NCBI RefSeq assembly: GCF_013341275.1
Contig: NZ_CP054476.1
Span: 1,873,501 to 1,937,500 of the forward strand
Length of the DNA: 64,000 bases
Direction of reading: 5' to 3'
Source of the DNA: Methyloligella sp. GL2
GTDB lineage: Bacteria; Pseudomonadota; Alphaproteobacteria; Rhizobiales; Methyloligellaceae
Part shown: positions 1 through 64,000 of the stretch, in pieces
Layout: each line of letters opens with the position of its first letter
Numbering within the stretch: position 1 is the stretch's first letter
Notes under the pieces: model-generated
Databases searched by the model: none
What the model was told of the DNA's origin: nothing
What the model saw: only the letters and a program-made list of their open reading frames with translations
Position numbers and translations under genes: made by a program

Positions 1-300
1 CACCCGCGGACCGCGCACCTCAAGGCACTCGGCATCGACGGTGACAGTCATCCCGGGTGGCGTGGCCGAGGTGTGGGAGACGTCGATATGGGTGCCGAGG
101 CTCCCCTCGCCTTCGTCCAGATGCGGCTGCAGCAGCTTCAGGCAGGTCCATTCCATCAGCCCGACCATGAAGCCGGTGGCGAAGACTTCCGGCATTGCCT
201 GGAACTCCGGCGCTTCCGGATAAAGATGCGGCACGGTCTTGGTGACGGGCACCTCGAAGGCGAATTGCTGCTTGAGGCCTGGCGCGAGGGTGGACTTCAT
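1..300 (-). CDS. FlK-type hotdog acyl-CoA thioesterase (partial, 3' end off the window)
   Basis: The first 100 codons of a gene read leftward off the window. The protein starts MKSTLAPGLKQQFAFEVPVT and resembles the fluoroacetyl-CoA thioesterase (FlK) branch of the hotdog fold, which hydrolyses short acyl-CoA thioesters in the cytoplasm. From memory, the FlK catalytic residues are Thr42, Glu50 and His76, with Gly69 also important. The same residues occur here at exactly those positions (ATGFMVGLME, GTHIDVSH). The ATG at 300 follows the nuoC TAA (303-301) with no gap, so translation is probably coupled to nuoC. In a standard nuo operon nuoD would be here; this gene interrupts that order or ends the cluster. 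The true substrate is unknown, and a general thioesterase is as likely as a fluoroacetate-specific one. Confidence 0.8.
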   Translation of the reverse strand, partial: MKSTLAPGLKQQFAFEVPVTKTVPHLYPEAPEFQAMPEVFATGFMVGLMEWTCLKLLQPHLDEGEGSLGTHIDVSHTSATPPGMTVTVDAECLEVRGPRV

Positions 301-927
301 TTACGAATCCTCCCGCTTCTCGGCGGCAAGTCCCGCCTTCTCGTCGCCGGGAATGGCGTCGTCCATGCCTTCCCACGGGCTCATGAAGTCGAAATTGCGG
401 AAGCCCTGCATCAGCTTCACCGGCTCGTAGACCACCTTCTTGGCCTCGTCGTCGTAGCGCACCTCGACATAGCCGGTGAGCGGGAAATCCTTGCGCAAGG
501 GATGGCCCTGGAAGCCGTAATCGGTGAGCAAACGGCGCAAATCCGGATGGCCGGAGAACAGCATGCCGTAGAGGTCGTAAGCCTCGCGCTCGAACCAGTC
601 CGACGCCGGATAGACGCTGACCGTGCTCGGCACCGGGGTCTCCTCGTCGGTGGTGACGCGGATACGGATGCGCGTGTTCATCTCCGGGCTGAGCAGATGA
701 TAGACCACGTCGAAGCGGCGCTCGCGCTCCGGATAGTCGGCGCCGCAAATATCGATGAAGCAGACGAAGCGGCATTTCGGGTCGTCGCGCAGGAAGGTCA
801 GCACCTTGACGATATCCTCGCGGACCGCCTCCAAGGTGAGCTCTTCATGAGCGACCGCGAAGCCGCTCAGCGAAGATCCGAGGCTATCTGAGATATAGCC
901 GCCTAGCTCTTCCAGTGATTTCGCCAT
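301..927 (-). CDS. nuoC: NADH-quinone oxidoreductase subunit C
   Basis: The 208-residue protein is the 30 kDa (NuoC/NDUFS3) subunit of the complex I peripheral arm, which helps join the quinone-reducing module to the Fe-S chain. Seen in the sequence: the family signature around [21 protein letters not shown], the [20 protein letters not shown] segment and [20 protein letters not shown]. The ATG at 927 lies 8 nt after the nuoB stop, consistent with a nuoA-nuoB-nuoC transcript. The C-terminal tail (residues about 185-208) is charged and variable. The stop codon abuts the start of the thioesterase gene. Confidence 0.97.
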
Positions 928-935
928 AGGTCGGA

Positions 936-1511
936 CTAGCGCTCGATGGTTCCGGTTCGCCGGATCTTTTTCTGCAGCAGGAGGATGCCGTAAACCAGCG
1001 CCTCCGCCGTGGGCGGGCAGCCCGGGACGTAGATATCGACGGGCACGATGCGGTCGCAGCCGCGCACCACCGAATAGGAATAGTGATAATAGCCGCCGCC
1101 ATTGGCGCAGGAGCCCATGGAGATGACGTAGCGCGGCTCGGGCATCTGGTCGTAGACCTTGCGCAGGGCCGGCGCCATCTTGTTGGTCAGCGTGCCGGCG
1201 ACGATCATCACGTCGGATTGCCGGGGGCTGCCGCGGGGCGCGAAACCGAATCGCTCGACGTCGTAGCGGGGCATGGAAGCCTGCATCATCTCCACCGCGC
1301 AGCAGGCGAGACCGAAGGTCATCCACATCAGCGAGCCGGTGCGGGCCCAGTTGATGAGATCGTCGGCGGTGGTGAGCAGAAAGCCCTTATCGGCGAGCTG
1401 ATCGGAGAATTCGTCGAATCGGGAGACCTGCGGCGTCAGCAGCTCATTGGCGCTGCGCGGCCGGGCGGAGCTGCGTGCCTGATCGAGAATCGCTTCGTCG
1501 CTCAATCCCAT
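936..1511 (-). CDS. nuoB: NADH-quinone oxidoreductase subunit B
   Basis: The 191-residue protein is the PSST/NDUFS7 subunit that carries the N2 [4Fe-4S] cluster, the last electron donor to quinone in complex I. The cluster-binding cysteines are visible in [20 protein letters not shown] and [10 protein letters not shown]. The start was set at the ATG at 1511 ([10 protein letters not shown]), which has a GGAAGGGAG ribosome site about 7 nt upstream and overlaps the nuoA stop by 10 nt. An alternative in-frame ATG at 1532 would add seven residues and put the ribosome site inside the gene. Confidence 0.97.
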
Positions 1512-1867
1512 TCCAAGGCTCCCTTCCGCCATTCATATATGAAGCCGATGGTGAGGATGCCAAGGAAGACCATCATCGCCCAGAAGCCGAAGGCGCCGAC
1601 ATCGTCGAAGGCGACGGCCCAGGGGAACAGGAAGGCGACTTCCAGATCGAAGATGATGAAAAGCAGCGAAACGAGATAGAATCGCACGTCGAATTTCATG
1701 CGCGCATCGTCGAAGGCGTCGAAGCCGCATTCATATGCGGAAACCTTCTCCGGATCGGGATGCTGCGGGGCGATGAAGAACGGAACGATCAGCAGCACCG
1801 CGCTGATTGCGAAGGCGATGCCGATGAAAATCACCAACGGCAAATACTCTAACAGCAGCTCGTTCAT
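1502..1867 (-). CDS. nuoA: NADH-quinone oxidoreductase subunit A
   Basis: The 121-residue integral membrane subunit of complex I (ND3 homologue). Three hydrophobic segments are visible: residues about 7-29, 65-85 and 93-115. The conserved ND3 loop appears as [10 protein letters not shown], and the following segment contains [10 protein letters not shown]. The start at 1867 ([10 protein letters not shown]) fits the family; the open frame continues upstream to 1927 without good similarity. It is the first gene of the nuoA-B-C group, and its promoter should lie in 1868-2069. Confidence 0.97.
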
Positions 1868-2021
1868 ACGCTCTGCCTTCTCCCCATCTCTCAACCCGCT
1901 CCCAGCACGGGGTTGGACCGACAGCAAAAGCCATTCGTCAGTCCACCCTTCTGGCTTACCCCAGCCGGGCGTCGATGCGCAAGGCTCCGGGCGTCGCAGG
2001 TGGCGGCTTGCACGGCGCTTT

Positions 2022-2039
2022 CACCCGAAAAATCGGGTG
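2022..2039. terminator. Hairpin downstream of tRNA-Asp
   Basis: CACCCGA (2022-2028) pairs perfectly with TCGGGTG (2033-2039) across an AAAA loop. It lies 31 bp past the tRNA-Asp 3' end and between that gene and nuoA. No T-run follows on the minus strand, so it may be a processing signal or a weak terminator. Confidence 0.4.
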
Positions 2040-2069
2040 GTGCGTTTCGGAATGGAAAAATGGGGAAAG

Positions 2070-2146
<77 letters not shown>

Positions 2147-2322
2147 ATGCCGCCCCGCTTCGGCGCTCAACGCGCGGCGGGGTCTCAGCGTGTAAGACGT
2201 CCGATTCCCCAAGTCAACACAGCAAAGCGAAGCTTTATGAGATATCTGCACTCTCGTGCGATTCGGTTAAGAAAAACCGCACCTTGAGAGGTCCCCAAAA
2301 AGACGAAGCGCTGCGCAACGGG

Positions 2323-2337
2323 TAGCCCAAAGGGCGA
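2323..2337. repeat. Direct repeat copy 1 flanking the GIY-YIG gene
   Basis: TAGCCCAAAGGGCGA occurs here and again at 2686-2700, one copy on each side of the GIY-YIG gene. The similarity extends left: GCTGCGCAACGG here against GCTGCGCCACGCA there. Each copy contains the hairpin GCCC-AAA-GGGC. Confidence 0.75.
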
Positions 2338-2351
2338 CGGATGAGACCTCT

Positions 2352-2594
2352 TCAGGTCAGCCTTTTGGCGGTAAATGCGCGTCCCGAATGGGACTTGAGA
2401 TATTTCTCAAAGTCCAGCGCGCGCTGCTTATGGCTAAACGCGCAATACCAGATGAGTTCCCACGGTATGTATTTTGCTGTGTGGGTCGATTTTCCCGCAT
2501 TGTGATCTGCTAATCGGCGGCGAAGGTCAGAGGTCGCACCGATATAGTCTTGTTCGGGAGCAGCGGAGCTTCGGATGATGTAGACGTACCACAT
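2352..2594 (-). CDS. Small GIY-YIG endonuclease-domain protein
   Basis: An 80-residue single-domain protein of the stand-alone GIY-YIG group (UvrC N-terminal-like; COG2827 type). Visible: WYVYIIRS at the N-terminus as the GIY-like strand, DYIGATSDLRRRLADHN carrying YIG and the conserved arginine, and FEKYLKSHSGRAFTAKRL containing the conserved glutamate and the terminal basic motif. Members of this group are metal-dependent nucleases of uncertain cellular role. The gene sits alone between tRNA-Asp and tRNA-Val, bounded by a 15-bp direct repeat, which suggests a small mobile cassette. The ATG at 2594 is the only reasonable start. Confidence 0.85.
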   Translation of the reverse strand: MWYVYIIRSSAAPEQDYIGATSDLRRRLADHNAGKSTHTAKYIPWELIWYCAFSHKQRALDFEKYLKSHSGRAFTAKRLT

Positions 2595-2678
2595 GGTCCA
2601 GCGTTGCCCGTCGTCACTTTCGCTTCGCTCAAGTTATGCCGGGCACTGCTTCGGCCTAATGGTCTAATCGTGGCTGCG

Positions 2679-2707
2679 CCACGCATAGCCCAAAGGGCGA
2701 AGCGTGG
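2679..2707. repeat. Extended hairpin overlapping the tRNA-Val 3' end
   Basis: CCACGC (2679-2684) and GCGTGG (2702-2707) pair perfectly, as do GCCC (2688-2691) and GGGC (2695-2698), with symmetric ATA and GAA internal loops and an AAA apex. The right arm includes the encoded CCA of tRNA-Val. This could be a terminator, a processing element, or part of a target site. It contains direct-repeat copy 2 (2686-2700). Confidence 0.6.
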
Positions 2708-2780
2708 TGGGCGGTGAGAGGCTCGAACTCCCGACATCCACGGTGTAAACGTGGCGCTCTACCAACTGAGCTAACCGCCC
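2705..2780 (-). tRNA. tRNA-Val (TAC)
   Basis: A 76-nt cloverleaf on the minus strand. GGGCGGT pairs with ACCGCCC. The anticodon stem-loop CCACG-TTTACAC-CGTGG gives TAC. The T-arm contains GAGTTCGAGCCTC, the discriminator is A73 and CCA is encoded. Confidence 0.97.
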
Positions 2781-2963
2781 CTTTTTGCTGGGGATAACAG
2801 TCGCGGGAACGGCGGCAAAGCTGATTTGCGCCGGTCCCCGCGAGGGTTTTAGCAATTTTCATAAAATATGCGAGGCCGGTATGCCGAAAATCGGCAACGC
2901 CGAAATGGGCGTCAGAACTGTCTGGCCTCGCGCCGGGACTCCTCGAAGCATCGTGGCGTCCCG

Positions 2964-2997
2964 AAAAAGGCGCGGCGCCCGGACGAGCCGGGCGCCG
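2964..2997 (-). terminator. Rho-independent terminator of hupB
   Basis: Ten-base arms CGGCGCCCGG (2973-2982) and CCGGGCGCCG (2988-2997) form a perfect stem with a 5-nt loop. On the minus strand the stem is followed by CGCC and a run of five T (complement of 2964-2968). It lies 9 bp past the hupB stop. Confidence 0.9.
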
Positions 2998-3005
2998 ACG
3001 AGAAA

Positions 3006-3281
3006 CTAGCTGTTGCAGGCTTCTTTAAGAGCCTTGCCGGCGCGGAATTTCGGTACGCGCGATGCCGGGATTTGCACGGTCTCGCCCGTACGGGGATTCC
3101 GACCCGTGGACGCCTTGCGATCGGCGACCTGGAAGTTGCCGAACCCAACGATACGCACCGTATCGCCGTTCTTGAGCGCCATCTCGATAGTCTTGAAGGT
3201 GGCGTCGACGGCCTTCTCGGCGGATTCCTTCGAGATCTCCGAATCCTTCGCCACTTCGGCGACGAGGTCAGCCTTGTTCAT
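3006..3281 (-). CDS. hupB: HU-family DNA-binding protein
   Basis: A 91-residue histone-like protein, the usual length for HU. It bends DNA and compacts the nucleoid as a dimer. Visible: the N-terminal helical start MNKADLVAEVAKDSEISKES, the GFGNFQV core strand and the DNA-binding arm GRNPRTGETVQIPASRVPKF. It lies downstream of lon in the same direction, as in many proteobacteria. The two genes are separated by 195 bp containing the lon terminator, so hupB probably has its own promoter. Confidence 0.96.
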   Translation of the reverse strand: MNKADLVAEVAKDSEISKESAEKAVDATFKTIEMALKNGDTVRIVGFGNFQVADRKASTGRNPRTGETVQIPASRVPKFRAGKALKEACNS

Positions 3282-3398
3282 GGGTCTTTCCTTTCGTTCG
3301 GCCCCTAAGTTCCGATGCGCTTCCCGGGGCCGTGAGGAAGCGTAACCGATTCACACTCTAAAGCGTAATGACTGGCCTAAAAGCCCAGTAAAATCAAC

Positions 3399-3438
3399 AA
3401 AAATGGTCCGACCAACATCGTTGGCCGGACCATAAAAA
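3399..3438. terminator. Bidirectional-looking terminator after lon
   Basis: TGGTCCG and CGGACCA are outer arms, CCAAC and GTTGG inner arms, with a single mismatch between them and an ATC loop. The structure is flanked by an A-run at 3399-3403 and AAAAA at 3434-3438. On the minus strand it ends lon with a T-run. Confidence 0.88.
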
Positions 3439-3476
3439 CGCGTCAAATTTTGGACAATTTGAGTCTGGTCGAAAGC

Positions 3477-5912
<2,436 letters not shown>

Positions 5913-6238
5913 GGCGTTCCTTTACGCAGTCCGTCTGCTTTGTGGCTGCGGGCGCCGTTCCCGGCTCCTGCGGCCTCTGGTTTGATCCTCCCCCAAGGAC
6001 CGGATGTTTTTGGGCGGTTATTCCAAGATCCCGCCTGGAAGCCATTTCAGTTGTGGCTTCGGTGGCATGGCAAGCTTAGATGGCGACCGAGCGGGCCAAA
6101 TTCAAGGGCCGTCCGGCCGCCGCAACCTGTTCTGAGTCAATCGGTTGCGGGGCCTTTCCGGCGCGATCCAAGCTCGCAATACCATTAAGTCAGCGCCCAT
6201 GTTGCGGTGGATTCGCAAGCATGGGCAAGCCTAAAGGC
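5913..6238. other. lon-clpX intergenic region (326 bp)
   Basis: No gene is seen. On the minus strand it holds two hairpins just after clpX (6195-6240) and then a sigma-32-like promoter (6077-6108). That implies an unusually long lon leader of about 165 nt between the -10 element and the ATG. No convincing small open frame lies in this leader. Confidence 0.6.
6077..6108 (-). promoter_or_regulatory. Candidate RpoH (sigma-32) promoter for lon
   Basis: On the minus strand CCCTTGAA (6108-6101) is followed, after 17 nt, by CCATCTA (6083-6077). This resembles the heat-shock consensus CTTGAA...CCAT-T used by RpoH. The element points at lon. Assignment is by motif only. Confidence 0.5.
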
Positions 6239-6240
6239 TT
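6195..6240 (-). terminator. Tandem hairpins at the end of clpX
   Basis: AAGCC-TAAA-GGCTT (6227-6240) overlaps the clpX stop codon. A longer stem follows: GCCCATG plus TTGCG (6195-6206) against CGCAA plus CATGGGC (6214-6226), with one bulged base. There is no T-run, so it may be an mRNA 3'-end stabiliser or a Rho-dependent site. Confidence 0.5.
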
Positions 6241-7504
6241 ACGCGCTGGTGCCCAGCTCCTCGTGCCGTTCGGAATAGATGCGCAGAGGCCTCGCCTTGC
6301 CCTCGACCACTTCGGGGCTGATGACGACCTCCTCGACACCTTGCATGCTCGGCAATTCGAACATGGTGTCGAGCAGAATGCCCTCCAGAATGGAGCGCAA
6401 ACCACGGGCACCGGTCTTCCGCTCGATGGCCTTGCGCGCAACGGTGCGCAATGCCTCGTCGGCGAAGGAGAGCTGGATGTCCTCCATCTCGAACAGCCGC
6501 TGATACTGCCGGACGAGCGCATTCTTGGGCTCGCGCAGGATCTCGATCAGGGCGTCCTCGTCGAGGTCGTCCAGCGTCGCAATGACGGGAACACGGCCGA
6601 TGAACTCGGGGATCAGGCCAAATTTCAGCAGATCCTCGGGCTCGACCTCCTTCAAGATGTCACCGGTGCGGCGCTCGTCGACATTGCCGACCTTGGCACC
6701 GAAGCCGATCGAGGTGGATCGGCCGCGGCTGGAGATGATCTTCTCCAGGCCGGCGAAGGCGCCGCCGCAGATGAACAGGATGTTGGTGGTGTCGACCTGC
6801 AGGAATTCCTGCTGCGGGTGCTTGCGGCCGCCCTGGGGCGGGACGCTGGCCACCGTGCCTTCCATGATCTTCAGAAGCGCCTGCTGAACGCCCTCGCCCG
6901 ACACGTCGCGGGTGATCGAGGGGTTGTCCGCCTTGCGGCTGATCTTGTCGACCTCGTCGATATAGACGATGCCGCGCTGGGCGCGCTCGACATTATAGTC
7001 GGCCGCCTGCAGCAGCTTCAGAATGATGTTCTCGACATCCTCACCGACATAGCCGGCCTCGGTCAGGGTCGTGGCGTCGGCCATGGTGAAGGGCACATCG
7101 AGGATGCGGGCGAGCGTCTGGGCGAGCAGCGTCTTGCCGCAGCCCGTGGGCCCGACCAGCAGGATGTTGGATTTTGCCAGCTCGACATCGCCGTTCTTGC
7201 CGGAGTGATTGAGCCGCTTGTAGTGGTTGTGCACAGCGACCGACAGGACGCGCTTGGCGTAATCCTGGCCGATGACATAGTCGTCCAGCACCTCGCAGAT
7301 TTCCATCGGGGTGGGAACGCCATCGCGGGATTTCACCAGCGAGGATTTGTTCTCCTCGCGGATGATGTCCATGCACAGCTCGACGCATTCATCGCAGATA
7401 AACACCGTCGGCCCAGCGATCAGCTTACGCACCTCATGCTGGCTCTTGCCGCAGAAGGAGCAGTAAAGAGTGTTCTTAGAGTCGGATCCGCTCACCTTGC
7501 TCAT
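6239..7504 (-). CDS. clpX: ClpX ATPase, specificity subunit of ClpXP
   Basis: A 421-residue AAA+ unfoldase that recognises tagged substrates and feeds them to ClpP. Visible: the N-terminal zinc-binding domain with cysteines at 15, 18, 37 and 40 ([17 protein letters not shown]), Walker A GPTGCGKT (118-125), the GYVGEDVEN pore loop, Walker [11 protein letters not shown], and the sensor-2 [10 protein letters not shown] motif near the C-terminus. It follows clpP in the same direction with a 318-bp gap. The order tig-clpP-clpX-lon-hupB is the common proteobacterial one. Confidence 0.98.
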
Positions 7505-7822
7505 TCGCCTATCCAGTTCTTAGCTGCTGTGTGGCAGACGGGATCGGTCAGCCTGCAACGATTCGGCATCATACTCCTGAAAAAGCCCCATTTCTGGGAA
7601 GGAGATTGATCTGCAACCCCCACCATAACAGCAATCTGATCATGGTAGGTTGCACTGATCAAGGATTGATTAATCGGACATTTGAGCTATAGGCCGCGCA
7701 ACGCGGGATTCGCAAAAGCCCGATTTTCTTCCATGATTTGCCGGTTTTTCGGCTTGCCGAACGATGCCGCTCCCGCCCCGGGAGCCACGCCCTATTGTGA
7801 CGGAATACCGCGTCTGAAGCGG
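7505..7822. other. clpX-clpP intergenic region (318 bp)
   Basis: No gene is seen. It is AT-richer than its surroundings and holds a large imperfect dyad (7607-7662) that probably overlaps the clpX promoter. No clear terminator for clpP was found; a weak CCGC...GCGG pair lies just past its stop. Confidence 0.5.
7607..7662. promoter_or_regulatory. Imperfect dyad upstream of clpX
   Basis: TTGATC-T-GCAACC (from 7607) is matched by GGTTGCA-CT-GATCAA (ending at 7662), separated by about 29 bp. The spacer itself contains the palindrome TGATCA. Spacing and symmetry fit a pair of operator half-sites or a leader structure. Function unknown. Confidence 0.4.
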
Positions 7823-8467
7823 CTACTCCTCGGGCGTGTCGACTTTGGCCTCGAGAATCTCACGGTCGGTGATCACCTCGTCGATCAGGCCGAAGCTTTT
7901 CGCATCGTCGGCCGTCATGAAGTAGTCACGGTCGAGCGTCCGTTCAACCGTCTCGTAATCCTGGCCCGTGTGCTTCACGTAAACGTCGTTGAGACGCTTC
8001 TTCATTTTCAGGATGTCCTCGGCATGGCGCTCGATATCGCTCGCCGTGCCCTGAAAACCGCCGGAAGGCTGGTGCACCATGACGCGGGCGTTGGGCAGCG
8101 CATAGCGCATGCCGGCCTCGCCTGCGGCCAAAAGAAGCGAGCCCATGGAGGCGGCCTGGCCGATGCAAAGTGTCGCGACCGGCGGACGGATGAACTGCAT
8201 GGTGTCGTAGATCGCCATGCCCGAGGTCACCACGCCGCCCGGCGAGTTGATGTACATCGAGATCTCTTTCTTGGGGTTCTCGGCCTCCAGGAAGAGAAGC
8301 TGGGCAATGATGAGCGAGGCGACATTGTCTTCGATCGGTCCGGTGACGAAGATGATGCGCTCCTTGAGGAGCCGCGAATAGATGTCATAAGCCCGTTCGC
8401 CGCGGTTGGTCTGCTCGACGACCATGGGAACGAGGGTGCTCATATGCATATCGTGCAGGTCGCTCAT
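7823..8467 (-). CDS. clpP: ClpP proteolytic subunit
   Basis: A 214-residue serine peptidase that forms the tetradecameric chamber of ClpXP/ClpAP. The catalytic serine is in IGQAASMGS (Ser107) and the histidine in MVHQPSGG (His132). The C-terminal [20 protein letters not shown] carries the catalytic aspartate region. The start at 8467 has AAGGA 6 nt upstream. Starts at 8449 or 8443 are also possible because the first nine residues (MSDLHDMHM) are poorly conserved. It is transcribed with clpX, downstream of tig. Confidence 0.97.
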
Positions 8468-8646
8468 CGGTATCCTTAAAAGCTTTGGTGCAAGACGCTT
8501 CGAGAGATCGCTTCGAGATGTCTCGCCAAGATGGCTCGTGAGCGGCGGATCGCGTGAGGACTCATCCCGCCGCCCGATGTCTTGGCGCTACACTATATGG
8601 GAGGGCAGACGCAAGCAGGGAAGCCCAAAAGCGTTAGCCCGCCGCC

Positions 8647-10035
8647 TTAGTGGTCATGATCGTGGTCGTGATCATGGTGATGATGCTCGCTCTCGCCGCC
8701 TTCCAGATCGGCGTAAAGCTCCTCTGGCGTCACCTTCTTCTCGCTGACCGTGGCGAGCTCGGCGATATAGTCGATCACCTTGTCCTCGTAGAGCGGCGCG
8801 CGGATCTCGTTCAGGGCCTGCGGGTTGTTGCGGTAATACTCGAACACCTCGCGCTCCTGGCCCGGGAACTGGCGGACGCGCTCGATCAGCGCCTGGTTCA
8901 CCTCTTCGTCGCCGACCTCGACCTTGTTGCGGCTGCCGACCTCGGAGAGAAGCAGGCCTAGGCGCACGCGGCGCTCGGCGAGCTCGCGATACTCCTTCTT
9001 GGCTTCCTCTTCGGTCTTGCCCTCGGCCTCGAAGCTCTTGCCGTGATGCTCGATGTCGTGAGTGACCTGCTGCCAGATCGCGTCGAACTCGTTATCCACC
9101 AGCTGGGCCGGCAGCTCGAAATCGTGCTCCTTGTTGAGCTCGTCGAGGATCGCCCGCTTCAGCTTCATGCGGGAGGCCTCCTTGCGATCCTGCTCCAGAC
9201 GCTGCTTGGCCATGTCCTGCAGCTGCTTGAAGCTCTCCAGCCCCAGCCCCTTAGCGAACTCGTCGTCCAGGGTCGGCTCGGCGGGGGCTGCGACCTCGTT
9301 CACCTTCACATCGAACTGGGCCGGCTTTCCGGCCAGGCTGGCTTCCGGATAATCCTCCGGGAAGGTGACCTCGACAGTCTTCTCGTCGCCGGCCTTGGCG
9401 CCGATCAGGCCTTCCTCGAAACCGGGGATGAAGCGGTTGCTGCCCAGCACCAGCGGCGCGCCTTCCGCAGCCCCGCCCTCGAACGGCTCGCCGTCGATCT
9501 TGCCGACGAAGTCGATGGTGACCTGATCGCCGTCGGCCGCGGCGCCATCCTTCGGCGCATAGGTCTGATTGGCCTTGGCGAGGCGCTCGATGGCCTCCTC
9601 GATCTCCTTGTCGCTGACCTCGGAGACCATGCGCTCCACCTTCAGCTTGGAGAAATCCATCGGCTCGAAATTGGGAATCACCTCGAAGGACATGGTGTAG
9701 GCGAGATCGGCGGCGCCTTCGAAGATCTTGTTGATCTCGGCCTCGTCCTCGGGCAGCTCGATCTTGGGCTGATAGGCCGGCTGCTCCTCGCGATCGGCAA
9801 TCGCCTTCTGGCTGGCCTCGGTGACGGCCTGCTGCACGACCTCGGCCATGACCGAGCGGCCATAGACCTTGCGCAGGTGGTCTTTCGGCACATGACCGGG
9901 GCGGAAGCCCTTCAGACGCACCTGGCCCTTCAGCTGGTCGAGACGGTCGGACAGGCGCTGCTCCAACTCATCGGCGCCGATGACGACCTTCAATTCGCGG
10001 CGAAGGCCTTCGTTGTTGGTTTCGGTGACATTCAT
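8647..10035 (-). CDS. tig: Trigger factor, ribosome-associated chaperone and prolyl isomerase
   Basis: A 462-residue chaperone that binds the ribosome exit site and folds nascent chains. Visible: the N-terminal ribosome-binding motif region (GFRPGHVPKDHLRKVYG at about 43-59), the FKBP-type PPIase domain (about 160-245; DGDQVTIDFVGKIDGEPF) and the long helical C-terminal domain. It is somewhat longer than the E. coli protein. The extra length includes a His/Asp tail encoded by alternating CAT and GAC codons, which could bind divalent metal. It is the first gene of the tig-clpP-clpX-lon block; tRNA-Leu lies just upstream. Confidence 0.97.
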   Translation of the reverse strand: MNVTETNNEGLRRELKVVIGADELEQRLSDRLDQLKGQVRLKGFRPGHVPKDHLRKVYGRSVMAEVVQQAVTEASQKAIADREEQPAYQPKIELPEDEAEINKIFEGAADLAYTMSFEVIPNFEPMDFSKLKVERMVSEVSDKEIEEAIERLAKANQTYAPKDGAAADGDQVTIDFVGKIDGEPFEGGAAEGAPLVLGSNRFIPGFEEGLIGAKAGDEKTVEVTFPEDYPEASLAGKPAQFDVKVNEVAAPAEPTLDDEFAKGLGLESFKQLQDMAKQRLEQDRKEASRMKLKRAILDELNKEHDFELPAQLVDNEFDAIWQQVTHDIEHHGKSFEAEGKTEEEAKKEYRELAERRVRLGLLLSEVGSRNKVEVGDEEVNQALIERVRQFPGQEREVFEYYRNNPQALNEIRAPLYEDKVIDYIAELATVSEKKVTPEELYADLEGGESEHHHHDHDHDHDH

Positions 10036-10114
10036 ACGGGCTGATCCATTCGCTTATGAGTGCGGCCGGCTCGATGGCCTCGGCCGGCATTGGCAAGGTC
10101 GTGCCTTTACGGGT

Positions 10115-10199
<85 letters not shown>

Positions 10200-10426
10200 A
10201 AGACGGATTGGCTTAAGTCACGCGCGCTATATCATAGGGTTGAAGCCCGCCGCTAGTGGGAGAAGCGGCGTTCTGGTCTCAACCTAGCGGGGCGCGACAG
10301 CGCACCCTGCTCGCATCGGCGCCGGCCTCTATTGTGGATTCCGGTTAGAGCGCTTAGCTCTCCTTGCGGACAGGCTTACCGCTAAAGTAGGTTGCCGCAC
10401 CCACCTTGCAAGCCGGAAGACGCCAC

Positions 10427-11461
10427 GTGGATTATCGAGACGGGATTATCGAGGCGATCGGCAATACCCCGCTGATCAAGCTGAAACGCGCATCCGAGGA
10501 GACCGGATGCACCATTCTCGGCAAGGCCGAGTTCATGAACCCTGGCCAATCGGTGAAAGACCGGGCCGCCCTGTTCATCATCCGCGATGCGCTGGACAAG
10601 GGCACCTTGCAGCCCGGCGGCACCGTGGTGGAAGGCACGGCCGGCAATACCGGTATCGGGCTTTCCCTGGTCGGCAATGCGCTGGGGCTGAAGACGGTGA
10701 TCGTTATCCCTGAGACCCAGTCCGACGAGAAGAAGGACATGCTGCGCCTTTCCGGCGCGGAGCTGATTGAGGTACCGGCGGTTCCCTACAAGGACCCCAA
10801 CAACTACGTGAAATATTCCGGCCGCCTGGCCGAAGCGCTGGCCGCCACCGAGCCCCACGGCGCGATCTGGGCGAATCAATTCGACAACACCGCCAACCGC
10901 CAGGGCCATATCGAGACCACGGCGGTAGAGATTTTCGAGCAGACCGACGGCAAGGTGGACGGGTTCATCTGCGCGGTCGGCACCGGCGGCACGCTGGCCG
11001 GCATCTCCATGGGGCTGAAGGCTAAGAATCCGGAGGTCACGGTCGGGCTCGCCGATCCCATGGGGGCGGCGCTGTACAATTATTACAAGCATGGCGAGCT
11101 GAAATCGGAAGGAAGCTCGATCACCGAAGGCATCGGCCAGGGGCGCATCACCGCCAATCTGGAAGGTGCCGAGGTGGATACGGCGTTCCAGATCCCCGAT
11201 GCCGAAGCGCTGCCGGTGCTGTTCGACCTTCTGCAGCATGAGGGGCTGTGCCTGGGCGGCTCGTCCGGCGTCAATGTCGCCGGCGCCATTCGCCTGGCCA
11301 AGGAGATGGGGCCCGGTCATACGATCGTCACCATCCTTGCCGATTACGGCTCCCGGTACCAAAGCCGGCTGTTCAACCCCACCTTCCTGAAGGAGAAAGG
11401 GCTTCCGGTTCCGCCGTGGCTCGATGCGGCACCTGAGCCCGTACCTTCAGTCTTTGTTTGA
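10427..11461 (+). CDS. cysK: Cysteine synthase A (long form)
   Basis: A 344-residue PLP enzyme that makes cysteine from O-acetylserine and sulfide. Visible: IGNTPLIKLKRASEETGC, the PLP lysine in PGQSVKDRAAL (Lys44), the substrate loop VEGTAGNTGIGL, the phosphate-binding GTGGTLAG and the C-terminal GGSSGVNVAGAI. The alphaproteobacterial long form is about this size. The start was set at the GTG at 10427 (VDYRDGIIEAIG), with GGAAGA upstream; an in-frame TTG at 10406 is less likely. It is the first gene of an operon with sseA (12-nt gap) and metC. Confidence 0.93.
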   Translation: MDYRDGIIEAIGNTPLIKLKRASEETGCTILGKAEFMNPGQSVKDRAALFIIRDALDKGTLQPGGTVVEGTAGNTGIGLSLVGNALGLKTVIVIPETQSDEKKDMLRLSGAELIEVPAVPYKDPNNYVKYSGRLAEALAATEPHGAIWANQFDNTANRQGHIETTAVEIFEQTDGKVDGFICAVGTGGTLAGISMGLKAKNPEVTVGLADPMGAALYNYYKHGELKSEGSSITEGIGQGRITANLEGAEVDTAFQIPDAEALPVLFDLLQHEGLCLGGSSGVNVAGAIRLAKEMGPGHTIVTILADYGSRYQSRLFNPTFLKEKGLPVPPWLDAAPEPVPSVFV

Positions 11462-11472
11462 ATAGGATCGTT

Positions 11473-12351
11473 ATGGACACTCTCTCCAAAGGCGCCTTGT
11501 CGACCACCTGGCTGATGGAGACCGACGAGCTGGCGCGCGAACTCGAAGCGCCCGATCTCGTGGTCGTGGACGCCTCCTGGCATATGCCGGCCGAGGAGCG
11601 CGACGCCTATCAGGAGTATCTCGCCGAGCATATTCCCGGCGCGGTGTTCTTCGATATCGACGAGATCGCCGACAGCAACAGCCCCCTACCCCATATGCTG
11701 CCCTCGCCGGAGAAATTCTCTTCCCGCATGCGGGCCATGGGTATCGGCGACGGCGCCCGGGTGGTGGTCTACGATTCGGGCGCGCTGTTCGGCGCCGCCC
11801 GGGTGTGGTGGACCTTTCGGGTGATGGGCGTGGAAGACGTCTTCGTGCTGAATGGCGGCTTGCCGAAATGGAAAGCCGAGGGGCGCCCCCTGGAGGACGG
11901 CCCGCCGCCGGTGCGCACCGCCCGCCACTTCACCGCACGGCGCCATGCGGAGCTGGTGCGCGATGCCTCCGACGTGCTCGGCATCGTCAAGGACGGCTCG
12001 GCGCAGATCGTCGATGCGCGTTCGCCGGAGCGTTTCGCCGGCAGCGCGCCGGAGCCGCGCGAAGGCTTGCGCTCGGGCCATATCCCGGGCTCGCGCAACC
12101 TTCCCTACAAGACGCTGCTCAACGAGGACGGCACGCTGAAATCGCCGGACGAGATCCAGGCGGTGTTCAAAGCGGCCGGCATCGATGTGGCCAAGCCCGT
12201 GGTGACGAGCTGCGGCTCGGGGGTCAGCGCCAGCGTGCTTGCCTTGGCGCTGGCCTTGATCGGCAATCGCCGCACGGCGGTTTATGACGGGTCGTGGACC
12301 GAGTGGGGCGGCAATGCCGATCTTCCCATCGAAACGGGCGAGAGCCGCTAG
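11473..12351 (+). CDS. sseA: 3-mercaptopyruvate sulfurtransferase (two rhodanese domains)
   Basis: A 292-residue sulfurtransferase that moves sulfur from 3-mercaptopyruvate to an acceptor such as thioredoxin or cyanide. It has tandem rhodanese domains (about 18-135 and 170-288). The catalytic cysteine is Cys247 in SCGSGVSASV, whose CGSGVSA loop is of the MST type rather than the thiosulfate-sulfurtransferase CRKG type. The ATG at 11473 has AGGA 6 nt upstream. Its stop is immediately followed by the metC ATG, so the two are translationally coupled. Placed between cysteine synthesis and cystathionine cleavage, it probably handles cysteine-derived sulfur. Confidence 0.93.
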   Translation: MDTLSKGALSTTWLMETDELARELEAPDLVVVDASWHMPAEERDAYQEYLAEHIPGAVFFDIDEIADSNSPLPHMLPSPEKFSSRMRAMGIGDGARVVVYDSGALFGAARVWWTFRVMGVEDVFVLNGGLPKWKAEGRPLEDGPPPVRTARHFTARRHAELVRDASDVLGIVKDGSAQIVDARSPERFAGSAPEPREGLRSGHIPGSRNLPYKTLLNEDGTLKSPDEIQAVFKAAGIDVAKPVVTSCGSGVSASVLALALALIGNRRTAVYDGSWTEWGGNADLPIETGESR

Positions 12352-13530
12352 ATGAGTAAGCGCTCCGCTGCCGGCAAGAAGCCGTTCACCAAGCTCGGCC
12401 ATTTGGGCCGGGATCCTGAGCTCTATCGCGGCTTCGTCAATGCGCCGGCCTATCGCGGCTCGACGGTGATCTTTCCGACGCTCGATTCGCTCCTCGCCGA
12501 CGATCAGGAATTCTCCTATGGGCGGCAATGCACGCCGACGGTCAAGGAGATGCAGGAGGCGTTGGCGGATCTGGAAGGCGGCGATGCCTGCTTTCTGAGT
12601 TCGTCGGGGCTTTCGGCGATCGCGGCGGTGCTGCTCGCCTTCGTCGAAGAAGGCGACCATCTCTTGGTCACCGACAGCATCTACAAGCCGACCCGGCGCT
12701 ACTGCAACGATGTGCTGAAGCGGCTGGGCGTTGAGACCACCTATTACGACCCGACGATCGGCGCCGATATCGCCGAGCTGCTGCGGCCGAACACCAAGCT
12801 GGTGTTCACCGAATCGCCGGGCTCGCAGACCTTCGAAATTCAGGACATTCCGGCCATCGCCGAGGCGGCGCACAAGGCCGGCGCGCTGGTCGCCATGGAC
12901 AACACCTGGGCGACGCCGCTGTTCTTCAAGCCGTTCGAGCATGGCGTCGATATCTCGGTGCATGCGGCGACGAAATATATCGTCGGCCATGCCGATGCGA
13001 TGCTGGGCGCGGTGATCGCCAAAGGCGACGACCCGGTAGAGCGACTCGCCGCAATTCACGATGCGAGCGGCATGTGTCCCGGACCGGAAGACGTTTATCT
13101 CGGTTTGCGCGGCATGCGCACCATGGGGGTTCGTCTGGAGCGCCATCAGGCCTCGGCCATCGCCCTGGCCGAATGGTTCGCCGCCCGGCCGGAGGTGGAG
13201 CGGGTGCTGCACCCGGCCTTTCCCTCCTGCCCGGGGCACGAACTTTGGCGACGGGACTTCACCGGCGCCTCGGGTCTGTTCTCGGTGGTGCTGAACCCGA
13301 TGTCGAAAGCGGCGCTGGCAGCCATGGTGGACGATATGGAGCTGTTCGGCATGGGCTATAGCTGGGGCGGGTTCGAGAGTCTGATCCTGCCCTTCAATCC
13401 GACCAGCTACCGCAGCGTGACGCCATGGGATGCGGCCGGGCCGGCCTTGCGCATTCATGCCGGGCTGGAGGATATCGACGACCTGAAGGCCGATCTCGAA
13501 GCCGGTTTTGCCCGCGCCGCCGAGGCGTAA
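12352..13530 (+). CDS. metC: Cystathionine beta-lyase
   Basis: A 392-residue Cys/Met-metabolism PLP enzyme that cleaves cystathionine to homocysteine, pyruvate and ammonia; related lyases also release H2S from cysteine. Visible: the substrate-binding YGRQCTPTVKEMQEALADLE, the PLP phosphate contact SSSGLSAI, VAMDNTWATPLFF, and the Schiff-base lysine in HAATKYIVGH (Lys208). The ATG is adjacent to the sseA stop. Assignment to beta-lyase rather than gamma-synthase is by overall resemblance to alphaproteobacterial MetC. Confidence 0.9.
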   Translation: MSKRSAAGKKPFTKLGHLGRDPELYRGFVNAPAYRGSTVIFPTLDSLLADDQEFSYGRQCTPTVKEMQEALADLEGGDACFLSSSGLSAIAAVLLAFVEEGDHLLVTDSIYKPTRRYCNDVLKRLGVETTYYDPTIGADIAELLRPNTKLVFTESPGSQTFEIQDIPAIAEAAHKAGALVAMDNTWATPLFFKPFEHGVDISVHAATKYIVGHADAMLGAVIAKGDDPVERLAAIHDASGMCPGPEDVYLGLRGMRTMGVRLERHQASAIALAEWFAARPEVERVLHPAFPSCPGHELWRRDFTGASGLFSVVLNPMSKAALAAMVDDMELFGMGYSWGGFESLILPFNPTSYRSVTPWDAAGPALRIHAGLEDIDDLKADLEAGFARAAEA

Positions 13531-13652
13531 TACGGCGCTCCCGCCACGACCTGTTGAACACCTGCCGTTGAACACCTGCGCCCTACTGGCACGCCCCCTT
13601 CAAATCTTGCGTCTGCGCGCAGATATGCGGGGCGGGAAAGGAAGGTGCATCA

Positions 13653-14438
13653 ATGGATTTCAAGCTCAACGATAAGCGCGCATTCGTCTCCGGCTCCACG
13701 CAAGGCATCGGCTATGCCATCGCCAAGGGGCTTGCCGAGGAAGGCGCCGATGTGGTGATCAACGGCCGCCGCCAAGACAAGGTCGATGCGGCGGTGGCGA
13801 AGCTGAAAGACGAGACCGGCGGCAAGGTCTCCGGGGTCGCTGGGGATCTCGGCACGGCGGAAGGCGTCGATAAGGTCGTCGCCGCGCTCGGCGATGTCGA
13901 TATCCTGGTCAACAATGCCGGTATCTTCGAGCCGAAGCCGGTTCTGGAGATTACCGACGCGGACTGGCAGCGCTTCTTCGACGTCAATGTGATGAGCGGC
14001 ATCCGCCTCACCCGTGCCCTGCTCCCGGCCATGCTGAATAAGGGCTGGGGCCGGGTGATCTTCATCTCCTCCGAATCCGGACAGAACATCCCGGCGGAGA
14101 TGGTGCATTACGGCGTGACCAAGACGGCGCAGCTGGCGCTGACCCGCGGCTTTGCCGAGAGCTTTCCCGGATCGGGCGTCACCGTGAACGCCGTGCTGCC
14201 GGGTCCGACCCGCTCCGAGGGCGTGGTCGACTTCCTGAAAGAGATGGGCGGCGACGGCGATACCAGCGCCGTGGAGGCCGACTTCATCAAGCAAGGCCGC
14301 CCGACCTCCATCATCCAGCGCTTCGCCGAGCCGGAAGAGGTCGCCAATATGGTGGTCTATTTGTGCAGCGAGGCGGCCTCCGCCACGACCGGCGCCCCGG
14401 TCCGGGTCGAAGGCGGGCTGCTCCGCAGCATCGTCTAG
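13653..14438 (+). CDS. SDR-family NAD(P)-dependent oxidoreductase
   Basis: A 261-residue classical short-chain dehydrogenase. Seen: the cofactor-binding SGSTQGIG (TGxxxGxG type), the NNAG motif, and the catalytic Ser-Tyr-Lys set in FISSESGQ and HYGVTK. INGRRQD after the second strand carries Arg residues that suggest NADP(H). The length is normal. The substrate cannot be read from sequence. It lies 122 bp after metC and 62 bp before the ion-channel gene on the same strand; co-transcription is possible. AGGAAGG precedes the ATG at 13653. Confidence 0.92.
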   Translation: MDFKLNDKRAFVSGSTQGIGYAIAKGLAEEGADVVINGRRQDKVDAAVAKLKDETGGKVSGVAGDLGTAEGVDKVVAALGDVDILVNNAGIFEPKPVLEITDADWQRFFDVNVMSGIRLTRALLPAMLNKGWGRVIFISSESGQNIPAEMVHYGVTKTAQLALTRGFAESFPGSGVTVNAVLPGPTRSEGVVDFLKEMGGDGDTSAVEADFIKQGRPTSIIQRFAEPEEVANMVVYLCSEAASATTGAPVRVEGGLLRSIV

Positions 14439-14500
14439 CTCTGCCTTCGTCCAGACCTGTCGCAAACGGACAGGCGTAGCCCCCCGAATAATGCTATGAG

Positions 14501-15610
14501 GTGGCGATTTGGGGGGCAGCCGTCTTGCATCTCATCAAGACCATCACCGCAACGCACGCTCGGGCATTGTTGCAGCCGGGTGTCTTGGTTTGCCTGCTTT
14601 TCGCGGGGCTGTTGGCGGCGTTCACCGTGCCGGCCGAGGCGCGCAAAGCAGACATTCCCTATGCGGTGGCCCAGGCGATCGCCGAATCGCCCGCGCCTGA
14701 CGGGCCGGAGAAGGTGATCGTCGGCGCCTATATCAACGATATCCAGCAGCTCGACTTCAAGACCAACAATTACACCCTTGATCTCTATGTCTGGTTCCGC
14801 TGGCGCTCGCCCGAACTCGACCCCTCCAAGACCATGGAGTTCATGAACCGCTATGCCTCGGACGACAATCTGCGGCAGGAGCTGATGGACGCGCCGGAGC
14901 GCATGCCCGACGGCAGCCTCTATTCGATCCTGCGCTATGAGGGGCGCTTCTCCACCAAATTCCACCTGGAGAAATATCCCTTCGACACCCAAGGCATGAC
15001 GGTGATCATGGAGGACACGCTCTCCGGTGCCGACAGCCTGATCTATGTACCGGATGGGGAAAGCCCCATTGCCATCGATCCGGTGATCACCCTGCCCGGC
15101 TTCACCGTGGGCAAGCCGGTCATGCAGGTCACCACCAAGACCTATCCGACCAATTTCGGCGATCTTTCCGTGGCCGATGCGGAGCCCTATTCCCGCGTCG
15201 TCCTCTCCGTGCCGGTGACGCGCCCCGTGGTGGCGATGTCGATCAAGGCCTTCGTGCCCATCGCCCTGATCATCGTCTGCGCCTCGCTCGTCTTCTTCGT
15301 GCGGCCGCTCTATGTGGAGGGGCGCATCGGCCTCGGCATCACCGCCCTCCTCACCCTCGTGGCGCTGCAGCTCTCCTCGACCTCGTCGCTGCCGGATGTC
15401 GATTATCTGATGATGCTCGATAAGATCTATCTGCTGGCTTACCTGTTCATCATCCTGGCGCTGACCCGCATCGTCGCGACCTCCTGGAAGGGCGAGGATG
15501 TCAGCTATCAGGACGCCATCACCCGCACCGACCGGCGCTGGGTTTTCTGGCTGCTGCTGGCTTATGTGGCCGGCAATGTCATCGTCGCTGGCACCACGCT
15601 TTGGGCGTAG
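14501..15610 (+). CDS. Prokaryotic pentameric ligand-gated ion channel (Cys-loop receptor homologue)
   Basis: A 369-residue inner-membrane protein with the layout of GLIC/ELIC-type channels. An N-terminal signal sequence (about 20-47, AEA cleavage site) leads to an extracellular beta-sandwich domain (about 70-245) with IVGAYINDIQQLDF, LDLYVWFRWRSPELD and the Pro-loop signature YPFDTQ (159-164, the FPFDxQ of eukaryotic receptors, without the cysteines). Four TM segments follow: M1 about 248-268, M2 about 275-297, M3 about 304-326, M4 about 346-367. M2 aligns without gaps to GLIC from a glutamate (Glu273, -2') to the LP at its end, which suggests a cation pore. The ligand is unknown. The start is the GTG at 14501; a TTG at 14525 is an alternative. 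It stands alone next to tRNA-Arg. Confidence 0.85.
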   Translation: MAIWGAAVLHLIKTITATHARALLQPGVLVCLLFAGLLAAFTVPAEARKADIPYAVAQAIAESPAPDGPEKVIVGAYINDIQQLDFKTNNYTLDLYVWFRWRSPELDPSKTMEFMNRYASDDNLRQELMDAPERMPDGSLYSILRYEGRFSTKFHLEKYPFDTQGMTVIMEDTLSGADSLIYVPDGESPIAIDPVITLPGFTVGKPVMQVTTKTYPTNFGDLSVADAEPYSRVVLSVPVTRPVVAMSIKAFVPIALIIVCASLVFFVRPLYVEGRIGLGITALLTLVALQLSSTSSLPDVDYLMMLDKIYLLAYLFIILALTRIVATSWKGEDVSYQDAITRTDRRWVFWLLLAYVAGNVIVAGTTLWA

Positions 15611-15642
15611 GTGCCTGGCGAAACGCATCCATATTCAGGAAA

Positions 15643-15719
<77 letters not shown>

Positions 15720-15759
15720 GGTGTGTTTGCCCGCCAGCTTCGTCCCGCCGGCGGGGCGC

Positions 15760-16065
15760 TTAATGGGTCCAGCGGTCGGGCCGGCCGTATTTGAAATTCT
15801 CCGCATAGGATTTGGGGCGGATCTTGCTCACACCCGGCTCTTCCAGCCGGAAGGCGATGCCGTGGCGCGTGGCGTAGGCGATGGCCTCTTCCTTGGTGTC
15901 GAAGCGCATGCGGATCTGGCGCTTGGTATCGTAGGACGAGGTCCAGCCCATCAGCGGCTCGATGACGTTGGGCGTCTCGGGCTCGAACTCCAGCACCCAT
16001 TCGTTGGTGCCGGCACGCCCCGACTGCATGGCGTTCTTGGCGGGTTTGTGAATCCGAGCGACCAT
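15760..16065 (-). CDS. Complex I accessory subunit, NDUFS4-like (ETC complex I conserved region)
   Basis: A 101-residue protein of the family that includes the mitochondrial 18-kDa AQDQ/NDUFS4 subunit, an accessory protein of complex I confined in bacteria mainly to Alphaproteobacteria. Visible: VARIHKPAKNAMQSGRAGT at the N-terminus, then NEWVLEFEP, MGWTSSYDTKRQIRMRFDTK, EAIAYATRHGIAF and the terminal YAENFKYGRPDRWTH. The start was set at the ATG at 16065 with GGGGA upstream. The upstream ATG at 16104 falls inside tRNA-Pro. It sits between tRNA-Arg and tRNA-Pro, away from the nuo genes. Confidence 0.93.
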   Translation of the reverse strand: MVARIHKPAKNAMQSGRAGTNEWVLEFEPETPNVIEPLMGWTSSYDTKRQIRMRFDTKEEAIAYATRHGIAFRLEEPGVSKIRPKSYAENFKYGRPDRWTH

Positions 16066-16089
16066 GATTTCCCCATTCTCTTGCGGCGA

Positions 16090-16166
<77 letters not shown>

Positions 16167-16308
16167 ATCGACCGCAATTGCGCAAAATGCACATTCCGCA
16201 GCCCCGCGAAAAGCAGATACAAGCTTCGCCGGCCCACGGCAAGATTGGCCAAGAGGCTTAATACCCAAACTGGCTTAAGCGAAGCTTATCCGGCGGGCGG
16301 CGCTCCGG

Positions 16309-16818
16309 CTAGCGAATGGCGGCGCTTCCTGGCTGAAGCGGCGTATAGTCCACCTTATCGCCCTTTTTTATGCCGGTTTTGCGAATGGTGCCGGCGGCGA
16401 GCTCGACAATCCCAATGACCGGACCGTCGGAGGGGATCGGCGTCAGCGAGAACGGCTTGGCCCGCTCATGCACACGGTTCACCCGCCAATCGGCGCCGAT
16501 GAACACCATGTCCAGCGGGATATAGGTGTTCTTCATCCACATCTGGATCGGCTGGGATTCGTCATAGAGGAACAGCATGCCGGCATCGTCGGCGAGCGCC
16601 TGGCGGAACATCAGCCCCTTGGCGCGCTCTTCCGGCGTGACGGCGACCTCGACATTAAAACGGTAGGCGCCGGTCGCGGTGTTCAGCACCAGCGTGCCGT
16701 TGTCCATGGCGAAGCCTTGCGCCGGCCATAAAAGACCGAGGCCAAGAAGCACCAGGACGGCGAGCTGTGCCAGGCGCGGCGCCGCGAACGCGAAGCGCCG
16801 CGGCCCGATGCCGTTCAC
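16309..16818 (-). CDS. Secreted DUF192-family protein
   Basis: A 169-residue protein with an N-terminal hydrophobic signal sequence (about 16-37, ending PAQGFA) and one DUF192 domain. Family hallmarks are visible: RFNVEVAVTPEERAKGLMFR, DDAGMLFLYDESQPIQMWMKNT, IPLDMVFIGAD and the C-terminal GIVELAAGTIRKTGIKKGD. The function of the family is unknown. The start was placed at the GTG at 16818, 11 nt after the stop of the cold-shock gene; the longer open frame to 17058 overlaps that gene and is unlikely. The pair cold-shock protein/DUF192 is common in Rhizobiales. Confidence 0.88.
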   Translation of the reverse strand: MNGIGPRRFAFAAPRLAQLAVLVLLGLGLLWPAQGFAMDNGTLVLNTATGAYRFNVEVAVTPEERAKGLMFRQALADDAGMLFLYDESQPIQMWMKNTYIPLDMVFIGADWRVNRVHERAKPFSLTPIPSDGPVIGIVELAAGTIRKTGIKKGDKVDYTPLQPGSAAIR

Positions 16819-16829
16819 CTGTGAAAGGC

Positions 16830-17402
16830 TCAGTGAGAGGATGGACCGGCCACGCCCTCGGGGCGCAGCTCGGCGGCTGAGAGCCCCTTGGGCCCGTTGC
16901 CGTAACGAACCAGAACCACCTGCCCCGGGCGAAGCTCGGCGAAGCCGAAGCGCCGCAGCGTCTCCATATGCACGAAGATGTCCGAGGTCTGAGGACCGCG
17001 AGTCAGAAACCCGAATCCCCGTTGGCGGTTGAACCACTTTACGACGGCCCTTTCCCAATCGCTTTCCGGCACCACCGAGACGTGGGTCCGGTCCGGCAAT
17101 TGCGACGGATGCACCGCGGTGGAGTCATCCATCGAGATGATGCGCAAGGCCTGTAGGCCCTTGTCGCGCCGCGCCGCTTCGCAGACGACGCGGGTGCCTT
17201 CATAAGCAGTCTGGTAATTGTCTTTTCTGAGGCAGCTTACGTGCAGCAGCACGTCGGGCAAACTCTCGTCTGGGACGATAAACCCGTAGCCCTTGGATGC
17301 ATCAAACCACTTGATCGATCCGGAGACTTCAATGACCTCGAGGGTGGCGTCCTCTTCACCTCGGGTTTGATCCTCCAGATGTGGCGATTCTTTCGCCCCC
17401 AT
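16830..17402 (-). CDS. Double cold-shock-domain protein
   Basis: A 190-residue protein with two OB-fold cold-shock domains that bind single-stranded RNA or DNA. Domain 1 (about 28-95) has [19 protein letters not shown] and DVLLHVSCL; domain 2 (about 118-185) has [18 protein letters not shown] and DIFVHMETL. Both RNP-like motifs are present, although the second aromatic positions vary. Typical CspA proteins are about 70 residues with one domain; the two-domain form is usual in Alphaproteobacteria. The start is the ATG at 17402, with GGGGGAG 8 nt upstream. A longer open frame to 17675 has no ribosome site or conserved sequence. Confidence 0.92.
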
Positions 17403-17878
17403 TGCCGCACTCCCCCGCTTTACACTTGCAACTTCCGGCCCTTCGACGCCCAAACGAATCGACCAGATTGCCTTCAGCGAACATAGCATCGAGGCGGTGC
17501 CTGGCCAGTGGAAAGTTCCCGGAAACCCTTGCTTCTCCACAAAATCTCGGCGAGTTCCACGAGGCGCAGAGCGTTTCGCTTTAACCGCATGATCGGCAAG
17601 CACTATCGCCGGTTTCGCAAGGATCGCGCCAAGCTTCGGTGCGGCTGTGAGACGGTTTTGCGGGGAAGGATGCAAGCGCTTCTGTAACCAGATAAAATTT
17701 CGGTTACGGTGAGGCGCGCCGCGGCCCTAAGGCGGTTGTGGATGTTGTGCAACAATATCGGGGAAAACGCCCGGCGCGATCGTCGGAGCTTCGTGCCGAC
17801 GTCACGGCATTGTGCTTACCGAGCGCCCCAGTCGCGGACGCGCGTATCGTTTGAATTGAGAGATTGGAGGAACGGCCA
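17403..17878. other. Intergenic region between cold-shock gene and gloA (476 bp)
   Basis: No gene is supported. The two neighbours diverge, so both promoters lie here. It holds the dyad GTAACC-N12-GGTTAC (17684-17707), whose AT-rich centre AGATAAAATTTC could be a promoter or operator. Short open frames on both strands lack ribosome sites and overlap the neighbours. A long 5' leader for the cold-shock gene would be typical and may occupy part of this stretch. Confidence 0.5.
17684..17707. promoter_or_regulatory. Dyad GTAACC-N12-GGTTAC
   Basis: Perfect 6-bp inverted arms are separated by a 12-bp AT-rich spacer, in the space between the divergent cold-shock gene and gloA. The geometry fits a dimeric regulator. 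The regulator is unknown. Confidence 0.35.
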
Positions 17879-18298
17879 ATGAAATATCTGCACACCATGG
17901 TGCGGGTGTCCGATGTGGACCAGTCGATGGACTTCTACTGCAACAAGCTGGGGCTGAAAGAGGTCCGCCGTATGGAGAGCGAGAAAGGCCGCTTCACGCT
18001 GATCTATCTGGCCGCGCCGGGGGACGAGGGTGCCCAGGTGGAGCTGACCTATAACTGGGATCCGGAGACGTATTCCGGGGGGCGCAATTTCGGCCATCTC
18101 GCCTATGAGGTCGAGAATATCTACGAGACCTGCCAGAAGCTGATGGATGCCGGGGTGACCATCAACCGGCCGCCGCGGGACGGCTATATGGCGTTTATCC
18201 GCTCCCCCGACGAGATCTCCATCGAGCTGTTGCAGAAGGGCAAGCCGCTGCCGCCGCAGGAGCCCTGGAAGTCGATGGAGAACACTGGAGAGTGGTAG
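17879..18298 (+). CDS. gloA: Lactoylglutathione lyase (glyoxalase I)
   Basis: A 139-residue VOC-fold metalloenzyme that converts the methylglyoxal-glutathione hemithioacetal to S-lactoylglutathione. The four expected metal ligands are visible: His5 in YLHTMVRV, Glu in AQVELTYNW, His in FGHLAYEV and Glu in ISIELLQ. The [18 protein letters not shown] segment is typical of GloA. The start at 17879 has GGAGG about 8 nt upstream. The length matches the E. coli enzyme. It is convergent with gltS, 33 bp away. Confidence 0.95.
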
Positions 18299-18331
18299 GC
18301 GCGGAGCCGTTGTCTCGAGGTCTGGGGCCGT

Positions 18332-19537
18332 TCAGAAGGACAAGAACAGCTGGATGATGACGGCGTTCATCAGGTCCACGAAGAAGGCCGAGACAAGCGG
18401 CAAGACGATGAAAGCGAGCGGACTGGGACCATAATGCTTGGTCACTGCGCTCATATTGGCGATTGCTGTCGGCGTGGCGCCGAGGGTGAACCCTGCGAAG
18501 CCGGCCGACAGCACCGCCGCGAAATAATCCGCCCCCATGACCCGGTAGAAGATCAAGAGGACAAATGCGGCGGTCACGGCGACTTGCAGCGCTGTGGTCG
18601 TCAGCAGGACGCCGATGGAGTCGCCGAGAGTCCAAAGCTGGAGACTCATAAGCGACATCGCCAGAAAGACCGACAGGCTGAAATCGGAGACCAAGGCCAA
18701 GGCTGGCGTGCGGCAAGGCCAGTTGAGCTTCGGCAGAAGCGCGGTGCCGAGATTGGTGATGAGTATTCCGGCCAGCAGGCAGGGAACGAAGAGCGGCAGC
18801 ATGAGGCCGGCTTCGTCCAGCAGGTCCGAGGCGGCAAAGCCGATAATGATGGCGACGTGGACGACCAGCAGCGAGCGAATGACATCGACATAGTCGAAGT
18901 GATCGCTGCGTGGCTGCTCTGCGGTGACGATAAAGGCCGCTTCGTCCTTGGGGTCGGGCTTCAGCGCGTCCTTTTCGACGAGATATTTGGCGATCGGGCC
19001 GCCTAGAAAGCTCGCGGCGATGAGGCCCATGGTTGCCATCGCGACGCCAAGCTCCGAGGCGCCGGTTACACCGAATCTGTCGGCGACCGTCGGTCCCCAT
19101 GCGATTGCGGTGCCATGGCCGCCGATCAGGGAGGCGGTTCCCAACAGGATGCCGGCTTGGGCCGGCAAGCCCCAGAGTGCGGCTCCGAGGAGGCCGACCG
19201 TTTCCTGAAGCAGCATGAAGACGACGGTCAGCACCAGCAGCAGGACGAGCGGACGTCCGCCGCGCGCCAAGTCCGAGAGCCGGGCGTTCAGGCCAACGGT
19301 GGTGAAGAAGTAGACCAGCAGCACATCCCTGGCGCTCAGATCGAAGACCACTTCACGGGAGAACAGAGTGTGAAGCGCCCAGGTGATCAGGGCGATCGCG
19401 ATCCCCCCGCTGACTGGCTCAGGAATATTGTAGCTGCGCAGGAACGGGATCCGTTGCGTCAGATATTGGCCGACGAAGAAGACGACGAAGCCGATGGTCA
19501 AGGCGAGGAAAGCGCCGATTTGGGTCGTCTCGGTCAT
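18332..19537 (-). CDS. gltS: Sodium/glutamate symporter
   Basis: A 401-residue polytopic inner-membrane transporter of the ESS (GltS) family, which takes up glutamate with Na+. It begins with a hydrophobic segment (IGAFLALTIGFVVFFVGQYL), then the family motif around SYNIPEPVSGGIAIALI. The two reentrant-loop-like glycine-rich regions are visible as GTASLIGGHGTAIAWGP and SAGFAGFTLGATPTAIANM. The start at 19537 (MTETTQIGAF) follows family N-termini; an ATG at 19570 is also open. Neither has a strong ribosome site. No operon partner is evident. Confidence 0.92.
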   Translation of the reverse strand: MTETTQIGAFLALTIGFVVFFVGQYLTQRIPFLRSYNIPEPVSGGIAIALITWALHTLFSREVVFDLSARDVLLVYFFTTVGLNARLSDLARGGRPLVLLLVLTVVFMLLQETVGLLGAALWGLPAQAGILLGTASLIGGHGTAIAWGPTVADRFGVTGASELGVAMATMGLIAASFLGGPIAKYLVEKDALKPDPKDEAAFIVTAEQPRSDHFDYVDVIRSLLVVHVAIIIGFAASDLLDEAGLMLPLFVPCLLAGILITNLGTALLPKLNWPCRTPALALVSDFSLSVFLAMSLMSLQLWTLGDSIGVLLTTTALQVAVTAAFVLLIFYRVMGADYFAAVLSAGFAGFTLGATPTAIANMSAVTKHYGPSPLAFIVLPLVSAFFVDLMNAVIIQLFLSF

Positions 19538-19682
19538 GAGCTGTGCCCGCTTGCCATGAGGCTTGCGCATTCGGCATGCCGCCGTCCCGGCAACGTCCGA
19601 CTCGTGTCATGCCATCATGACCGATGGCGGGGATTTGGCCAGCGCAGAGGCAAAGCTTACGGAGAGATCGGCGTGAGGCGCG

Positions 19683-19757
19683 TGGTACCCCCTAGGGGAA
19701 TCGAACCCCTGTTTCCAGGTTGAAAACCTGGCGTCCTAACCGTTAGACGAAGGGGGC
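19683..19757 (-). tRNA. tRNA-Glu (TTC)
   Basis: A 75-nt cloverleaf on the minus strand. GCCCCCT pairs with AGGGGGT (G-T at the end). The anticodon stem-loop CCAGG-TTTTCAA-CCTGG gives TTC. The T-arm is AGGGGTTCGATTCCCCT, and A73 and CCA are encoded. Confidence 0.97.
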
Positions 19758-19886
19758 GTACCGTACGCGTATGGCCCGGCGGGCAAAGCGCCCGGAGCAC
19801 ATCAAGGCGCCTCATATAGAATCCTTGAGCGCGGGCCGCAAGATGGCAGACGGCTTTAGAGCCGGTCAATTTTACGCGGCGGCGCT

Positions 19887-21704
19887 TTAAAGGGCCGCTG
19901 CGTCCTCGATGGAAAGCTCCACCGTCTCCCGGCCCTGCCAGCGATTAAGGCGGAGGCTGCCGGCGAAATGCAGCGGTTTTCCTTGCGATGCAAGCAATAG
20001 CTCGCCGAGCGGCGTCTCGGCGGCGCGGAAGGCGCAGGCCTCCAGCCGGCTGCCGTCGGGTGCGGCAAGGCTGACCCGGACATGGCCGCTGCCGACGACG
20101 CGAAGCCGGGTGATTCTGTGGGCGGCGAAGGCGAATCGCGGTTTCGGCTGGCCCGGGCCATAAGGTCCTGCCCGGTCGAGCAGGTCTAAGAGCTCCGGCG
20201 TCGCGCCCGATGCGCTCAACGTGCCGTCGAGAGAAAGCCGGCGACGCTCCATTGCGGCGGCATAGCTTTCGGCGAAGCTCTGGTTCAGAGCGGCGTGCAA
20301 CGCCTCCAGCTTTTCTTGGCTTAAGCTGAAGCCCGCCGCCATGGCATGGCCGCCGCCCTTGGTCAGCACCTCGCTGTCGACCAGATCGCGGATGGCGCGG
20401 CCAAGATCGATGCCGGGAATGGAGCGGGCGGAGCCGGTGCCCTCCCCGTCGGCGCTCCAGGCGATAACCAGGGTCGGCCGCTCGAAGCGTTCGGTGATGC
20501 GGCTCGCCACCAGGCCGAGCAGGCCCTTGTGCCAATCCGCGGCCCCCAGCACCAGGCAGGCGGTGTCGGGCGTCTCGGCCACCGCCATCTCGGCGAGCTG
20601 GGCGGCCTCTTCCAGCATGCGGTCCTCGATAGCCTTGCGCTCGGTGTTGAGGGCTTCCAGCCGGTCGGCGAGGCCGCGCGCCTCGACATCATCGTCGGTG
20701 CAAAGCAGCTTGGCGCCGAGGCCGGAGAAGCCGGTGCGGCCGCCGGCATTGATGCGCGGGCCGAACACGAAGCCGAGCGTATAGGAGCTGGGCGCGGCTT
20801 CCAGGCGGGCGACATCGGCCAACGCGCGCAGGCCCGGCGTCTTCCGCTGCTGCATGATCTTGAGGCCCTGGGTAACGAAGGCGCGGTTGACGCCTTTCAG
20901 CGGCACCACATCGCAGACCGTGGCCAGGCCGACCAGATCGAGGAAGGACAGGAGATCGGGTTCGGCCAAGTCCTTATAGGCACCGCGGGCGCGGAGCTGG
21001 CGCAGCGTTGCGACGAGGAACAGGAACACCACACCGGCGGCGGCGAGATGGCCTTGGCCGGAAAGATCGTCCTCGCGGTTCGGGTTCACCACGGCATAGG
21101 CGTCCGGCAGCTCCTCGCCGGCCTGGTGATGATCCAGCACAAGCACTTCGGCGCCGGCGGCATTTGCCGCTTCGACGGCCGCATGGCTGCTGATGCCGCA
21201 ATCGACGGTGAGGATCAGCGAGGCGCCCTCCTCGGCCAAGCCGCGCATGGCCCCAGGCGACGGGCCATAGCCTTCGGTCAGCCGGTCGGGAATATAGGCG
21301 CTCGCGCTTTGGCCGTGATGGCGCAAGAATCGCTCGACCAGCGCCAGCGAGGCGGCGCCGTCGACGTCGTAATCGCCGAAAACCGCCATCGGCTCGCGGG
21401 CGAGGATGGCATCGGCGAAGCGGCTTGCCGCCTTGTCCATATCCTGTAGCGAGGAGGGATCGGGCAGCAGCGCACGCAAGGTGGGGTTGAGGAAATCGGC
21501 GACCATGGCCGGCTCGGTGCCGCGGGCGGCCAGCACCCGGCCCAAGATCTCCGGCACGCCGCCTTGCTGGGCGACGGCGAGCGCCAGGTATTCGCGCTCC
21601 GGGCCGAGTCGCTCCACCCAGCGCTTGCCCAGCACCGAGCGCGCGACGCCGAGCAGCGGCTCTGCTTCGTCGGCTGTCTCGCTGGCGCGTGGAAGTGCCG
21701 TCAC
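19887..21704 (-). CDS. recJ: Single-stranded-DNA-specific exonuclease RecJ
   Basis: A 605-residue DHH-family 5'-3' exonuclease used in recombination and repair. Motifs in order: VFGDYDVDGAAS (motif I/II aspartates), LTVDCGISS, VLVLDHHQAGEELP (DHH), the connecting helix, the GGGHAMAAGFSLS motif of the DHHA1 domain, and a C-terminal OB-fold. The start was set at the GTG at 21704 (MTALPRASETADEAEPLLG), preceded by AAGGGACGGGGG. A TTG at 21758 would add 18 basic residues and leave 9 nt after glpX. It is the last gene of the aminotransferase-hom-glpX-recJ string. Confidence 0.94.
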   Translation of the reverse strand: MTALPRASETADEAEPLLGVARSVLGKRWVERLGPEREYLALAVAQQGGVPEILGRVLAARGTEPAMVADFLNPTLRALLPDPSSLQDMDKAASRFADAILAREPMAVFGDYDVDGAASLALVERFLRHHGQSASAYIPDRLTEGYGPSPGAMRGLAEEGASLILTVDCGISSHAAVEAANAAGAEVLVLDHHQAGEELPDAYAVVNPNREDDLSGQGHLAAAGVVFLFLVATLRQLRARGAYKDLAEPDLLSFLDLVGLATVCDVVPLKGVNRAFVTQGLKIMQQRKTPGLRALADVARLEAAPSSYTLGFVFGPRINAGGRTGFSGLGAKLLCTDDDVEARGLADRLEALNTERKAIEDRMLEEAAQLAEMAVAETPDTACLVLGAADWHKGLLGLVASRITERFERPTLVIAWSADGEGTGSARSIPGIDLGRAIRDLVDSEVLTKGGGHAMAAGFSLSQEKLEALHAALNQSFAESYAAAMERRRLSLDGTLSASGATPELLDLLDRAGPYGPGQPKPRFAFAAHRITRLRVVGSGHVRVSLAAPDGSRLEACAFRAAETPLGELLLASQGKPLHFAGSLRLNRWQGRETVELSIEDAAAL

Positions 21705-21767
21705 GGCCCCCGTCCCTTTCGTCTGACGTGTGATTTTAACACCCCGTTGCCGGGGCAAACGCCGATT

Positions 21768-22781
21768 TTAGCCGATTCGGCCCGGATTTCCGGCTTCGGA
21801 GCCTTCCGCGTCCAGACGTTCGGTGCGGATCCAGCGGATGGTGTGGTTCAGCGCGCGCATCACCACGGTGTGGGTGGTGACGGTCTTGGAGGTGAAGCGC
21901 ACCCCTTCGATGAAGCTGCCGGAGGTGATGCCGGTGGCGGCGAAGCTGACATCGCCGGAGGCCATGTCGGAAAGCTCGTATTTGCGCTTCAGATCGGTGA
22001 TCTCGGCGGCGGCGGCCTTCTCGCGCTGCTCGTCGCTGGTGATGCACAGGCGCCCCTGCATCTGCCCGCCGATACAGGCGAGTGCGGCGGCGGCCAGCAC
22101 GCCCTCATGGGCGCCGCCCACCCCCATATAGACATCGATGCCGGTGGCGCGGGCGGCGGTGGTGTGGATCACGCCGGCAATGTCGCCATCGCCGATCAGG
22201 CGGATCGCGGCGCCGGTCTCGCGCACCTCTGCGACCAGCTTGGCGTGGCGGGGACGGTCGAGAATGCAGGCGGTGACGCCGGAGACGGGCACGCCTTTCG
22301 CCTCGGCGATACGTTCCAGATTCTCCTTCGGGGTGGCGTCGAGATCGACCACGCCCGGCTCGTAACCGGGGCCGACGGCGATCTTGTCCATATAGACGGA
22401 CGGGACCTTGAGCAGATGGCCGCGCTTGGCGACGGCCATCACCGACATGGCGTTGGGCAGCGCCTTGGCGCAGACGGTGGTGCCTTCCAGGGCATCGACG
22501 GCAATATCGATCTCCGAATTGCCGTTGTCGTCAGTGCCGACCTCCTGGCCGGTGAAAAGTTGGGGGCTCTCCCCTTCTTCACCCTCGCCGATAACGATCC
22601 CGCCCTTGGCCGGCAGGCGCTGCAGGGCGGCATAGGCGGCGAGCACGGCGGCCTTGTCGGCGGCGGCTTCGTCGCCCCGGCCGCGCCAGCGTGCGGCCGC
22701 AACGGCCGCCGCCTCGGTCACGCTTCCGATGTCGAGATTCACGGTGGCCCAGGACTCGGCCATGTTGGCACTCGGCAGCAT
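21768..22781 (-). CDS. glpX: Class II fructose-1,6-bisphosphatase
   Basis: A 337-residue Mg/Mn-dependent phosphatase of gluconeogenesis that converts fructose 1,6-bisphosphate to fructose 6-phosphate. Visible: VIGEGEEGESPQL, the metal-binding NSEIDIAVDALEGTT signature, IGDGDIAGVI and YMGVGGAHEGVLAAAAL, and the substrate-binding SGSFIEGVRF near the end. The length is typical. It lies between hom (58 bp upstream) and recJ, an order conserved in many Alphaproteobacteria. Confidence 0.96.
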   Translation of the reverse strand: MLPSANMAESWATVNLDIGSVTEAAAVAAARWRGRGDEAAADKAAVLAAYAALQRLPAKGGIVIGEGEEGESPQLFTGQEVGTDDNGNSEIDIAVDALEGTTVCAKALPNAMSVMAVAKRGHLLKVPSVYMDKIAVGPGYEPGVVDLDATPKENLERIAEAKGVPVSGVTACILDRPRHAKLVAEVRETGAAIRLIGDGDIAGVIHTTAARATGIDVYMGVGGAHEGVLAAAALACIGGQMQGRLCITSDEQREKAAAAEITDLKRKYELSDMASGDVSFAATGITSGSFIEGVRFTSKTVTTHTVVMRALNHTIRWIRTERLDAEGSEAGNPGRIG

Positions 22782-22839
22782 TGGCGGATCCTCCCAACGA
22801 TCCTTGTTATCGGCCCGATTCTTTTTTCTTATACGGGGA

Positions 22840-24162
22840 TTATAACCCTTCGATACGGATCATCTGCGGTTTGGTCACGATGTGACCGTCCTTTTCGATA
22901 TCCGTCAGGGCCGCGTTGACCGCCGCCTCATTGGTCTCGTGGGTGATCATGACAACGTCGATGGGGCCGGAGGTCTCTTCCTCCTCAATCCCCGGAATCT
23001 CGGTCTTGTTGCGGTGCTGGACGATGCTTTCCAGCGAAATATGCTGTTCGGCCATGCGGGTAGCGATGGCGGCGATGACGCCGATACGGTCGAACACCGT
23101 CAGGCGCAGGTAGTAGCTGCCCTCATGGCTGCCCATCTCGGCCTTCTTGAACGGCGCTAGGGCCGAGGTCGGCACTGCGAGCGGGGGCAGGATCTGGCCG
23201 CGGGCGATATCCACCAGATCGCCGACCACGGAGGATGCGGTGGGGCCGGCACCGGCGCCGGGGCCGCTCAGCATGACGCCTTCGATGAAGTCGCCCTCCA
23301 CCATGACGCAGTTTTGCGGTCCGTAATTCTCGGCGATCGGAGTGTGCTTGGCGACCATGGCCGGATGCACGCGCTGCTCGATGCCGCTTTCGGTGGCGAC
23401 AGCCACGCCGAGCAGCTTGAGGCGGTAGCCGAGCGTGTCGGCGGCCTCGATATCGGCCGGGGTGATGCGCTCGATCCCCTCGACATAGATCTGGTCGAAG
23501 GCGGTCTCCACGCCGAAAGCCAGGCTGGTCAGCAGAGCAAGCTTATGGGCGCTGTCGAAGCCGCCGATATCGAAGGTGGGATCGGCCTCGGCATAACCCT
23601 TGAGCTGGGCATCCTTCAGCGCGTCCTCGAAGGTGGCGCCCTCCTCCTGCATCAAGGTGAGGATGTAATTGCAGGTGCCGTTGAGGATGCCGTAGACGCG
23701 GGAGACGCGATTGCCCTGCAGGCTTTCGCGCATCACCTTGACCACGGGGATGCCGCCGGCGATGGCGGCCTCGTAATTCAGCGCCCGGCCATGCTCTTCG
23801 GCGAGTCTTGAAAGCGCGGTGCCGTGATGGGCGAGCAGCGCCTTATTGGCAGTGACGACATGCTTGCCGGCGATCAGGGCCGCTTCGACCGCCTCTTTCG
23901 GCGTGCCGTTCTCGCCGCCCATCAGCTCGACGAAGACGTCGATCTCGGGATCGGCGGCAAGCGCAACCGGATCGTCGACCCAGCGCAGGCCGGACATATC
24001 GGCATCGCGGGGCTTGGTCTTGTCGCGGGCGGTGACGGCGACGACGGAGATCGGCCGGCCGGCGCGCTCGGCGAGCAGGTCTTTATGGGCGGCAAGCAGG
24101 CGAAGCACGCCGCAGCCGACCGTGCCAAGGCCGGCAAGGCCCAATTTCAGCGTATCGGACAT
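22840..24162 (-). CDS. hom: Homoserine dehydrogenase
   Basis: A 440-residue NAD(P)-dependent enzyme that reduces aspartate semialdehyde to homoserine, the branch to threonine and methionine. Visible: the dinucleotide fold GLAGLGTVGCGVLRLL at the N-terminus, ANKALLAHHGTALS, the catalytic-domain motif GILNGTCNYILT and KGYAEADPTFDIGGFDSAHKLALL, and a C-terminal ACT domain (about 355-440; YYLRLTVFDRIGVIAAI) that normally mediates threonine feedback. It starts 9 nt after the aminotransferase stop. Confidence 0.97.
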   Translation of the reverse strand: MSDTLKLGLAGLGTVGCGVLRLLAAHKDLLAERAGRPISVVAVTARDKTKPRDADMSGLRWVDDPVALAADPEIDVFVELMGGENGTPKEAVEAALIAGKHVVTANKALLAHHGTALSRLAEEHGRALNYEAAIAGGIPVVKVMRESLQGNRVSRVYGILNGTCNYILTLMQEEGATFEDALKDAQLKGYAEADPTFDIGGFDSAHKLALLTSLAFGVETAFDQIYVEGIERITPADIEAADTLGYRLKLLGVAVATESGIEQRVHPAMVAKHTPIAENYGPQNCVMVEGDFIEGVMLSGPGAGAGPTASSVVGDLVDIARGQILPPLAVPTSALAPFKKAEMGSHEGSYYLRLTVFDRIGVIAAIATRMAEQHISLESIVQHRNKTEIPGIEEEETSGPIDVVMITHETNEAAVNAALTDIEKDGHIVTKPQMIRIEGL

Positions 24163-24171
24163 AAGAAGCGG

Positions 24172-25404
24172 CTAGCGTGCGCGGTTAGCGGTGGAAGTCA
24201 TGGGGACGACGTTATGCAGCGACTGCGCCGAGTCGGAAAGCAATTTCCGAATGTTGCGCGCAGCCTGACGAATGCGCTGCTCGTTCTCGACCAGCGCGAT
24301 GCGCACGTAGCCCTCGCCATATTCGCCGAAACCGACACCCGGCGAGACCGCGACACCGGCCTTCTCCAGCAGCAGCTTGGCGAATTCCAGCGAGCCGAGA
24401 TGAGCGAACATCTCCGGGATCGGCGCCCAGGCGAACATGGTTGCCGGCGGAGACGGGATTTCCCACCCGGCCCGGCCGATGGAATCGACGAGGCAGTCGC
24501 GGCGGCTCTTATAGACCTGCCGGATCTCGTCGACGCAGTCCTGCGGCCCGTTGAGCGCGGCGGTGGCGGCCACCTGGATCGGCGTGAAGGCGCCGTAATC
24601 GAGGTAGGATTTCACCCGGGTGAGCGCCTGGATCAGCCGTTCGTTGCCGACGGCAAAGCCCATGCGCCAGCCCGGCATGGAATAGGTCTTCGACAGGCTG
24701 GAGAACTCCACCGCAATATCCATGGCGCCGGGCACCTGGAGGATCGAGGGTGGCGGATCGCCTTCGAAATAGATCTCCGCATAGGCCAAGTCGGAGAGCA
24801 CGATCAGCTCGTGCTTCTTCGCATAGGCCACGATCTCCTTGTAGAAATCGAGATCGGCGACCAGCGCGGTCGGGTTGGACGGATAGTTCAGCACCAGGGC
24901 CGAGGGCTTGGGCACCGAATGGCGCATGGCCCGGTCTAGCGAGGTCATGAAGGCGGAATCGGTGGAGGCCGGCAGATGCCGGATCACGCCGCCCGACATG
25001 ATGAAGCCGAACTCGTGGATCGGATAGGTCGGGTTGGGCACAAGGATCACGTCGCCTGGCGCGGTGATGGCCTGCGCCATATTGGCGAAGCCTTCCTTGG
25101 AGCCGAGGCTGGCGACGATCTGGGTGTCGGGGTTCAGCTTCACCCCGAAGCGGCGCTCGTAATAGGCGGCCTGGGCCTTGCGCAGGCCCTGAATTCCCTT
25201 GGAGGCGGAGTAGCGGTTGGTGCGCGGGTTGCGCACCGTCTCCACCATCTTCTCGACGATGTGGGTCGGGGTCGGCATGTCCGGATTGCCCATGCCGAAA
25301 TCGATGATGTCCTCGCCATTGGCGCGGGCCTGGGCCTTGAGCTTGTTGACCTGCTCGAAGACGTAAGGCGGAAGCCGCTTGATCCTATGGAAATCGGTTG
25401 TCAT
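24172..25404 (-). CDS. LL-diaminopimelate aminotransferase-like / alanine transaminase
   Basis: A 410-residue class I/II PLP aminotransferase. Visible: FGMGNPDMPTPTHIVEKM, YSASKGIQGLRKA, VPNPTYPIHEF, LNYPSNPTA, LSDLAYAEIYF and the PLP lysine in SSLSKTYSMPGWRMG. This subfamily is often annotated LL-DAP aminotransferase, yet many alphaproteobacterial members behave as alanine or methionine transaminases (AlaC-like). Position directly before hom suggests a role in aspartate-family amino acid metabolism. The exact substrate cannot be decided here. Confidence 0.85.
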   Translation of the reverse strand: MTTDFHRIKRLPPYVFEQVNKLKAQARANGEDIIDFGMGNPDMPTPTHIVEKMVETVRNPRTNRYSASKGIQGLRKAQAAYYERRFGVKLNPDTQIVASLGSKEGFANMAQAITAPGDVILVPNPTYPIHEFGFIMSGGVIRHLPASTDSAFMTSLDRAMRHSVPKPSALVLNYPSNPTALVADLDFYKEIVAYAKKHELIVLSDLAYAEIYFEGDPPPSILQVPGAMDIAVEFSSLSKTYSMPGWRMGFAVGNERLIQALTRVKSYLDYGAFTPIQVAATAALNGPQDCVDEIRQVYKSRRDCLVDSIGRAGWEIPSPPATMFAWAPIPEMFAHLGSLEFAKLLLEKAGVAVSPGVGFGEYGEGYVRIALVENEQRIRQAARNIRKLLSDSAQSLHNVVPMTSTANRAR

Positions 25405-25501
25405 CGGTTTGTCCCTGACGCTGCTTAAGCATCATCAAAACGCTAATTGATTAAGTATCGCCTATTGAGCGCCAAGGGGCCAGCGGCGCAAGGGAAAAAG
25501 C

Positions 25502-25729
25502 TCAATTCTTGGCTTGAGCTTCGGCTTGCTTGGCCTCGTTTTGCAGGTCGGAGATCACGTCCTGCTGCTGATCCTTGGTCAGCGTGTCGTCATAGCTGCG
25601 GATCAGCTTGGAGATCGGCGGTGCGGTGGCGATGCCCTCCGAACAGCCGCTGACGGCGAGCGCTGCCGCGGCGAGAACGGCGAAGGGAACGAGTCGTGAT
25701 ACGGCCCGGCTTACCCGGCTGGAATGCAC
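25502..25729 (-). CDS. Small lipoprotein
   Basis: A 75-residue predicted lipoprotein of unknown function. It has basic residues at the N-terminus, a hydrophobic stretch (FAVLAAAALAV) and a lipobox VSGC, with the acylated cysteine at about residue 29. The mature part is short, charged and Gln/Asp/Ala-rich (TKDQQQDVISDLQNEAKQ), likely helical. The start is a GTG at 25729. It is a stand-alone gene upstream of the aminotransferase on the same strand, 97 bp away. Confidence 0.7.
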   Translation of the reverse strand: MHSSRVSRAVSRLVPFAVLAAAALAVSGCSEGIATAPPISKLIRSYDDTLTKDQQQDVISDLQNEAKQAEAQAKN

Positions 25730-25935
25730 GGCTATTTCCTTTTGGTTGAAAGGCAGCGCTTAAGCCTCATATCACGCGATGCTGCGCTGCGAAAGCGACA
25801 AGAGAACCCCCCGCGAGAACCGCATAAATGTGCCATCCGATTGGGGATAAAAAGCGGATTTTGGCGCGGCGTTTCGCCTCTCCCAGACGGCGAGGAACAT
25901 CTGCCTCTAGGACACAGTTTTTCTCAAGAGGTGCC

Positions 25936-25957
25936 GGCCGGCGGCGGCTCGCCGGCC
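25936..25957. repeat. GC-rich perfect hairpin before a small membrane-protein gene
   Basis: GGCCGGCG (25936-25943) pairs with CGCCGGCC (25950-25957) across a 6-nt loop. It lies 40 bp upstream of the small gene at 25997. No T-run follows, so it may be a leader structure rather than a terminator. Confidence 0.4.
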
Positions 25958-25996
25958 ATACAGTCCTTGTAGTCCGTGGTACGAAAGGAGATGGCG

Positions 25997-26167
25997 ATGA
26001 CGCGGCAAACCCGGCGCTCCCACGCGAAAAAGGACGGACGGACGATTTCTGCGCGGAATGCCCGGCAAGGCGAGATCATCCTGACGACGCCCTCGATGCG
26101 GGCGGTGTTTATCGCCGGACTGATTCTGGCACTGCTGGTCGCCCTCGCGGCGGGGCTCCTGACCTAA
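25997..26167 (+). CDS. Small single-pass membrane protein preceding phaC
   Basis: A 56-residue protein with a basic N-terminal half (MTRQTRRSHAKKDGRTISA) followed by RNARQGEIILTTPSMR and one TM segment (about 36-55). Similar short proteins carrying an ARQGxIxLxTPxxRAxF motif occur in many Rhizobiales, sometimes wrongly named ABC permeases; function unknown. The start is supported by AAAGGAG six bases before the ATG at 25997. An in-frame ATG at 25991 lies on the ribosome site and is unlikely. Confidence 0.75.
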   Translation: MTRQTRRSHAKKDGRTISARNARQGEIILTTPSMRAVFIAGLILALLVALAAGLLT

Positions 26168-26304
26168 CCGCCGATTTTTCCTGGAAAAAACGTCTGCAGC
26201 TCTGGACGATGCGTTTTTTCGTCCGCAGGCTGGAGTGGCAGTGGGTAATATTCCTATAGTCCAAGGCCGCTAAGAGTCGAATTCGGGTCTAGGGATGAAC
26301 GGTT

Positions 26305-28116
26305 ATGGATCAGCGGACTGACGGGACGGGGCCGACGGACCCGCCTCAGCCAGATGTTGAACGTATGGACGCATTTGCGCAGAACCTGATGCGTCTTTGC
26401 GGGGAAGGCGCGCGGGTGATGAGCGCCGTGGCCGAACGCACCAAGAGCGAGGGGCCGTACAGCGTCGCCACCGAGATGAGCGAAGCGCTGAAGGCGCTGG
26501 GCGAGGTCGCCAAGCAATGGGTGAGCGAACCGGCCAAGCTGGCCGAGGCGCAGCGCGACCTGATGCAGTCCTACAGCGAGCTTTGGGCGCGTTCCATGCG
26601 CCGCTGGCTCGGCGAAAAGGTCGATCCGGTGATCGCGCCGGATCCGACCGACAACCGCTTCTCCGACCCGGAATGGACCGACAACCAGCTGTTCGATTTC
26701 TGGAAGCAGGCTTATCTGCTGACCGCGCGCTGGGCGGAGGGGCTGACCGAGAAGACCGAAGGTATCGACGAACAGACCCGGCATAAGGCGATGTTCCATC
26801 TGGAGCAGATGCTGAGCGCGATCTCGCCGTCGAATTTCCCGGTGACCAATCCGGTGGTGGTGCGCACCACGCTTGAGAGCAACGCCGAGAATCTGGTGCA
26901 GGGCATGCAGCACCTGGCCGAGGATCTGGCCCGCTCGCCGGATATCCTACGTATCAGCCAGACCGATTATTCGGCCTTCGAGGTCGGCCATAACCTCGCC
27001 ACCACGCCGGGCAAGGTGGTGTTCGAGAACGATATCCTGCAGCTGATCCAGTATCAGCCGACGACGGAGCAGGTCTATGAGCGGCCGCTTCTGATCGTGC
27101 CGCCCTGGATCAACAAATATTACGTCCTCGATCTGGTGCCGCAGAAATCGCTGATCAAATGGGCGGTGGACCAGGGCTTCACCGTGTTCGTGATCTCCTG
27201 GGTGAACCCGGATCAACGCCTGGCCCGAAAGACCTTCGAGGATTACATGCGCGAGGGCATCCTCGCCGCGCTGGAGGTGGTGAACCGCCAGCTCTCGCTG
27301 CATTACGTCAATCTCTTAGGCTATTGCGTCGGCGGCACGCTGCTCTCCGCCACCCTCGCTTATCTCGCCAATAAGGGCGACGACCGTATCGCCTCGGCAA
27401 CGCTCCTGACCACCCAGGTGGATTTCACCAGCGCCGGCGATCTGATGGTGTTCATCGACGAGGCGCAGCTTTCGGCGCTGAACGAGATGATGAGCGAGCA
27501 AGGCTATCTCGACGGCTCGCGCATGTCGGCAGTGTTCAACATGCTGCGGCCGCGGGATCTGATCTGGCCCTATGTGGTGAACAACTATCTGCTGGGCAAA
27601 AAACCCCTGCCCTTCGATCTCTTGTATTGGAACTCGGATTCGGCGCGGCTGCCGGCGCTGAACCACGCCTTCTATCTGCGGGAGTTCTACCAGCTCAACA
27701 AGCTGAGCCGGGGCGAGATGACGCTTGCCGGCGAGAAGCTCGATCTGAAGAAGGTGACGATCCCGATCTATCAGCTCGCCTGCCGCGACGATCATATCGC
27801 GCCTGCGGCCTCGGTGTTCCTGGGCTCGCGGCTGTTCGGTGGGCCGGTTCGCTTCGTGGTCGCCGGTTCCGGCCATATCGCGGGGGTGATCAACCCGCCA
27901 GCCAAGCACAAATATCAATATTGGACCGGACCCTCGGCCAATACGCTTGCCGAATGGCTCGGCCAGGCGACGGAGATGCCCGGCTCCTGGTGGCCGGATT
28001 GGGCGACTTGGCTTGCGGGGCTTTCCGGCGAGAAGGTGCCGGCGCGCGATCCCACGCATGGCCGCTACCGGCCGCTGGAGGATGCGCCGGGCTCCTACGT
28101 CAAGGTGCGGACTTAA
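26305..28116 (+). CDS. phaC: Class I poly(3-hydroxyalkanoate) synthase
   Basis: A 603-residue synthase that polymerises 3-hydroxyacyl-CoA into PHA granules. An N-terminal helical domain (about 1-200) is followed by an alpha/beta-hydrolase catalytic domain. The lipase-like box GYCVGGT carries the nucleophile Cys341. The aspartate is in ACRDDHIAP and the histidine in GSGHIAGVIN. The PWINKYYVLDL and SWVNPDQR segments are conserved. It is transcribed divergently from the small lipoprotein and followed after 3 nt by a small membrane-protein gene. phaA, phaB and phaR are not in the window. Confidence 0.96.
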   Translation: MDQRTDGTGPTDPPQPDVERMDAFAQNLMRLCGEGARVMSAVAERTKSEGPYSVATEMSEALKALGEVAKQWVSEPAKLAEAQRDLMQSYSELWARSMRRWLGEKVDPVIAPDPTDNRFSDPEWTDNQLFDFWKQAYLLTARWAEGLTEKTEGIDEQTRHKAMFHLEQMLSAISPSNFPVTNPVVVRTTLESNAENLVQGMQHLAEDLARSPDILRISQTDYSAFEVGHNLATTPGKVVFENDILQLIQYQPTTEQVYERPLLIVPPWINKYYVLDLVPQKSLIKWAVDQGFTVFVISWVNPDQRLARKTFEDYMREGILAALEVVNRQLSLHYVNLLGYCVGGTLLSATLAYLANKGDDRIASATLLTTQVDFTSAGDLMVFIDEAQLSALNEMMSEQGYLDGSRMSAVFNMLRPRDLIWPYVVNNYLLGKKPLPFDLLYWNSDSARLPALNHAFYLREFYQLNKLSRGEMTLAGEKLDLKKVTIPIYQLACRDDHIAPAASVFLGSRLFGGPVRFVVAGSGHIAGVINPPAKHKYQYWTGPSANTLAEWLGQATEMPGSWWPDWATWLAGLSGEKVPARDPTHGRYRPLEDAPGSYVKVRT

Positions 28117-28119
28117 GCC

Positions 28120-28353
28120 TTGGCGCAGCTTTCCCTCGACGGGCTGACCATGTTCGGCCTTGCCGCCGTCAGCGCTATGCTTCTGTTCTATGCGCTGGAA
28201 GACCGCAGCCCTTGGTATGTGCTGGCCTTCGCCGTGGCGTGCCTGTTCGCGGCGCTTTATGGCTATCTGCAAGGCGCCTGGCCGTTCGCGCTTGTTGAGA
28301 CGATCTGGGCCGGCGTTGCTTTCCGCCGCTGGTGGCTGCGCCGGGCAGCGTAA
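28120..28353 (+). CDS. Small two-TM membrane protein
   Basis: A 77-residue hydrophobic protein with segments at about 9-25 and 30-50 and a C-terminal ALVETIWAGVAFRRWW motif. Similar short proteins (often ending xxVExxWxxVAxxRW) are common in Alphaproteobacteria, with no known function. The reading frame opens with a TTG at 28120, 3 nt after the phaC stop; an ATG at 28150 would give 67 residues. Same-strand adjacency suggests co-transcription with phaC. It converges on argC, 14 bp away. Confidence 0.7.
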   Translation: MAQLSLDGLTMFGLAAVSAMLLFYALEDRSPWYVLAFAVACLFAALYGYLQGAWPFALVETIWAGVAFRRWWLRRAA

Positions 28354-28367
28354 AGCGCTGCTCGCCC

Positions 28368-29414
28368 TTACGGGAAGAGCGGCAGCTGCTCGAGCCCGGT
28401 GGTCTCGTCGAAGCCGAACATCAGATTGAAGTTCTGCAAGGCCTGGCCGGCCGAGCCCTTCACCAGATTGTCGATGGCGCCGATGACGATGGCGCGGCCC
28501 GGCACCCGGTCGGCGAAGACGCCGATCTGGCAGAAATTGGAGCCGCGCACATTCTGGGTCGCCGGCACCAGCCCTTCGGCCAGCACCTGGATAAACGGCG
28601 CATCGGCATAGGCCTCTTCGAGGACGGCGCGTAAGTGGGCCGCCTCCGTGCCGGGCTTCATGGCGACATAGGAGGTGGTGAGCTCGCCCCGGCTCATGGG
28701 CACGAGATGCGGGGTGAAGGTGATGGTGACGGGGGCGTTTGCCGCCGCGCCGATCTCCTGCTCCAGCTCCGGCAGATGCCGGTGGCTGGCGATGCCGTAG
28801 GGCGAGAGCCCCTCGCCCGCCTCGGCGAACAGCGTGTTTTGCTTCAGGCTGCGGCCGGCGCCGGTGACGCCGGATTTGGCGTCGGTGATGATGCCGTCCG
28901 CTTCGATCACCCCGGCCTTCACCAAGGGGAGCAGCGACAGCAGGATGGCGGTCGGGTAACAGCCGGGGCATGCCACGATGCGGGCGTCCTTGATGGCCGG
29001 GCCGTAATGCTCGCTCAGGCCGTAGACGGCCTGTTTCAGCAGCTCAGTGGCGCCGTGGGTGCCGCCATACCATTTGGCGTAAAGCTCCGGATCGCGCAGC
29101 CGGAAATCGGCCGACATGTCGACGACCCGGATGTTGTCGGGAAGCTTGGCGATTTCCTGATGCGCGGCGGCGTGAGGCAGGCCGCAGAACACCACGTCGA
29201 TGCCGTCCCAATCCACCTCGTCGGAAGAGACCAGATCGGGCAGCCCTAACGATGCAAGATGCGGGAAGACGGCGCCGAGCGGTTTGCCCGCATGGCTCTT
29301 GGCAATCAGCGTGGTCAGCTTGATGCCGGGATGGCGCGCGGCAAGCCGGATCAGATCGGCGCCGGTATAGCCCGATGCGCCGAGCACGGCTGCATTGACG
29401 ATGGGATCGCTCAT
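28368..29414 (-). CDS. argC: N-acetyl-gamma-glutamyl-phosphate reductase
   Basis: A 348-residue NADPH-dependent enzyme of arginine synthesis that reduces N-acetylglutamyl phosphate to the semialdehyde. Visible: the dinucleotide motif GASGYTGADLIRL at the N-terminus, VVFCGLPHAAAHQ, the catalytic Cys152 in VACPGCYPTA, and the DAKSGVTGAGR and RHLPELEQEI segments. The start was set at the ATG at 29414 (MSDPIVNAAV), with AGGAG about 9 nt upstream; the ATG at 29423 overlaps that ribosome site. It lies 144 bp after rpsI on the same strand, an association seen in many Alphaproteobacteria. Confidence 0.96.
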   Translation of the reverse strand: MSDPIVNAAVLGASGYTGADLIRLAARHPGIKLTTLIAKSHAGKPLGAVFPHLASLGLPDLVSSDEVDWDGIDVVFCGLPHAAAHQEIAKLPDNIRVVDMSADFRLRDPELYAKWYGGTHGATELLKQAVYGLSEHYGPAIKDARIVACPGCYPTAILLSLLPLVKAGVIEADGIITDAKSGVTGAGRSLKQNTLFAEAGEGLSPYGIASHRHLPELEQEIGAAANAPVTITFTPHLVPMSRGELTTSYVAMKPGTEAAHLRAVLEEAYADAPFIQVLAEGLVPATQNVRGSNFCQIGVFADRVPGRAIVIGAIDNLVKGSAGQALQNFNLMFGFDETTGLEQLPLFP

Positions 29415-29471
29415 AGGTCGCATCTCCTAGGGTGCCGCCAGCTTTCGGGCTTTGGCGCACCGGTTATGCAC

Positions 29472-29544
29472 GGATACCGGCCCGAAGGCCGGTATCCAGC
29501 ACAATGACCTATGAGTCTCAACTGGATTCCGGCCTTCGCCGGAA
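29472..29544. repeat. Inverted pair of REP-like palindromes
   Basis: Element A (29472-29497) has perfect 11-bp arms GGATACCGGCC and GGCCGGTATCC around CGAA. Element B (29527-29544) has TTCCGGC and GCCGGAA around CTTC. Read outward, both begin with CTGGATWCCGGCCTTCG, so they are related units in opposite orientation about 20 bp apart, as in a BIME. They lie between rpsI and argC and may end the ribosomal-protein transcript. Confidence 0.75.
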
Positions 29545-29558
29545 CACGTCGCCGACGA

Positions 29559-30044
29559 TTAGCGCTTGGAGAACTGGAAGCTACGGCGGGCCTTGGCGCG
29601 GCCGTATTTCTTACGCTCCACGGTACGCGCATCGCGCGTCAGGAAGCCTTCCTTCTTCAGCACGCTGCGCAGCTCCGGCTCGTAGCGGGTCAGCGCCAGC
29701 GAGATGCCGTGACGGACGGCGCCCGCCTGGCCCGACAGGCCGCCACCGGAAACGGTGCAGACGATGTCGAACTGGCCCTCGCGGTTGGAGGTGACCAGCG
29801 GCTGCTTCAGGATCATCTGCAGCACGGGGCGCGCGAAATACTTATCGTGCTCCTTGCCGTTGATCTGGATGCGGCCGGGCCCCGGCTTCACCCAAACGCG
29901 GGCGACGGCGTCCTTCCGCTTGCCCGTGGCATAGGCGCGGCCTTGCGCGTCGAGCTTCTGGACGTAGGTCGGCGCCTCGGGGGCGGCGTTCTCGGTCTGG
30001 AGCGCGCCGAGATCCTCCAAAGTCTTCACCTCAGGATCGGCCAT
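29559..30044 (-). CDS. rpsI: 30S ribosomal protein S9
   Basis: A 161-residue S9 protein with an N-terminal extension of about 30 residues relative to the roughly 130-residue E. coli protein ([19 protein letters not shown]). The core is unmistakable: [41 protein letters not shown]-like, and the terminal [17 protein letters not shown] whose tail reaches the P-site tRNA. Its ATG overlaps the rplM stop by one base (TAATG), giving translational coupling. Confidence 0.98.
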
Positions 30045-30508
30045 TATTCGCTCCTCGCATTCTTGGTGTTCAGGCTCGCAACATCCAGCGTCTGCGGCTG
30101 CTGCGCCTCATGCGGATGCTCGGTCCCGGCATAGACACGCAGGTTCTTCAGCTGCTTGCGGCCGAGCGGGCCCTTGGGAAGCATGCGCTCGACGGCCTTG
30201 TGCAGCACGCGGTCGGGATGCTTGCCTTCGAAGATCTTCTGGGCAGTACGGCTTTTGATGCCGCCCGGATAACCGGTGTGCCAGAAATATTCTTTGTCCC
30301 AATACTTATTGCCGGTGAACACGGCCTTGTCGGCGTTGATCACCACGATATTGTCGCCGCAATCCATATGCGGCGTATAGGTCGGCTTGTGCTTGCCACG
30401 CAGACGCGTCGCGATCAGCGCTGCAAGACGGCCGACGACAAGCCCCTCGGCGTCGATCAACACCCAGGACTTCTCGATTTCGCTCGCTTTGGCGGAATAG
30501 GTTTTCAT
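30044..30508 (-). CDS. rplM: 50S ribosomal protein L13
   Basis: A 154-residue L13 protein of normal length. Visible: [35 protein letters not shown], the [18 protein letters not shown] segment and [13 protein letters not shown]. It forms the usual rplM-rpsI pair. It is divergent from the crotonase gene, with a 207-bp region between that should hold both promoters. Confidence 0.98.
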
Positions 30509-30715
30509 GTTCCTCGCCTCTTTAAGATCGGCGCTTCTAACCGGAACAGCGCGCGAGCGTCAAGCATCGCGTGTTAAAAAAGTGCATTTGTTTTAGTGCA
30601 TTAGCTGAGCGGTAAAATAATACCACATCGCGCGGGTTGCGACTGAGACGGGATGCGCCCTTGTGTCATAAAGAGGAATGTCCCCTAATCAAAGGCTTAG
30701 CGGCAGGGGTGGGAA

Positions 30716-31555
30716 ATGGGCGAGCTTCAGACCAGGGATAAACAGGAGCAGCCGGCGGAAGAACCGCTGGTGCTGGAGGAGATTCGCGAGCGTGTCGCGA
30801 TCCTCACGCTGAACCGGCCGAAAAAGCGCAATGCGCTGTCGGAAGCTATGATTGGGGCGCTGCAGAAGGCCGTCAGGCGCGCCGGGCAGCAGAGCGATGT
30901 GCGGGTGATCGTGCTCACCGGGGCCGGGCCGGTGTTCTCCTCAGGGCACGATCTGAAAGAGCTGACGGCGTATCGCAGCGAGGCGGATAAAGGCCGGGCA
31001 GCCTATCAGCGGATCATGACCGCCTGCTCGCGGCTGATGCTGACCATCGTGCATTCGCCGAAGCCGGTGATCGCGGCGGTGAACGGCATCGCCACCGCGG
31101 CGGGCTGCCAGCTGGTGGCAAGCTGCGATCTTGCCGTGGCGAGCTCCGAAGCCGCCTTTGCCACGCCTGGGGTCAATATCGGCCTGTTCTGCTCAACGCC
31201 CATGGTGGCGCTGTCCCGTAACGTGCCGCGCAAGAAGGCGATGGAGATGCTGCTGACCGGCGAGATGACGAGCGCGGAGGATGCGCTGGCCATGGGGCTG
31301 GTGAACAGGCTCGCCGCGCCGGACGCCTTGCTCGAGGAGACGCTTGGCTTCGCCGCGCTGGTCGCCACCAAGCCGCAAGCCACGCTGAAGATCGGCAAGG
31401 AGGCGTTCTACCGGCAGATCGACATGCCGCTGGAGGAGGCGTACGGCTATGCCTCCTGCGTCATGGTCGACAACATGCTGCATGCCGAGGCAAAGGAAGG
31501 CATTGGCGCCTTTCTCGATAAGCGCAAGCCGGTCTGGCCCAAGAACGACGAGTAG
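30716..31555 (+). CDS. Crotonase-superfamily protein, ECHDC3-like
   Basis: A 279-residue crotonase-fold protein. It matches the ECHDC3 group more than classical hydratase: NGIATAAGCQLVASCDLA and FATPGVNIGLFCSTP. In classical enoyl-CoA hydratase the two catalytic glutamates lie in GGGCEL and QPEI-type positions. Here they are Gln (GCQL) and Val (PGV), so the hydratase reaction is doubtful. The oxyanion-hole region SSGHDLKEL is kept. The start at 30716 has AGGGGTGGG upstream. It is followed after 13 nt by the CoA-binding protein gene, suggesting a two-gene operon. Confidence 0.88.
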   Translation: MGELQTRDKQEQPAEEPLVLEEIRERVAILTLNRPKKRNALSEAMIGALQKAVRRAGQQSDVRVIVLTGAGPVFSSGHDLKELTAYRSEADKGRAAYQRIMTACSRLMLTIVHSPKPVIAAVNGIATAAGCQLVASCDLAVASSEAAFATPGVNIGLFCSTPMVALSRNVPRKKAMEMLLTGEMTSAEDALAMGLVNRLAAPDALLEETLGFAALVATKPQATLKIGKEAFYRQIDMPLEEAYGYASCVMVDNMLHAEAKEGIGAFLDKRKPVWPKNDE

Positions 31556-31568
31556 CGATACGTAGCGA

Positions 31569-32102
31569 ATGAGCCAGGCAGAGGGCTATCACGAGCATTA
31601 TAGCGATGCGGAGATCCGCGCCGTGCTGAATGGGGTGCGCAGCATCGCCATTGTCGGGGCGAGCCCGAATCCGTCGCGCCCGAGCTATTTCGTGACCAAA
31701 TATCTCAAGGCCAAGGGCTATGAGGTGCTCCCGGTCAATCCGGGCCATGCGGGCAAGGAAATTGCCGGGGCGAAGGTCTACGGTTCCCTTGCCGAGATCG
31801 GCCGCCCGGTCGACATGGTCGATATCTTCCGCAATTCGGATGCTGCTTTCGGCATCACAGAAGAGGCCATCGCCATCGGTGCCAAGGTGGTGTGGATGCA
31901 GCTCGGCGTGCGCAATGACGCGGCGGCCCGGCTTGCCGAAGAAGCCGGGCTCACGGTGATCATGAACCGCTGCCCGAAGATCGAATATGGGCGCCTGTCC
32001 GGAGAGATCGGCTGGACCGGCGTCAACTCCAAGGTGCTCTCCTCCAAGCGGCCTTCGATGCGGGGCGGCACGATACAGCAGCGCATGCTGAAAGAGGACT
32101 GA
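31569..32102 (+). CDS. CoA-binding domain protein
   Basis: A 177-residue protein made of one CoA-binding Rossmann-like domain (succinyl-CoA ligase alpha N-terminal type). Visible: SIAIVGASPNPSRPSYFVTKYL (glycine-rich loop), YEVLPVNPGHAGKEIAG, VDMVDIFRNSDAAF and KVVWMQLGVRNDAAA. A CoA-related role is inferred; no catalytic residues can be named. The neighbouring crotonase gene also points to acyl-CoA chemistry. The last 35 residues (SSKRPSMRGGTIQQRML) are basic. Confidence 0.9.
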   Translation: MSQAEGYHEHYSDAEIRAVLNGVRSIAIVGASPNPSRPSYFVTKYLKAKGYEVLPVNPGHAGKEIAGAKVYGSLAEIGRPVDMVDIFRNSDAAFGITEEAIAIGAKVVWMQLGVRNDAAARLAEEAGLTVIMNRCPKIEYGRLSGEIGWTGVNSKVLSSKRPSMRGGTIQQRMLKED

Positions 32103-32209
32103 CGTCCCTCCCGGCTTGCTAAGATTCGCACTGCCTCCGGGCATGTCCGCCATTCTTCCCGCCCGTCTGCACTGGTAAAGTCGCGTGCGATTTATAGGGA
32201 GGAAATGCC

Positions 32210-33499
32210 ATGAGCGATGAAAAAGCGCCCGGGTTCGACACGTTGGCGATCCATGCCGGCGCCCGGCCGGATCCGGCGACGGGGGCGCGGGTGACGCCGA
32301 TCTATCAGACCACGTCCTATGTCTTCGACGATACGGAGCATGCCGCCTCGCTGTTCAATCTGGAGACCTTCGGCAACATCTACAGCCGGATGATGAACCC
32401 CACCAACGCGGTGCTCGAAGAGCGGGTCGCGGCGCTGGAAGGCGGCACGGCGGCGCTTGCCACCGCCTCGGGCCATGGCGCGCAAACCCTCATCTTCCAT
32501 ACGCTGTTGGAGCCGGGCGACGAGTTCATCGCCGGCCGCCAACTCTATGGCGGTTCTGTCAACCAATTCGCCTACTCCTTCGCCAAATGCGGCTGGAGCG
32601 TGAAATGGGCCGATGTCACCGATCCGGAGACTTTCCGCGCGGCGCTCAGCGACAAGACCAAGGCGATCTTCATCGAGTCCATCGCCAATCCGGGCGGGGT
32701 TGTGTCCGATATCGAGGCGATTGCCGAAATCGCGCATGAGGCGGGCGTGCCGCTGATCGTCGATAACACCCTGGCGACGCCCTATCTGATCAAGCCGAAG
32801 GAGTATGGCGCGGACATCATCGTGCACTCGCTGACCAAGTTCCTCGGCGGGCACGGCAACTCGATCGGCGGGGCGTTGGTCGATTGCGGCACGTTCGATT
32901 GGCAGGGCAGCGGCGGCCGCTATCCGACGATGACCGAGGCTTGCGAGAGCTATCACGGTATCAAGATGGCCGAGACGTTCGGCGATTTCGCCTTCGCTAT
33001 CGCCGCGCGGGTGCTGGCCTTGCGCGATCTCGGCCCTGCCCTCGCCCCGTTCAACGCTTTCCTGATCCTGACCGGCATCGAGACCTTGCCGCTCCGCATG
33101 CAGCGCCATTGCGACAATGCTCTATCCGTGGCCAAGCATCTGGCGGCGCACGACAAGGTCGCTTGGGTGAATTATGCGGGCCTGCCGGGCAGCGCCTCAC
33201 ATGCCCTTGCCGAGCGGTATTGCCCGAAAGGCGCCGGCGCGGTGTTCACCTTCGGGGTGAAGGGCGGCTATGAGGCTGGGGTGAAGCTGGTGGAAGGGCT
33301 GGAGCTGTTCAGCCATCTGGCCAATATCGGCGATACCCGGAGCCTGGTGATCCATCCCGCCTCGACCACGCACCGGCAGCTCTCAGACGAGGCGCGCGAG
33401 GTGGCGGGTGCCGGGCCGGATGTGGTGCGGCTTTCCGTTGGTCTGGAGGATAAGGCCGATCTGATGGCCGATCTGGATCAGGCTCTGGCGAGAGTCTGA
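32210..33499 (+). CDS. metY: O-acetylhomoserine sulfhydrylase / aminocarboxypropyltransferase
   Basis: A 429-residue PLP enzyme that makes homocysteine from O-acetylhomoserine and sulfide. Visible: FDTLAIHAGARPDPATGARV, YQTTSYVFDDTEHAASLFN (the longer N-terminal insertion typical of MetY), YSRMMNPTNAVLEERVA, VDNTLATPYL and the PLP lysine in HSLTKFLGGHG (Lys210). GGGAGGAAAT precedes the ATG. The 3' end overlaps that of the convergent ctaA by 22 bp. I looked for a SAM-II-type riboswitch in the 107-bp leader and did not see one. Confidence 0.95.
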   Translation: MSDEKAPGFDTLAIHAGARPDPATGARVTPIYQTTSYVFDDTEHAASLFNLETFGNIYSRMMNPTNAVLEERVAALEGGTAALATASGHGAQTLIFHTLLEPGDEFIAGRQLYGGSVNQFAYSFAKCGWSVKWADVTDPETFRAALSDKTKAIFIESIANPGGVVSDIEAIAEIAHEAGVPLIVDNTLATPYLIKPKEYGADIIVHSLTKFLGGHGNSIGGALVDCGTFDWQGSGGRYPTMTEACESYHGIKMAETFGDFAFAIAARVLALRDLGPALAPFNAFLILTGIETLPLRMQRHCDNALSVAKHLAAHDKVAWVNYAGLPGSASHALAERYCPKGAGAVFTFGVKGGYEAGVKLVEGLELFSHLANIGDTRSLVIHPASTTHRQLSDEAREVAGAGPDVVRLSVGLEDKADLMADLDQALARV

Positions 33500-34584
33500 G
33501 CCCGCTCTTCCGGCACGCCGTTGGTGGCGAGCCAGAAATGGAACACGGCGGCGCCGAACAGCACCACGGCGCCGGCCTGATGCGCCAGCCCCAGCGTGAT
33601 GGGTACGGCGAGCAGCAAGGTCCAGACACCGAGCGTGGCCTGCAGCATGGCGATGACCGCGACGGTGAGGCCCGATCCGATCAGGAGCTGGGGTTTCTTC
33701 GTCGCGGCGAGCCAGACGGCCTGGGCGATGGTGGCGGCGAAGACCAGATAGGCGACCATGCGGTGGTCGAACTGCACGGTGAGCGGGTTGTCGAAGAAAT
33801 TGCGGATCCAGGGGGTCGCTTCCCAAAGCCCGTCCGGGATAAAGGCGCCGGCGATCAGCGGCCAGGTGTTGTAGCCGAAACCGGCATCGAGCCCGGCCAC
33901 CAGGGCGCCGAGCAGCAGCTGCAAATAGATCAGCCCGAGGATAAGACCGGCGACCCAGGGGACAGCGCGGGAGGTAACGGGCTCGCGCTTTGCCGGGCCG
34001 AGGCCGAAGATCAGCCAGAGCGTGTAGCCGAAGATCAAAATGGCGAAGCCGAAATGGGCAGTGAGCCGATATTGGCTGACATCGACCCTGTCGATCAGCC
34101 CGCTTTTCACCATGTACCAGCCGACGGCGCCCTGCAGCCCGCCGAGCACAAAAAGACCGATCAGCTTGGGCCAGAGCTTCTTCGGGATATAGCCCGCAGC
34201 CCAAAACGCCAGGAACGGCAGGAAGAAGACGAAGCCGATCATGCGGCCCAAGAAGCGATGTCCCCATTCCCACCAGAAGATGCCCTTGAACCCGGCGAGG
34301 TCCATATTCGGGTTCACGCGGGAATATTCGGGAATCTGCTTATAGGCCTCGAAGGCGGCGTTCCAATCGGCATCGGAGAGCGGCGGCACGATACCGACGA
34401 TGGGCTTCCACTCGGTGATGGAAAGGCCGGAATCGGTCAGCCGGGTCGCACCGCCGACCAGAATCATCGCCACGATCAGGAGCGCGACGGCCCAGAGCCA
34501 GATCCGCAAAGCGCGGATATGGTGGGGTTTGCCTGCGGTCTCGACCGCGGGCGCCTCTAGGCTATGGGCGGCGGCTGTAGCCAT
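33478..34584 (-). CDS. ctaA: Heme A synthase (COX15/CtaA type 2)
   Basis: A 368-residue inner-membrane monooxygenase-like enzyme that oxidises heme O to heme A for cytochrome oxidase. About eight TM segments can be seen. The conserved histidines occur in WEWGHRFLGRMIG, LTAHFGFAIL, QFDHRMVAYL and GLAHQAGAVV, the expected heme ligands. The TRLTDSGLSITEWKP motif of the COX15 group is present. The start was set at the ATG at 34584 (MATAAAHSLE); the open frame continues to a TTG at 34620. It converges with, and overlaps, metY. Confidence 0.95.
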   Translation of the reverse strand: MATAAAHSLEAPAVETAGKPHHIRALRIWLWAVALLIVAMILVGGATRLTDSGLSITEWKPIVGIVPPLSDADWNAAFEAYKQIPEYSRVNPNMDLAGFKGIFWWEWGHRFLGRMIGFVFFLPFLAFWAAGYIPKKLWPKLIGLFVLGGLQGAVGWYMVKSGLIDRVDVSQYRLTAHFGFAILIFGYTLWLIFGLGPAKREPVTSRAVPWVAGLILGLIYLQLLLGALVAGLDAGFGYNTWPLIAGAFIPDGLWEATPWIRNFFDNPLTVQFDHRMVAYLVFAATIAQAVWLAATKKPQLLIGSGLTVAVIAMLQATLGVWTLLLAVPITLGLAHQAGAVVLFGAAVFHFWLATNGVPEERAQTLARA

Positions 34585-34711
34585 GGCAGATGTGTTAGCG
34601 AGCCACGGTGCGAAACTCAATGAGAAGCTGCCGCGATAGTGCCGCAGGGCGGGAGGCCCCTAGTGCCGGTCCCTGCTTCCCGCATTTGGCCCCTTCGGCT
34701 ACGATGCGGCC

Positions 34712-34933
34712 ATGGGCATACGGGTGCGCAAGCTGATCGGTACGGTAGCCATTTTGGCCTTCGTGCTCACCTATGTGCTGATCGTTGCGGCGATCGGCTC
34801 CGGCCATATTGCCGAGGCCGGGCTATGGGCGCGTTTCTTCTTTTTCCTGATCGCCGGGCTGATCTGGGTGATTCCTGCGGCGCTGATCATCCGCTGGATG
34901 CAGAAACCCGATCCCCTGCCCGGGTCTAAGTAA
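34712..34933 (+). CDS. DUF2842 membrane protein
   Basis: A 73-residue protein with two TM segments (about 8-29 and 40-60), of the alphaproteobacterial DUF2842 family. The family pattern is visible: RVRKLIGTVAILAFVLTYVL near the N-terminus and WVIPAALIIRWMQKPD at the end. Function unknown. It stands alone between ctaA (divergent) and the polysaccharide deacetylase gene (convergent, 21 bp away). Confidence 0.87.
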   Translation: MGIRVRKLIGTVAILAFVLTYVLIVAAIGSGHIAEAGLWARFFFFLIAGLIWVIPAALIIRWMQKPDPLPGSK

Positions 34934-34954
34934 CCACAAGTCATACTTGGCCGT

Positions 34955-36007
34955 TCAGGCCGCATTGACCTCGCGGAAGCGGTTCCACAGGGCGAACGGC
35001 GCGCCGGAGAGATAGAGCGCGGTATAGGTCAGGGATTGGTAGTCGCCATTGAGCGAGACCCGCGGCAGTGCGGTCAGATGCTCGCGATGGGCCGGGAAGA
35101 TCATGCCCTTTCGCGTGGTGACGGCGGTCTTGAAGCCGCACTCCTTGGCCAGCCAGAAATCGCGCGGGCCGGCGCTCAGCTCGTCGCCGTAAGGATAGGC
35201 GAAATGCTCCGGCCTTGTGCCGAGCTCGGCCTCGATGCGGTCGGCCCCGCCGATCATCTCTTCCTTGGCATTGGCGGCGGAGAGCTTGGCGACGGCGTAA
35301 TGGCCTTTGGTGTGGCCGCCGATGGTGACCAGCGGATCGGCGGCGAGCTCCCGCAGCTCGTCCCAATTCATGATCAGCTCGCGGCACCGCGCCATCATGT
35401 CGATGCCGTGGCGTTCGGCCAGGACGCGGACGACCTGGCGCTGCAGCACCTCGTCGATCGAGCGAAGCCACCAATAGATCTGATCGAAGCTCTTCTTCTT
35501 CTCCGCGATGGTCGCCGTGGGAAGCTGCCAGAGCGCACCGTCGCGGCAGAGCTCGATTCTGTCCGCCTGGCGGACCACCTCCTCCAGCGCGAGCCACCAA
35601 AGCTCGCCGCGGCCGTCGGCGTAATCGCTCGGCACGTAGATGGTCATCGGGATGTTCCGCTTCTTGAACAGCGGATAGGCGTATTCGGCGTTGTCCTTAT
35701 AGCCGTCGTCGAAGGTGAAGCTGACGAAGCGGCGTTCATCGCCCTGTTTCAGCCGGCGTACGGCCTCGTCGAGGGTGACGACATCGAGCCCCGCCTCTTC
35801 CACCTGGTTGAGCACGGCTTCCAGGAAGTCCGGCGAAATCTCCAGGATGCGGTTGGGCGCGAACTCTTCGGGCTGCTCGGGGTGCACGCGGTGCAGCATG
35901 TAGATGAGACCGCTACCTTGGGTGTAGGGGGCGAGGAGCTTGGTGGCGCCGGAATGATACAGGCCCGACATGGCGGCCTTGAAGACGGCGGTCTTTACCT
36001 TACTCAC
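34955..36007 (-). CDS. Polysaccharide deacetylase (NodB-homology) family protein
   Basis: A 350-residue carbohydrate esterase 4-like protein. The metal/catalytic motif TFDDGYKDN supplies the aspartates, and GGHTKGHYAV carries the two histidines of the second motif. ERHFAYPYGDE-like sequence (EHFAYPYGDELS) forms the third motif. An insertion of about 90 residues (ELWWLALEEV to ELIMNWDELR) separates motif 1 from motif 2. No classical signal peptide is seen. The start was set at the GTG at 36007, with GGGGAGA upstream. Location beside the exopolysaccharide genes suggests N- or O-deacetylation of that polymer. Confidence 0.88.
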   Translation of the reverse strand: MSKVKTAVFKAAMSGLYHSGATKLLAPYTQGSGLIYMLHRVHPEQPEEFAPNRILEISPDFLEAVLNQVEEAGLDVVTLDEAVRRLKQGDERRFVSFTFDDGYKDNAEYAYPLFKKRNIPMTIYVPSDYADGRGELWWLALEEVVRQADRIELCRDGALWQLPTATIAEKKKSFDQIYWWLRSIDEVLQRQVVRVLAERHGIDMMARCRELIMNWDELRELAADPLVTIGGHTKGHYAVAKLSAANAKEEMIGGADRIEAELGTRPEHFAYPYGDELSAGPRDFWLAKECGFKTAVTTRKGMIFPAHREHLTALPRVSLNGDYQSLTYTALYLSGAPFALWNRFREVNAA

Positions 36008-36155
36008 AACAATTCTCCCCGCGCCATCAACCATTAATGCTTCTATGCCATCTACGCTTGGCAAGCCGGCCCAACATGCATTGCGGTTTCTTTCGAAAGC
36101 ATTGCTAGGTGCGGATTTTGCTTAAAAAACGGTTGGGGGTTCTCGGGTCGAAAAG

Positions 36156-37403
36156 ATGGGTCATTTTATGACATCTACAGTGTTGCAGCGTACCAGTCCG
36201 GAACGTCTTGAGCCGCTATTTGGGACAACCGAGCCGTTTCAGGTCGAGACCGGGATGGGGCCGATAACCTTATACGTGACGGACGAGATCGAGCCGCTCG
36301 AAACGGTCTGGGAGGCGCTTCAGAGCGTCTCGCCCTGCAGCCCCAGCCAGACCTTTAATTATGCCCGGGCCTGGCAGCGGCACGTGCTCCAGCCGGAGGG
36401 ACGCCGCGCCATCATTGCTATCGGTTACGACGCCGACCGGGCGCTGTTTCTGTGGCCGTTCGAGCTGCGGCGGAAATTCGGTCAGACCGTGCTGGTCTGG
36501 CTCGGCCAGGATCACGCCAATTACAATATGGGCCTGTTCACGCCCGGCGTGCCGGCGCAGCTCAAGGGCCCCGATATCGCGCGGCTGCTTAACCATATCG
36601 GCGCCTGGGCCGGCGCTAGCGCGGCGCTGCTGGAAGCCCAGCCTTTCGAGTGGGGCACGTTCCGCAATCCCGTTGCCGAGCTGAAGCATCAGCCGCATCC
36701 GAGTGAGGGCTATGCGGTGAAGCTCGGCGATTTCGAAGAGCTCTACCACGCGAAGTTCAAGAAGGCGTCGCGCCGCAAATATACAACGCGCGAACGTAAG
36801 CTTGGCGAGGAAGGCGAGCTGGTCATCGGTTGGGCTTCGAGCGATGCGGAGCGCAAACACGTGCTGGAGACCTTCTTCGCCCAGCGCGAGACCCAGTTCG
36901 CCGCCATGGGGGTGGAAGACCCCTTCACCCCGCCGATCCGGGATTTCTTCCGCGAGCTGGCCTTTCTTCCCGACGACGATCCGGCGCGGTTGCGTTTGGG
37001 TTATATCCGCGTCGGCGACTTCATTGCCGCCACGTTCAGCGGTTCGGTCTGCCAGGACACACTGGCGGTCTGCATGTCCTCGCTCGGCGAAGGCGACATG
37101 CAGCGCTATTCGCCCGGCCTTGTGTTGCTGCGGCGGCAGATCGAGTGGGCCTGCAACGAAGGACTGGCCTATTACGATATCGGCGTCGGCGGCGCGCGCC
37201 ATAAGGAACGCTGGTCCGACGTCGTCCGCGAGCTGTTCGACAGCTATCAGGCCTTCACGCCCCAAGGGTATCTGCTGACCCTGCCCCTGACCGGCTTCAT
37301 CTGGGCCAAGCGCCGGGTGAAGCAGAACAAATATCTGTGGCCGCTGGCCAAGAAGGTGCGCAGAGCGCTGTTCGGCAAGCAGCAGGTCGAGGACGAGGAC
37401 TAG
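36156..37403 (+). CDS. GNAT/FemAB-like acyltransferase (BcsL/CelD group)
   Basis: A 415-residue protein with the Acetyltransf_6 type of GNAT fold in its second half (about 190-380). Visible: FKKASRRKYTTRERKLGEEG, FFAQRETQFAAMGVEDPF, GDFIAATFSGSVCQDTLAVC, and YSPGLVLLRRQIEWACNEGLAYYDIGVGG, the typical CelD-type C-terminal motif. Such proteins are frequent in exopolysaccharide and cellulose loci and may acylate the glycan. The frame opens at the ATG at 36156; an ATG at 36168 is an alternative. The 3' end converges on the Wzc-like gene with 21 bp between. Confidence 0.85.
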   Translation: MGHFMTSTVLQRTSPERLEPLFGTTEPFQVETGMGPITLYVTDEIEPLETVWEALQSVSPCSPSQTFNYARAWQRHVLQPEGRRAIIAIGYDADRALFLWPFELRRKFGQTVLVWLGQDHANYNMGLFTPGVPAQLKGPDIARLLNHIGAWAGASAALLEAQPFEWGTFRNPVAELKHQPHPSEGYAVKLGDFEELYHAKFKKASRRKYTTRERKLGEEGELVIGWASSDAERKHVLETFFAQRETQFAAMGVEDPFTPPIRDFFRELAFLPDDDPARLRLGYIRVGDFIAATFSGSVCQDTLAVCMSSLGEGDMQRYSPGLVLLRRQIEWACNEGLAYYDIGVGGARHKERWSDVVRELFDSYQAFTPQGYLLTLPLTGFIWAKRRVKQNKYLWPLAKKVRRALFGKQQVEDED

Positions 37404-37424
37404 GTCCCCTTCCCCGAAACGACT

Positions 37425-39788
37425 CTAAGTGGCGGCGACACGGCCGAACGGATGCCGCGCGCCCGCTTTGACGGTCTGGGCGCGCCGTTCGTAGATCAGC
37501 ACCGGGCAATCGAAGCTGGCAAAATCGGCCAGGGCTTCGTCGGCCATGCTCTTGGCGGTGTCGGGAGCGAACAGCGCCACCATGGCCGAGAGCATGCCTT
37601 CCAGCGCCGGCTGGAACGTAACCGCCTGTGGCCGGTCGGCATGGATCACCACGCAGTCATAGACATGGCTCAGGGCATCGAAGATGCGCAGGAAACTGGC
37701 CTGGGCATTCTCCGGCGTCACCTCCGGATCGCCGGCCGGGATGACCTGCAGCTCCGATTCCTGATCGACCTGGATGACGTCCTCGAAGGCCGCCTCGCCC
37801 GCGGCCAGCTCGCGATAGCCGGGGATGCGTTCTAATCCGAGAAAATCGGAGACGGTGACCTGTCCTTGCGCGATATCGAGCAGCACGACGCGCTCTTCCT
37901 CGGCGCGTTTGCGGGCGATCTGGATCGCCTCGGGCAACGCGTTCATGGCAGTGGCCGGCACGATCAGAATGGAGCGCGGGCTTACGCCTGCGAGCTTCGC
38001 ATCGAGCTGTTCCGACACGGCGTCGACGGAATGAACAACGGCGCCCTTCTCGCCCACCGTCTTACGCTCGCCGCTTGTATCGCCGGCGTGCTCGCCTTGC
38101 CGACGCTTGCGGAGATAAAGATCGAGCGCCGAAGGCGTTCCCATAGCCGCTTTGGCTGCGCTCTCGGCGCTCAGCTTGCCATTAGGCTGTGCGGCGGTGG
38201 CGGTAGTTTGGCCCTGGCGGATGCGGGAGGCCAGACTGTCGCTTTGCGGGCTTTCGTCGGTCTGTTTCCGGCGGGCAGCAGCCGGAACCGGAGGGCGGCT
38301 TCCTTGCCCGAAGAGCGATGGGGCACTTGCCGCAGCAGGCTCGGTGGCCGCTTCCATCGCCGGCTCCACCGGTACGGGATACGCGGATCTGCGCCCGGAT
38401 GCATTCGGTGTGGCACGGATCAGCTCGCGGGCCACGATAAAGGCGAGCATCAGCAAGCCGACGGCCACGGTGACCAAGAGGGTGATCGGAAGCTTCTTCG
38501 GGAAAGACGGCTTCAGCGGCGGATAGGCTTTGGAAATGATGGACGCGTTGCTCGGCACTGCCCCGATATCGTGGCGAGCGCTCGCATCGCTATAGCGGGC
38601 CAGATAGGATTCCAGCAGATCGCGTTTGGATTTTGCGTCGCGTTCCAGGGCGCGCAGCTTGATCTCGGCGGCGCTCTCGCCCGAGGCCTCGGTCTTCGCC
38701 TGGCCCAAGCTTGCCGATAGCGAGTTCACACGGACGCCGGCGACTTGCGCCTCGCTCTCCAGCCCTTTGACGATCTTCCTGGCTTCGTCGCGAATCTGAC
38801 GGCGCACGTCGGCGAGCTCGGAATTGAGCTGCTCGATGCGCGGATGGGAGGGCAGCAAGGTGGCGGAGAGCTCTGCGAGCTGGCGCTGCACCTGGACGCG
38901 CTGCTCGATCAGGCGCGAGATCAGCGGAGATTTCAGCACTTCGGGGGTGGCGTCGATATCGCCGTTGTCCTGGAGCATCTGGCGGATCAGCCGGGCGCGG
39001 GCTTCGGCTTCGGATTTCTGCGCCTTGGCCATGATCAGCTGGCTATTCAGCTCCGAAAGCTGCTGCGCGCTGAGATCCACATTGTTGCTGCCGGCATAGA
39101 TGCCTTCCTTGGCGCGGAAGTTCTCCACGGCGGCTTCCGACTCGGCGACCTCGGTGCGCAAGGAGTCGATCTGCTTCTGCAGCCAGGCGGTGGCGTCCTT
39201 GGTCTGCTCCAGCTGAGCGTCGCGCTGCCAATTAATATAGGCCTCGGCCAAGGCGTTGGCGGCATCGGCGGCGAGCTGCGGATCGCCGGAAGTGTAATTG
39301 ATGGCGATGACGCTCGATTTCTCACGCTGATAGACGATCAGGTGACTCATAAAGGCGTCGGCGGCCTTCTCGGCTTCCGACTTCTTATCGGTGCCGGTGA
39401 GCCCGATCTGTTTGAGAATCATGCCGATCAGCCCGACGCCGGAATCCTTGGCGAAGGTCGGATTGTTGATCAGGTCGAGCTTGCGTACGACTTGAAGCGC
39501 GAGATCGCGGGAGGTCAGCACTTGGACCTGGCTCTGAATGGCCTGTTCGTCCAAGCTTCGAACCGGCGCCGTGGAGCCTGCCGGCTGCCGATAGACCGAT
39601 TGCTCATTCTCGATGAGGATGCGGGTTTCGGCCGTGTATTGCGGCCGCATCATCGAGAGGCTGACGAAGGTCAGGAAGCCTACGGCAAGCGAAATGCCGA
39701 CGATCCAGCCTTTGGCGCGCCAGATGGCGCGGCCCAAGGTGACCAGATCGATGTCGTCGGTCACGGGTTGATTTTGCTCAGGCGGCAT
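37425..39788 (-). CDS. Wzc/GumC-type polysaccharide co-polymerase with degenerate kinase domain
   Basis: A 787-residue inner-membrane protein that should control chain length and export with the Wza-type protein. Layout: TM1 (about 27-47), Wzz domain, long coiled coils (about 180-400), SFPKKLPITLLVTVAVGLL as the Pro-rich motif and TM2 (about 434-453), a low-complexity Ala/Pro/Ser linker (about 460-600), then a BY-kinase-like domain (about 605-770). That domain keeps VVLLDIAQG (Walker A' position) and DCVVIHADRP, but the P-loop is replaced by ILIVPATAMNALPEAIQ, without GxxxxGK. No C-terminal tyrosine cluster exists; only Tyr766 lies there. Kinase activity is therefore unlikely. It diverges from the wza-like gene. 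Confidence 0.9.
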   Translation of the reverse strand: MPPEQNQPVTDDIDLVTLGRAIWRAKGWIVGISLAVGFLTFVSLSMMRPQYTAETRILIENEQSVYRQPAGSTAPVRSLDEQAIQSQVQVLTSRDLALQVVRKLDLINNPTFAKDSGVGLIGMILKQIGLTGTDKKSEAEKAADAFMSHLIVYQREKSSVIAINYTSGDPQLAADAANALAEAYINWQRDAQLEQTKDATAWLQKQIDSLRTEVAESEAAVENFRAKEGIYAGSNNVDLSAQQLSELNSQLIMAKAQKSEAEARARLIRQMLQDNGDIDATPEVLKSPLISRLIEQRVQVQRQLAELSATLLPSHPRIEQLNSELADVRRQIRDEARKIVKGLESEAQVAGVRVNSLSASLGQAKTEASGESAAEIKLRALERDAKSKRDLLESYLARYSDASARHDIGAVPSNASIISKAYPPLKPSFPKKLPITLLVTVAVGLLMLAFIVARELIRATPNASGRRSAYPVPVEPAMEAATEPAAASAPSLFGQGSRPPVPAAARRKQTDESPQSDSLASRIRQGQTTATAAQPNGKLSAESAAKAAMGTPSALDLYLRKRRQGEHAGDTSGERKTVGEKGAVVHSVDAVSEQLDAKLAGVSPRSILIVPATAMNALPEAIQIARKRAEEERVVLLDIAQGQVTVSDFLGLERIPGYRELAAGEAAFEDVIQVDQESELQVIPAGDPEVTPENAQASFLRIFDALSHVYDCVVIHADRPQAVTFQPALEGMLSAMVALFAPDTAKSMADEALADFASFDCPVLIYERRAQTVKAGARHPFGRVAAT

Positions 39789-39917
39789 AGACTCAGAAAC
39801 TCCCTGGAAATCCTGGCGACATTACACCCGAGCTCAGTAACCAAATGCTTAAGTGGTGGCCGGCTTCAGGACGGCTGGTGAGTATTCGTTAACTATAGAG
39901 GCTCTAAATCGAGTCCT

Positions 39918-40589
39918 ATGGAATCGCACCTCACCAAAGGATTCGGCTGGGTCCGTATGTTGTTGATCGGACTCGCTGTTTGCACCGCCCTCGGCGGTTG
40001 TAAGATGAATGGCCCCCGGCTGAACGTGCCGGGCGCGTCGTTCTTGAACACCCCCTCGCCTCTGCCTCCGCCCGGCATGGGATTGAGGCCGGCCCGGAAC
40101 ACCGTTCCCGGCGCGCCTGTGGTGCAGAATGCGACGTATACGCTGGATGCGGGCGACCAGGTGCGTGTCGTCGTGTTTGGACAGGAGAATCTCTCCAATG
40201 TCTATGCGGTCGATACCAGCGGCTATATCTCGATGCCGCTGATCGGCCAGGTGCATGCCCGCGGGCTGACCACACGGCAGCTTTCCTCGGTAATTACCCA
40301 GCGGCTCGGCTCCCGATACATCAAGAATCCGAAGGTTAGCGCCGAGGTACAGACCTATCGTCCGTTCTTCATACTCGGCGAGGTGCGCACGCCCGGGCAA
40401 TATGCTTACGTCAACGGTATGACGGTGGAGACGGCGGTGGCGATCGCGCAAGGCTATACGGAGCGGGCCAACGAGCGGAAGTTCCGCCTGAGCCGGAAAT
40501 TCGGCGGGGTGCAGAGCACGGTCATGGTTCCGCCCGATTATCCGGTGAAGCCGGGCGACACGATCTATGTGCTTGAGCGCTTCTTCTAA
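39918..40589 (+). CDS. Polysaccharide export lipoprotein (Wza-like)
   Basis: A 223-residue outer-membrane lipoprotein that should form the export channel. It has a signal sequence with lipobox ALGGC (Cys28), a Pro/Gly-rich linker, the Poly_export domain (YTLDAGDQVRVVVFGQENLS to KVSAEVQTYRP) and one SLBB-like segment (RPFFILGEVRTPGQYAYVNG MTVETAVAIAQGY region). E. coli Wza is longer and has extra SLBB repeats and a C-terminal helix; this is the short alphaproteobacterial form. It is followed by the GT4 gene after 45 bp. Confidence 0.92.
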   Translation: MESHLTKGFGWVRMLLIGLAVCTALGGCKMNGPRLNVPGASFLNTPSPLPPPGMGLRPARNTVPGAPVVQNATYTLDAGDQVRVVVFGQENLSNVYAVDTSGYISMPLIGQVHARGLTTRQLSSVITQRLGSRYIKNPKVSAEVQTYRPFFILGEVRTPGQYAYVNGMTVETAVAIAQGYTERANERKFRLSRKFGGVQSTVMVPPDYPVKPGDTIYVLERFF

Positions 40590-40634
40590 GCCAAGCTTCG
40601 AGAATCAAGTCTACAAACTGAAGTCGAGGGTCCA

Positions 40635-41792
40635 GTGACTGAGGCTGTCCGTGTCCTTCATTGCCTCCGTGCCCCGGTCGGCGGGCTGTTCCGCCACGTG
40701 CACGATCTGGCGAAGACGCAAGCCGAGCTGGGACTGGATGTCGGCATCGTTTGCGATTCGCGCACCGGCGGCGAACGGGCCGAGACCATGCTGCGCGAGT
40801 TGTCGGATGTCTGCCGCCTCGGGATTACGCGCTTTTCCATGGCGCGCCAGCCGGGGATCGGCGATTGGCTGGCGACCCGCAAGGTCGCCAAGATCGCGGC
40901 CGAAACGGGCGCGCATATTTTGCATGGCCACGGCGCCAAGGGCGGCGCCTATGCCCGGCTCGCCGGACGCCGTTTGCGGCGTAAGCGGCCGTTTCCGCTG
41001 GTGATCTACACGCCCCATGGCGGCAGCCTGCACTATTCTCCGAAGAATCCGATCGGGCGGATCTATATCGCCGCGGAGCGCTGGCTGGCGCGGATGACCG
41101 ACGCGATGATCTTCGAAAGCGAGTTCGCCGCGCGGACCTATGAAGAGATGATCTGTGTGCCGCCCTGCCCGGCCCGCATCGTCCATAACGGACTCTATCC
41201 GTATGAGTTCTACGAGGTGGAGGTGGTCGACGATGCGGCGGATTTCCTGTTCGTCGGCGAGCTGCGCGAGCTGAAAGGCGTCGATGTTTTCCTCAAGGCG
41301 CTGGCCAAGCTGCAGCAGGATCGGCCGCGGGCGGAGCGTGATGCGCGCGCGGTGATCGTCGGCGTCGGCGCCGATGCCGCCAAATTCCACCGGCTAGCCA
41401 ACCGGCTGGGCTTGCGCAAGCGTGCGATCTTCGCCGGGCCGCAGCCGGTGGGCATCGGATTTGCTCGCAGCCGCTGCCTTGTGGTGCCCTCGCGGGCCGA
41501 ATCCCTTCCCTATGTGGTGCTGGAGGCGGTCGGGGCGCGCATGCCGCTGATCGCCACCGATGTCGGCGGGATTCCGGAGATCACGGCCGGCGTTCCCATG
41601 CCTCTGGTTCCACCCGGAGACGTCGATGCGCTGGCGGTGCAGATGGACAGCTTCCTCGTCGATCCGCATGCCTTTGCCGAGCGCGCCGCGGCCCTGCAAG
41701 GGGTCGCCAGGCAGCGTTTTACCGTGCAGGAGATGACCGAACGCATCACCGGTCTCTATTTCACCTTGCTGGAAACCGAACCGGACGCCTGA
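40635..41792 (+). CDS. GT4-family glycosyltransferase
   Basis: A 385-residue retaining glycosyltransferase of GT-B fold. Visible: VLHCLRAPVGGLFRHVHDLA as the acceptor-side Gly-rich loop, the HGHGAKGGAYARLA segment, DFLFVGELRELKGVDVFLKAL, and the donor-binding PSRAESLPYVVLEAVGARMP (E-x7-E) followed by ATDVGGIPE. No membrane segment is seen, so it acts on the cytoplasmic face. The start is the GTG at 40635. It probably adds a sugar to the lipid-linked repeat unit begun by the downstream phosphotransferase. Confidence 0.92.
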   Translation: MTEAVRVLHCLRAPVGGLFRHVHDLAKTQAELGLDVGIVCDSRTGGERAETMLRELSDVCRLGITRFSMARQPGIGDWLATRKVAKIAAETGAHILHGHGAKGGAYARLAGRRLRRKRPFPLVIYTPHGGSLHYSPKNPIGRIYIAAERWLARMTDAMIFESEFAARTYEEMICVPPCPARIVHNGLYPYEFYEVEVVDDAADFLFVGELRELKGVDVFLKALAKLQQDRPRAERDARAVIVGVGADAAKFHRLANRLGLRKRAIFAGPQPVGIGFARSRCLVVPSRAESLPYVVLEAVGARMPLIATDVGGIPEITAGVPMPLVPPGDVDALAVQMDSFLVDPHAFAERAAALQGVARQRFTVQEMTERITGLYFTLLETEPDA

Positions 41793-42037
41793 ATTAAGGC
41801 AAATCCTTTTTAACCAAGCTTGCAGGCAGAGCTTTTGCTTTGCCGCGTCTTCACTCATCCCAAAACCTTCTATGCCAAGACTGGCACCGTCTGGGAGCGG
41901 CCGCCGGACTGTGCTTGCTCGGCCTCGCGCCTGCCGCCCCGGAAGACAACGAACAACGATCCTCAAGGCCGTCCGCGGTCAAGGGGGCGCAAATTCGGTC
42001 TGGGTGGAATGCCAGGAAGCGGACGGTGGGTCGTCGG

Positions 42038-43594
42038 ATGAGCATCATGGAACGCAGTGGGGAGTTCCCTAAGAACAAGAAGGCGTCTTCGGACCGCCGC
42101 CGCAAGAGCGGCCAGCCGCCGTTCAAGGAACGCCGCAAGGTGCCGCGGCCGCCCTTGGCGGAGATTCGCCGCGGCGCCAATCTGGATCTGCTGCCGGCGC
42201 CGGTGCTGACCGGCATCGTCCGTCTTATGGAATTTCTGCTGATTTCCGGGATCGGCTTCCTGATCTATTTCCTGCATGTGGAGTGGGAGGGACGGACCAC
42301 GCATCTGGTCTATCTCGGCACGGTGCTGGCCACTGGCGCTCTCTTCACGGGCGTGGTGCAAAGCTTCGGGCTGTACCGGGTGCAGGCATTCCGCGATTTC
42401 GCGGTGAGCTATGCCAGGCTTGCCGTGGCCTGGAGCCTGGTTCTCGCCGGGCTGATGGCCTTGGCCTTCTTCGCCAAGGTCGGGGCCGAGTTCTCACGGC
42501 TATGGCTCGGGACTTGGTATTTCTCGGTGCTGGGCGCCCTGCTCGCCGAGCGCGCCACGCTCACGGTGCTCATGCGGCGCTGGGCGCGCGAGGGCCGGCT
42601 CTATCGCCGTGCCGTCATCGTCGGCGGTGGTGCGGAGGCCGAGGATATGATCAAGTCGCTGGAGGCCTCGCCGAATACCGATATCCGCATTGCCGGGATT
42701 TTCGACGATCGCGGCAACGACCGGGTTTCGCCGGTGGTGGCCGGCTATCCGAAGCTCGGCAAGATCGCCGATCTGGTGGAGTTTGCCCGCAATTCGCGCG
42801 TCGATCTCTTGATCATCTCGCTGCCGATGCGGGCGGAGAAGCGCGTGCTGGAGATCCTCAAGACGTTGTGGGTTCTGCCGGTCGATATTCGGCTTTCGGC
42901 CAACAACAACGCGCTGCGTTTCCGGCCGCATACCTATTCCTATATCGGCAATGTCCCGTTCATCGATATCGCCGACAAGCCCATCGCCAATTGGGACTTC
43001 GTCAGCAAATGGCTGTTCGACAAGATCGTGGCCGGGCTCGCGACGATCGTGCTGGCGCCGCTGATGGCGCTGATCGCAATTGCCATCAAAGTAGACAGCA
43101 AAGGGCCGGTGCTGTTCCGCCAGACCCGCCAGGGCTTCAATAACGAGCCGATCAATATCTACAAATTCCGCTCCATGTATCAGGAGAAGACGGATGCGGA
43201 AGCCGACAAGCTGGTGACCAAGGACGACCCCCGCGTAACGCGGGTCGGGCGGATCTTGCGCAAGACCAGCCTGGATGAGCTGCCGCAGCTCTTCAACGTC
43301 TTGAAGGGCGAGCTCTCTTTGGTCGGGCCGCGGCCGCATGCGCCCAAGGCCAAGGCGAAGGACCGGCTCTATGCCGATGTGGTGGATGGGTATTTCGCCC
43401 GCCACCGGGTAAAGCCCGGGGTGACCGGCTGGGCGCAGATCAATGGCTGGCGCGGCGAGACCGACACCGAGGAGAAGATCCGCCGGCGCGTCGAATACGA
43501 TCTCTACTACATCGAGAATTGGTCGGTGATGCTGGACCTCTACATCCTGCTGATGACGCCCTTCGCTCTGCTCAAAACGGAGAACGCGTATTGA
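42038..43594 (+). CDS. Undecaprenyl-phosphate glycosyl-1-phosphate transferase (WcaJ/ExoY type)
   Basis: A 518-residue polyprenyl-phosphate sugar-1-phosphate transferase that starts repeat-unit synthesis. A basic N-terminus is followed by about four TM segments (about 60-190), a CoA_binding_3 Rossmann-like domain ([20 protein letters not shown]), and the C-terminal catalytic bacterial sugar-transferase domain ([55 protein letters not shown] in part, [15 protein letters not shown]). The start was set at the ATG at 42038 ([10 protein letters not shown]); the frame is open to 41840 but without conserved sequence. Its stop overlaps the TTG start of the next gene. Confidence 0.93.
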
Positions 43595-44862
43595 GTGCCG
43601 TCGCCGACCAGTTTGGCGTTGCGCGCCCGCCCTATGGCGGCAGTGCCGGGGGTGTGTTGAGTCCCGGCCTGATGCGCCTGGTGCTCGCCTATGTCTGGAT
43701 TTCGGTGGCGAGCATCTCGGTGGTGCTCGCCGATCCGGCGCCGCCGGATATCCTGATCATGGGCTTGGCGCTGCTGCTGCCGGTGGTCGGGCTGGTGCGC
43801 TATACGCCGGGCCTGGCGCTCTACATGATGATCTGGTGCCTGATCATCGTCGGCGGGCTGATCGCCACCACTCAGGCCGGCATTTTCGATGTGCCGGTCA
43901 AGCATACGGTAATCACACTTTATCTTGCATTCACCTCGGTGGTGCTGGCCGGATTTATCTCATCCGATCCGCCCCGCTACATCCGGCTGATCATGTCGGC
44001 CTATCTATTTGCGGCGGTAATTGCGGCGATCGCCGGCATCATGGGCTATTTCGGCGTGGCGGGGACATATGACCTGTTCACCGAGTATGGCCGCGCCAAG
44101 GGCACCTTCCAGGATCCCAATGTGTTCGGCGCGTTTCTGGTGCCGGCGATCCTGTATTGCTTCAACACGGTGCTGCGCAGCAAGGCGCCGAAGGCGCTGC
44201 TGACCATCGGCATCGCCGCCATCTTGATCCTTGGCTGTCTGCTTAGCCTCTCGCGCGGCTCTTGGATCAACCTGATCGTCTCGATGGCGATCTTCAGCTA
44301 TCTGACCTTCATCACCGCGCAGCAGAACCGCCGCCGGGTGCAGCTGCTGTTCTATCTGCTGCTTGGGATCCTGTTTGCCGTCGGACTCGTCGTCGCGGTG
44401 TTGAGCGTTCCGAGCTTTGCCGATCTGTTCGGCCAGCGCTTCGCCTTCGAGCAATCCTACGATGCCGGGCCGGAGGGCCGCTTCGGCGGGCAGTTGCGGG
44501 CGATCGGTGTCATTCTCGATCATCCGCTGGGGTATGGCGCGCTGGAGTTCGCCCGAATTTACAAGAAGGGCGATGTGCACCAGGTCTATCTCAGCATGTT
44601 CCTCAATACCGGATGGCTCGGTGGCGTCCTGTTTATCGGGCTGGTGCTCGGAACCGTGTTCTTAGGTATCCGGCGCGTGCTCGGCGGCGGAAATGCCGAC
44701 GGTCTGGGCGCCGTGGTGGTGGCCGGATTCACCGGCGCCGTGCTGGAAGGCGTGGTGATCGATATCGACCACTGGCGCCATCTCTTCCTGCTGATGGCGA
44801 TCGTTTGGGGGATGGCGCTCGCCAGCCCGCCGGGCGCGAGCGCGGCGATGCGGCGAGATTAG
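43591..44862 (+). CDS. O-antigen ligase / polysaccharide polymerase family protein
   Basis: A 423-residue polytopic membrane protein with about ten TM segments and the Wzy_C-type loop: GRAKGTFQDPNVFGAFLVPA, LSLSRGSWINLIVS, then the periplasmic loop with GRFGGQLRAIGVILDHPLGYGALEF region and HQVYLSMFLNTGWLGGVLF. This suits a polymerase or ligase of the lipid-linked repeat unit. The start is the TTG at 43591, overlapping the previous stop in TTGA, with GGAG upstream. It ends the run wza-GT4-transferase-polymerase. Confidence 0.9.
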   Translation: MSAVADQFGVARPPYGGSAGGVLSPGLMRLVLAYVWISVASISVVLADPAPPDILIMGLALLLPVVGLVRYTPGLALYMMIWCLIIVGGLIATTQAGIFDVPVKHTVITLYLAFTSVVLAGFISSDPPRYIRLIMSAYLFAAVIAAIAGIMGYFGVAGTYDLFTEYGRAKGTFQDPNVFGAFLVPAILYCFNTVLRSKAPKALLTIGIAAILILGCLLSLSRGSWINLIVSMAIFSYLTFITAQQNRRRVQLLFYLLLGILFAVGLVVAVLSVPSFADLFGQRFAFEQSYDAGPEGRFGGQLRAIGVILDHPLGYGALEFARIYKKGDVHQVYLSMFLNTGWLGGVLFIGLVLGTVFLGIRRVLGGGNADGLGAVVVAGFTGAVLEGVVIDIDHWRHLFLLMAIVWGMALASPPGASAAMRRD

Positions 44863-44938
44863 CGGGCCTCTGTCCGGAAGCGGCACACGCTTTTTCAGAA
44901 GACAATGCTTCAGAAGGCAGGGCTTCAAAAGGCAAGGC

Positions 44939-45016
44939 TGGTCGGAGCGGCGAGATTTGAACTCGCGACCCCCGGTCCCCCAGACCGGTGCGCTAACCGG
45001 GCTGCGCCACGCTCCG
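44939..45016 (-). tRNA. tRNA-Pro (GGG)
   Basis: A 78-nt cloverleaf on the minus strand. CGGAGCG pairs with CGCTCCG. The anticodon stem-loop CCGGT-CTGGGGG-ACCGG gives GGG. The T-arm is GCGAGTTCAAATCTCGC, and A73 and CCA are encoded. Confidence 0.97.
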
Positions 45017-45134
45017 AGCCGAACCTTGAAGGGTGTGGGTATACACGCTCAGCCGCGCCAAGCAAGCGGCGTGTTCACTTCATTGACGACGAGAGGCAAA
45101 TTGGTCCTCTAATCCTCGGCTAAAGCCCCCGGCC

Positions 45135-45581
45135 TCACTCTTTGGCTTCGGCGAGAATCCTCTGACAGGCATCGATTTCGTCGAGCAGTCCGTGGATGAA
45201 TTTGCCGTAGTCGAACTCGCCGTTCGGCGCTTTCACAAATCCCACACTGCTGGCTGCCTCGGCTGCGAGATCGGGAATCAGGTGCCCGGGCGCCGACTGC
45301 CCGGCTTCGGCCGATTCGCTGGTCGACATCACCGAACGTGGACCGTTCTCGCGCAGGATCTTTTGCACGCCGCGGATGGTGTAGCCCTCGCTGTAAAGCA
45401 AGTGCCGGATGCCCTTCAGCAAAGCGACATCCTCCGGCCGGTAGTAGCGCCGGCCGCCACCGCGTTTCATCGGCTTCAATTGTGTGAATTTGGCTTCCCA
45501 AAACCGCAAGACGTGTTTGGGAACGTCGAGGTCATCGGCGACCTCACTGATAGTGCGGAATGCCTCCGGCGCTTTCTCCAT
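45135..45581 (-). CDS. MerR-family transcriptional regulator
   Basis: A 148-residue regulator with an N-terminal winged-helix MerR domain: [25 protein letters not shown], then [36 protein letters not shown]. The C-terminal part is short, without a recognisable metal- or drug-binding site. This MerR protein regularly follows ihfA in Alphaproteobacteria; its target is unknown. It lies 114 bp after ihfA on the same strand, last in the plsX-fabH-ihfA-merR series. Confidence 0.92.
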
Positions 45582-45695
45582 GCTCTTACCCCCGCTTCGG
45601 GGCTTGAGCCTAATCCCTCAATCAGCGCAAGCCCGGTTGCAAATCTTAGCGCATATTACAACTGTCTTTCAGGTACTTGCTACGTTGCGCTCACC

Positions 45696-46013
45696 CTATT
45701 CCGCAGCCTTCCTCCGAGACAAAGCATTGTTGATGCTTTGCTTCATGATGTTGCTGGCCCGGAACACCAGGACGCGCCGTGGTGTGATCGGGACTTCCTC
45801 GCCGGTTTTTGGATTGCGGCCAATGCGTTCGCCCTTGTCGCGGATCCCGAAAGACCCGAATGAGGACAGCTTGACCGACTCTCCGCGCTCAAGGCTGGAG
45901 ACGATCTCACGCAACACCAATTCGACCAGTTCGGCCGACTCGTTACGTGGTAATCCGACTTTCTGAAACACGGCCTCCGCCAAGTCGGCGCGTGTTAGTG
46001 TTTTCCCGCTCAT
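45696..46013 (-). CDS. ihfA: Integration host factor subunit alpha
   Basis: A 105-residue DNA-bending protein. It begins [26 protein letters not shown], and its beta-arm is [23 protein letters not shown], which marks IHF-alpha rather than HU or IHF-beta. It would pair with IHF-beta (not in the window) to bend specific sites by about 160 degrees. It lies 142 bp after fabH on the same strand. Confidence 0.96.
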
Positions 46014-46155
46014 ACAGCACTTCCCCCAGATCGCGGGCCGAGGGAAAATGCTAATCGAGTAACTAACCTCCGGTCAATGACCGTTCGTTCAAATTCCTGA
46101 TTTTGCGTTCTTTTCGACGGCGAAGTGTGGCCAAAGCGGCACGCAACTTACGATA

Positions 46156-47133
46156 TCACCAGCGCACCAGCAGCGCGCCCCAGGTGAATCCCCCGCCCAT
46201 CGCCTCCATCAGCACCAGATCGCCCGGCTGAATGCGGCCGTCCTTGACGGCGGTGTCGAGCGCGAGCGGAATCGAAGCAGCCGATGTGTTGGCATGCTTG
46301 TCGATTGTGACCACGATGCGCTCGGGCGGCAAGTTCAGACGGCGCGCCGCGCCGTCGAGGATGCGTTTATTGGCCTGATGGGGCACGAACCAGTCGATAT
46401 CGGACGGCTCCAGCCCAGCCTTTTCAAGGGCTTCGTCGATCGCTTCGGCGATTTTCACGACGGCGTGGCGGAACACCTCGCGGCCATCCATACGCAGATG
46501 ACCGACGGTCTTGGTCGTCGCCGGGCCGCCATCGACATAGAGCTTGTCGCGGTAGCGGCCGTCGGAGCGGATGCAGGCGGCCAGGATGCCGCGATCGGTG
46601 GCGTCGCCCGGCTGCGGCTCGGCCTCGACAACGACCGCGCCAGCGCCGTCGCCGAACAGCACGCAGGTGCTGCGGTCCTCCCAATCGAGGATGCGAGAGA
46701 AAACTTCAGAGCCGATGACAAGTGCGCGGCGGAACTGGCCGCAACGCAACATATTATCGACCGTAGCAAGGGCGAAGACGAAGCCTGAGCAGACCGCCTG
46801 CATGTCGAAGGCGGCGCCGTTGGTGATGCCGAGTTCGGCCTGGATGGTGGCTGCGCTGGCCGGGAAGGTCTGGTCCGGGGTGGAGGTGGCGAGCACGATG
46901 AGGTCGATATCCTCCGCCGCCATACCGGCATTGGCGAGAGCCGCCTTCGCCGCCTCGACGCCCATGGACGAGGTGGTCTCCCCCTCGCCGGCGATGTGCC
47001 GTTGCTTGATCCCCGTGCGCGTGGTGATCCAGTCGTCGGTGGTGCTGACGAGTTCGGAAATTTCTGTGTTGGTCATCACGTGCTTCGGAAGATATCCGCC
47101 GCACCCTTTGACAACCGTCCGCAACACACTCAC
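46156..47133 (-). CDS. fabH: Beta-ketoacyl-ACP synthase III
   Basis: A 325-residue condensing enzyme that starts fatty acid synthesis from acetyl-CoA and malonyl-ACP. The catalytic triad is visible: Cys115 in [12 protein letters not shown], His252 in [10 protein letters not shown] and Asn282 in [37 protein letters not shown] and the terminal [17 protein letters not shown] are typical. It lies 21 nt after plsX and is presumably co-transcribed. Confidence 0.97.
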
Positions 47134-47154
47134 GTCGACCTACACTCCCATGCC

Positions 47155-48198
47155 TTACGCCGCACCGCTGAGTTCAAGCTCGGCATGGAAGCGGGCGACA
47201 TCGTCGGCCAGACGGTTGACCACGCCGTTGGAAGCCATGTCACAGGCCAGATCGATCGCACTGGCAAAGCCAGTCGCGTCGGTCCCGCCGTGGCTCTTCA
47301 CGACAATGCCGTTTAGACCGAGAAATATGCCGCCGTTGAGCTGGCGCGGATCCATCTTTTCCTTGAGAGCGCGGAACGCGCCCTGTGCCAGCACGGCTCC
47401 AATTCGAGCGAGTAGCGAACGGCCCATGGCCGCCCGCAAATATTCCGCGATCTGCTTAGCCGTTCCTTCGGCGGTCTTCAAGGCGATGTTGCCGGTGTAG
47501 CCGTCGGTGACGACCACATCCACGGTGCCGCGGCCGATATCGTCGCCCTCCACGAAGCCGTGATAATGGATCGGAAGCGGGGCGTCCTTCAGGGCAACGG
47601 CGGCTTTCTTGATCTCGTCCAGCCCCTTCACCTCTTCCACGCCGATATTGAGCAGGCCGATATTGGGGCGCTCCAGGTGGAATACGGCGCGGGCCATGGC
47701 GGCGCCCATCAGCGCGAATTCCACCAGCTGGCGGGAATCGGCACCGACATTGGCCCCGATATCGAGGACGATGCATTCGGATTCGATGGTCGGCCAGATC
47801 GCGGCGATGGCGGGCCGGTCGACCCGCTCCAAGGTGCGCAGGCAAAATTTGGCCATGGCCATCAGCGCGCCGGTATTGCCAGCGGAGACTGCCGCCCCCG
47901 CCCTGCCGTCCTTCACCGCCTCCAAGGCAAGCCACATGCTGGAATGCCAGCGGCCCTTGCGCAGCGCCACGGAGGGCTTCTGGTCCATGGTGATGGCGAC
48001 GTCGGTATGAATGATCTCGGACCGACGGCTCAGCGCCGGATGCTCGGCCAGCACCGGCTCGATCACGGTCTGGTCCCCGACCAGGATAAAGCGCAGGTCA
48101 GGATTGCGGACGAGCGCCTCCGCCGCGCCGGGAATAACCACGGCGGGGCCATAGTCTCCGCCCATCGCATCAAGCGCTATGGTGACTGGCGCACCCAT
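47155..48198 (-). CDS. plsX: Phosphate acyltransferase PlsX
   Basis: A 347-residue enzyme that converts acyl-ACP to acyl-phosphate for phospholipid synthesis with PlsY. Visible: [19 protein letters not shown] at the N-terminus, [62 protein letters not shown] and [16 protein letters not shown]. The order DUF177-plsX-fabH is common, but rpmF, which often lies between DUF177 and plsX, is not here. A three-copy 10-bp tandem repeat lies just upstream of the start. Confidence 0.96.
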
Positions 48199-48213
48199 AC
48201 TTCCGTACCGATT

Positions 48214-48243
48214 AAGATGAAATAAGATGAAATAAGATGAAAC
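48214..48243. repeat. Three tandem 10-bp repeats upstream of plsX
   Basis: AAGATGAAAT occurs twice and AAGATGAAAC once, head to tail, ending 15 bp before the plsX start. The unit is AT-rich in a GC-rich region. Loss or gain of units by slippage would move upstream signals by one helical turn. Confidence 0.85.
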
Positions 48244-48351
48244 ATGTCTCTTGGCCGACCGGCCTTGAAGAGCCCCCGAAGCGGCCCCAGAACATACCCA
48301 AACGCGCTCGGCTTACAACCCATTACCATGCGGCGTCTGGCCCTGGTCCGA

Positions 48352-48942
48352 TCAGCGTTTGAGCCTTTCCAAGATTGAGAATGGGTTCTCTTTAGCGGAT
48401 TCTTCCGGCTCGTCCCCCTGTTCTGGCTCCCAATCGAGGTTTGCGCCTTCCTTACGGGGATAGGGATCGAGGGCGGTGGCGAAGGATTCGTAGATCAGCG
48501 GGCCGATATCGATCTTGCCGCCTTGAATCGGCTCCGGCCACTCGGCCAGCGGATCGCTCAGCGTCTCCTCGTCGAGCTCGGCCTGCCAGCGCTCGATGGC
48601 GCTTTGCGGCAGATAGTCGGCCTCTACGGGAATTTCCAGCGATGCCGGGACGGGATCCAGGCTGACCACGCAAGTCTGCGTGGCATCGGCGGTGAGCTTG
48701 CCCTTGAGAGTGACGCCACCGCCGGAGACCCGGTTCAGCGTGTAGACGAATCCGAAACGGTCAAGTGACTGAAGATCTTGAAGAGTTTTGATCTCTTCCA
48801 GCTCCGCAGGGGTGAAGCTGGCGGTTTCCTCCAGCCCATCGCGAATGGAGTCGACGGCAATGACGCGTTTGAGCGGCGACGGCGGCTCTTCGGACGGGAT
48901 TTCGGGCTGGTTTCGGTCAGTTTTGCGTTTGGCCATGGTCAA
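48352..48942 (-). CDS. DUF177 (YceD-like) protein
   Basis: A 196-residue DUF177 protein. Seen: LKRVIAVDSIRDGL, VTLKGKLTADATQTCVVSLDPVPASLEIPVEADYLP in outline (the single cysteine of the core), and ESFATALDPYPRKEGANLDW before an acidic tail. In bacteria and plastids the family is linked with 23S rRNA accumulation and often neighbours rpmF/plsX. The ATG at 48942 overlaps the stop of the preceding gene in ATGA; an ATG at 48936 is an alternative. Confidence 0.9.
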   Translation of the reverse strand: MTMAKRKTDRNQPEIPSEEPPSPLKRVIAVDSIRDGLEETASFTPAELEEIKTLQDLQSLDRFGFVYTLNRVSGGGVTLKGKLTADATQTCVVSLDPVPASLEIPVEADYLPQSAIERWQAELDEETLSDPLAEWPEPIQGGKIDIGPLIYESFATALDPYPRKEGANLDWEPEQGDEPEESAKENPFSILERLKR

Positions 48943-49475
48943 GCCATCTCCGGGAATTGCACGTTGCCGGTTTCCAGTGTCTCCAGCGGCTGGCTGCGCA
49001 GATGCGCGACCGTCTGCTGCAGATATGGACTTAACAGACGGGCGGAACGCATTGCTTCTGTTTGCGGAAGCGGCAAAACCTCGGCAATGGTCTCTTCCAG
49101 CGCCGCGTTGCCTTCAGCCAAGGCTTTTTCGAAGGCAAGCGCCAGGCCGTGATTGGTGGCCGAGACGCCGCGGACCCGCTTTGGGATACGCAGATCGCTG
49201 ATGCCGAGTTCCCGCAGCACGGTCTCCATATCGGCGCTGAAGCGGTCCACCAGCTCTTGCGCCAGCTCCTGGGCGGCGGGGCCCTCCTGCTTGAGCCGGT
49301 GCAGCAGCGCGAAATAATGCATCGACAGCATGACGAATCGGCCCTCGAGGGTATCGGGGACGCCGGCCTTGGCATAGAAATACGGCAGCCGCGCCTGCGC
49401 CACAATCGCGCTATAGAGTTCTTCGGCGTTGTCACGGGCGGGAGGCGTCTGCCATAACCGGCTGATAATGTTCAT
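48939..49475 (-). CDS. Ubiquinol-cytochrome c chaperone family protein (CBP3/UQCC1-like)
   Basis: A 178-residue helical protein of the family that includes yeast Cbp3, an assembly factor for cytochrome bc1. Visible: ARDNAEELYSAIVAQARLPYFYAKAGVPDTLEGRFVML, then SMHYFALLHRL and FSADMETVLRELGISDLRIPKRVRGV. The start was set at the ATG at 49475 (MNIISRLW); the frame opens at 49502. It overlaps the DUF177 gene by 4 bp, so the two are translationally coupled. It is divergent from bamE. Confidence 0.9.
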   Translation of the reverse strand: MNIISRLWQTPPARDNAEELYSAIVAQARLPYFYAKAGVPDTLEGRFVMLSMHYFALLHRLKQEGPAAQELAQELVDRFSADMETVLRELGISDLRIPKRVRGVSATNHGLALAFEKALAEGNAALEETIAEVLPLPQTEAMRSARLLSPYLQQTVAHLRSQPLETLETGNVQFPEMA

Positions 49476-49648
49476 GGAGTTGGCCTTCGGGTAAGGTTCC
49501 ACTGTAACGCGGACCAGCGCTCCGCTATAGAGTTTTTCAAGACCTTTGAGGGAGCCTGACCCTCCATGCTGGTGCCCCGCGTTTTTTGCGGATGCTCGGC
49601 GCCGGGGGCAAGCGATTTTCGAATGACGGATTGTTGGGGGCAGCCTCA

Positions 49649-50158
49649 GTGAAAAGGGTTACGTCGAGAGACGCCGTATCGTCAATCTCCGGGCTGATGG
49701 GGCTGGCATTGCTGGGCCTTGCCGCCGTGCCGCTATCCGGCTGTGGCGGGCAAATCGATCATCACGGCCATGTCTTCACCGATGTGGATACCAGCCTGGT
49801 GCGTCCCGGCATGACCAAGGAAGACGTCAAGCTGACGCTCGGCTCGCCCGACACGATGGGCACCATCGGCGGCGATACCTATTATTACATCTCGAGCACC
49901 AAGAAGACGGTGGCCTTCCTGAAGCCGAAGGAAATCGACCGCCAGGTCATGGCGGTTTATTTCAATAGCGCCAGTCGGGTGCAGCGGGTCGCTCATTACG
50001 GGCTGAAGGACGGTATCGTGGTGGATTACGCCAGGGACGAGTCCCCTGCCCGCGGCAAGGATATGAGCCTGGTGGAAGAGCTGTTCGGCAATGTCGGTCA
50101 GCGCAGCATGTTCAAGAAGAGCCACGAAAACCGGTCGACGCCTGGGCCTGGCTTGTAA
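49649..50158 (+). CDS. bamE: Outer-membrane assembly lipoprotein BamE
   Basis: A 169-residue lipoprotein with signal sequence and lipobox PLSGC, then the SmpA/OmlA domain: VDTSLVRPGMTKEDVKLTLGSP, TYYYISSTKKTVAFLKPKEIDRQVMAVYF and the C-terminal VDYARDESPARGKDMSLVEELFGNVGQRSMF. BamE supports the BAM complex in beta-barrel insertion. The start was set at the GTG at 49649 (KRVTSRDAVSS), after GGGGGC; a longer frame to 49586 is open and cannot be excluded. Confidence 0.88.
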   Translation: MKRVTSRDAVSSISGLMGLALLGLAAVPLSGCGGQIDHHGHVFTDVDTSLVRPGMTKEDVKLTLGSPDTMGTIGGDTYYYISSTKKTVAFLKPKEIDRQVMAVYFNSASRVQRVAHYGLKDGIVVDYARDESPARGKDMSLVEELFGNVGQRSMFKKSHENRSTPGPGL

Positions 50159-50212
50159 GAGCCGGCGGCGGAGCTGGAAGGCCGAGCGCTTGCTTGGCAC
50201 TCACGGACCGAC

Positions 50213-50256
50213 AAAGAAAAAGGCCGGACCCTTCTTGGGATCCGGCCTTTTCTTTC
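50213..50256. terminator. Bidirectional terminator between bamE and hppA
   Basis: AAAAGGCCGGA (50218-50228) pairs with TCCGGCCTTTT (50241-50251), and CCC with GGG inside, with one bulge. AAAGAAAA and TTTTCTTT flank it, so each strand has a T-rich tail. It serves the convergent bamE and hppA transcripts. Confidence 0.9.
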
Positions 50257-50272
50257 GTCTATGCGCTTTCAC

Positions 50273-52390
50273 CTAGTGGGCGAGAACCGCCAACAGCAGC
50301 AAGGCCACGATATTGGTGATCTTGATCATCGGGTTCACCGCAGGGCCCGCGGTGTCCTTGTAAGGATCGCCGACCGTATCGCCGGTGACGGCGGCCTTAT
50401 GGGCCTCGGAGCCCTTCCCGCCGAAATTGCCGTCCTCGATATACTTCTTGGCATTGTCCCAGGCGCCGCCGCCGGCGGTCATGGAAAGGGCCACGAACAG
50501 GCCGGTGACGATCACGCCGAGCAGCATGGCGCCAAGTGCCGAGAAGGCCGCGCTTTTGCCGGCGATCAGGTCGATCAGAAAGAAGAAGGCGATCGGGCTC
50601 AGCACCGGCAGCAGCGAGGGAACGATCATTTCCTTGATCGCCGCCTTGGTAAGAAGGTCGACGGCGCGGCCGTAATCGGGCCGCTCGGTCCCCTTCATGA
50701 TGCCCGGCTTCTCCTTGAACTGGCGGCGCACCTCTTCGACGATCGAGGCGGCGGCGCGCCCCACCGCGGTCATGGCGATGCCGCCGAACAGGTATGGCAG
50801 CAGCCCGCCGAGGAAGAGCCCCACCACCACGTAAGGGTTGGACAGGGTGAAGGCTGGATTGACGCCCTCAAAGTATGGGAACTCAGCCGGATTAGAGGCG
50901 AAGTAGTTCAGATCCTGGGTATAGGCTGCGAACAGCACCAGGGCGCCGAGACCGGCGGAGCCGATAGCATAACCCTTGGTGACCGCCTTGGTGGTGTTGC
51001 CGACCGCATCCAGCGCGTCGGTGGTTTTGCGGGTCGCCGCCGGCATGTTGGACATCTCGGCGATGCCGCCGGCATTGTCGGTGACGGGGCCGAAGGCATC
51101 CAGCGCCACGATCATACCGGCCAATGCCAGCATGGTGGTGACCGCAATGGCGATGCCGAACAGGCCGGCGAGCCCGTAGGTGACGAGGATGCCGGCCATG
51201 ATCACCAGCGCCGGGAGCGCGGTGGATTCCATCGAGATGGCGAGGCCTTGGATCACATTGGTACCGTGGCCGGTGACCGAGGCCTGAGCCACGGAATGGA
51301 CCGGGCGGTAGCCGGTGCCGGTGTAATACTCGGTTATCACCACGATCAGCGCGGTGATGACGAGGCCGACCACGCCGCAGAAGAACAGCGATTGGCCGGT
51401 GAAGGAGACATCGCCCACGGTCAGCGTCGTATCCATGCCGACGAGATAGGCGGTGAGCGGCCATAGCCCGATCAGCGAGAGCACCGCGGTGGCGATCACC
51501 CCCTTATAGAGCGCGCCCATGATCGACTTGCTCTGGCCGAGGCGAACGAAGAATGTGCCGACGATCGAGGTGACCACGCACATGCCGCCGATGGCCAGCG
51601 GATAGAGCATGATGGCCAGGATATCGGCGCTGTCGCGGAAATAGATCGACGCCAGCACCATGGTGGCGACGACGGTCACGGCATAGGTCTCGAACAAATC
51701 GGCCGCCATGCCAGCGCAGTCGCCGACATTATCGCCCACATTATCGGCGATGGTGGCGGGATTGCGCGGATCGTCCTCCGGAATGCCGGCCTCGACCTTG
51801 CCCACCAGATCGCCGCCGACATCGGCACCTTTGGTGAAGATGCCGCCGCCGAGACGGGCGAAGATGGAGATCAGCGAGGCGCCGAAGCCGAGCGAGACCA
51901 GCGCGTCGATCACCACGCGCGAGGTCGGCGCGTAGCCGTAGAACTGGGTCAGGACCAGGAAGTAGACGGAGACGCCGAGCAGCGCCAGACCGGCCACCAG
52001 AAGACCGGTGATGGCGCCGGAGCGGAAGGCGATGCTCAAGCCCTCCGCCAGGCCCTTCTTGGCGGCCTGGGCGGTGCGGACATTGGCGCGCACCGAGACA
52101 TTCATGCCGATATAGCCGGCTGCGCCCGACAGAATTGCGCCGATGGCAAATCCGATGGCTTGCGGCAGGCCGAGCAGGAACAGACCGGCAAAGAAGATGA
52201 CGACGCCGACGGCGCCGATGGTCATATATTGCCGCGAGAGATAAGCCCTCGCGCCTTCTTGGATCGCTGCGGCGATCTCTTGCATTTTTTTGGTGCCGGC
52301 ATCGGCGGCAAGCACCGCCCGTGTCGTGGCAAGACCGTAAACGATCGAAAGCGCTCCGGCGGCGATGATCGCGTAAAGAACCCAATTCAT
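50273..52390 (-). CDS. hppA: Membrane-bound proton-translocating pyrophosphatase
   Basis: A 705-residue polytopic pump (about 16 TM segments) that couples PPi hydrolysis to proton transport. Visible: the PPi site [33 protein letters not shown] in part (acidic motif 1), DNAGGIAEM (acidic motif 2) and the C-terminal [39 protein letters not shown] has Lys where K+-dependent enzymes have Ala, which indicates a K+-independent H+-PPase. The start was set at the ATG at 52390 ([12 protein letters not shown]). It follows thiL on the same strand, with structured DNA between. Confidence 0.96.
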
Positions 52391-52539
52391 GTGGACTGCT
52401 CCCATTCGATGCAGTTTCAACATTATTTTGGGGAGCGAGCAGGAACGATCGCCCCTGCTCAAATACACGCCTGTCCTCCCCCGTGTCAGGCGCGATTCTT
52501 AGCGGGACAAAAAAAAATGCCAAAGTTAAGGGGGAGGCG

Positions 52540-52596
52540 CAACAAGTGCTTCTGTGCTGCAATGCAGCATAAGCGTTGTTGTTCTGCAAAAAGAAC
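52540..52596. repeat. Large imperfect hairpin plus second hairpin between thiL and hppA
   Basis: The centre TGCTGCA-A-TGCAGCA is a perfect palindrome. Outside it GCTT matches AAGC, and CAACAA (52540-52545) matches TTGTTG (52576-52581). A second stem GTTCT (52581-52585) with AGAAC (52592-52596) follows. On the minus strand this lies after the thiL stop and about 150 bp before hppA. It may terminate the rib operon or control hppA. Confidence 0.6.
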
Positions 52597-52602
52597 TTGC
52601 GC

Positions 52603-53637
52603 TTATTTGTTGTTTTGGCCACCGAAATGGGTATAGCCGCGCTGCGATACCGGGAGTGTTTTACCGCCCTCCCCGAGGAAGCGGACCATCCCGCCCGCCT
52701 CGGTGACGGTGCCGATCCGGCGGACCGGGACAATGGCACGGGCGGCGGCGGATTCGAAGGCGACCGCTGAGGTCTCCGGCACTGCTGTCAGGATCTCGTA
52801 ATCGTCGCAGGCGGAAAGGATCTGCGAAAATGCGTCCGGCTCCGCTTTACAGGCCTTTTTGGCTGCCTCGGAGAGCGGCACGGTCGTCGCATCGACTTCA
52901 GCGCTGACACCGCTTGCCGTGCAGAGCTTGGCGATATCTCCGGCCAGCCCGTCGGAGATATCCATCGCGGCGGAGGCAAACTCGCGAAGCGCCGAAGCAA
53001 GCTGCAGCCGCGGTTCGGGATAGCGGTAGCGGCGGATCAGCGCCTCGACCTGCATGGGATCGAGCTGCCAGGTGGCGGCGAGTTTCGGGTTCCGAAGCAG
53101 CCGCAGGCCGAGGGCGGCATCGCCGATGGTGCCGGAGACATAGAGCCGGTCACCGGGCTTAGCGCCGCGGCGCAACGGCGTCTTCCCCTCGGTGCCTTGG
53201 CCGAACGCCGTAATGGAAATGGTCAGCGGCCCCGGAATCGCCGAGGTATCGCCGCCGATCAGGGCAATGCCGGCAAGCTGCTGCATGGCCCTCAGCCCGT
53301 CGGCAAAGCCCTGCAGCCAGTCGGGTGGTATCGCGGGCCGGCCGTCTTCGGACGGAAGGCAAAGGGTGAGCACATAGCCAACCGGCGTTGCGGCCTTGGC
53401 GGCAAGATCGGAGAGGTTTACCGCAAGCGCCTTATGGGCGATGGCGTCGGGCGGATCGCCGGAAAGGAAATGCACCGTCTCGACGATCACATCGGTGGTG
53501 ACGATGAGCGTGCTGCCGTCGCGGCGCAGGATCGCCGCATCGTCCATTAGCCCCAGCGCGGCGTCTGAGCTGGCGAGGGGCGCGAAGTAGCGGGCGATGA
53601 TCTCGAACTCGCCCTCCGGTTCCGACCCCTTGGCCAT
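52603..53637 (-). CDS. thiL: Thiamine-monophosphate kinase
   Basis: A 344-residue kinase that phosphorylates thiamine monophosphate to the diphosphate. Visible: the N-terminal GEFEIIARYFAPLA, GLMDDAAILRRDG (metal-binding aspartates), DVIVETVHFLSGDPPDAIAHKALAVNLSDLAAKAATPVG in outline, IALIGGDTSA, and AMDISDGLAGDIAKLC. It starts 1 nt after nusB and ends the glyA-to-thiL operon, as in many Rhizobiales. Confidence 0.96.
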   Translation of the reverse strand: MAKGSEPEGEFEIIARYFAPLASSDAALGLMDDAAILRRDGSTLIVTTDVIVETVHFLSGDPPDAIAHKALAVNLSDLAAKAATPVGYVLTLCLPSEDGRPAIPPDWLQGFADGLRAMQQLAGIALIGGDTSAIPGPLTISITAFGQGTEGKTPLRRGAKPGDRLYVSGTIGDAALGLRLLRNPKLAATWQLDPMQVEALIRRYRYPEPRLQLASALREFASAAMDISDGLAGDIAKLCTASGVSAEVDATTVPLSEAAKKACKAEPDAFSQILSACDDYEILTAVPETSAVAFESAAARAIVPVRRIGTVTEAGGMVRFLGEGGKTLPVSQRGYTHFGGQNNK

Positions 53638-53638
53638 G

Positions 53639-54175
53639 TCAGGTTTCCCGCTCTTTCAGATCGGCTGAGGCTGCGGTCTCCGCTGGCGTTTCGGTACGCG
53701 GCGGCAGATCTTCGGGCCGCACTTCCCGGGCAATGCGGTCGAGCAGCCCATTCACGACCTTGCGCTCGTCGCCTTCGAAGAAGGCCTTGGCGAGATCGAG
53801 ATATTCGTTGATCGCCACTTTCGGCGGCACGTCGTCCCTGAGCAAGATCTCATAGGTGCCGGAGCGCAGGATGGCGCGCAAGGTGCTGTCGATGCGGCTG
53901 AGATGCCAGCCCTCGGCCAGGCGCGCATTGATCAGCGGATCGATGCGGCGTTGCTCGCGCACCACGCCGCGCACGATATCGTCGAAGAAGGCGAGTTCCG
54001 CCTCGTGCAGCTTCTCGCCTTCGATCTCGCTGCCGAGCCGGTGCTGGGCGAACTCGGTCACCACCTCATTGAGGTCGATGCCGGTCATGTCCATCTGGTA
54101 CAGCGCCTGAATGGCGGCGAGGCGCGCAGCGCTTCGAGCCGATGCGCGCGACGGGGCTGGTTTGGTTTCGGCCAT
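53639..54175 (-). CDS. nusB: Transcription antitermination factor NusB
   Basis: A 178-residue all-helical protein, somewhat longer than E. coli NusB because of terminal tails. Visible: ARSAARLAAIQALYQMDMTG (RNA-binding Arg-rich start), then LSRIDSTLRAILRSGTYEILLRDDVPPKVAINEYLDLAKAFF as the signature segment. It acts with NusE/S10 on rRNA boxA. The first gene downstream is thiL and the upstream one is ribH, 3 nt away. Confidence 0.95.
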   Translation of the reverse strand: MAETKPAPSRASARSAARLAAIQALYQMDMTGIDLNEVVTEFAQHRLGSEIEGEKLHEAELAFFDDIVRGVVREQRRIDPLINARLAEGWHLSRIDSTLRAILRSGTYEILLRDDVPPKVAINEYLDLAKAFFEGDERKVVNGLLDRIAREVRPEDLPPRTETPAETAASADLKERET

Positions 54176-54178
54176 GGC

Positions 54179-54649
54179 TTACCGCCGGCTCGCTTGCGAG
54201 AAATGCTGTTCCAGCTCCATCAGGGCGAGACAGGCCGCGGCGGCGGCCCCGCCCTTGTTGCGCTTGTCGACGCTGGCCCGGTCCCAGGCTTGCTCCCGGC
54301 TTTCGCAGGTGAGGATGCCATCGCCGATGGGAACGGCGTGGCTGACGGCAATCTGATGCAGCCCGGCGGCAGACTCCTTGGCCACGATATCGTAATGGGT
54401 GGTCTCGCCGCGGATCACGCAGCCGAGCGCAATGGCGGCCCGGTGGCGTCCGGCGCGTCCGACGAAGCCATTGGCCAGTGCCAGGCTCAAAGCGAGCGGA
54501 ATCTCTAGGCAACCCGGCACGAAAATACGTTCGTACTCGACGCCGTAACTATCGAGCTCCTCGATCGCACCGCGGGCGAGTTCCTCGGCGATGTCGTCGT
54601 AGAAGCGCGCTTCGACGATCAAGACGGACGGTGAGAATTTGCGAGCCAT
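54179..54649 (-). CDS. ribH: 6,7-dimethyl-8-ribityllumazine synthase
   Basis: A 156-residue lumazine synthase that condenses the pyrimidinedione with 3,4-dihydroxybutanone phosphate. Visible: VLIVEARFYDDIAEELARGA, the substrate-binding IFVPGCLEIPLAL, ALGCVIRGETTHYDIVAKESAAGL with its catalytic histidine, and PIGDGILTCESREQAWDRA. The length is typical. It lies 7 nt after ribB in the riboflavin run. Confidence 0.96.
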   Translation of the reverse strand: MARKFSPSVLIVEARFYDDIAEELARGAIEELDSYGVEYERIFVPGCLEIPLALSLALANGFVGRAGRHRAAIALGCVIRGETTHYDIVAKESAAGLHQIAVSHAVPIGDGILTCESREQAWDRASVDKRNKGGAAAAACLALMELEQHFSQASRR

Positions 54650-54656
54650 GCTGCCC

Positions 54657-55775
54657 CTACTCCAAGGTACGGTGTCCGGCTACGGTGAGGCCGTAACCTT
54701 CCAGCCCGACGATCTTGCGGGCCGGCGAATTGCTGAGCAGCACCATCTGCTTGACCCCGAGATCGAGCAGGATCTGCGCACCGATACCGTAATCGATCAG
54801 GCGCTGCTGACCGGCATCGCCATTTGCCTTGGCTTTGATGCGGCTGGCAATGGGATGAGGGTTGCCGTCCTGGATCAGCACGATGACACCGCGCCCCTCG
54901 CGGGAAACCGCCTCCATGGAGCGGTGAATCAGGCTTTCGCGCTCGCCGCCGCCGGCGAGAAGGTCGTTGAGTGTGTTCACCGCATGGACGCGCACCAGAA
55001 CGGGCGAGCCGTCGGAGACATCCCCCTTCACCAAGGCGACATGCTCTGCATTGTCGACCCGGGTGGCGTAGACCTTGAGATCGAAATTGCCGCCGAAGGC
55101 ACTGTCGATACCGGTCTCTGCAGCCACTTTGACCAGTTGGTCGTAGCGCAGGCGATAGGCGATCAGATCGGCGATGGTGCCGATCTTGAGATTATGGCGT
55201 TCGGCGAAGCCGATTAGATCGGGCAACCGCGCCATGGTGCCGTCGTCGTTCATCACCTCGCAGATGACGCCCGCGGGGATCAGCCCGGCGAGGCGAGCAA
55301 TATCCACCGCCGCCTCGGTGTGGCCGGCGCGGACCAACACGCCGCCTTCGCGTGCGACCAGCGGGAAGACATGGCCGGGCGTGACGATATCGCGATAGTC
55401 CTTCGAAGAGTCGATGGCGACGGAAATGGTATGCGCCCGGTCATGGGCCGAAATACCGGTGCTGACCCCTTCGCGCGCCTCGATTGCCACGGTGAAGGCG
55501 GTGGCGTGGCGGGATTTGTTATCCCGCGCCATCAGCTCCAGGCGAAGCTGGTCGGCCCGGTCCTGCAGCAGCGATAGGCAGATCAGGCCGCGCCCGTGGG
55601 TGGCCATGAAATTGATGGCGTCAGGGGTGGCCATCTGCGCCGGGATGATGAGATCGCCCTCATTCTCGCGCTCTTCGGCATCGACCAGGATGAACATGCG
55701 CCCGTTACGGGCATCCTCGATCACGTCTTCGATCGGCGAGAGAGCCTGATGGGGACTCGGCTTGGCTAAGGTCAC
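54657..55775 (-). CDS. ribB: 3,4-dihydroxy-2-butanone-4-phosphate synthase with inactive GCHII-like domain (RibBX type)
   Basis: A 372-residue fusion. The N-terminal RibB domain (about 10-210) is complete: FILVDAEERENEGDLIIPAQ, MATHGRGLICLSL, RAGHTEAAVDIARLAG and ICEVMNDDGTMARLPDL. The C-terminal domain resembles GTP cyclohydrolase II, but the zinc cysteines are absent. Where RibA has a C-x-TGDVFGSxRCDC pattern, this protein reads VRVHAVNTLNDLLAGG. GTP cyclohydrolase activity must come from elsewhere in the genome. Such fusions are common in Proteobacteria. Confidence 0.93.
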   Translation of the reverse strand: MTLAKPSPHQALSPIEDVIEDARNGRMFILVDAEERENEGDLIIPAQMATPDAINFMATHGRGLICLSLLQDRADQLRLELMARDNKSRHATAFTVAIEAREGVSTGISAHDRAHTISVAIDSSKDYRDIVTPGHVFPLVAREGGVLVRAGHTEAAVDIARLAGLIPAGVICEVMNDDGTMARLPDLIGFAERHNLKIGTIADLIAYRLRYDQLVKVAAETGIDSAFGGNFDLKVYATRVDNAEHVALVKGDVSDGSPVLVRVHAVNTLNDLLAGGGERESLIHRSMEAVSREGRGVIVLIQDGNPHPIASRIKAKANGDAGQQRLIDYGIGAQILLDLGVKQMVLLSNSPARKIVGLEGYGLTVAGHRTLE

Positions 55776-55786
55776 TTCGGTTTTCT

Positions 55787-56422
55787 CTATCCTGCCGCCT
55801 GCAAAATCTTCGGCGCGGTCCCGGAGGCTTGGACGTCGGCGCCGCTGAGGCGCTCTGCATAGCGCGCCAGACGATCGACCTCCAGGTTCACAAGGTCGCT
55901 GGCCGACAGATGCTGGAACGTGGTGTGGCTCAGGGTAAAGGGAATCAGGTTGACGCCAAATTGGCTTCCCGCCACCTCGTTAACAGTGAGCGAAACGCCG
56001 TTCAGGGCGACGGAGCCCTTGGCGGCGATATAGCGGGCAAGCTCCTGCGGCGCCTCGAAGACGAAACGGCGGCTGTCACCGTCCGGCGTAATCGAGACGA
56101 TCTTCGCCAGCCCGTCGACATGACCGCTGACCAGGTGACCGCCGAGCTCGTCGCCGACCCGCAAGGAGCGCTCCAGGTTGATCTTGCGCCCCGGCTGCCA
56201 TGCACCGAGCGTGGTGACGTCCAAGGTCTCGTTGGAGACGTCGACGTCGAATTCGGCTCCCTCGCCCGCTTTGACGATGCGAATCGCGGTGAGGCAGCAG
56301 CCGTCGCAAGCGATCGAGGCGCCAAGGGCGATGCTGTCTGCCGGAGAGTGACAGGCAATGCGAAAACGTCCCGCCTCGCGGGATTTCAGCTCGCCTATGT
56401 CTTGGATGAGTCCGGTGAACAT
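55787..56422 (-). CDS. ribE: Riboflavin synthase (alpha-chain type)
   Basis: A 211-residue trimeric enzyme that dismutates two lumazines to riboflavin. Two lumazine-binding repeats are visible: MFTGLIQDIGEL to SIACDGCCLTAIRI, and GGHLVSGHVDGLAKIV to SVALNGVSLTVNEV. The start was set at the ATG at 56422 (MFTGLIQ, nearly invariant in the family), which overlaps the 3' end of ribD by 28 bp. The frame is open further upstream, but only as an artefact of that overlap. Confidence 0.96.
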   Translation of the reverse strand: MFTGLIQDIGELKSREAGRFRIACHSPADSIALGASIACDGCCLTAIRIVKAGEGAEFDVDVSNETLDVTTLGAWQPGRKINLERSLRVGDELGGHLVSGHVDGLAKIVSITPDGDSRRFVFEAPQELARYIAAKGSVALNGVSLTVNEVAGSQFGVNLIPFTLSHTTFQHLSASDLVNLEVDRLARYAERLSGADVQASGTAPKILQAAG

Positions 56423-57522
56423 GGCCTGTTCCGTTTCCACTCGGTCATGGTATCGCGGCCGAAGGAGCGGGTATGGGTGGGGATGAAGGCGCCGTTGCCG
56501 GTGAGCTTGTCGATGCCCTCGTCGACGAAGGGGAGCAGCCCCTCCTCGCCGACCTCTTCGGCGCCCTGATAGATGATCGCCTCGTCGACTAGATCGGCGT
56601 CGAGGAAGCTCTTGGCGACGGCGGGGCCGCCTTCCACGAGGACACGGGTGATCCCGGCCAGGGCCAGGCCTTCCAGCGCCTCGCGGACGCAAGGATAGCC
56701 TTCTTCGTCGCAATTCACGCGGATGATCTCGGCGCCGCGCTCCTGCAGCGCGCTTTCGTTGGTCTGGGGTTCGTCGGCACAGACGAACCAGACCGGCACC
56801 ATCTCGTCGTCGAAGAGCTGTGCCTTCTTCGGCGTGCGCAGGCGGCGGTCGAGGATGACGCGGACCGGAGAGCGGCATTCCAGGCCGGGCAGCCGGCAGG
56901 TGAGGCTGGGATCGTCGGTGGTGACGGTGCCGCGGCCGATCAGGATGGCATCGCAGCGGGCGCGCTGCAGATGGGCATGGGCGCGGGCCGCTTCGCCCGT
57001 GACCCAGACCGGGCTGCCATTGCCTTCCGGGATACGTCCATCGGAACCGACGGCAAGCTTCAGGATCACCTCGGGGCGGTTCTCCGCTACGCGAAGAATG
57101 TGGCCTCGGGTAATCTCGGTGGCCTCCTCGGCCAGCACGCCTTCATCGACGGCAATCCCCGCAGCGCGGAGCTCTTCGATTCCCTTGCCGGAGGTGCGGG
57201 GATCGGGGTCGCGGATGGCGCAGACCACGCGGGCCGGGCTGGCGGCGGCAAGTGCCGAGGCGCAGGCCTCGCCCCTGCCCTCATGGGCGCAAGGCTCCAG
57301 GGTGACATAGACGGTGGCGCCCATGGCCCGCTCGCCGGCTTGCGCCAGGGCGATCGCTTCGGCATGGGGCCGTCCGCCCGGCGCGGTGACGCCGCGGCCG
57401 ACGATCTCGCCTTCGGGGGTGACGATTACGCAGCCGACGGAAGGGTTCGGCCACGTGGTGCCAAGGCCGCGCCGCGCCATGGCGAGCGCCTGGGCCATAT
57501 AGTCTTCATCTGTCAGTGTCAT
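56395..57522 (-). CDS. ribD: Bifunctional diaminohydroxyphosphoribosylaminopyrimidine deaminase / reductase
   Basis: A 375-residue two-domain enzyme. The N-terminal zinc deaminase domain has PGGRPHAEAIALAQAG (His-Ala-Glu) and LEPCAHEGRGEACASAL (zinc cysteines). The C-terminal NADPH reductase domain has KLAVGSDGRIP, DAILIGRGTVTTDDPSLTCR, RVILDRRLRTP and ITRVLVEGGPAVAKSFL. It catalyses the second and third steps of riboflavin synthesis. It starts 36 bp after nrdR. Confidence 0.95.
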   Translation of the reverse strand: MTLTDEDYMAQALAMARRGLGTTWPNPSVGCVIVTPEGEIVGRGVTAPGGRPHAEAIALAQAGERAMGATVYVTLEPCAHEGRGEACASALAAASPARVVCAIRDPDPRTSGKGIEELRAAGIAVDEGVLAEEATEITRGHILRVAENRPEVILKLAVGSDGRIPEGNGSPVWVTGEAARAHAHLQRARCDAILIGRGTVTTDDPSLTCRLPGLECRSPVRVILDRRLRTPKKAQLFDDEMVPVWFVCADEPQTNESALQERGAEIIRVNCDEEGYPCVREALEGLALAGITRVLVEGGPAVAKSFLDADLVDEAIIYQGAEEVGEEGLLPFVDEGIDKLTGNGAFIPTHTRSFGRDTMTEWKRNRPCSPDSSKT

Positions 57523-57558
57523 GGACCGGTAACAGCGCCGCTTTTTCGGGCGTCGCCC

Positions 57559-58050
57559 TTAGTCGTCTTCGAGGATCGGACCGATGTCGTCATCGGGATC
57601 GGGGCCGGTAAGCTCTCCAAGTACCGCCTCGAAATCCTTGGCCTCTCGGAAGTTCTTATACACGGAGGCAAAGCGTACATATGCAATGTCATCGAGGGTC
57701 TTCAAGGCCTCCATTACCAACTTGCCGATGGTTTCCGATTGGACATCGCTTTCGCCCATATTTTCCAAGCGGCGGACGATGCCGCTGACCAGCCGTTCCA
57801 GGCGCTCCGGCTCCACCGGGCGCTTGCGGGCGGCGATCTGAATCGATCGCATCAGCTTGTCGCGGTCGAACGGAACGCGCCGGCCGCTTCGCTTGAGCAC
57901 AGTCAGCTCGCGAAGCTGGACACGCTCGAAAGTGGTAAAGCGGCCGCCGCAATCTGGACAGACGCGGCGGCGCCTTATCGTGGTGTGATCCTCGCTCGGG
58001 CGCGAGTCCTTCACTTGCGTGTTGGTGCTGCCGCAATACGGGCATCGCAT
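57559..58050 (-). CDS. nrdR: Transcriptional repressor NrdR
   Basis: A 163-residue ATP-cone repressor of ribonucleotide reductase genes. The N-terminal zinc ribbon is [20 protein letters not shown] followed by [20 protein letters not shown], with four cysteines. The ATP-cone domain spans about 49-139 ([20 protein letters not shown]). The position glyA-nrdR-ribD is typical for Alphaproteobacteria. Confidence 0.97.
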
Positions 58051-58090
58051 GAAGGACGGCCCCCCTCTTCGGCTTCAGCAGCCTTAAGCG

Positions 58091-59395
58091 TTAGCGATAG
58101 ATCGGGAAGCTCTCGCAAAGCGCGATGGCACGCTCCTTGACCGCTTTCTCGACCTCGGCATTGCCCTCCTCGCCATTGGCCGCGAGACCGTCGAGAACCT
58201 CGAGGATCATATTGCCGATGGTCTGGAACTCGGTGACGCCGAAGCCGCGGGTGGTGCCGGCGGGCGAGCCGAGACGGACGCCAGAGGTCACCATCGGCTT
58301 CTCCGGATCGAACGGCACGCCGTTCTTGTTGCAGGTGATGTGCGCCCGCTCCAGCGCCTTCTCGGCAACCTTGCCGGTCAGGCCCTTGGGCCGCAGATCG
58401 ACCAGCAGCACATGGGTGTCGGTGCCGCCGGTGACGAGGTCCAGGCCGCCGCCGACCAGGGTCTCGCCGAGCGCCTTGGCGTTATCGACGACCTGCTTGG
58501 CGTAGAGCTTGAACTCGGGCGACAGCGCCTCTTTGAAGGCGGTGGCCTTGGCGGCGATGACGTGCATCAGAGGTCCGCCCTGCAGACCCGGGAAAACGGC
58601 CGAATTGATCTTCTTGCCGATCTCCTCGTCGTTCGACAGCACCATGCCAGAGCGCGGGCCGCGCAGGGTCTTATGGGTCGTGGTGGTGACGACATGGGCG
58701 TGCGGCAGCGGGCTCGGATGCATGCCGCCGGCGACCAGGCCGGCAAAATGCGCCATGTCGACCATCAGATAGGCACCGACGGAATCGGCGATCTGACGGA
58801 AGCGGGCGAAATCGATCTGACGCGGATAGGCGGAGCCGCCGGCGATGATCAGCTTCGGCTGGCACTCCTTGGCCAGGCGCTCGACCTCGTCATAGTCGAT
58901 CTGCTGGGTGTCCTCGCGGACGCCGTACTGCACGGCGTTGAACCATTTGCCGGACTCGTTCGGCGGGGCGCCATGGGTGAGATGGCCGCCAGCGGCGAGC
59001 GACAGGCCCATAATGGTGTCGCCCGGCTTGATCAGCGCCAGGAACACCGCCTGGTTGGCCTGGGAGCCGGAATGGGGCTGCACGTTGACATAGGCGCAAT
59101 CGAACAGGCGCTTGGCGCGGTCGATGGCCAGCTGCTCGACGACGTCGACATACTGGCAGCCGCCGTAATAGCGCCGGCCCGGATAGCCCTCGGCATACTT
59201 GTTGGTCAGAAGCGTGCCGGCGGCATCCAGCACAGCCTGGGACACGATGTTCTCCGAAGCGATCAGCTCGATCTCAGTCTGCTGGCGCTCGGCTTCGTCT
59301 TCAATGGCGCTCCAGAGCTCCGAATCGGAATCCTCCAGATGCTTGGTGAAAAAGCCAGATCCGCGCGTTTCGCTGCTGGTTTCGCTTGCCGTCAT
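58091..59395 (-). CDS. glyA: Serine hydroxymethyltransferase
   Basis: A 434-residue PLP enzyme that interconverts serine and glycine and charges tetrahydrofolate with one-carbon units. Visible: [40 protein letters not shown], the PLP lysine in [17 protein letters not shown], and [19 protein letters not shown]. It heads the run into nrdR and the riboflavin genes, 40 bp before nrdR. Confidence 0.97.
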
Positions 59396-59623
59396 CTCTC
59401 ACGCTCCTCGAACTAATGCCAGCCAATCGGCGGCCCTGCTTCTGCGATTGGGGCTCGTTTTCCGGCTCAAGAACCCTGCCGGGACCCATAGATTGCGCTG
59501 CCCTTAGCATATGTCGCCGGGTCAGGCTAGCTGCTGGCGCAGCAAGACCCACAGGCCGGATAGCATGGCCGATTTCGTCAAGAAAAGCGATATGAGCCGG
59601 CGCGCCCTGCCCGGAATCGGCAG

Positions 59624-60835
59624 TTACGCAGCGCGGGCGAGATCCATCTCGCTCCACAACACGTTCAGCGCATCCATCAGATAATCCATGTCCGCGTCGC
59701 TGTGATACGGCGCAGGCGTGATGCGGATGCGCTCGGTGCCGCGCCGGACGGTCGGATAGTTGATCGGCTGCACATAGATGCCGAAGCGGGTAAGCAGCGC
59801 ATCGGTCAGCTGCTTGCAGCGGACCGGATCGCCGACCATCACCGGCACGATATGGCTGGGATTTTCCAGCACCGGCAGATTGGCCTCGGCCATGCGGCGT
59901 TTGAGCTCGGCGGCGCGCTCCTGCAGCTTCTCGCGCTCCGCCTGGCTCTCTTTCAGATGACGCACCGATGCGATGGCGCCGGCAACGACGGCCGGGGCCA
60001 GCGAGGTGGTGAAGATGAAGCCCGGCGCATAGGAGCGGACGGCATCGATCATATTGGTGGAGGCGGCGATATAGCCGCCCATCAGGCCGAAGCCCTTGGC
60101 CAGGGTGCCCTCGATAATGTCGAGCCGATCCATCAGCCCTTCGCGGTCGGCGACGCCGCCGCCATGGGGGCCGTAAATGCCGACGGCATGCACCTCGTCG
60201 AGATAGGTCAGAGCACCGTGACGCTTGGCGATCTCACAAATCTCGGCGATCGGGGCGATGTCACCATCCATGGAATAGACCGACTCGAAGGCAACCACTT
60301 TCGGTGCGTCGTCGGCATATTCGGAAAGCTGACGGTCGAGATCCTCCAGATCGTTATGGGCGAAGATGCGCTTCGGCCCGCCGCCATGGCGGATGCCCTC
60401 GATCATGGAGGCGTGATTCTGTTCGTCGGAGAAGATCACGCAGCCCGGCAGGATGCGGGCCAGCGTGGAGAGCGTCGCCTCGTTGGAGATATAGCCGGAG
60501 GTGAACAGCAGGGCCGCCTCTTTGCCGTGCAGATCGGCAAGCTCGGCTTCCAGCTCGACGTGATAATGGGTGGTGCCGGAAATATTGCGGGTGCCGCCTG
60601 CCCCGGCGCCGGCGGTGTCGATCGCCTCGTGCATGGCAGCGAGCACCTTGGGATGCTGGCCCATGCCGACATAATCGTTGCTGCACCAGACCTTGATTTC
60701 GGCCGGGCCCTCGGCCTGAAAATGCTCGGCGTGGGGAAAGTTGCCACGCTTGCGGCGGATATCGGCAAACTCGCGATATCGGCCTTCTTGCCGGAGCGCG
60801 TCTATAGCCCGCGCAAGCTCCGCTTCGTAATCCAT
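59624..60835 (-). CDS. hemA: 5-aminolevulinate synthase (C4 pathway)
   Basis: A 403-residue PLP enzyme that condenses glycine and succinyl-CoA, the alphaproteobacterial and mitochondrial route to heme. Visible: [75 protein letters not shown] and the PLP lysine in [15 protein letters not shown]. The start was set at the ATG at 60835 ([11 protein letters not shown]); a GTG at 60850 is an alternative. It lies 214 bp after the L,D-transpeptidase stop; a weak hairpin (60908-60941) lies in that gap. Confidence 0.96.
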
Positions 60836-61049
60836 CGGCTCTGTTTCCACCCTGAAAGGCTGCGGCCCAATTGGAAAGGACGTTCCGCTTACCCCCCTGA
60901 TTACATCATAGGCCGTTCGCTCAAGGATTGGGCGAGCCTATGGTCGCAGGGTCCCTGCTGTTTGGCATAGCACAGCGATATGGGAAACGCCTATCTCCAA
61001 GGGGAGATAACCTTTCCGGCGAAGGCTTCAAGATCGGCGACCTGCGTAT

Positions 61050-62387
61050 TTAGTACGCAGACGCCGTCGTGGAGGTGGTATCGACCTGATAGATGTCCGG
61101 GCGGAAATTGGCCATGCCGTCGGGCGTGGTCCAAGCCGAGACATAGATGAACATCACCGGCACCGGGCGCTTGAGCTTCACGATCTGCTGCTCGCCGGTC
61201 ATCTTCATCTGCTGGATGCGGTTGATGTCCCAGCCGGGATTGTCCTGCAGCAGCCAGGCGACGAGATTCGAGACATTGTGCACGCGCACGCAGCCATGGC
61301 TCTCATAGCGAAGCTCCTGGGAGAAAATCGCCTTTTCCGGCGTGTCGTGCATGTAGACGGCGTGCCGGTTCGGGAAGTCGATCTTCACGAAGCCGAGGGA
61401 ATTCTCCTCCCACGGAAGCTGACGGAAGCGATAGCCGTAGACCGCGTCGGAGTACCAATCCACCTGCCCCGGCCCGAGGATCTGGCCCGAGCCGTCGATG
61501 GCCTGCATGCGGTAGGTCGCCAGCATGTCGACGCCGCGTGCCTGCAGCTCCCGGGCCTTCGGCACCAGGTCGTTGCGCACGATGCTGCGCGGCACGTTCC
61601 AATACGGGTTGAAGCTGATCTGCATGATCTTGCTTTCAAGCGTCGGCGTGGCGAGGTTCGCCTTGCCGACCACCACCGTATAGCGGTCCACAACCTGGCC
61701 GTTATCCACGGCCTCCGACTGCGCCGCCGGAATATTCACGATGACGTAGCGGCCGTGCGCCTTCGGCGCCAGCTTGCGCAGGCGGGTCAGCGAGGCTTTC
61801 AGCTGCTGCAGGCGGACCGATGCCGGCACGTTCATCGCATCGACGGTCGGGCGGTCGAGCACCCCCGTCGGCGGCAGGCCGTGACGGACCTGGAATTTCT
61901 GCACCGCGCGGGTGACCGCCTCGTCATAGACGTTGGGCACGCTGGTGCCGACGAGGTCGCCGCTGATCTCGAGCCGCTGATGCAGCGTGATCACCGCCTG
62001 GCCGCGCGAGCCGGGCTTCAGGGCAAGCTCGGGCACCCGGGGCCAGCCGCCGCGGGCAACGATATTCTCGTATTGCTCGACGGTCTGACGGGTCAGCTCG
62101 ATATTCTGCGAGGACAGGGTCGGGAAACCGGGGCGCGGGTTGGTGACCCATTGCGCCTTGAACGGATCGTTGCCGTCCTGATCGGTATCGCCGCGGCGGA
62201 ACCAGCCCCAGCCGCGCCGCTGGCTGCTTTCCGCTGCCGGGCTGCCGCTGCTGCTGTCCTTATTGCCGAGGAATTTCTGCAGGCCGAGAAACTGGGCATG
62301 GCCGGTCGTCGGCGTATAAGCACAGAGAACCGCGCCAGCCAATGAGGCGGCGATGAGGCGCGTTGTATTGCGCTGCCAAATTTGCAT
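61050..62387 (-). CDS. L,D-transpeptidase family protein (YcbB/LdtP-like)
   Basis: A 445-residue periplasmic enzyme expected to form 3-3 peptidoglycan crosslinks or attach proteins. A signal sequence (about 10-32, ending GHAQ) is followed by a helical region, a peptidoglycan-binding domain (about 118-175; VITLHQRLEISGDLVGTSVPNVYDE region) and the YkuD catalytic domain (about 215-410) with HDTPEKAIF and the active-site motif YESHGCVRVHN. The nucleophile is the cysteine of SHGCVR. It is a close neighbour of an LdtR-like regulator, a pairing known from Rhizobiales. Confidence 0.93.
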   Translation of the reverse strand: MQIWQRNTTRLIAASLAGAVLCAYTPTTGHAQFLGLQKFLGNKDSSSGSPAAESSQRRGWGWFRRGDTDQDGNDPFKAQWVTNPRPGFPTLSSQNIELTRQTVEQYENIVARGGWPRVPELALKPGSRGQAVITLHQRLEISGDLVGTSVPNVYDEAVTRAVQKFQVRHGLPPTGVLDRPTVDAMNVPASVRLQQLKASLTRLRKLAPKAHGRYVIVNIPAAQSEAVDNGQVVDRYTVVVGKANLATPTLESKIMQISFNPYWNVPRSIVRNDLVPKARELQARGVDMLATYRMQAIDGSGQILGPGQVDWYSDAVYGYRFRQLPWEENSLGFVKIDFPNRHAVYMHDTPEKAIFSQELRYESHGCVRVHNVSNLVAWLLQDNPGWDINRIQQMKMTGEQQIVKLKRPVPVMFIYVSAWTTPDGMANFRPDIYQVDTTSTTASAY

Positions 62388-62539
62388 TTACCGCTTCCCC
62401 CGTATTGCGGCAACCGGGGTCCCTAATTCAAAGCATAGACCCGATGGGTGCGCCACACTAGTCCCTTCGGCGTTAATGAAAAGCCAACCGGCATGCCCAA
62501 CCGGGAGACCTTACGCGGACGTATCCACGCAATAAGCTT

Positions 62540-62557
62540 CGGCCAACATGTTGACCG
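62540..62557. promoter_or_regulatory. Near-perfect operator-like dyad upstream of the L,D-transpeptidase gene
   Basis: CGG-C-CAACATGTTG-A-CCG is an 18-bp inverted repeat with one mismatched pair and a perfect 10-bp core. It lies about 153 bp upstream of the transpeptidase ATG. Its size fits a MarR-type dimer; LdtR is the obvious candidate, though not proven. Confidence 0.45.
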
Positions 62558-62648
62558 GATGCGATGACTTCAAGGCCTAGCGGGGGATTGGGGCGATTTT
62601 TAGCGGAAACCGCGTCATTCGGGCACCAGAACGCCACTTTAGACGCCG

Positions 62649-62688
62649 AAAAACACCAATCGCCCGGACGGTTTCCCATCCGGGCGAT
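62649..62688 (-). terminator. Rho-independent terminator of ldtR
   Basis: ATCGCCCGGA (62659-62668) pairs perfectly with TCCGGGCGAT (62679-62688) across a 10-nt loop. On the minus strand TGGTG and a run of five T (complement of 62649-62653) follow. It lies 53 bp past the ldtR stop. Confidence 0.88.
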
Positions 62689-62741
62689 CAAATCTCGTGG
62701 TGAAGCTCTTCGCGAGTATTCCGGCGAAACGCCGCTCGTCC

Positions 62742-63251
62742 TTAGAGCTGGTAGCGGATCTGATCGGTCCAGAAGCGCTCCAGCCGGATCAGCGACTGGT
62801 TCAGCACATCCAGATCGTCGCCGCCGATGCCGCCAACCTTCTGCAAGGACTTGAGCTGGCGGTCGTAGAGGTCGTTCACCACCTGAGAGACGGTGCGTCC
62901 CTTCTCGGTCAGGCTGACCCGGACCGAACGGCGGTCGGTGGTCGAACGCTCATGGCGGATATATCCGGCTTCCACCAGCTTCTTCAGGTTATAGGAGACA
63001 TTGGAGCCGAGGTAATATCCGCGGCTCGTCAGCTCTCCTGCTGTCACTTCAGCATCGCCGATATTGTAAAGCAGCAATGCTTGGACGCCATTGACGTCGG
63101 AGCGACCCATACGGTCGAACTCATCCTTGATGACGTCGAGCAGAAGACGATGCAAACGCTCAACTAGTTTCAAGGAGATCAGGTAGCGTCCTTTAAGATC
63201 TTCTACCTCACCGGCGCTTTCATGCGCGCCCATATCCAGGGCTACATTCAT
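62742..63251 (-). CDS. ldtR: MarR-family regulator, LdtR-like
   Basis: A 169-residue winged-helix regulator. Visible: YLISLKLVERLHRLLLDVIKDEFDR, VNGVQALLLYNIGDAEVTAGEL, the recognition region YYLGSNVSYNLKKLVEAGYI and the wing ERSTTDRRSVRVSLTEKG. It closely resembles LdtR of Rhizobiales and Liberibacter, known to regulate an L,D-transpeptidase and stress tolerance. The L,D-transpeptidase gene directly downstream supports this. The start is the ATG at 63251, with GAGGGTAGG upstream; the GTG at 63254 is adjacent. Confidence 0.88.
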   Translation of the reverse strand: MNVALDMGAHESAGEVEDLKGRYLISLKLVERLHRLLLDVIKDEFDRMGRSDVNGVQALLLYNIGDAEVTAGELTSRGYYLGSNVSYNLKKLVEAGYIRHERSTTDRRSVRVSLTEKGRTVSQVVNDLYDRQLKSLQKVGGIGGDDLDVLNQSLIRLERFWTDQIRYQL

Positions 63252-63321
63252 CACCTACCCTCAGTTGTTTTTGTTCCCCAACTTTATGGTGATGACTATA
63301 GGGGCGTTGCGCTAAAGACAG

Positions 63322-63340
63322 CTTAAGCAAGACGCTTAAG
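63322..63340. promoter_or_regulatory. Perfect dyad upstream of ldtR
   Basis: CTTAAGC (63322-63328) and GCTTAAG (63334-63340) are perfect 7-bp inverted arms with a 5-bp centre. It is about 75 bp upstream of the ldtR ATG and 57 bp past the stop of the next gene. It could be an autoregulatory operator or part of a transcript end. Confidence 0.4.
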
Positions 63341-63396
63341 ATTGCATGAAATACCATGTTTAACTTTTGGTGATTTCACCCGGAAATTGAAGCGTA

Positions 63397-64000
63397 TCAA
63401 AGGCCCGGCGTTAGCTCCTCCAAATGGAGCTCTTCGGGGGCCGGTTCGTCGAATAAAGAATCGATCGCCTTATCGTCGACATCGGCGAGGGTTTCGGGGT
63501 TCCATTTCGCAGGGCGCCCCTTGCCGTTGATGCGGGCATCGATGCCCTCGGCATAGTCGCGGCTGCGGATCACCTTCTGAACCAGGCGGTATTCCAGCTT
63601 CAGCGCCTCGTCGAGGCTGAGCGTCTTGCCGCGGCGCATCTGCTGCAAGGCGATCTTCAGCGAGGTGGGCGACTTCTTGCGCATTTCGGCGGCGGTTTCC
63701 TTGGCCCAGTCGGCGTAAGGCCCCTCCTCGGCGTCCAGCCGCTCCAGGATCTCTTCGACCGAGCCGAGACAGAAGATCTCGTTGATCAGCGGGCTGAGCC
63801 TTGCCAGCTCGCCCTCGCCTGGATCGCGGTGCAGCCCGTCGAGCAGCCGGTCGATGGGGTGATTATATTGCATGCCGTCGGCGATGACGTGGAAATGCGC
63901 TGCTGGGATGCAGTGGCTGACCAGCTCCAGCCGGTAGGCGTCGGCGCGGCTAAGGGTCTTGCCGGTCAGAGCCAGATAGACGCCGGTCTGGTGGCGCAGC
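63397..64000 (-). CDS. 3-hydroxyisobutyryl-CoA hydrolase (partial, 5' end off the window)
   Basis: The last 200 codons of a crotonase-superfamily gene, read leftward from the right edge. The segment GVYLALTGKTLSRADAYRLE followed by LVSHCIPAAHF, then VEEILERLDAE, KSPTSLKIALQQMRRGKTLS, LKLEYRLVQKVIRSRDYAEGIDARI and KGRPAKWNPETLADV match the C-terminal half of HIBCH, which acts in valine breakdown. The catalytic region lies outside the window. A general enoyl-CoA hydratase is less likely given the long C-terminal part. Confidence 0.9.
   Translation of the reverse strand, partial: LRHQTGVYLALTGKTLSRADAYRLELVSHCIPAAHFHVIADGMQYNHPIDRLLDGLHRDPGEGELARLSPLINEIFCLGSVEEILERLDAEEGPYADWAKETAAEMRKKSPTSLKIALQQMRRGKTLSLDEALKLEYRLVQKVIRSRDYAEGIDARINGKGRPAKWNPETLADVDDKAIDSLFDEPAPEELHLEELTPGL

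Follow-up and report, generated by a model that had tools for sequence, protein, structure and literature searches.

The window analysed here, the whole stretch of 64,000 nucleotides, carries at 14501..15610 on the + strand a gene for a subunit of a pentameric ligand-gated ion channel (pLGIC, or Pro-loop receptor); all features of this gene given below lie on the same + strand. The open reading frame is real and encodes 369 amino acids from its GTG, but translation could just as well begin at an in-frame TTG (14525), which follows a GGGGGG run by 9 nt. With either start a signal peptide would precede the mature domain, probably occupying 14501..14641 and ending at about A47, with a hydrophobic stretch followed by PAEA; this region is variable among orthologues. 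Upstream lie genes for cysteine synthase, 3-mercaptopyruvate sulfurtransferase and cystathionine beta-lyase, then an SDR gene, so the neighbourhood is as it was described in the original prediction. Downstream, on the opposite strand, are a tRNA-Arg (15643-15719) and, judged by eye only, an NDUFS4-type complex I subunit-like small protein (15760-16104) and a DUF192-like protein (16309-17058). Only tRNAs were found by Rfam near the channel gene. A plasmid or mobile origin of the gene was rejected, as plasmid matches reached only 23-31% and the GC content of the gene equals that of its flanks.

Sequence and predicted fold show the protein to be a true Pro-loop receptor and a relative of the human neurotransmitter-gated ion channels, unremarkable within its family, in agreement with the original assignment as a pLGIC homologue. 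The NCBIfam models TIGR00860 (1.2e-14) and NF033918 (3.4e-11) were matched, both under the curated cut-off. The HMM comparison proposed earlier gave matches to the transmembrane (TM) model Neur_chan_memb (PF02932, 2e-4) and to the ligand-binding model Neur_chan_LBD (PF02931, 5e-3), but both under the gathering score; these sub-threshold scores reflect divergence, not doubt. Sequence matches in the PDB reached 8e-13 (GlyR/GABA-A chains, ELIC or GLIC chimaeras), and a profile built from 15 orthologues gave matches to 5.6e-24.

The seven most conserved Pro-loop receptor positions listed in PMC4795631 are each occupied by the residue expected or by one of the substitutes listed there (Y159, P160, D162, F201, R241, P253, P298). 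The predicted Pro-loop YPFDTQ was found at residues Y159-Q164 (14975..14992; alignment and PMC4795631 Table 1), and its F/Y-P-x-D motif in the beta6-beta7 loop is Y159-P160-F161-D162, with the Pro present in all alignment rows. Likewise invariant across all rows is the pre-M1 arginine R241 (15221..15223), which aligns with GLIC R192. The beta9 aromatic is F201, the M1 proline P253, the basic 0' residue R275 and the proline of the M2-M3 loop P298; the predicted LP turn after M2 is L297-P298. The cysteine pair flanking the Pro-loop, the strict eukaryotic criterion, is absent (aligned positions T152 and M166), so, as a small correction to the earlier name "Cys-loop receptor", the protein is a Cys-less Pro-loop receptor.

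An AlphaFold2 model of the monomer, made with 39 family rows, had a mean pLDDT of 93.9; in it a beta-sandwich extracellular domain (ECD) leads into four TM helices arranged as in pLGICs (residues 243-266, 272-294, 305-328 and 334-368), the number that had been expected. The predicted periplasmic ligand-binding beta-sandwich, delimited by the model's strands and aligned to GluCl, GABA-A and GLIC chains, spans 14711..15220. Model and alignment place M1, with the conserved P253, at 15227..15298 and the M2 pore helix at 15314..15382; in the model M3 occupies 15413..15484 and M4, after a very short M3-M4 loop with no intracellular domain, 15500..15604. Foldseek returned 1111 PDB chains at E <= 0.001, the 50 listed all being pLGICs. 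VIA-align of model residues 20-323, covering both the ECD and the TM part, gave Z scores of 25.5 for GluCl and 25.1 for GABA-A beta3, in the receptor group with the best structural scores, and 24.9 for GLIC, which was superposed over 281 of 311 residues at 2.1 A.

An extracellular beta domain had been predicted correctly, but two features had been missed: a shortening by 18-22 residues from strand beta2 to loop A, and the largely retained pocket positions of ELIC type that are treated below. The shortened stretch WRSPELDPSKTMEFMN (14801..14848) runs for 16 residues from the Trp at the end of strand beta2 to the loop A Asn, compared with 34 in GLIC and GABA-A beta3, 35 in alpha7 and 38 in ELIC, and the W-x-P turn (W72-x-P74 in ELIC) and the strand beta3 region are absent. 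Loop A is retained, its E-F-M-N aligning with ELIC E77-F78-I79-N80 (E113 = E77, M115 = I79). The model supports the same overall fold despite the loss of this turn and strand region. The inventories of Tasneem et al. 2004 (ART-LGICs; PMC549065) and Jaiteh et al. 2016 (Pro-loop receptors; PMC4795631) cover the same superfamily and conserved residues, and the former counts W82 and P84 as fairly conserved, bacteria included; a form without the W82/P84-equivalent turn is undescribed in the text compared. A description of the short form was not found in the literature, of which our coverage was incomplete, and an earlier one is possible.

The segment was mapped on an unrooted tree from which the columns of the trait had been removed. 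Its 63 rows, 53 with the short segment and 10 with the long one (GLIC, ELIC, GABA-A beta3, alpha7 and six bacterial proteins), came mainly from short-type profile searches, so these numbers are biased. Short versus long segment was a single change, with support of 100/98 and recovery in all 200 bootstrap trees, and GABA-A beta3 lies across this branch from the channel protein. As far as found, the protein represents a strongly supported bacterial branch with a short ECD, common and apparently structurally unstudied; what is new here is the short form that marks the branch; all relatives of known structure that were checked have the segment. Within the branch no solved structure turned up: the best chain with the short-type profile was that of ELIC (4.8e-34), and entry 6fl9, which we take to be sTeLIC, was seen only as a match in the transmembrane domain (TMD). 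Because the tree is unrooted, the segment may have been either gained or lost. Tentatively, and as a possibility that we rate well below even, the short form could be a separate, old, Pseudomonadota-predominant line, with the beta3/W-x-P region added once toward GLIC, ELIC and the animal receptors.

In another search, with a long-type profile (A3) against 398 sampled Pseudomonadota genomes, 38 of the 43 non-redundant pLGIC genes with loci were short and 5 long by profile score, a count dominated by several related families and obtained with profiles that include some of the counted sequences. Type was assigned by score because a W-x-P regular expression misfires on the beta1-beta2 loop of proteins fused to periplasmic binding proteins (FDP...N). 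Many relatives of about 700-790 aa (L083:256-2385, L078, L081, L091, L092 and similar) are pLGICs of the short type whose N-terminal part is long and, in L083, matches type I periplasmic binding proteins of the branched-chain amino acid type (E to 2e-21). With its trimmed ligand domain, the short branch offers a direct test of the minimal receptor domain needed for pore gating.

The position of the gene after the sulfur-amino-acid operon and the SDR gene had been taken as a possible, purely positional hint of a metabolite ligand. Among 20 related loci, this neighbourhood was common only to Methyloligella halotolerans, in which genes for a LysR protein and an alpha/beta hydrolase stand between the SDR gene and the channel; distant relatives have no neighbour in common. 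With the neighbourhood confined to this one relative and the others differing, the positional hint carries no weight. The sulfur-metabolite context was rejected as a conserved link, the gene order being absent from Methyloceanibacter and from distant relatives. A sensor of sulfur metabolites tied to the upstream cysteine/methionine genes is accordingly very improbable, even though the channel follows the SDR gene on the same strand after 62-86 bp, with no terminator-like site found between them, and cysteamine opens ELIC, which has a similar pocket (PMC9674596). In three Methyloceanibacter-like genomes (L033:6707-7828, L034:6929-7873, L035:1237-2247) an Abhydrolase_3-type esterase gene lies directly before the channel gene, identified by Pfam match for L033 and L035 and by similarity for L034.

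The M2 segment from -2' to 23' (15317-15394) has E-2', G-1', R0', G2', T6', L9', A13', Q15' and P23'. The original alignment with GLIC held as an ungapped match over these 26 residues (BLOSUM 31, with 0 of 5000 shuffles as high), but GLIC was the least similar of the references, with 6 identities compared with 8 for ELIC, 10 each for nAChR alpha7 and GABA-A alpha1, 12 for GlyR alpha1 and 13 for GABA-A delta. The observations that E-2' is kept as in GLIC and that GLIC H11' is replaced by Leu were both correct. Position -2' is acidic in all 25 clade members (E in 20, D in 5), and R0', G2', T6', L9', V12', A13' and P23' are invariant among them; in ELIC the acid is at -1'. The acidic ring favours cation selectivity, which we take as suggestive only: the residues just before M2 0' are no predictor of selectivity in prokaryotes (PMC4795631).

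An anion-selective channel, with a pore like those of GlyR and GABA-A despite the -2' acid, would be in keeping with the 12-13 identities to GlyR and GABA-A delta, with the GLGIT core and G2', and with the M1-M2 linker. From the M1 aromatic pair to 0' this linker has eight residues, as in GlyR, and so is of anion-receptor length, two residues longer than the six of GLIC and ELIC. Animal anion receptors have Pro or Ala at -2', however, where every clade member is acidic, and we regard anion selectivity as unlikely. A sister relation to the animal anion receptors, considered from the M2 similarity, was rejected, as trees of the TMD only (few columns) and of the full-length proteins place the clade elsewhere.

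The ELIC-type pocket was compared at Y38, E77, I79, E131, F133, Y175 and F188, which correspond here to Y, E, M, E, T, Y and Y; E77, Y175 and F188 are presumed by us to be pocket positions. Four of the seven are identical, two conservative and one, the loop B aromatic F133, lost to Thr; with an ECD background identity of 20% the chance of the four identities is 0.034, which is weak for seven chosen positions. GLIC matches none of the seven. In loop D, Y96 (14786..14788) corresponds to ELIC Y38 and to a Tyr of GABA-A beta3 and is Tyr in 24/24 of the clade. In loop B, E171 (15011..15013) aligns without a gap with ELIC E131 and the Glu of GABA-A beta3 and is present in 23/24. Loop C, with the motif YPTNFG, extends in the alignment from Y215 (ELIC Y175) to Y230 (ELIC F188, Tyr in GABA-A beta3) at 15143..15190; Y215 is kept in 23/24 of the clade, and Y or F stands at the Y230 position in 24/24. 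PMC9674596 names Y38, I79, E131 and F133 as agonist-pocket residues of ELIC, E131 being the counterpart of E171. The loop B Glu is kept in only 16 of 29 other short-branch sequences, so a reading in terms of amines would hold at the level of the clade at best, and a link with methylamine use was not found in the literature looked at.

The main proton-sensing residues of GLIC, as given in PMC5760087, are replaced in the channel protein: E35 by N, H235 by L, E243 by T and H277 by S; the D32 position also has no titratable equivalent. The earlier suggestion that ligand or gating may differ from GLIC is supported by these replacements, and GLIC-like proton gating was rejected on the absence of the main sensor residues. 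A channel gated mainly by pH as in GLIC, without an orthosteric small-molecule ligand, might still draw on the acids kept at GLIC E26, D31 and -2' (as D, D and E) and at D122, and GLIC is among the structural matches. With the acids at E26, D31 and -2' kept, some influence of pH is also conceivable in the favoured reading. Yet the key sensor E35 is Asn, and the conserved pocket residues of the clade are absent from GLIC, which makes this reading quite unlikely. With six of the seven ELIC pocket positions identical or conservative and the main GLIC sensors replaced, a small molecule, possibly an amine, is favoured over pH as the putative opener.

A divalent-ion site in the short ECD, in place of an organic pocket, would instead make the protein a DeCLIC-like channel that is regulated by calcium or ions or has osmotic relevance; DeCLIC itself is opened by removal of calcium (PMC9897478). 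Acids E171-D172 and D185, conserved in the clade, and in most members D221 of loop C, could form such a site, and among the named relatives the nearest is a methylotroph that is halotolerant. The loop D and loop C aromatics, however, are conserved as in ligand pockets, and DeCLIC was absent from the best 60 matches of the short-type profile search; we do not think this reading likely.

With some caution we lean towards a homopentameric channel that faces the periplasm, is probably selective for cations and opens on binding a small ligand, possibly an amine. Five identical subunits, assumed because the genome has a single pLGIC gene, would surround a pore lined by M2, and the beta-sandwich would face the periplasm once the signal peptide is cleaved. 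A small molecule may bind between subunits in a pocket like that of ELIC and GABA-A, made of Y96, E113, M115, E171, Y215 and Y230; with E171 holding it, this ligand would most likely be a small primary amine or resemble an amino acid. Its binding would then be signalled through the D162-R241 pair of the Pro-loop and the M2-M3 loop to a gate at L9', and the open pore would pass cations by way of the -2' ring.

As a prokaryotic Cys-less pLGIC the protein resembles ELIC in its full-length fold, R0', L9' and most of the pocket positions compared, and differs in the low ECD identity and in a beta2-loop A stretch that is 22 residues longer in ELIC. With GLIC it shares the fold, the Pro-loop, the pre-M1 Arg and E-2', but it is 18 residues shorter between beta2 and loop A and has the two extra linker residues. 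The GABA-A, glycine and GluCl receptors are similar in M2 and linker length and have the PDG motif, the loop B Glu and the loop C Tyr; in contrast to them, the channel protein has no Cys pair, M3-M4 domain or W-x-P turn and is acidic at -2'.

Close orthologues were found in Methyloligella (75-76% identity in M. halotolerans) and in most sampled genomes of the Methyloceanibacter-like sister genus, and relatives of 39-51% identity occur in scattered Alphaproteobacteria, Elusimicrobia, Planctomycetota and Halobacteriovoraceae. The M. halotolerans orthologue, together with the gene order common to both, makes a Methyloligella the most likely host. Of the 385 genomes sampled from the class, 12 had a pLGIC of any kind by the orthologue profile; the channel gene was the only one found in its own genome. 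According to PMC4795631, no unicellular pLGIC has a known biological role. The host lineage is methylotrophic, and most of its sampled genomes retain the gene. Named isolates among the relatives (Methyloligella halotolerans and several Methyloceanibacter strains) make knock-outs more practical than uncultured sources would. Sister-genus genomes (L028, L030; G008, G010, G014, G016) often have a second, distant pLGIC (~20-25% identity), absent from the genome of the window. Two tandem pLGIC genes of the family, with some 59-60% and 39-40% identity to the protein studied here, occur in two genomes (L036:7887-10090, also L013/L026; L049:165-2322); such paralogues could form heteropentamers, so heteromers are possible elsewhere in the family. 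The reading frame of the orthologue is interrupted by a frame change or stop in Methyloceanibacter superfactus (L037/L014/L029) and in L042/L017/L027, through decay or an assembly error.
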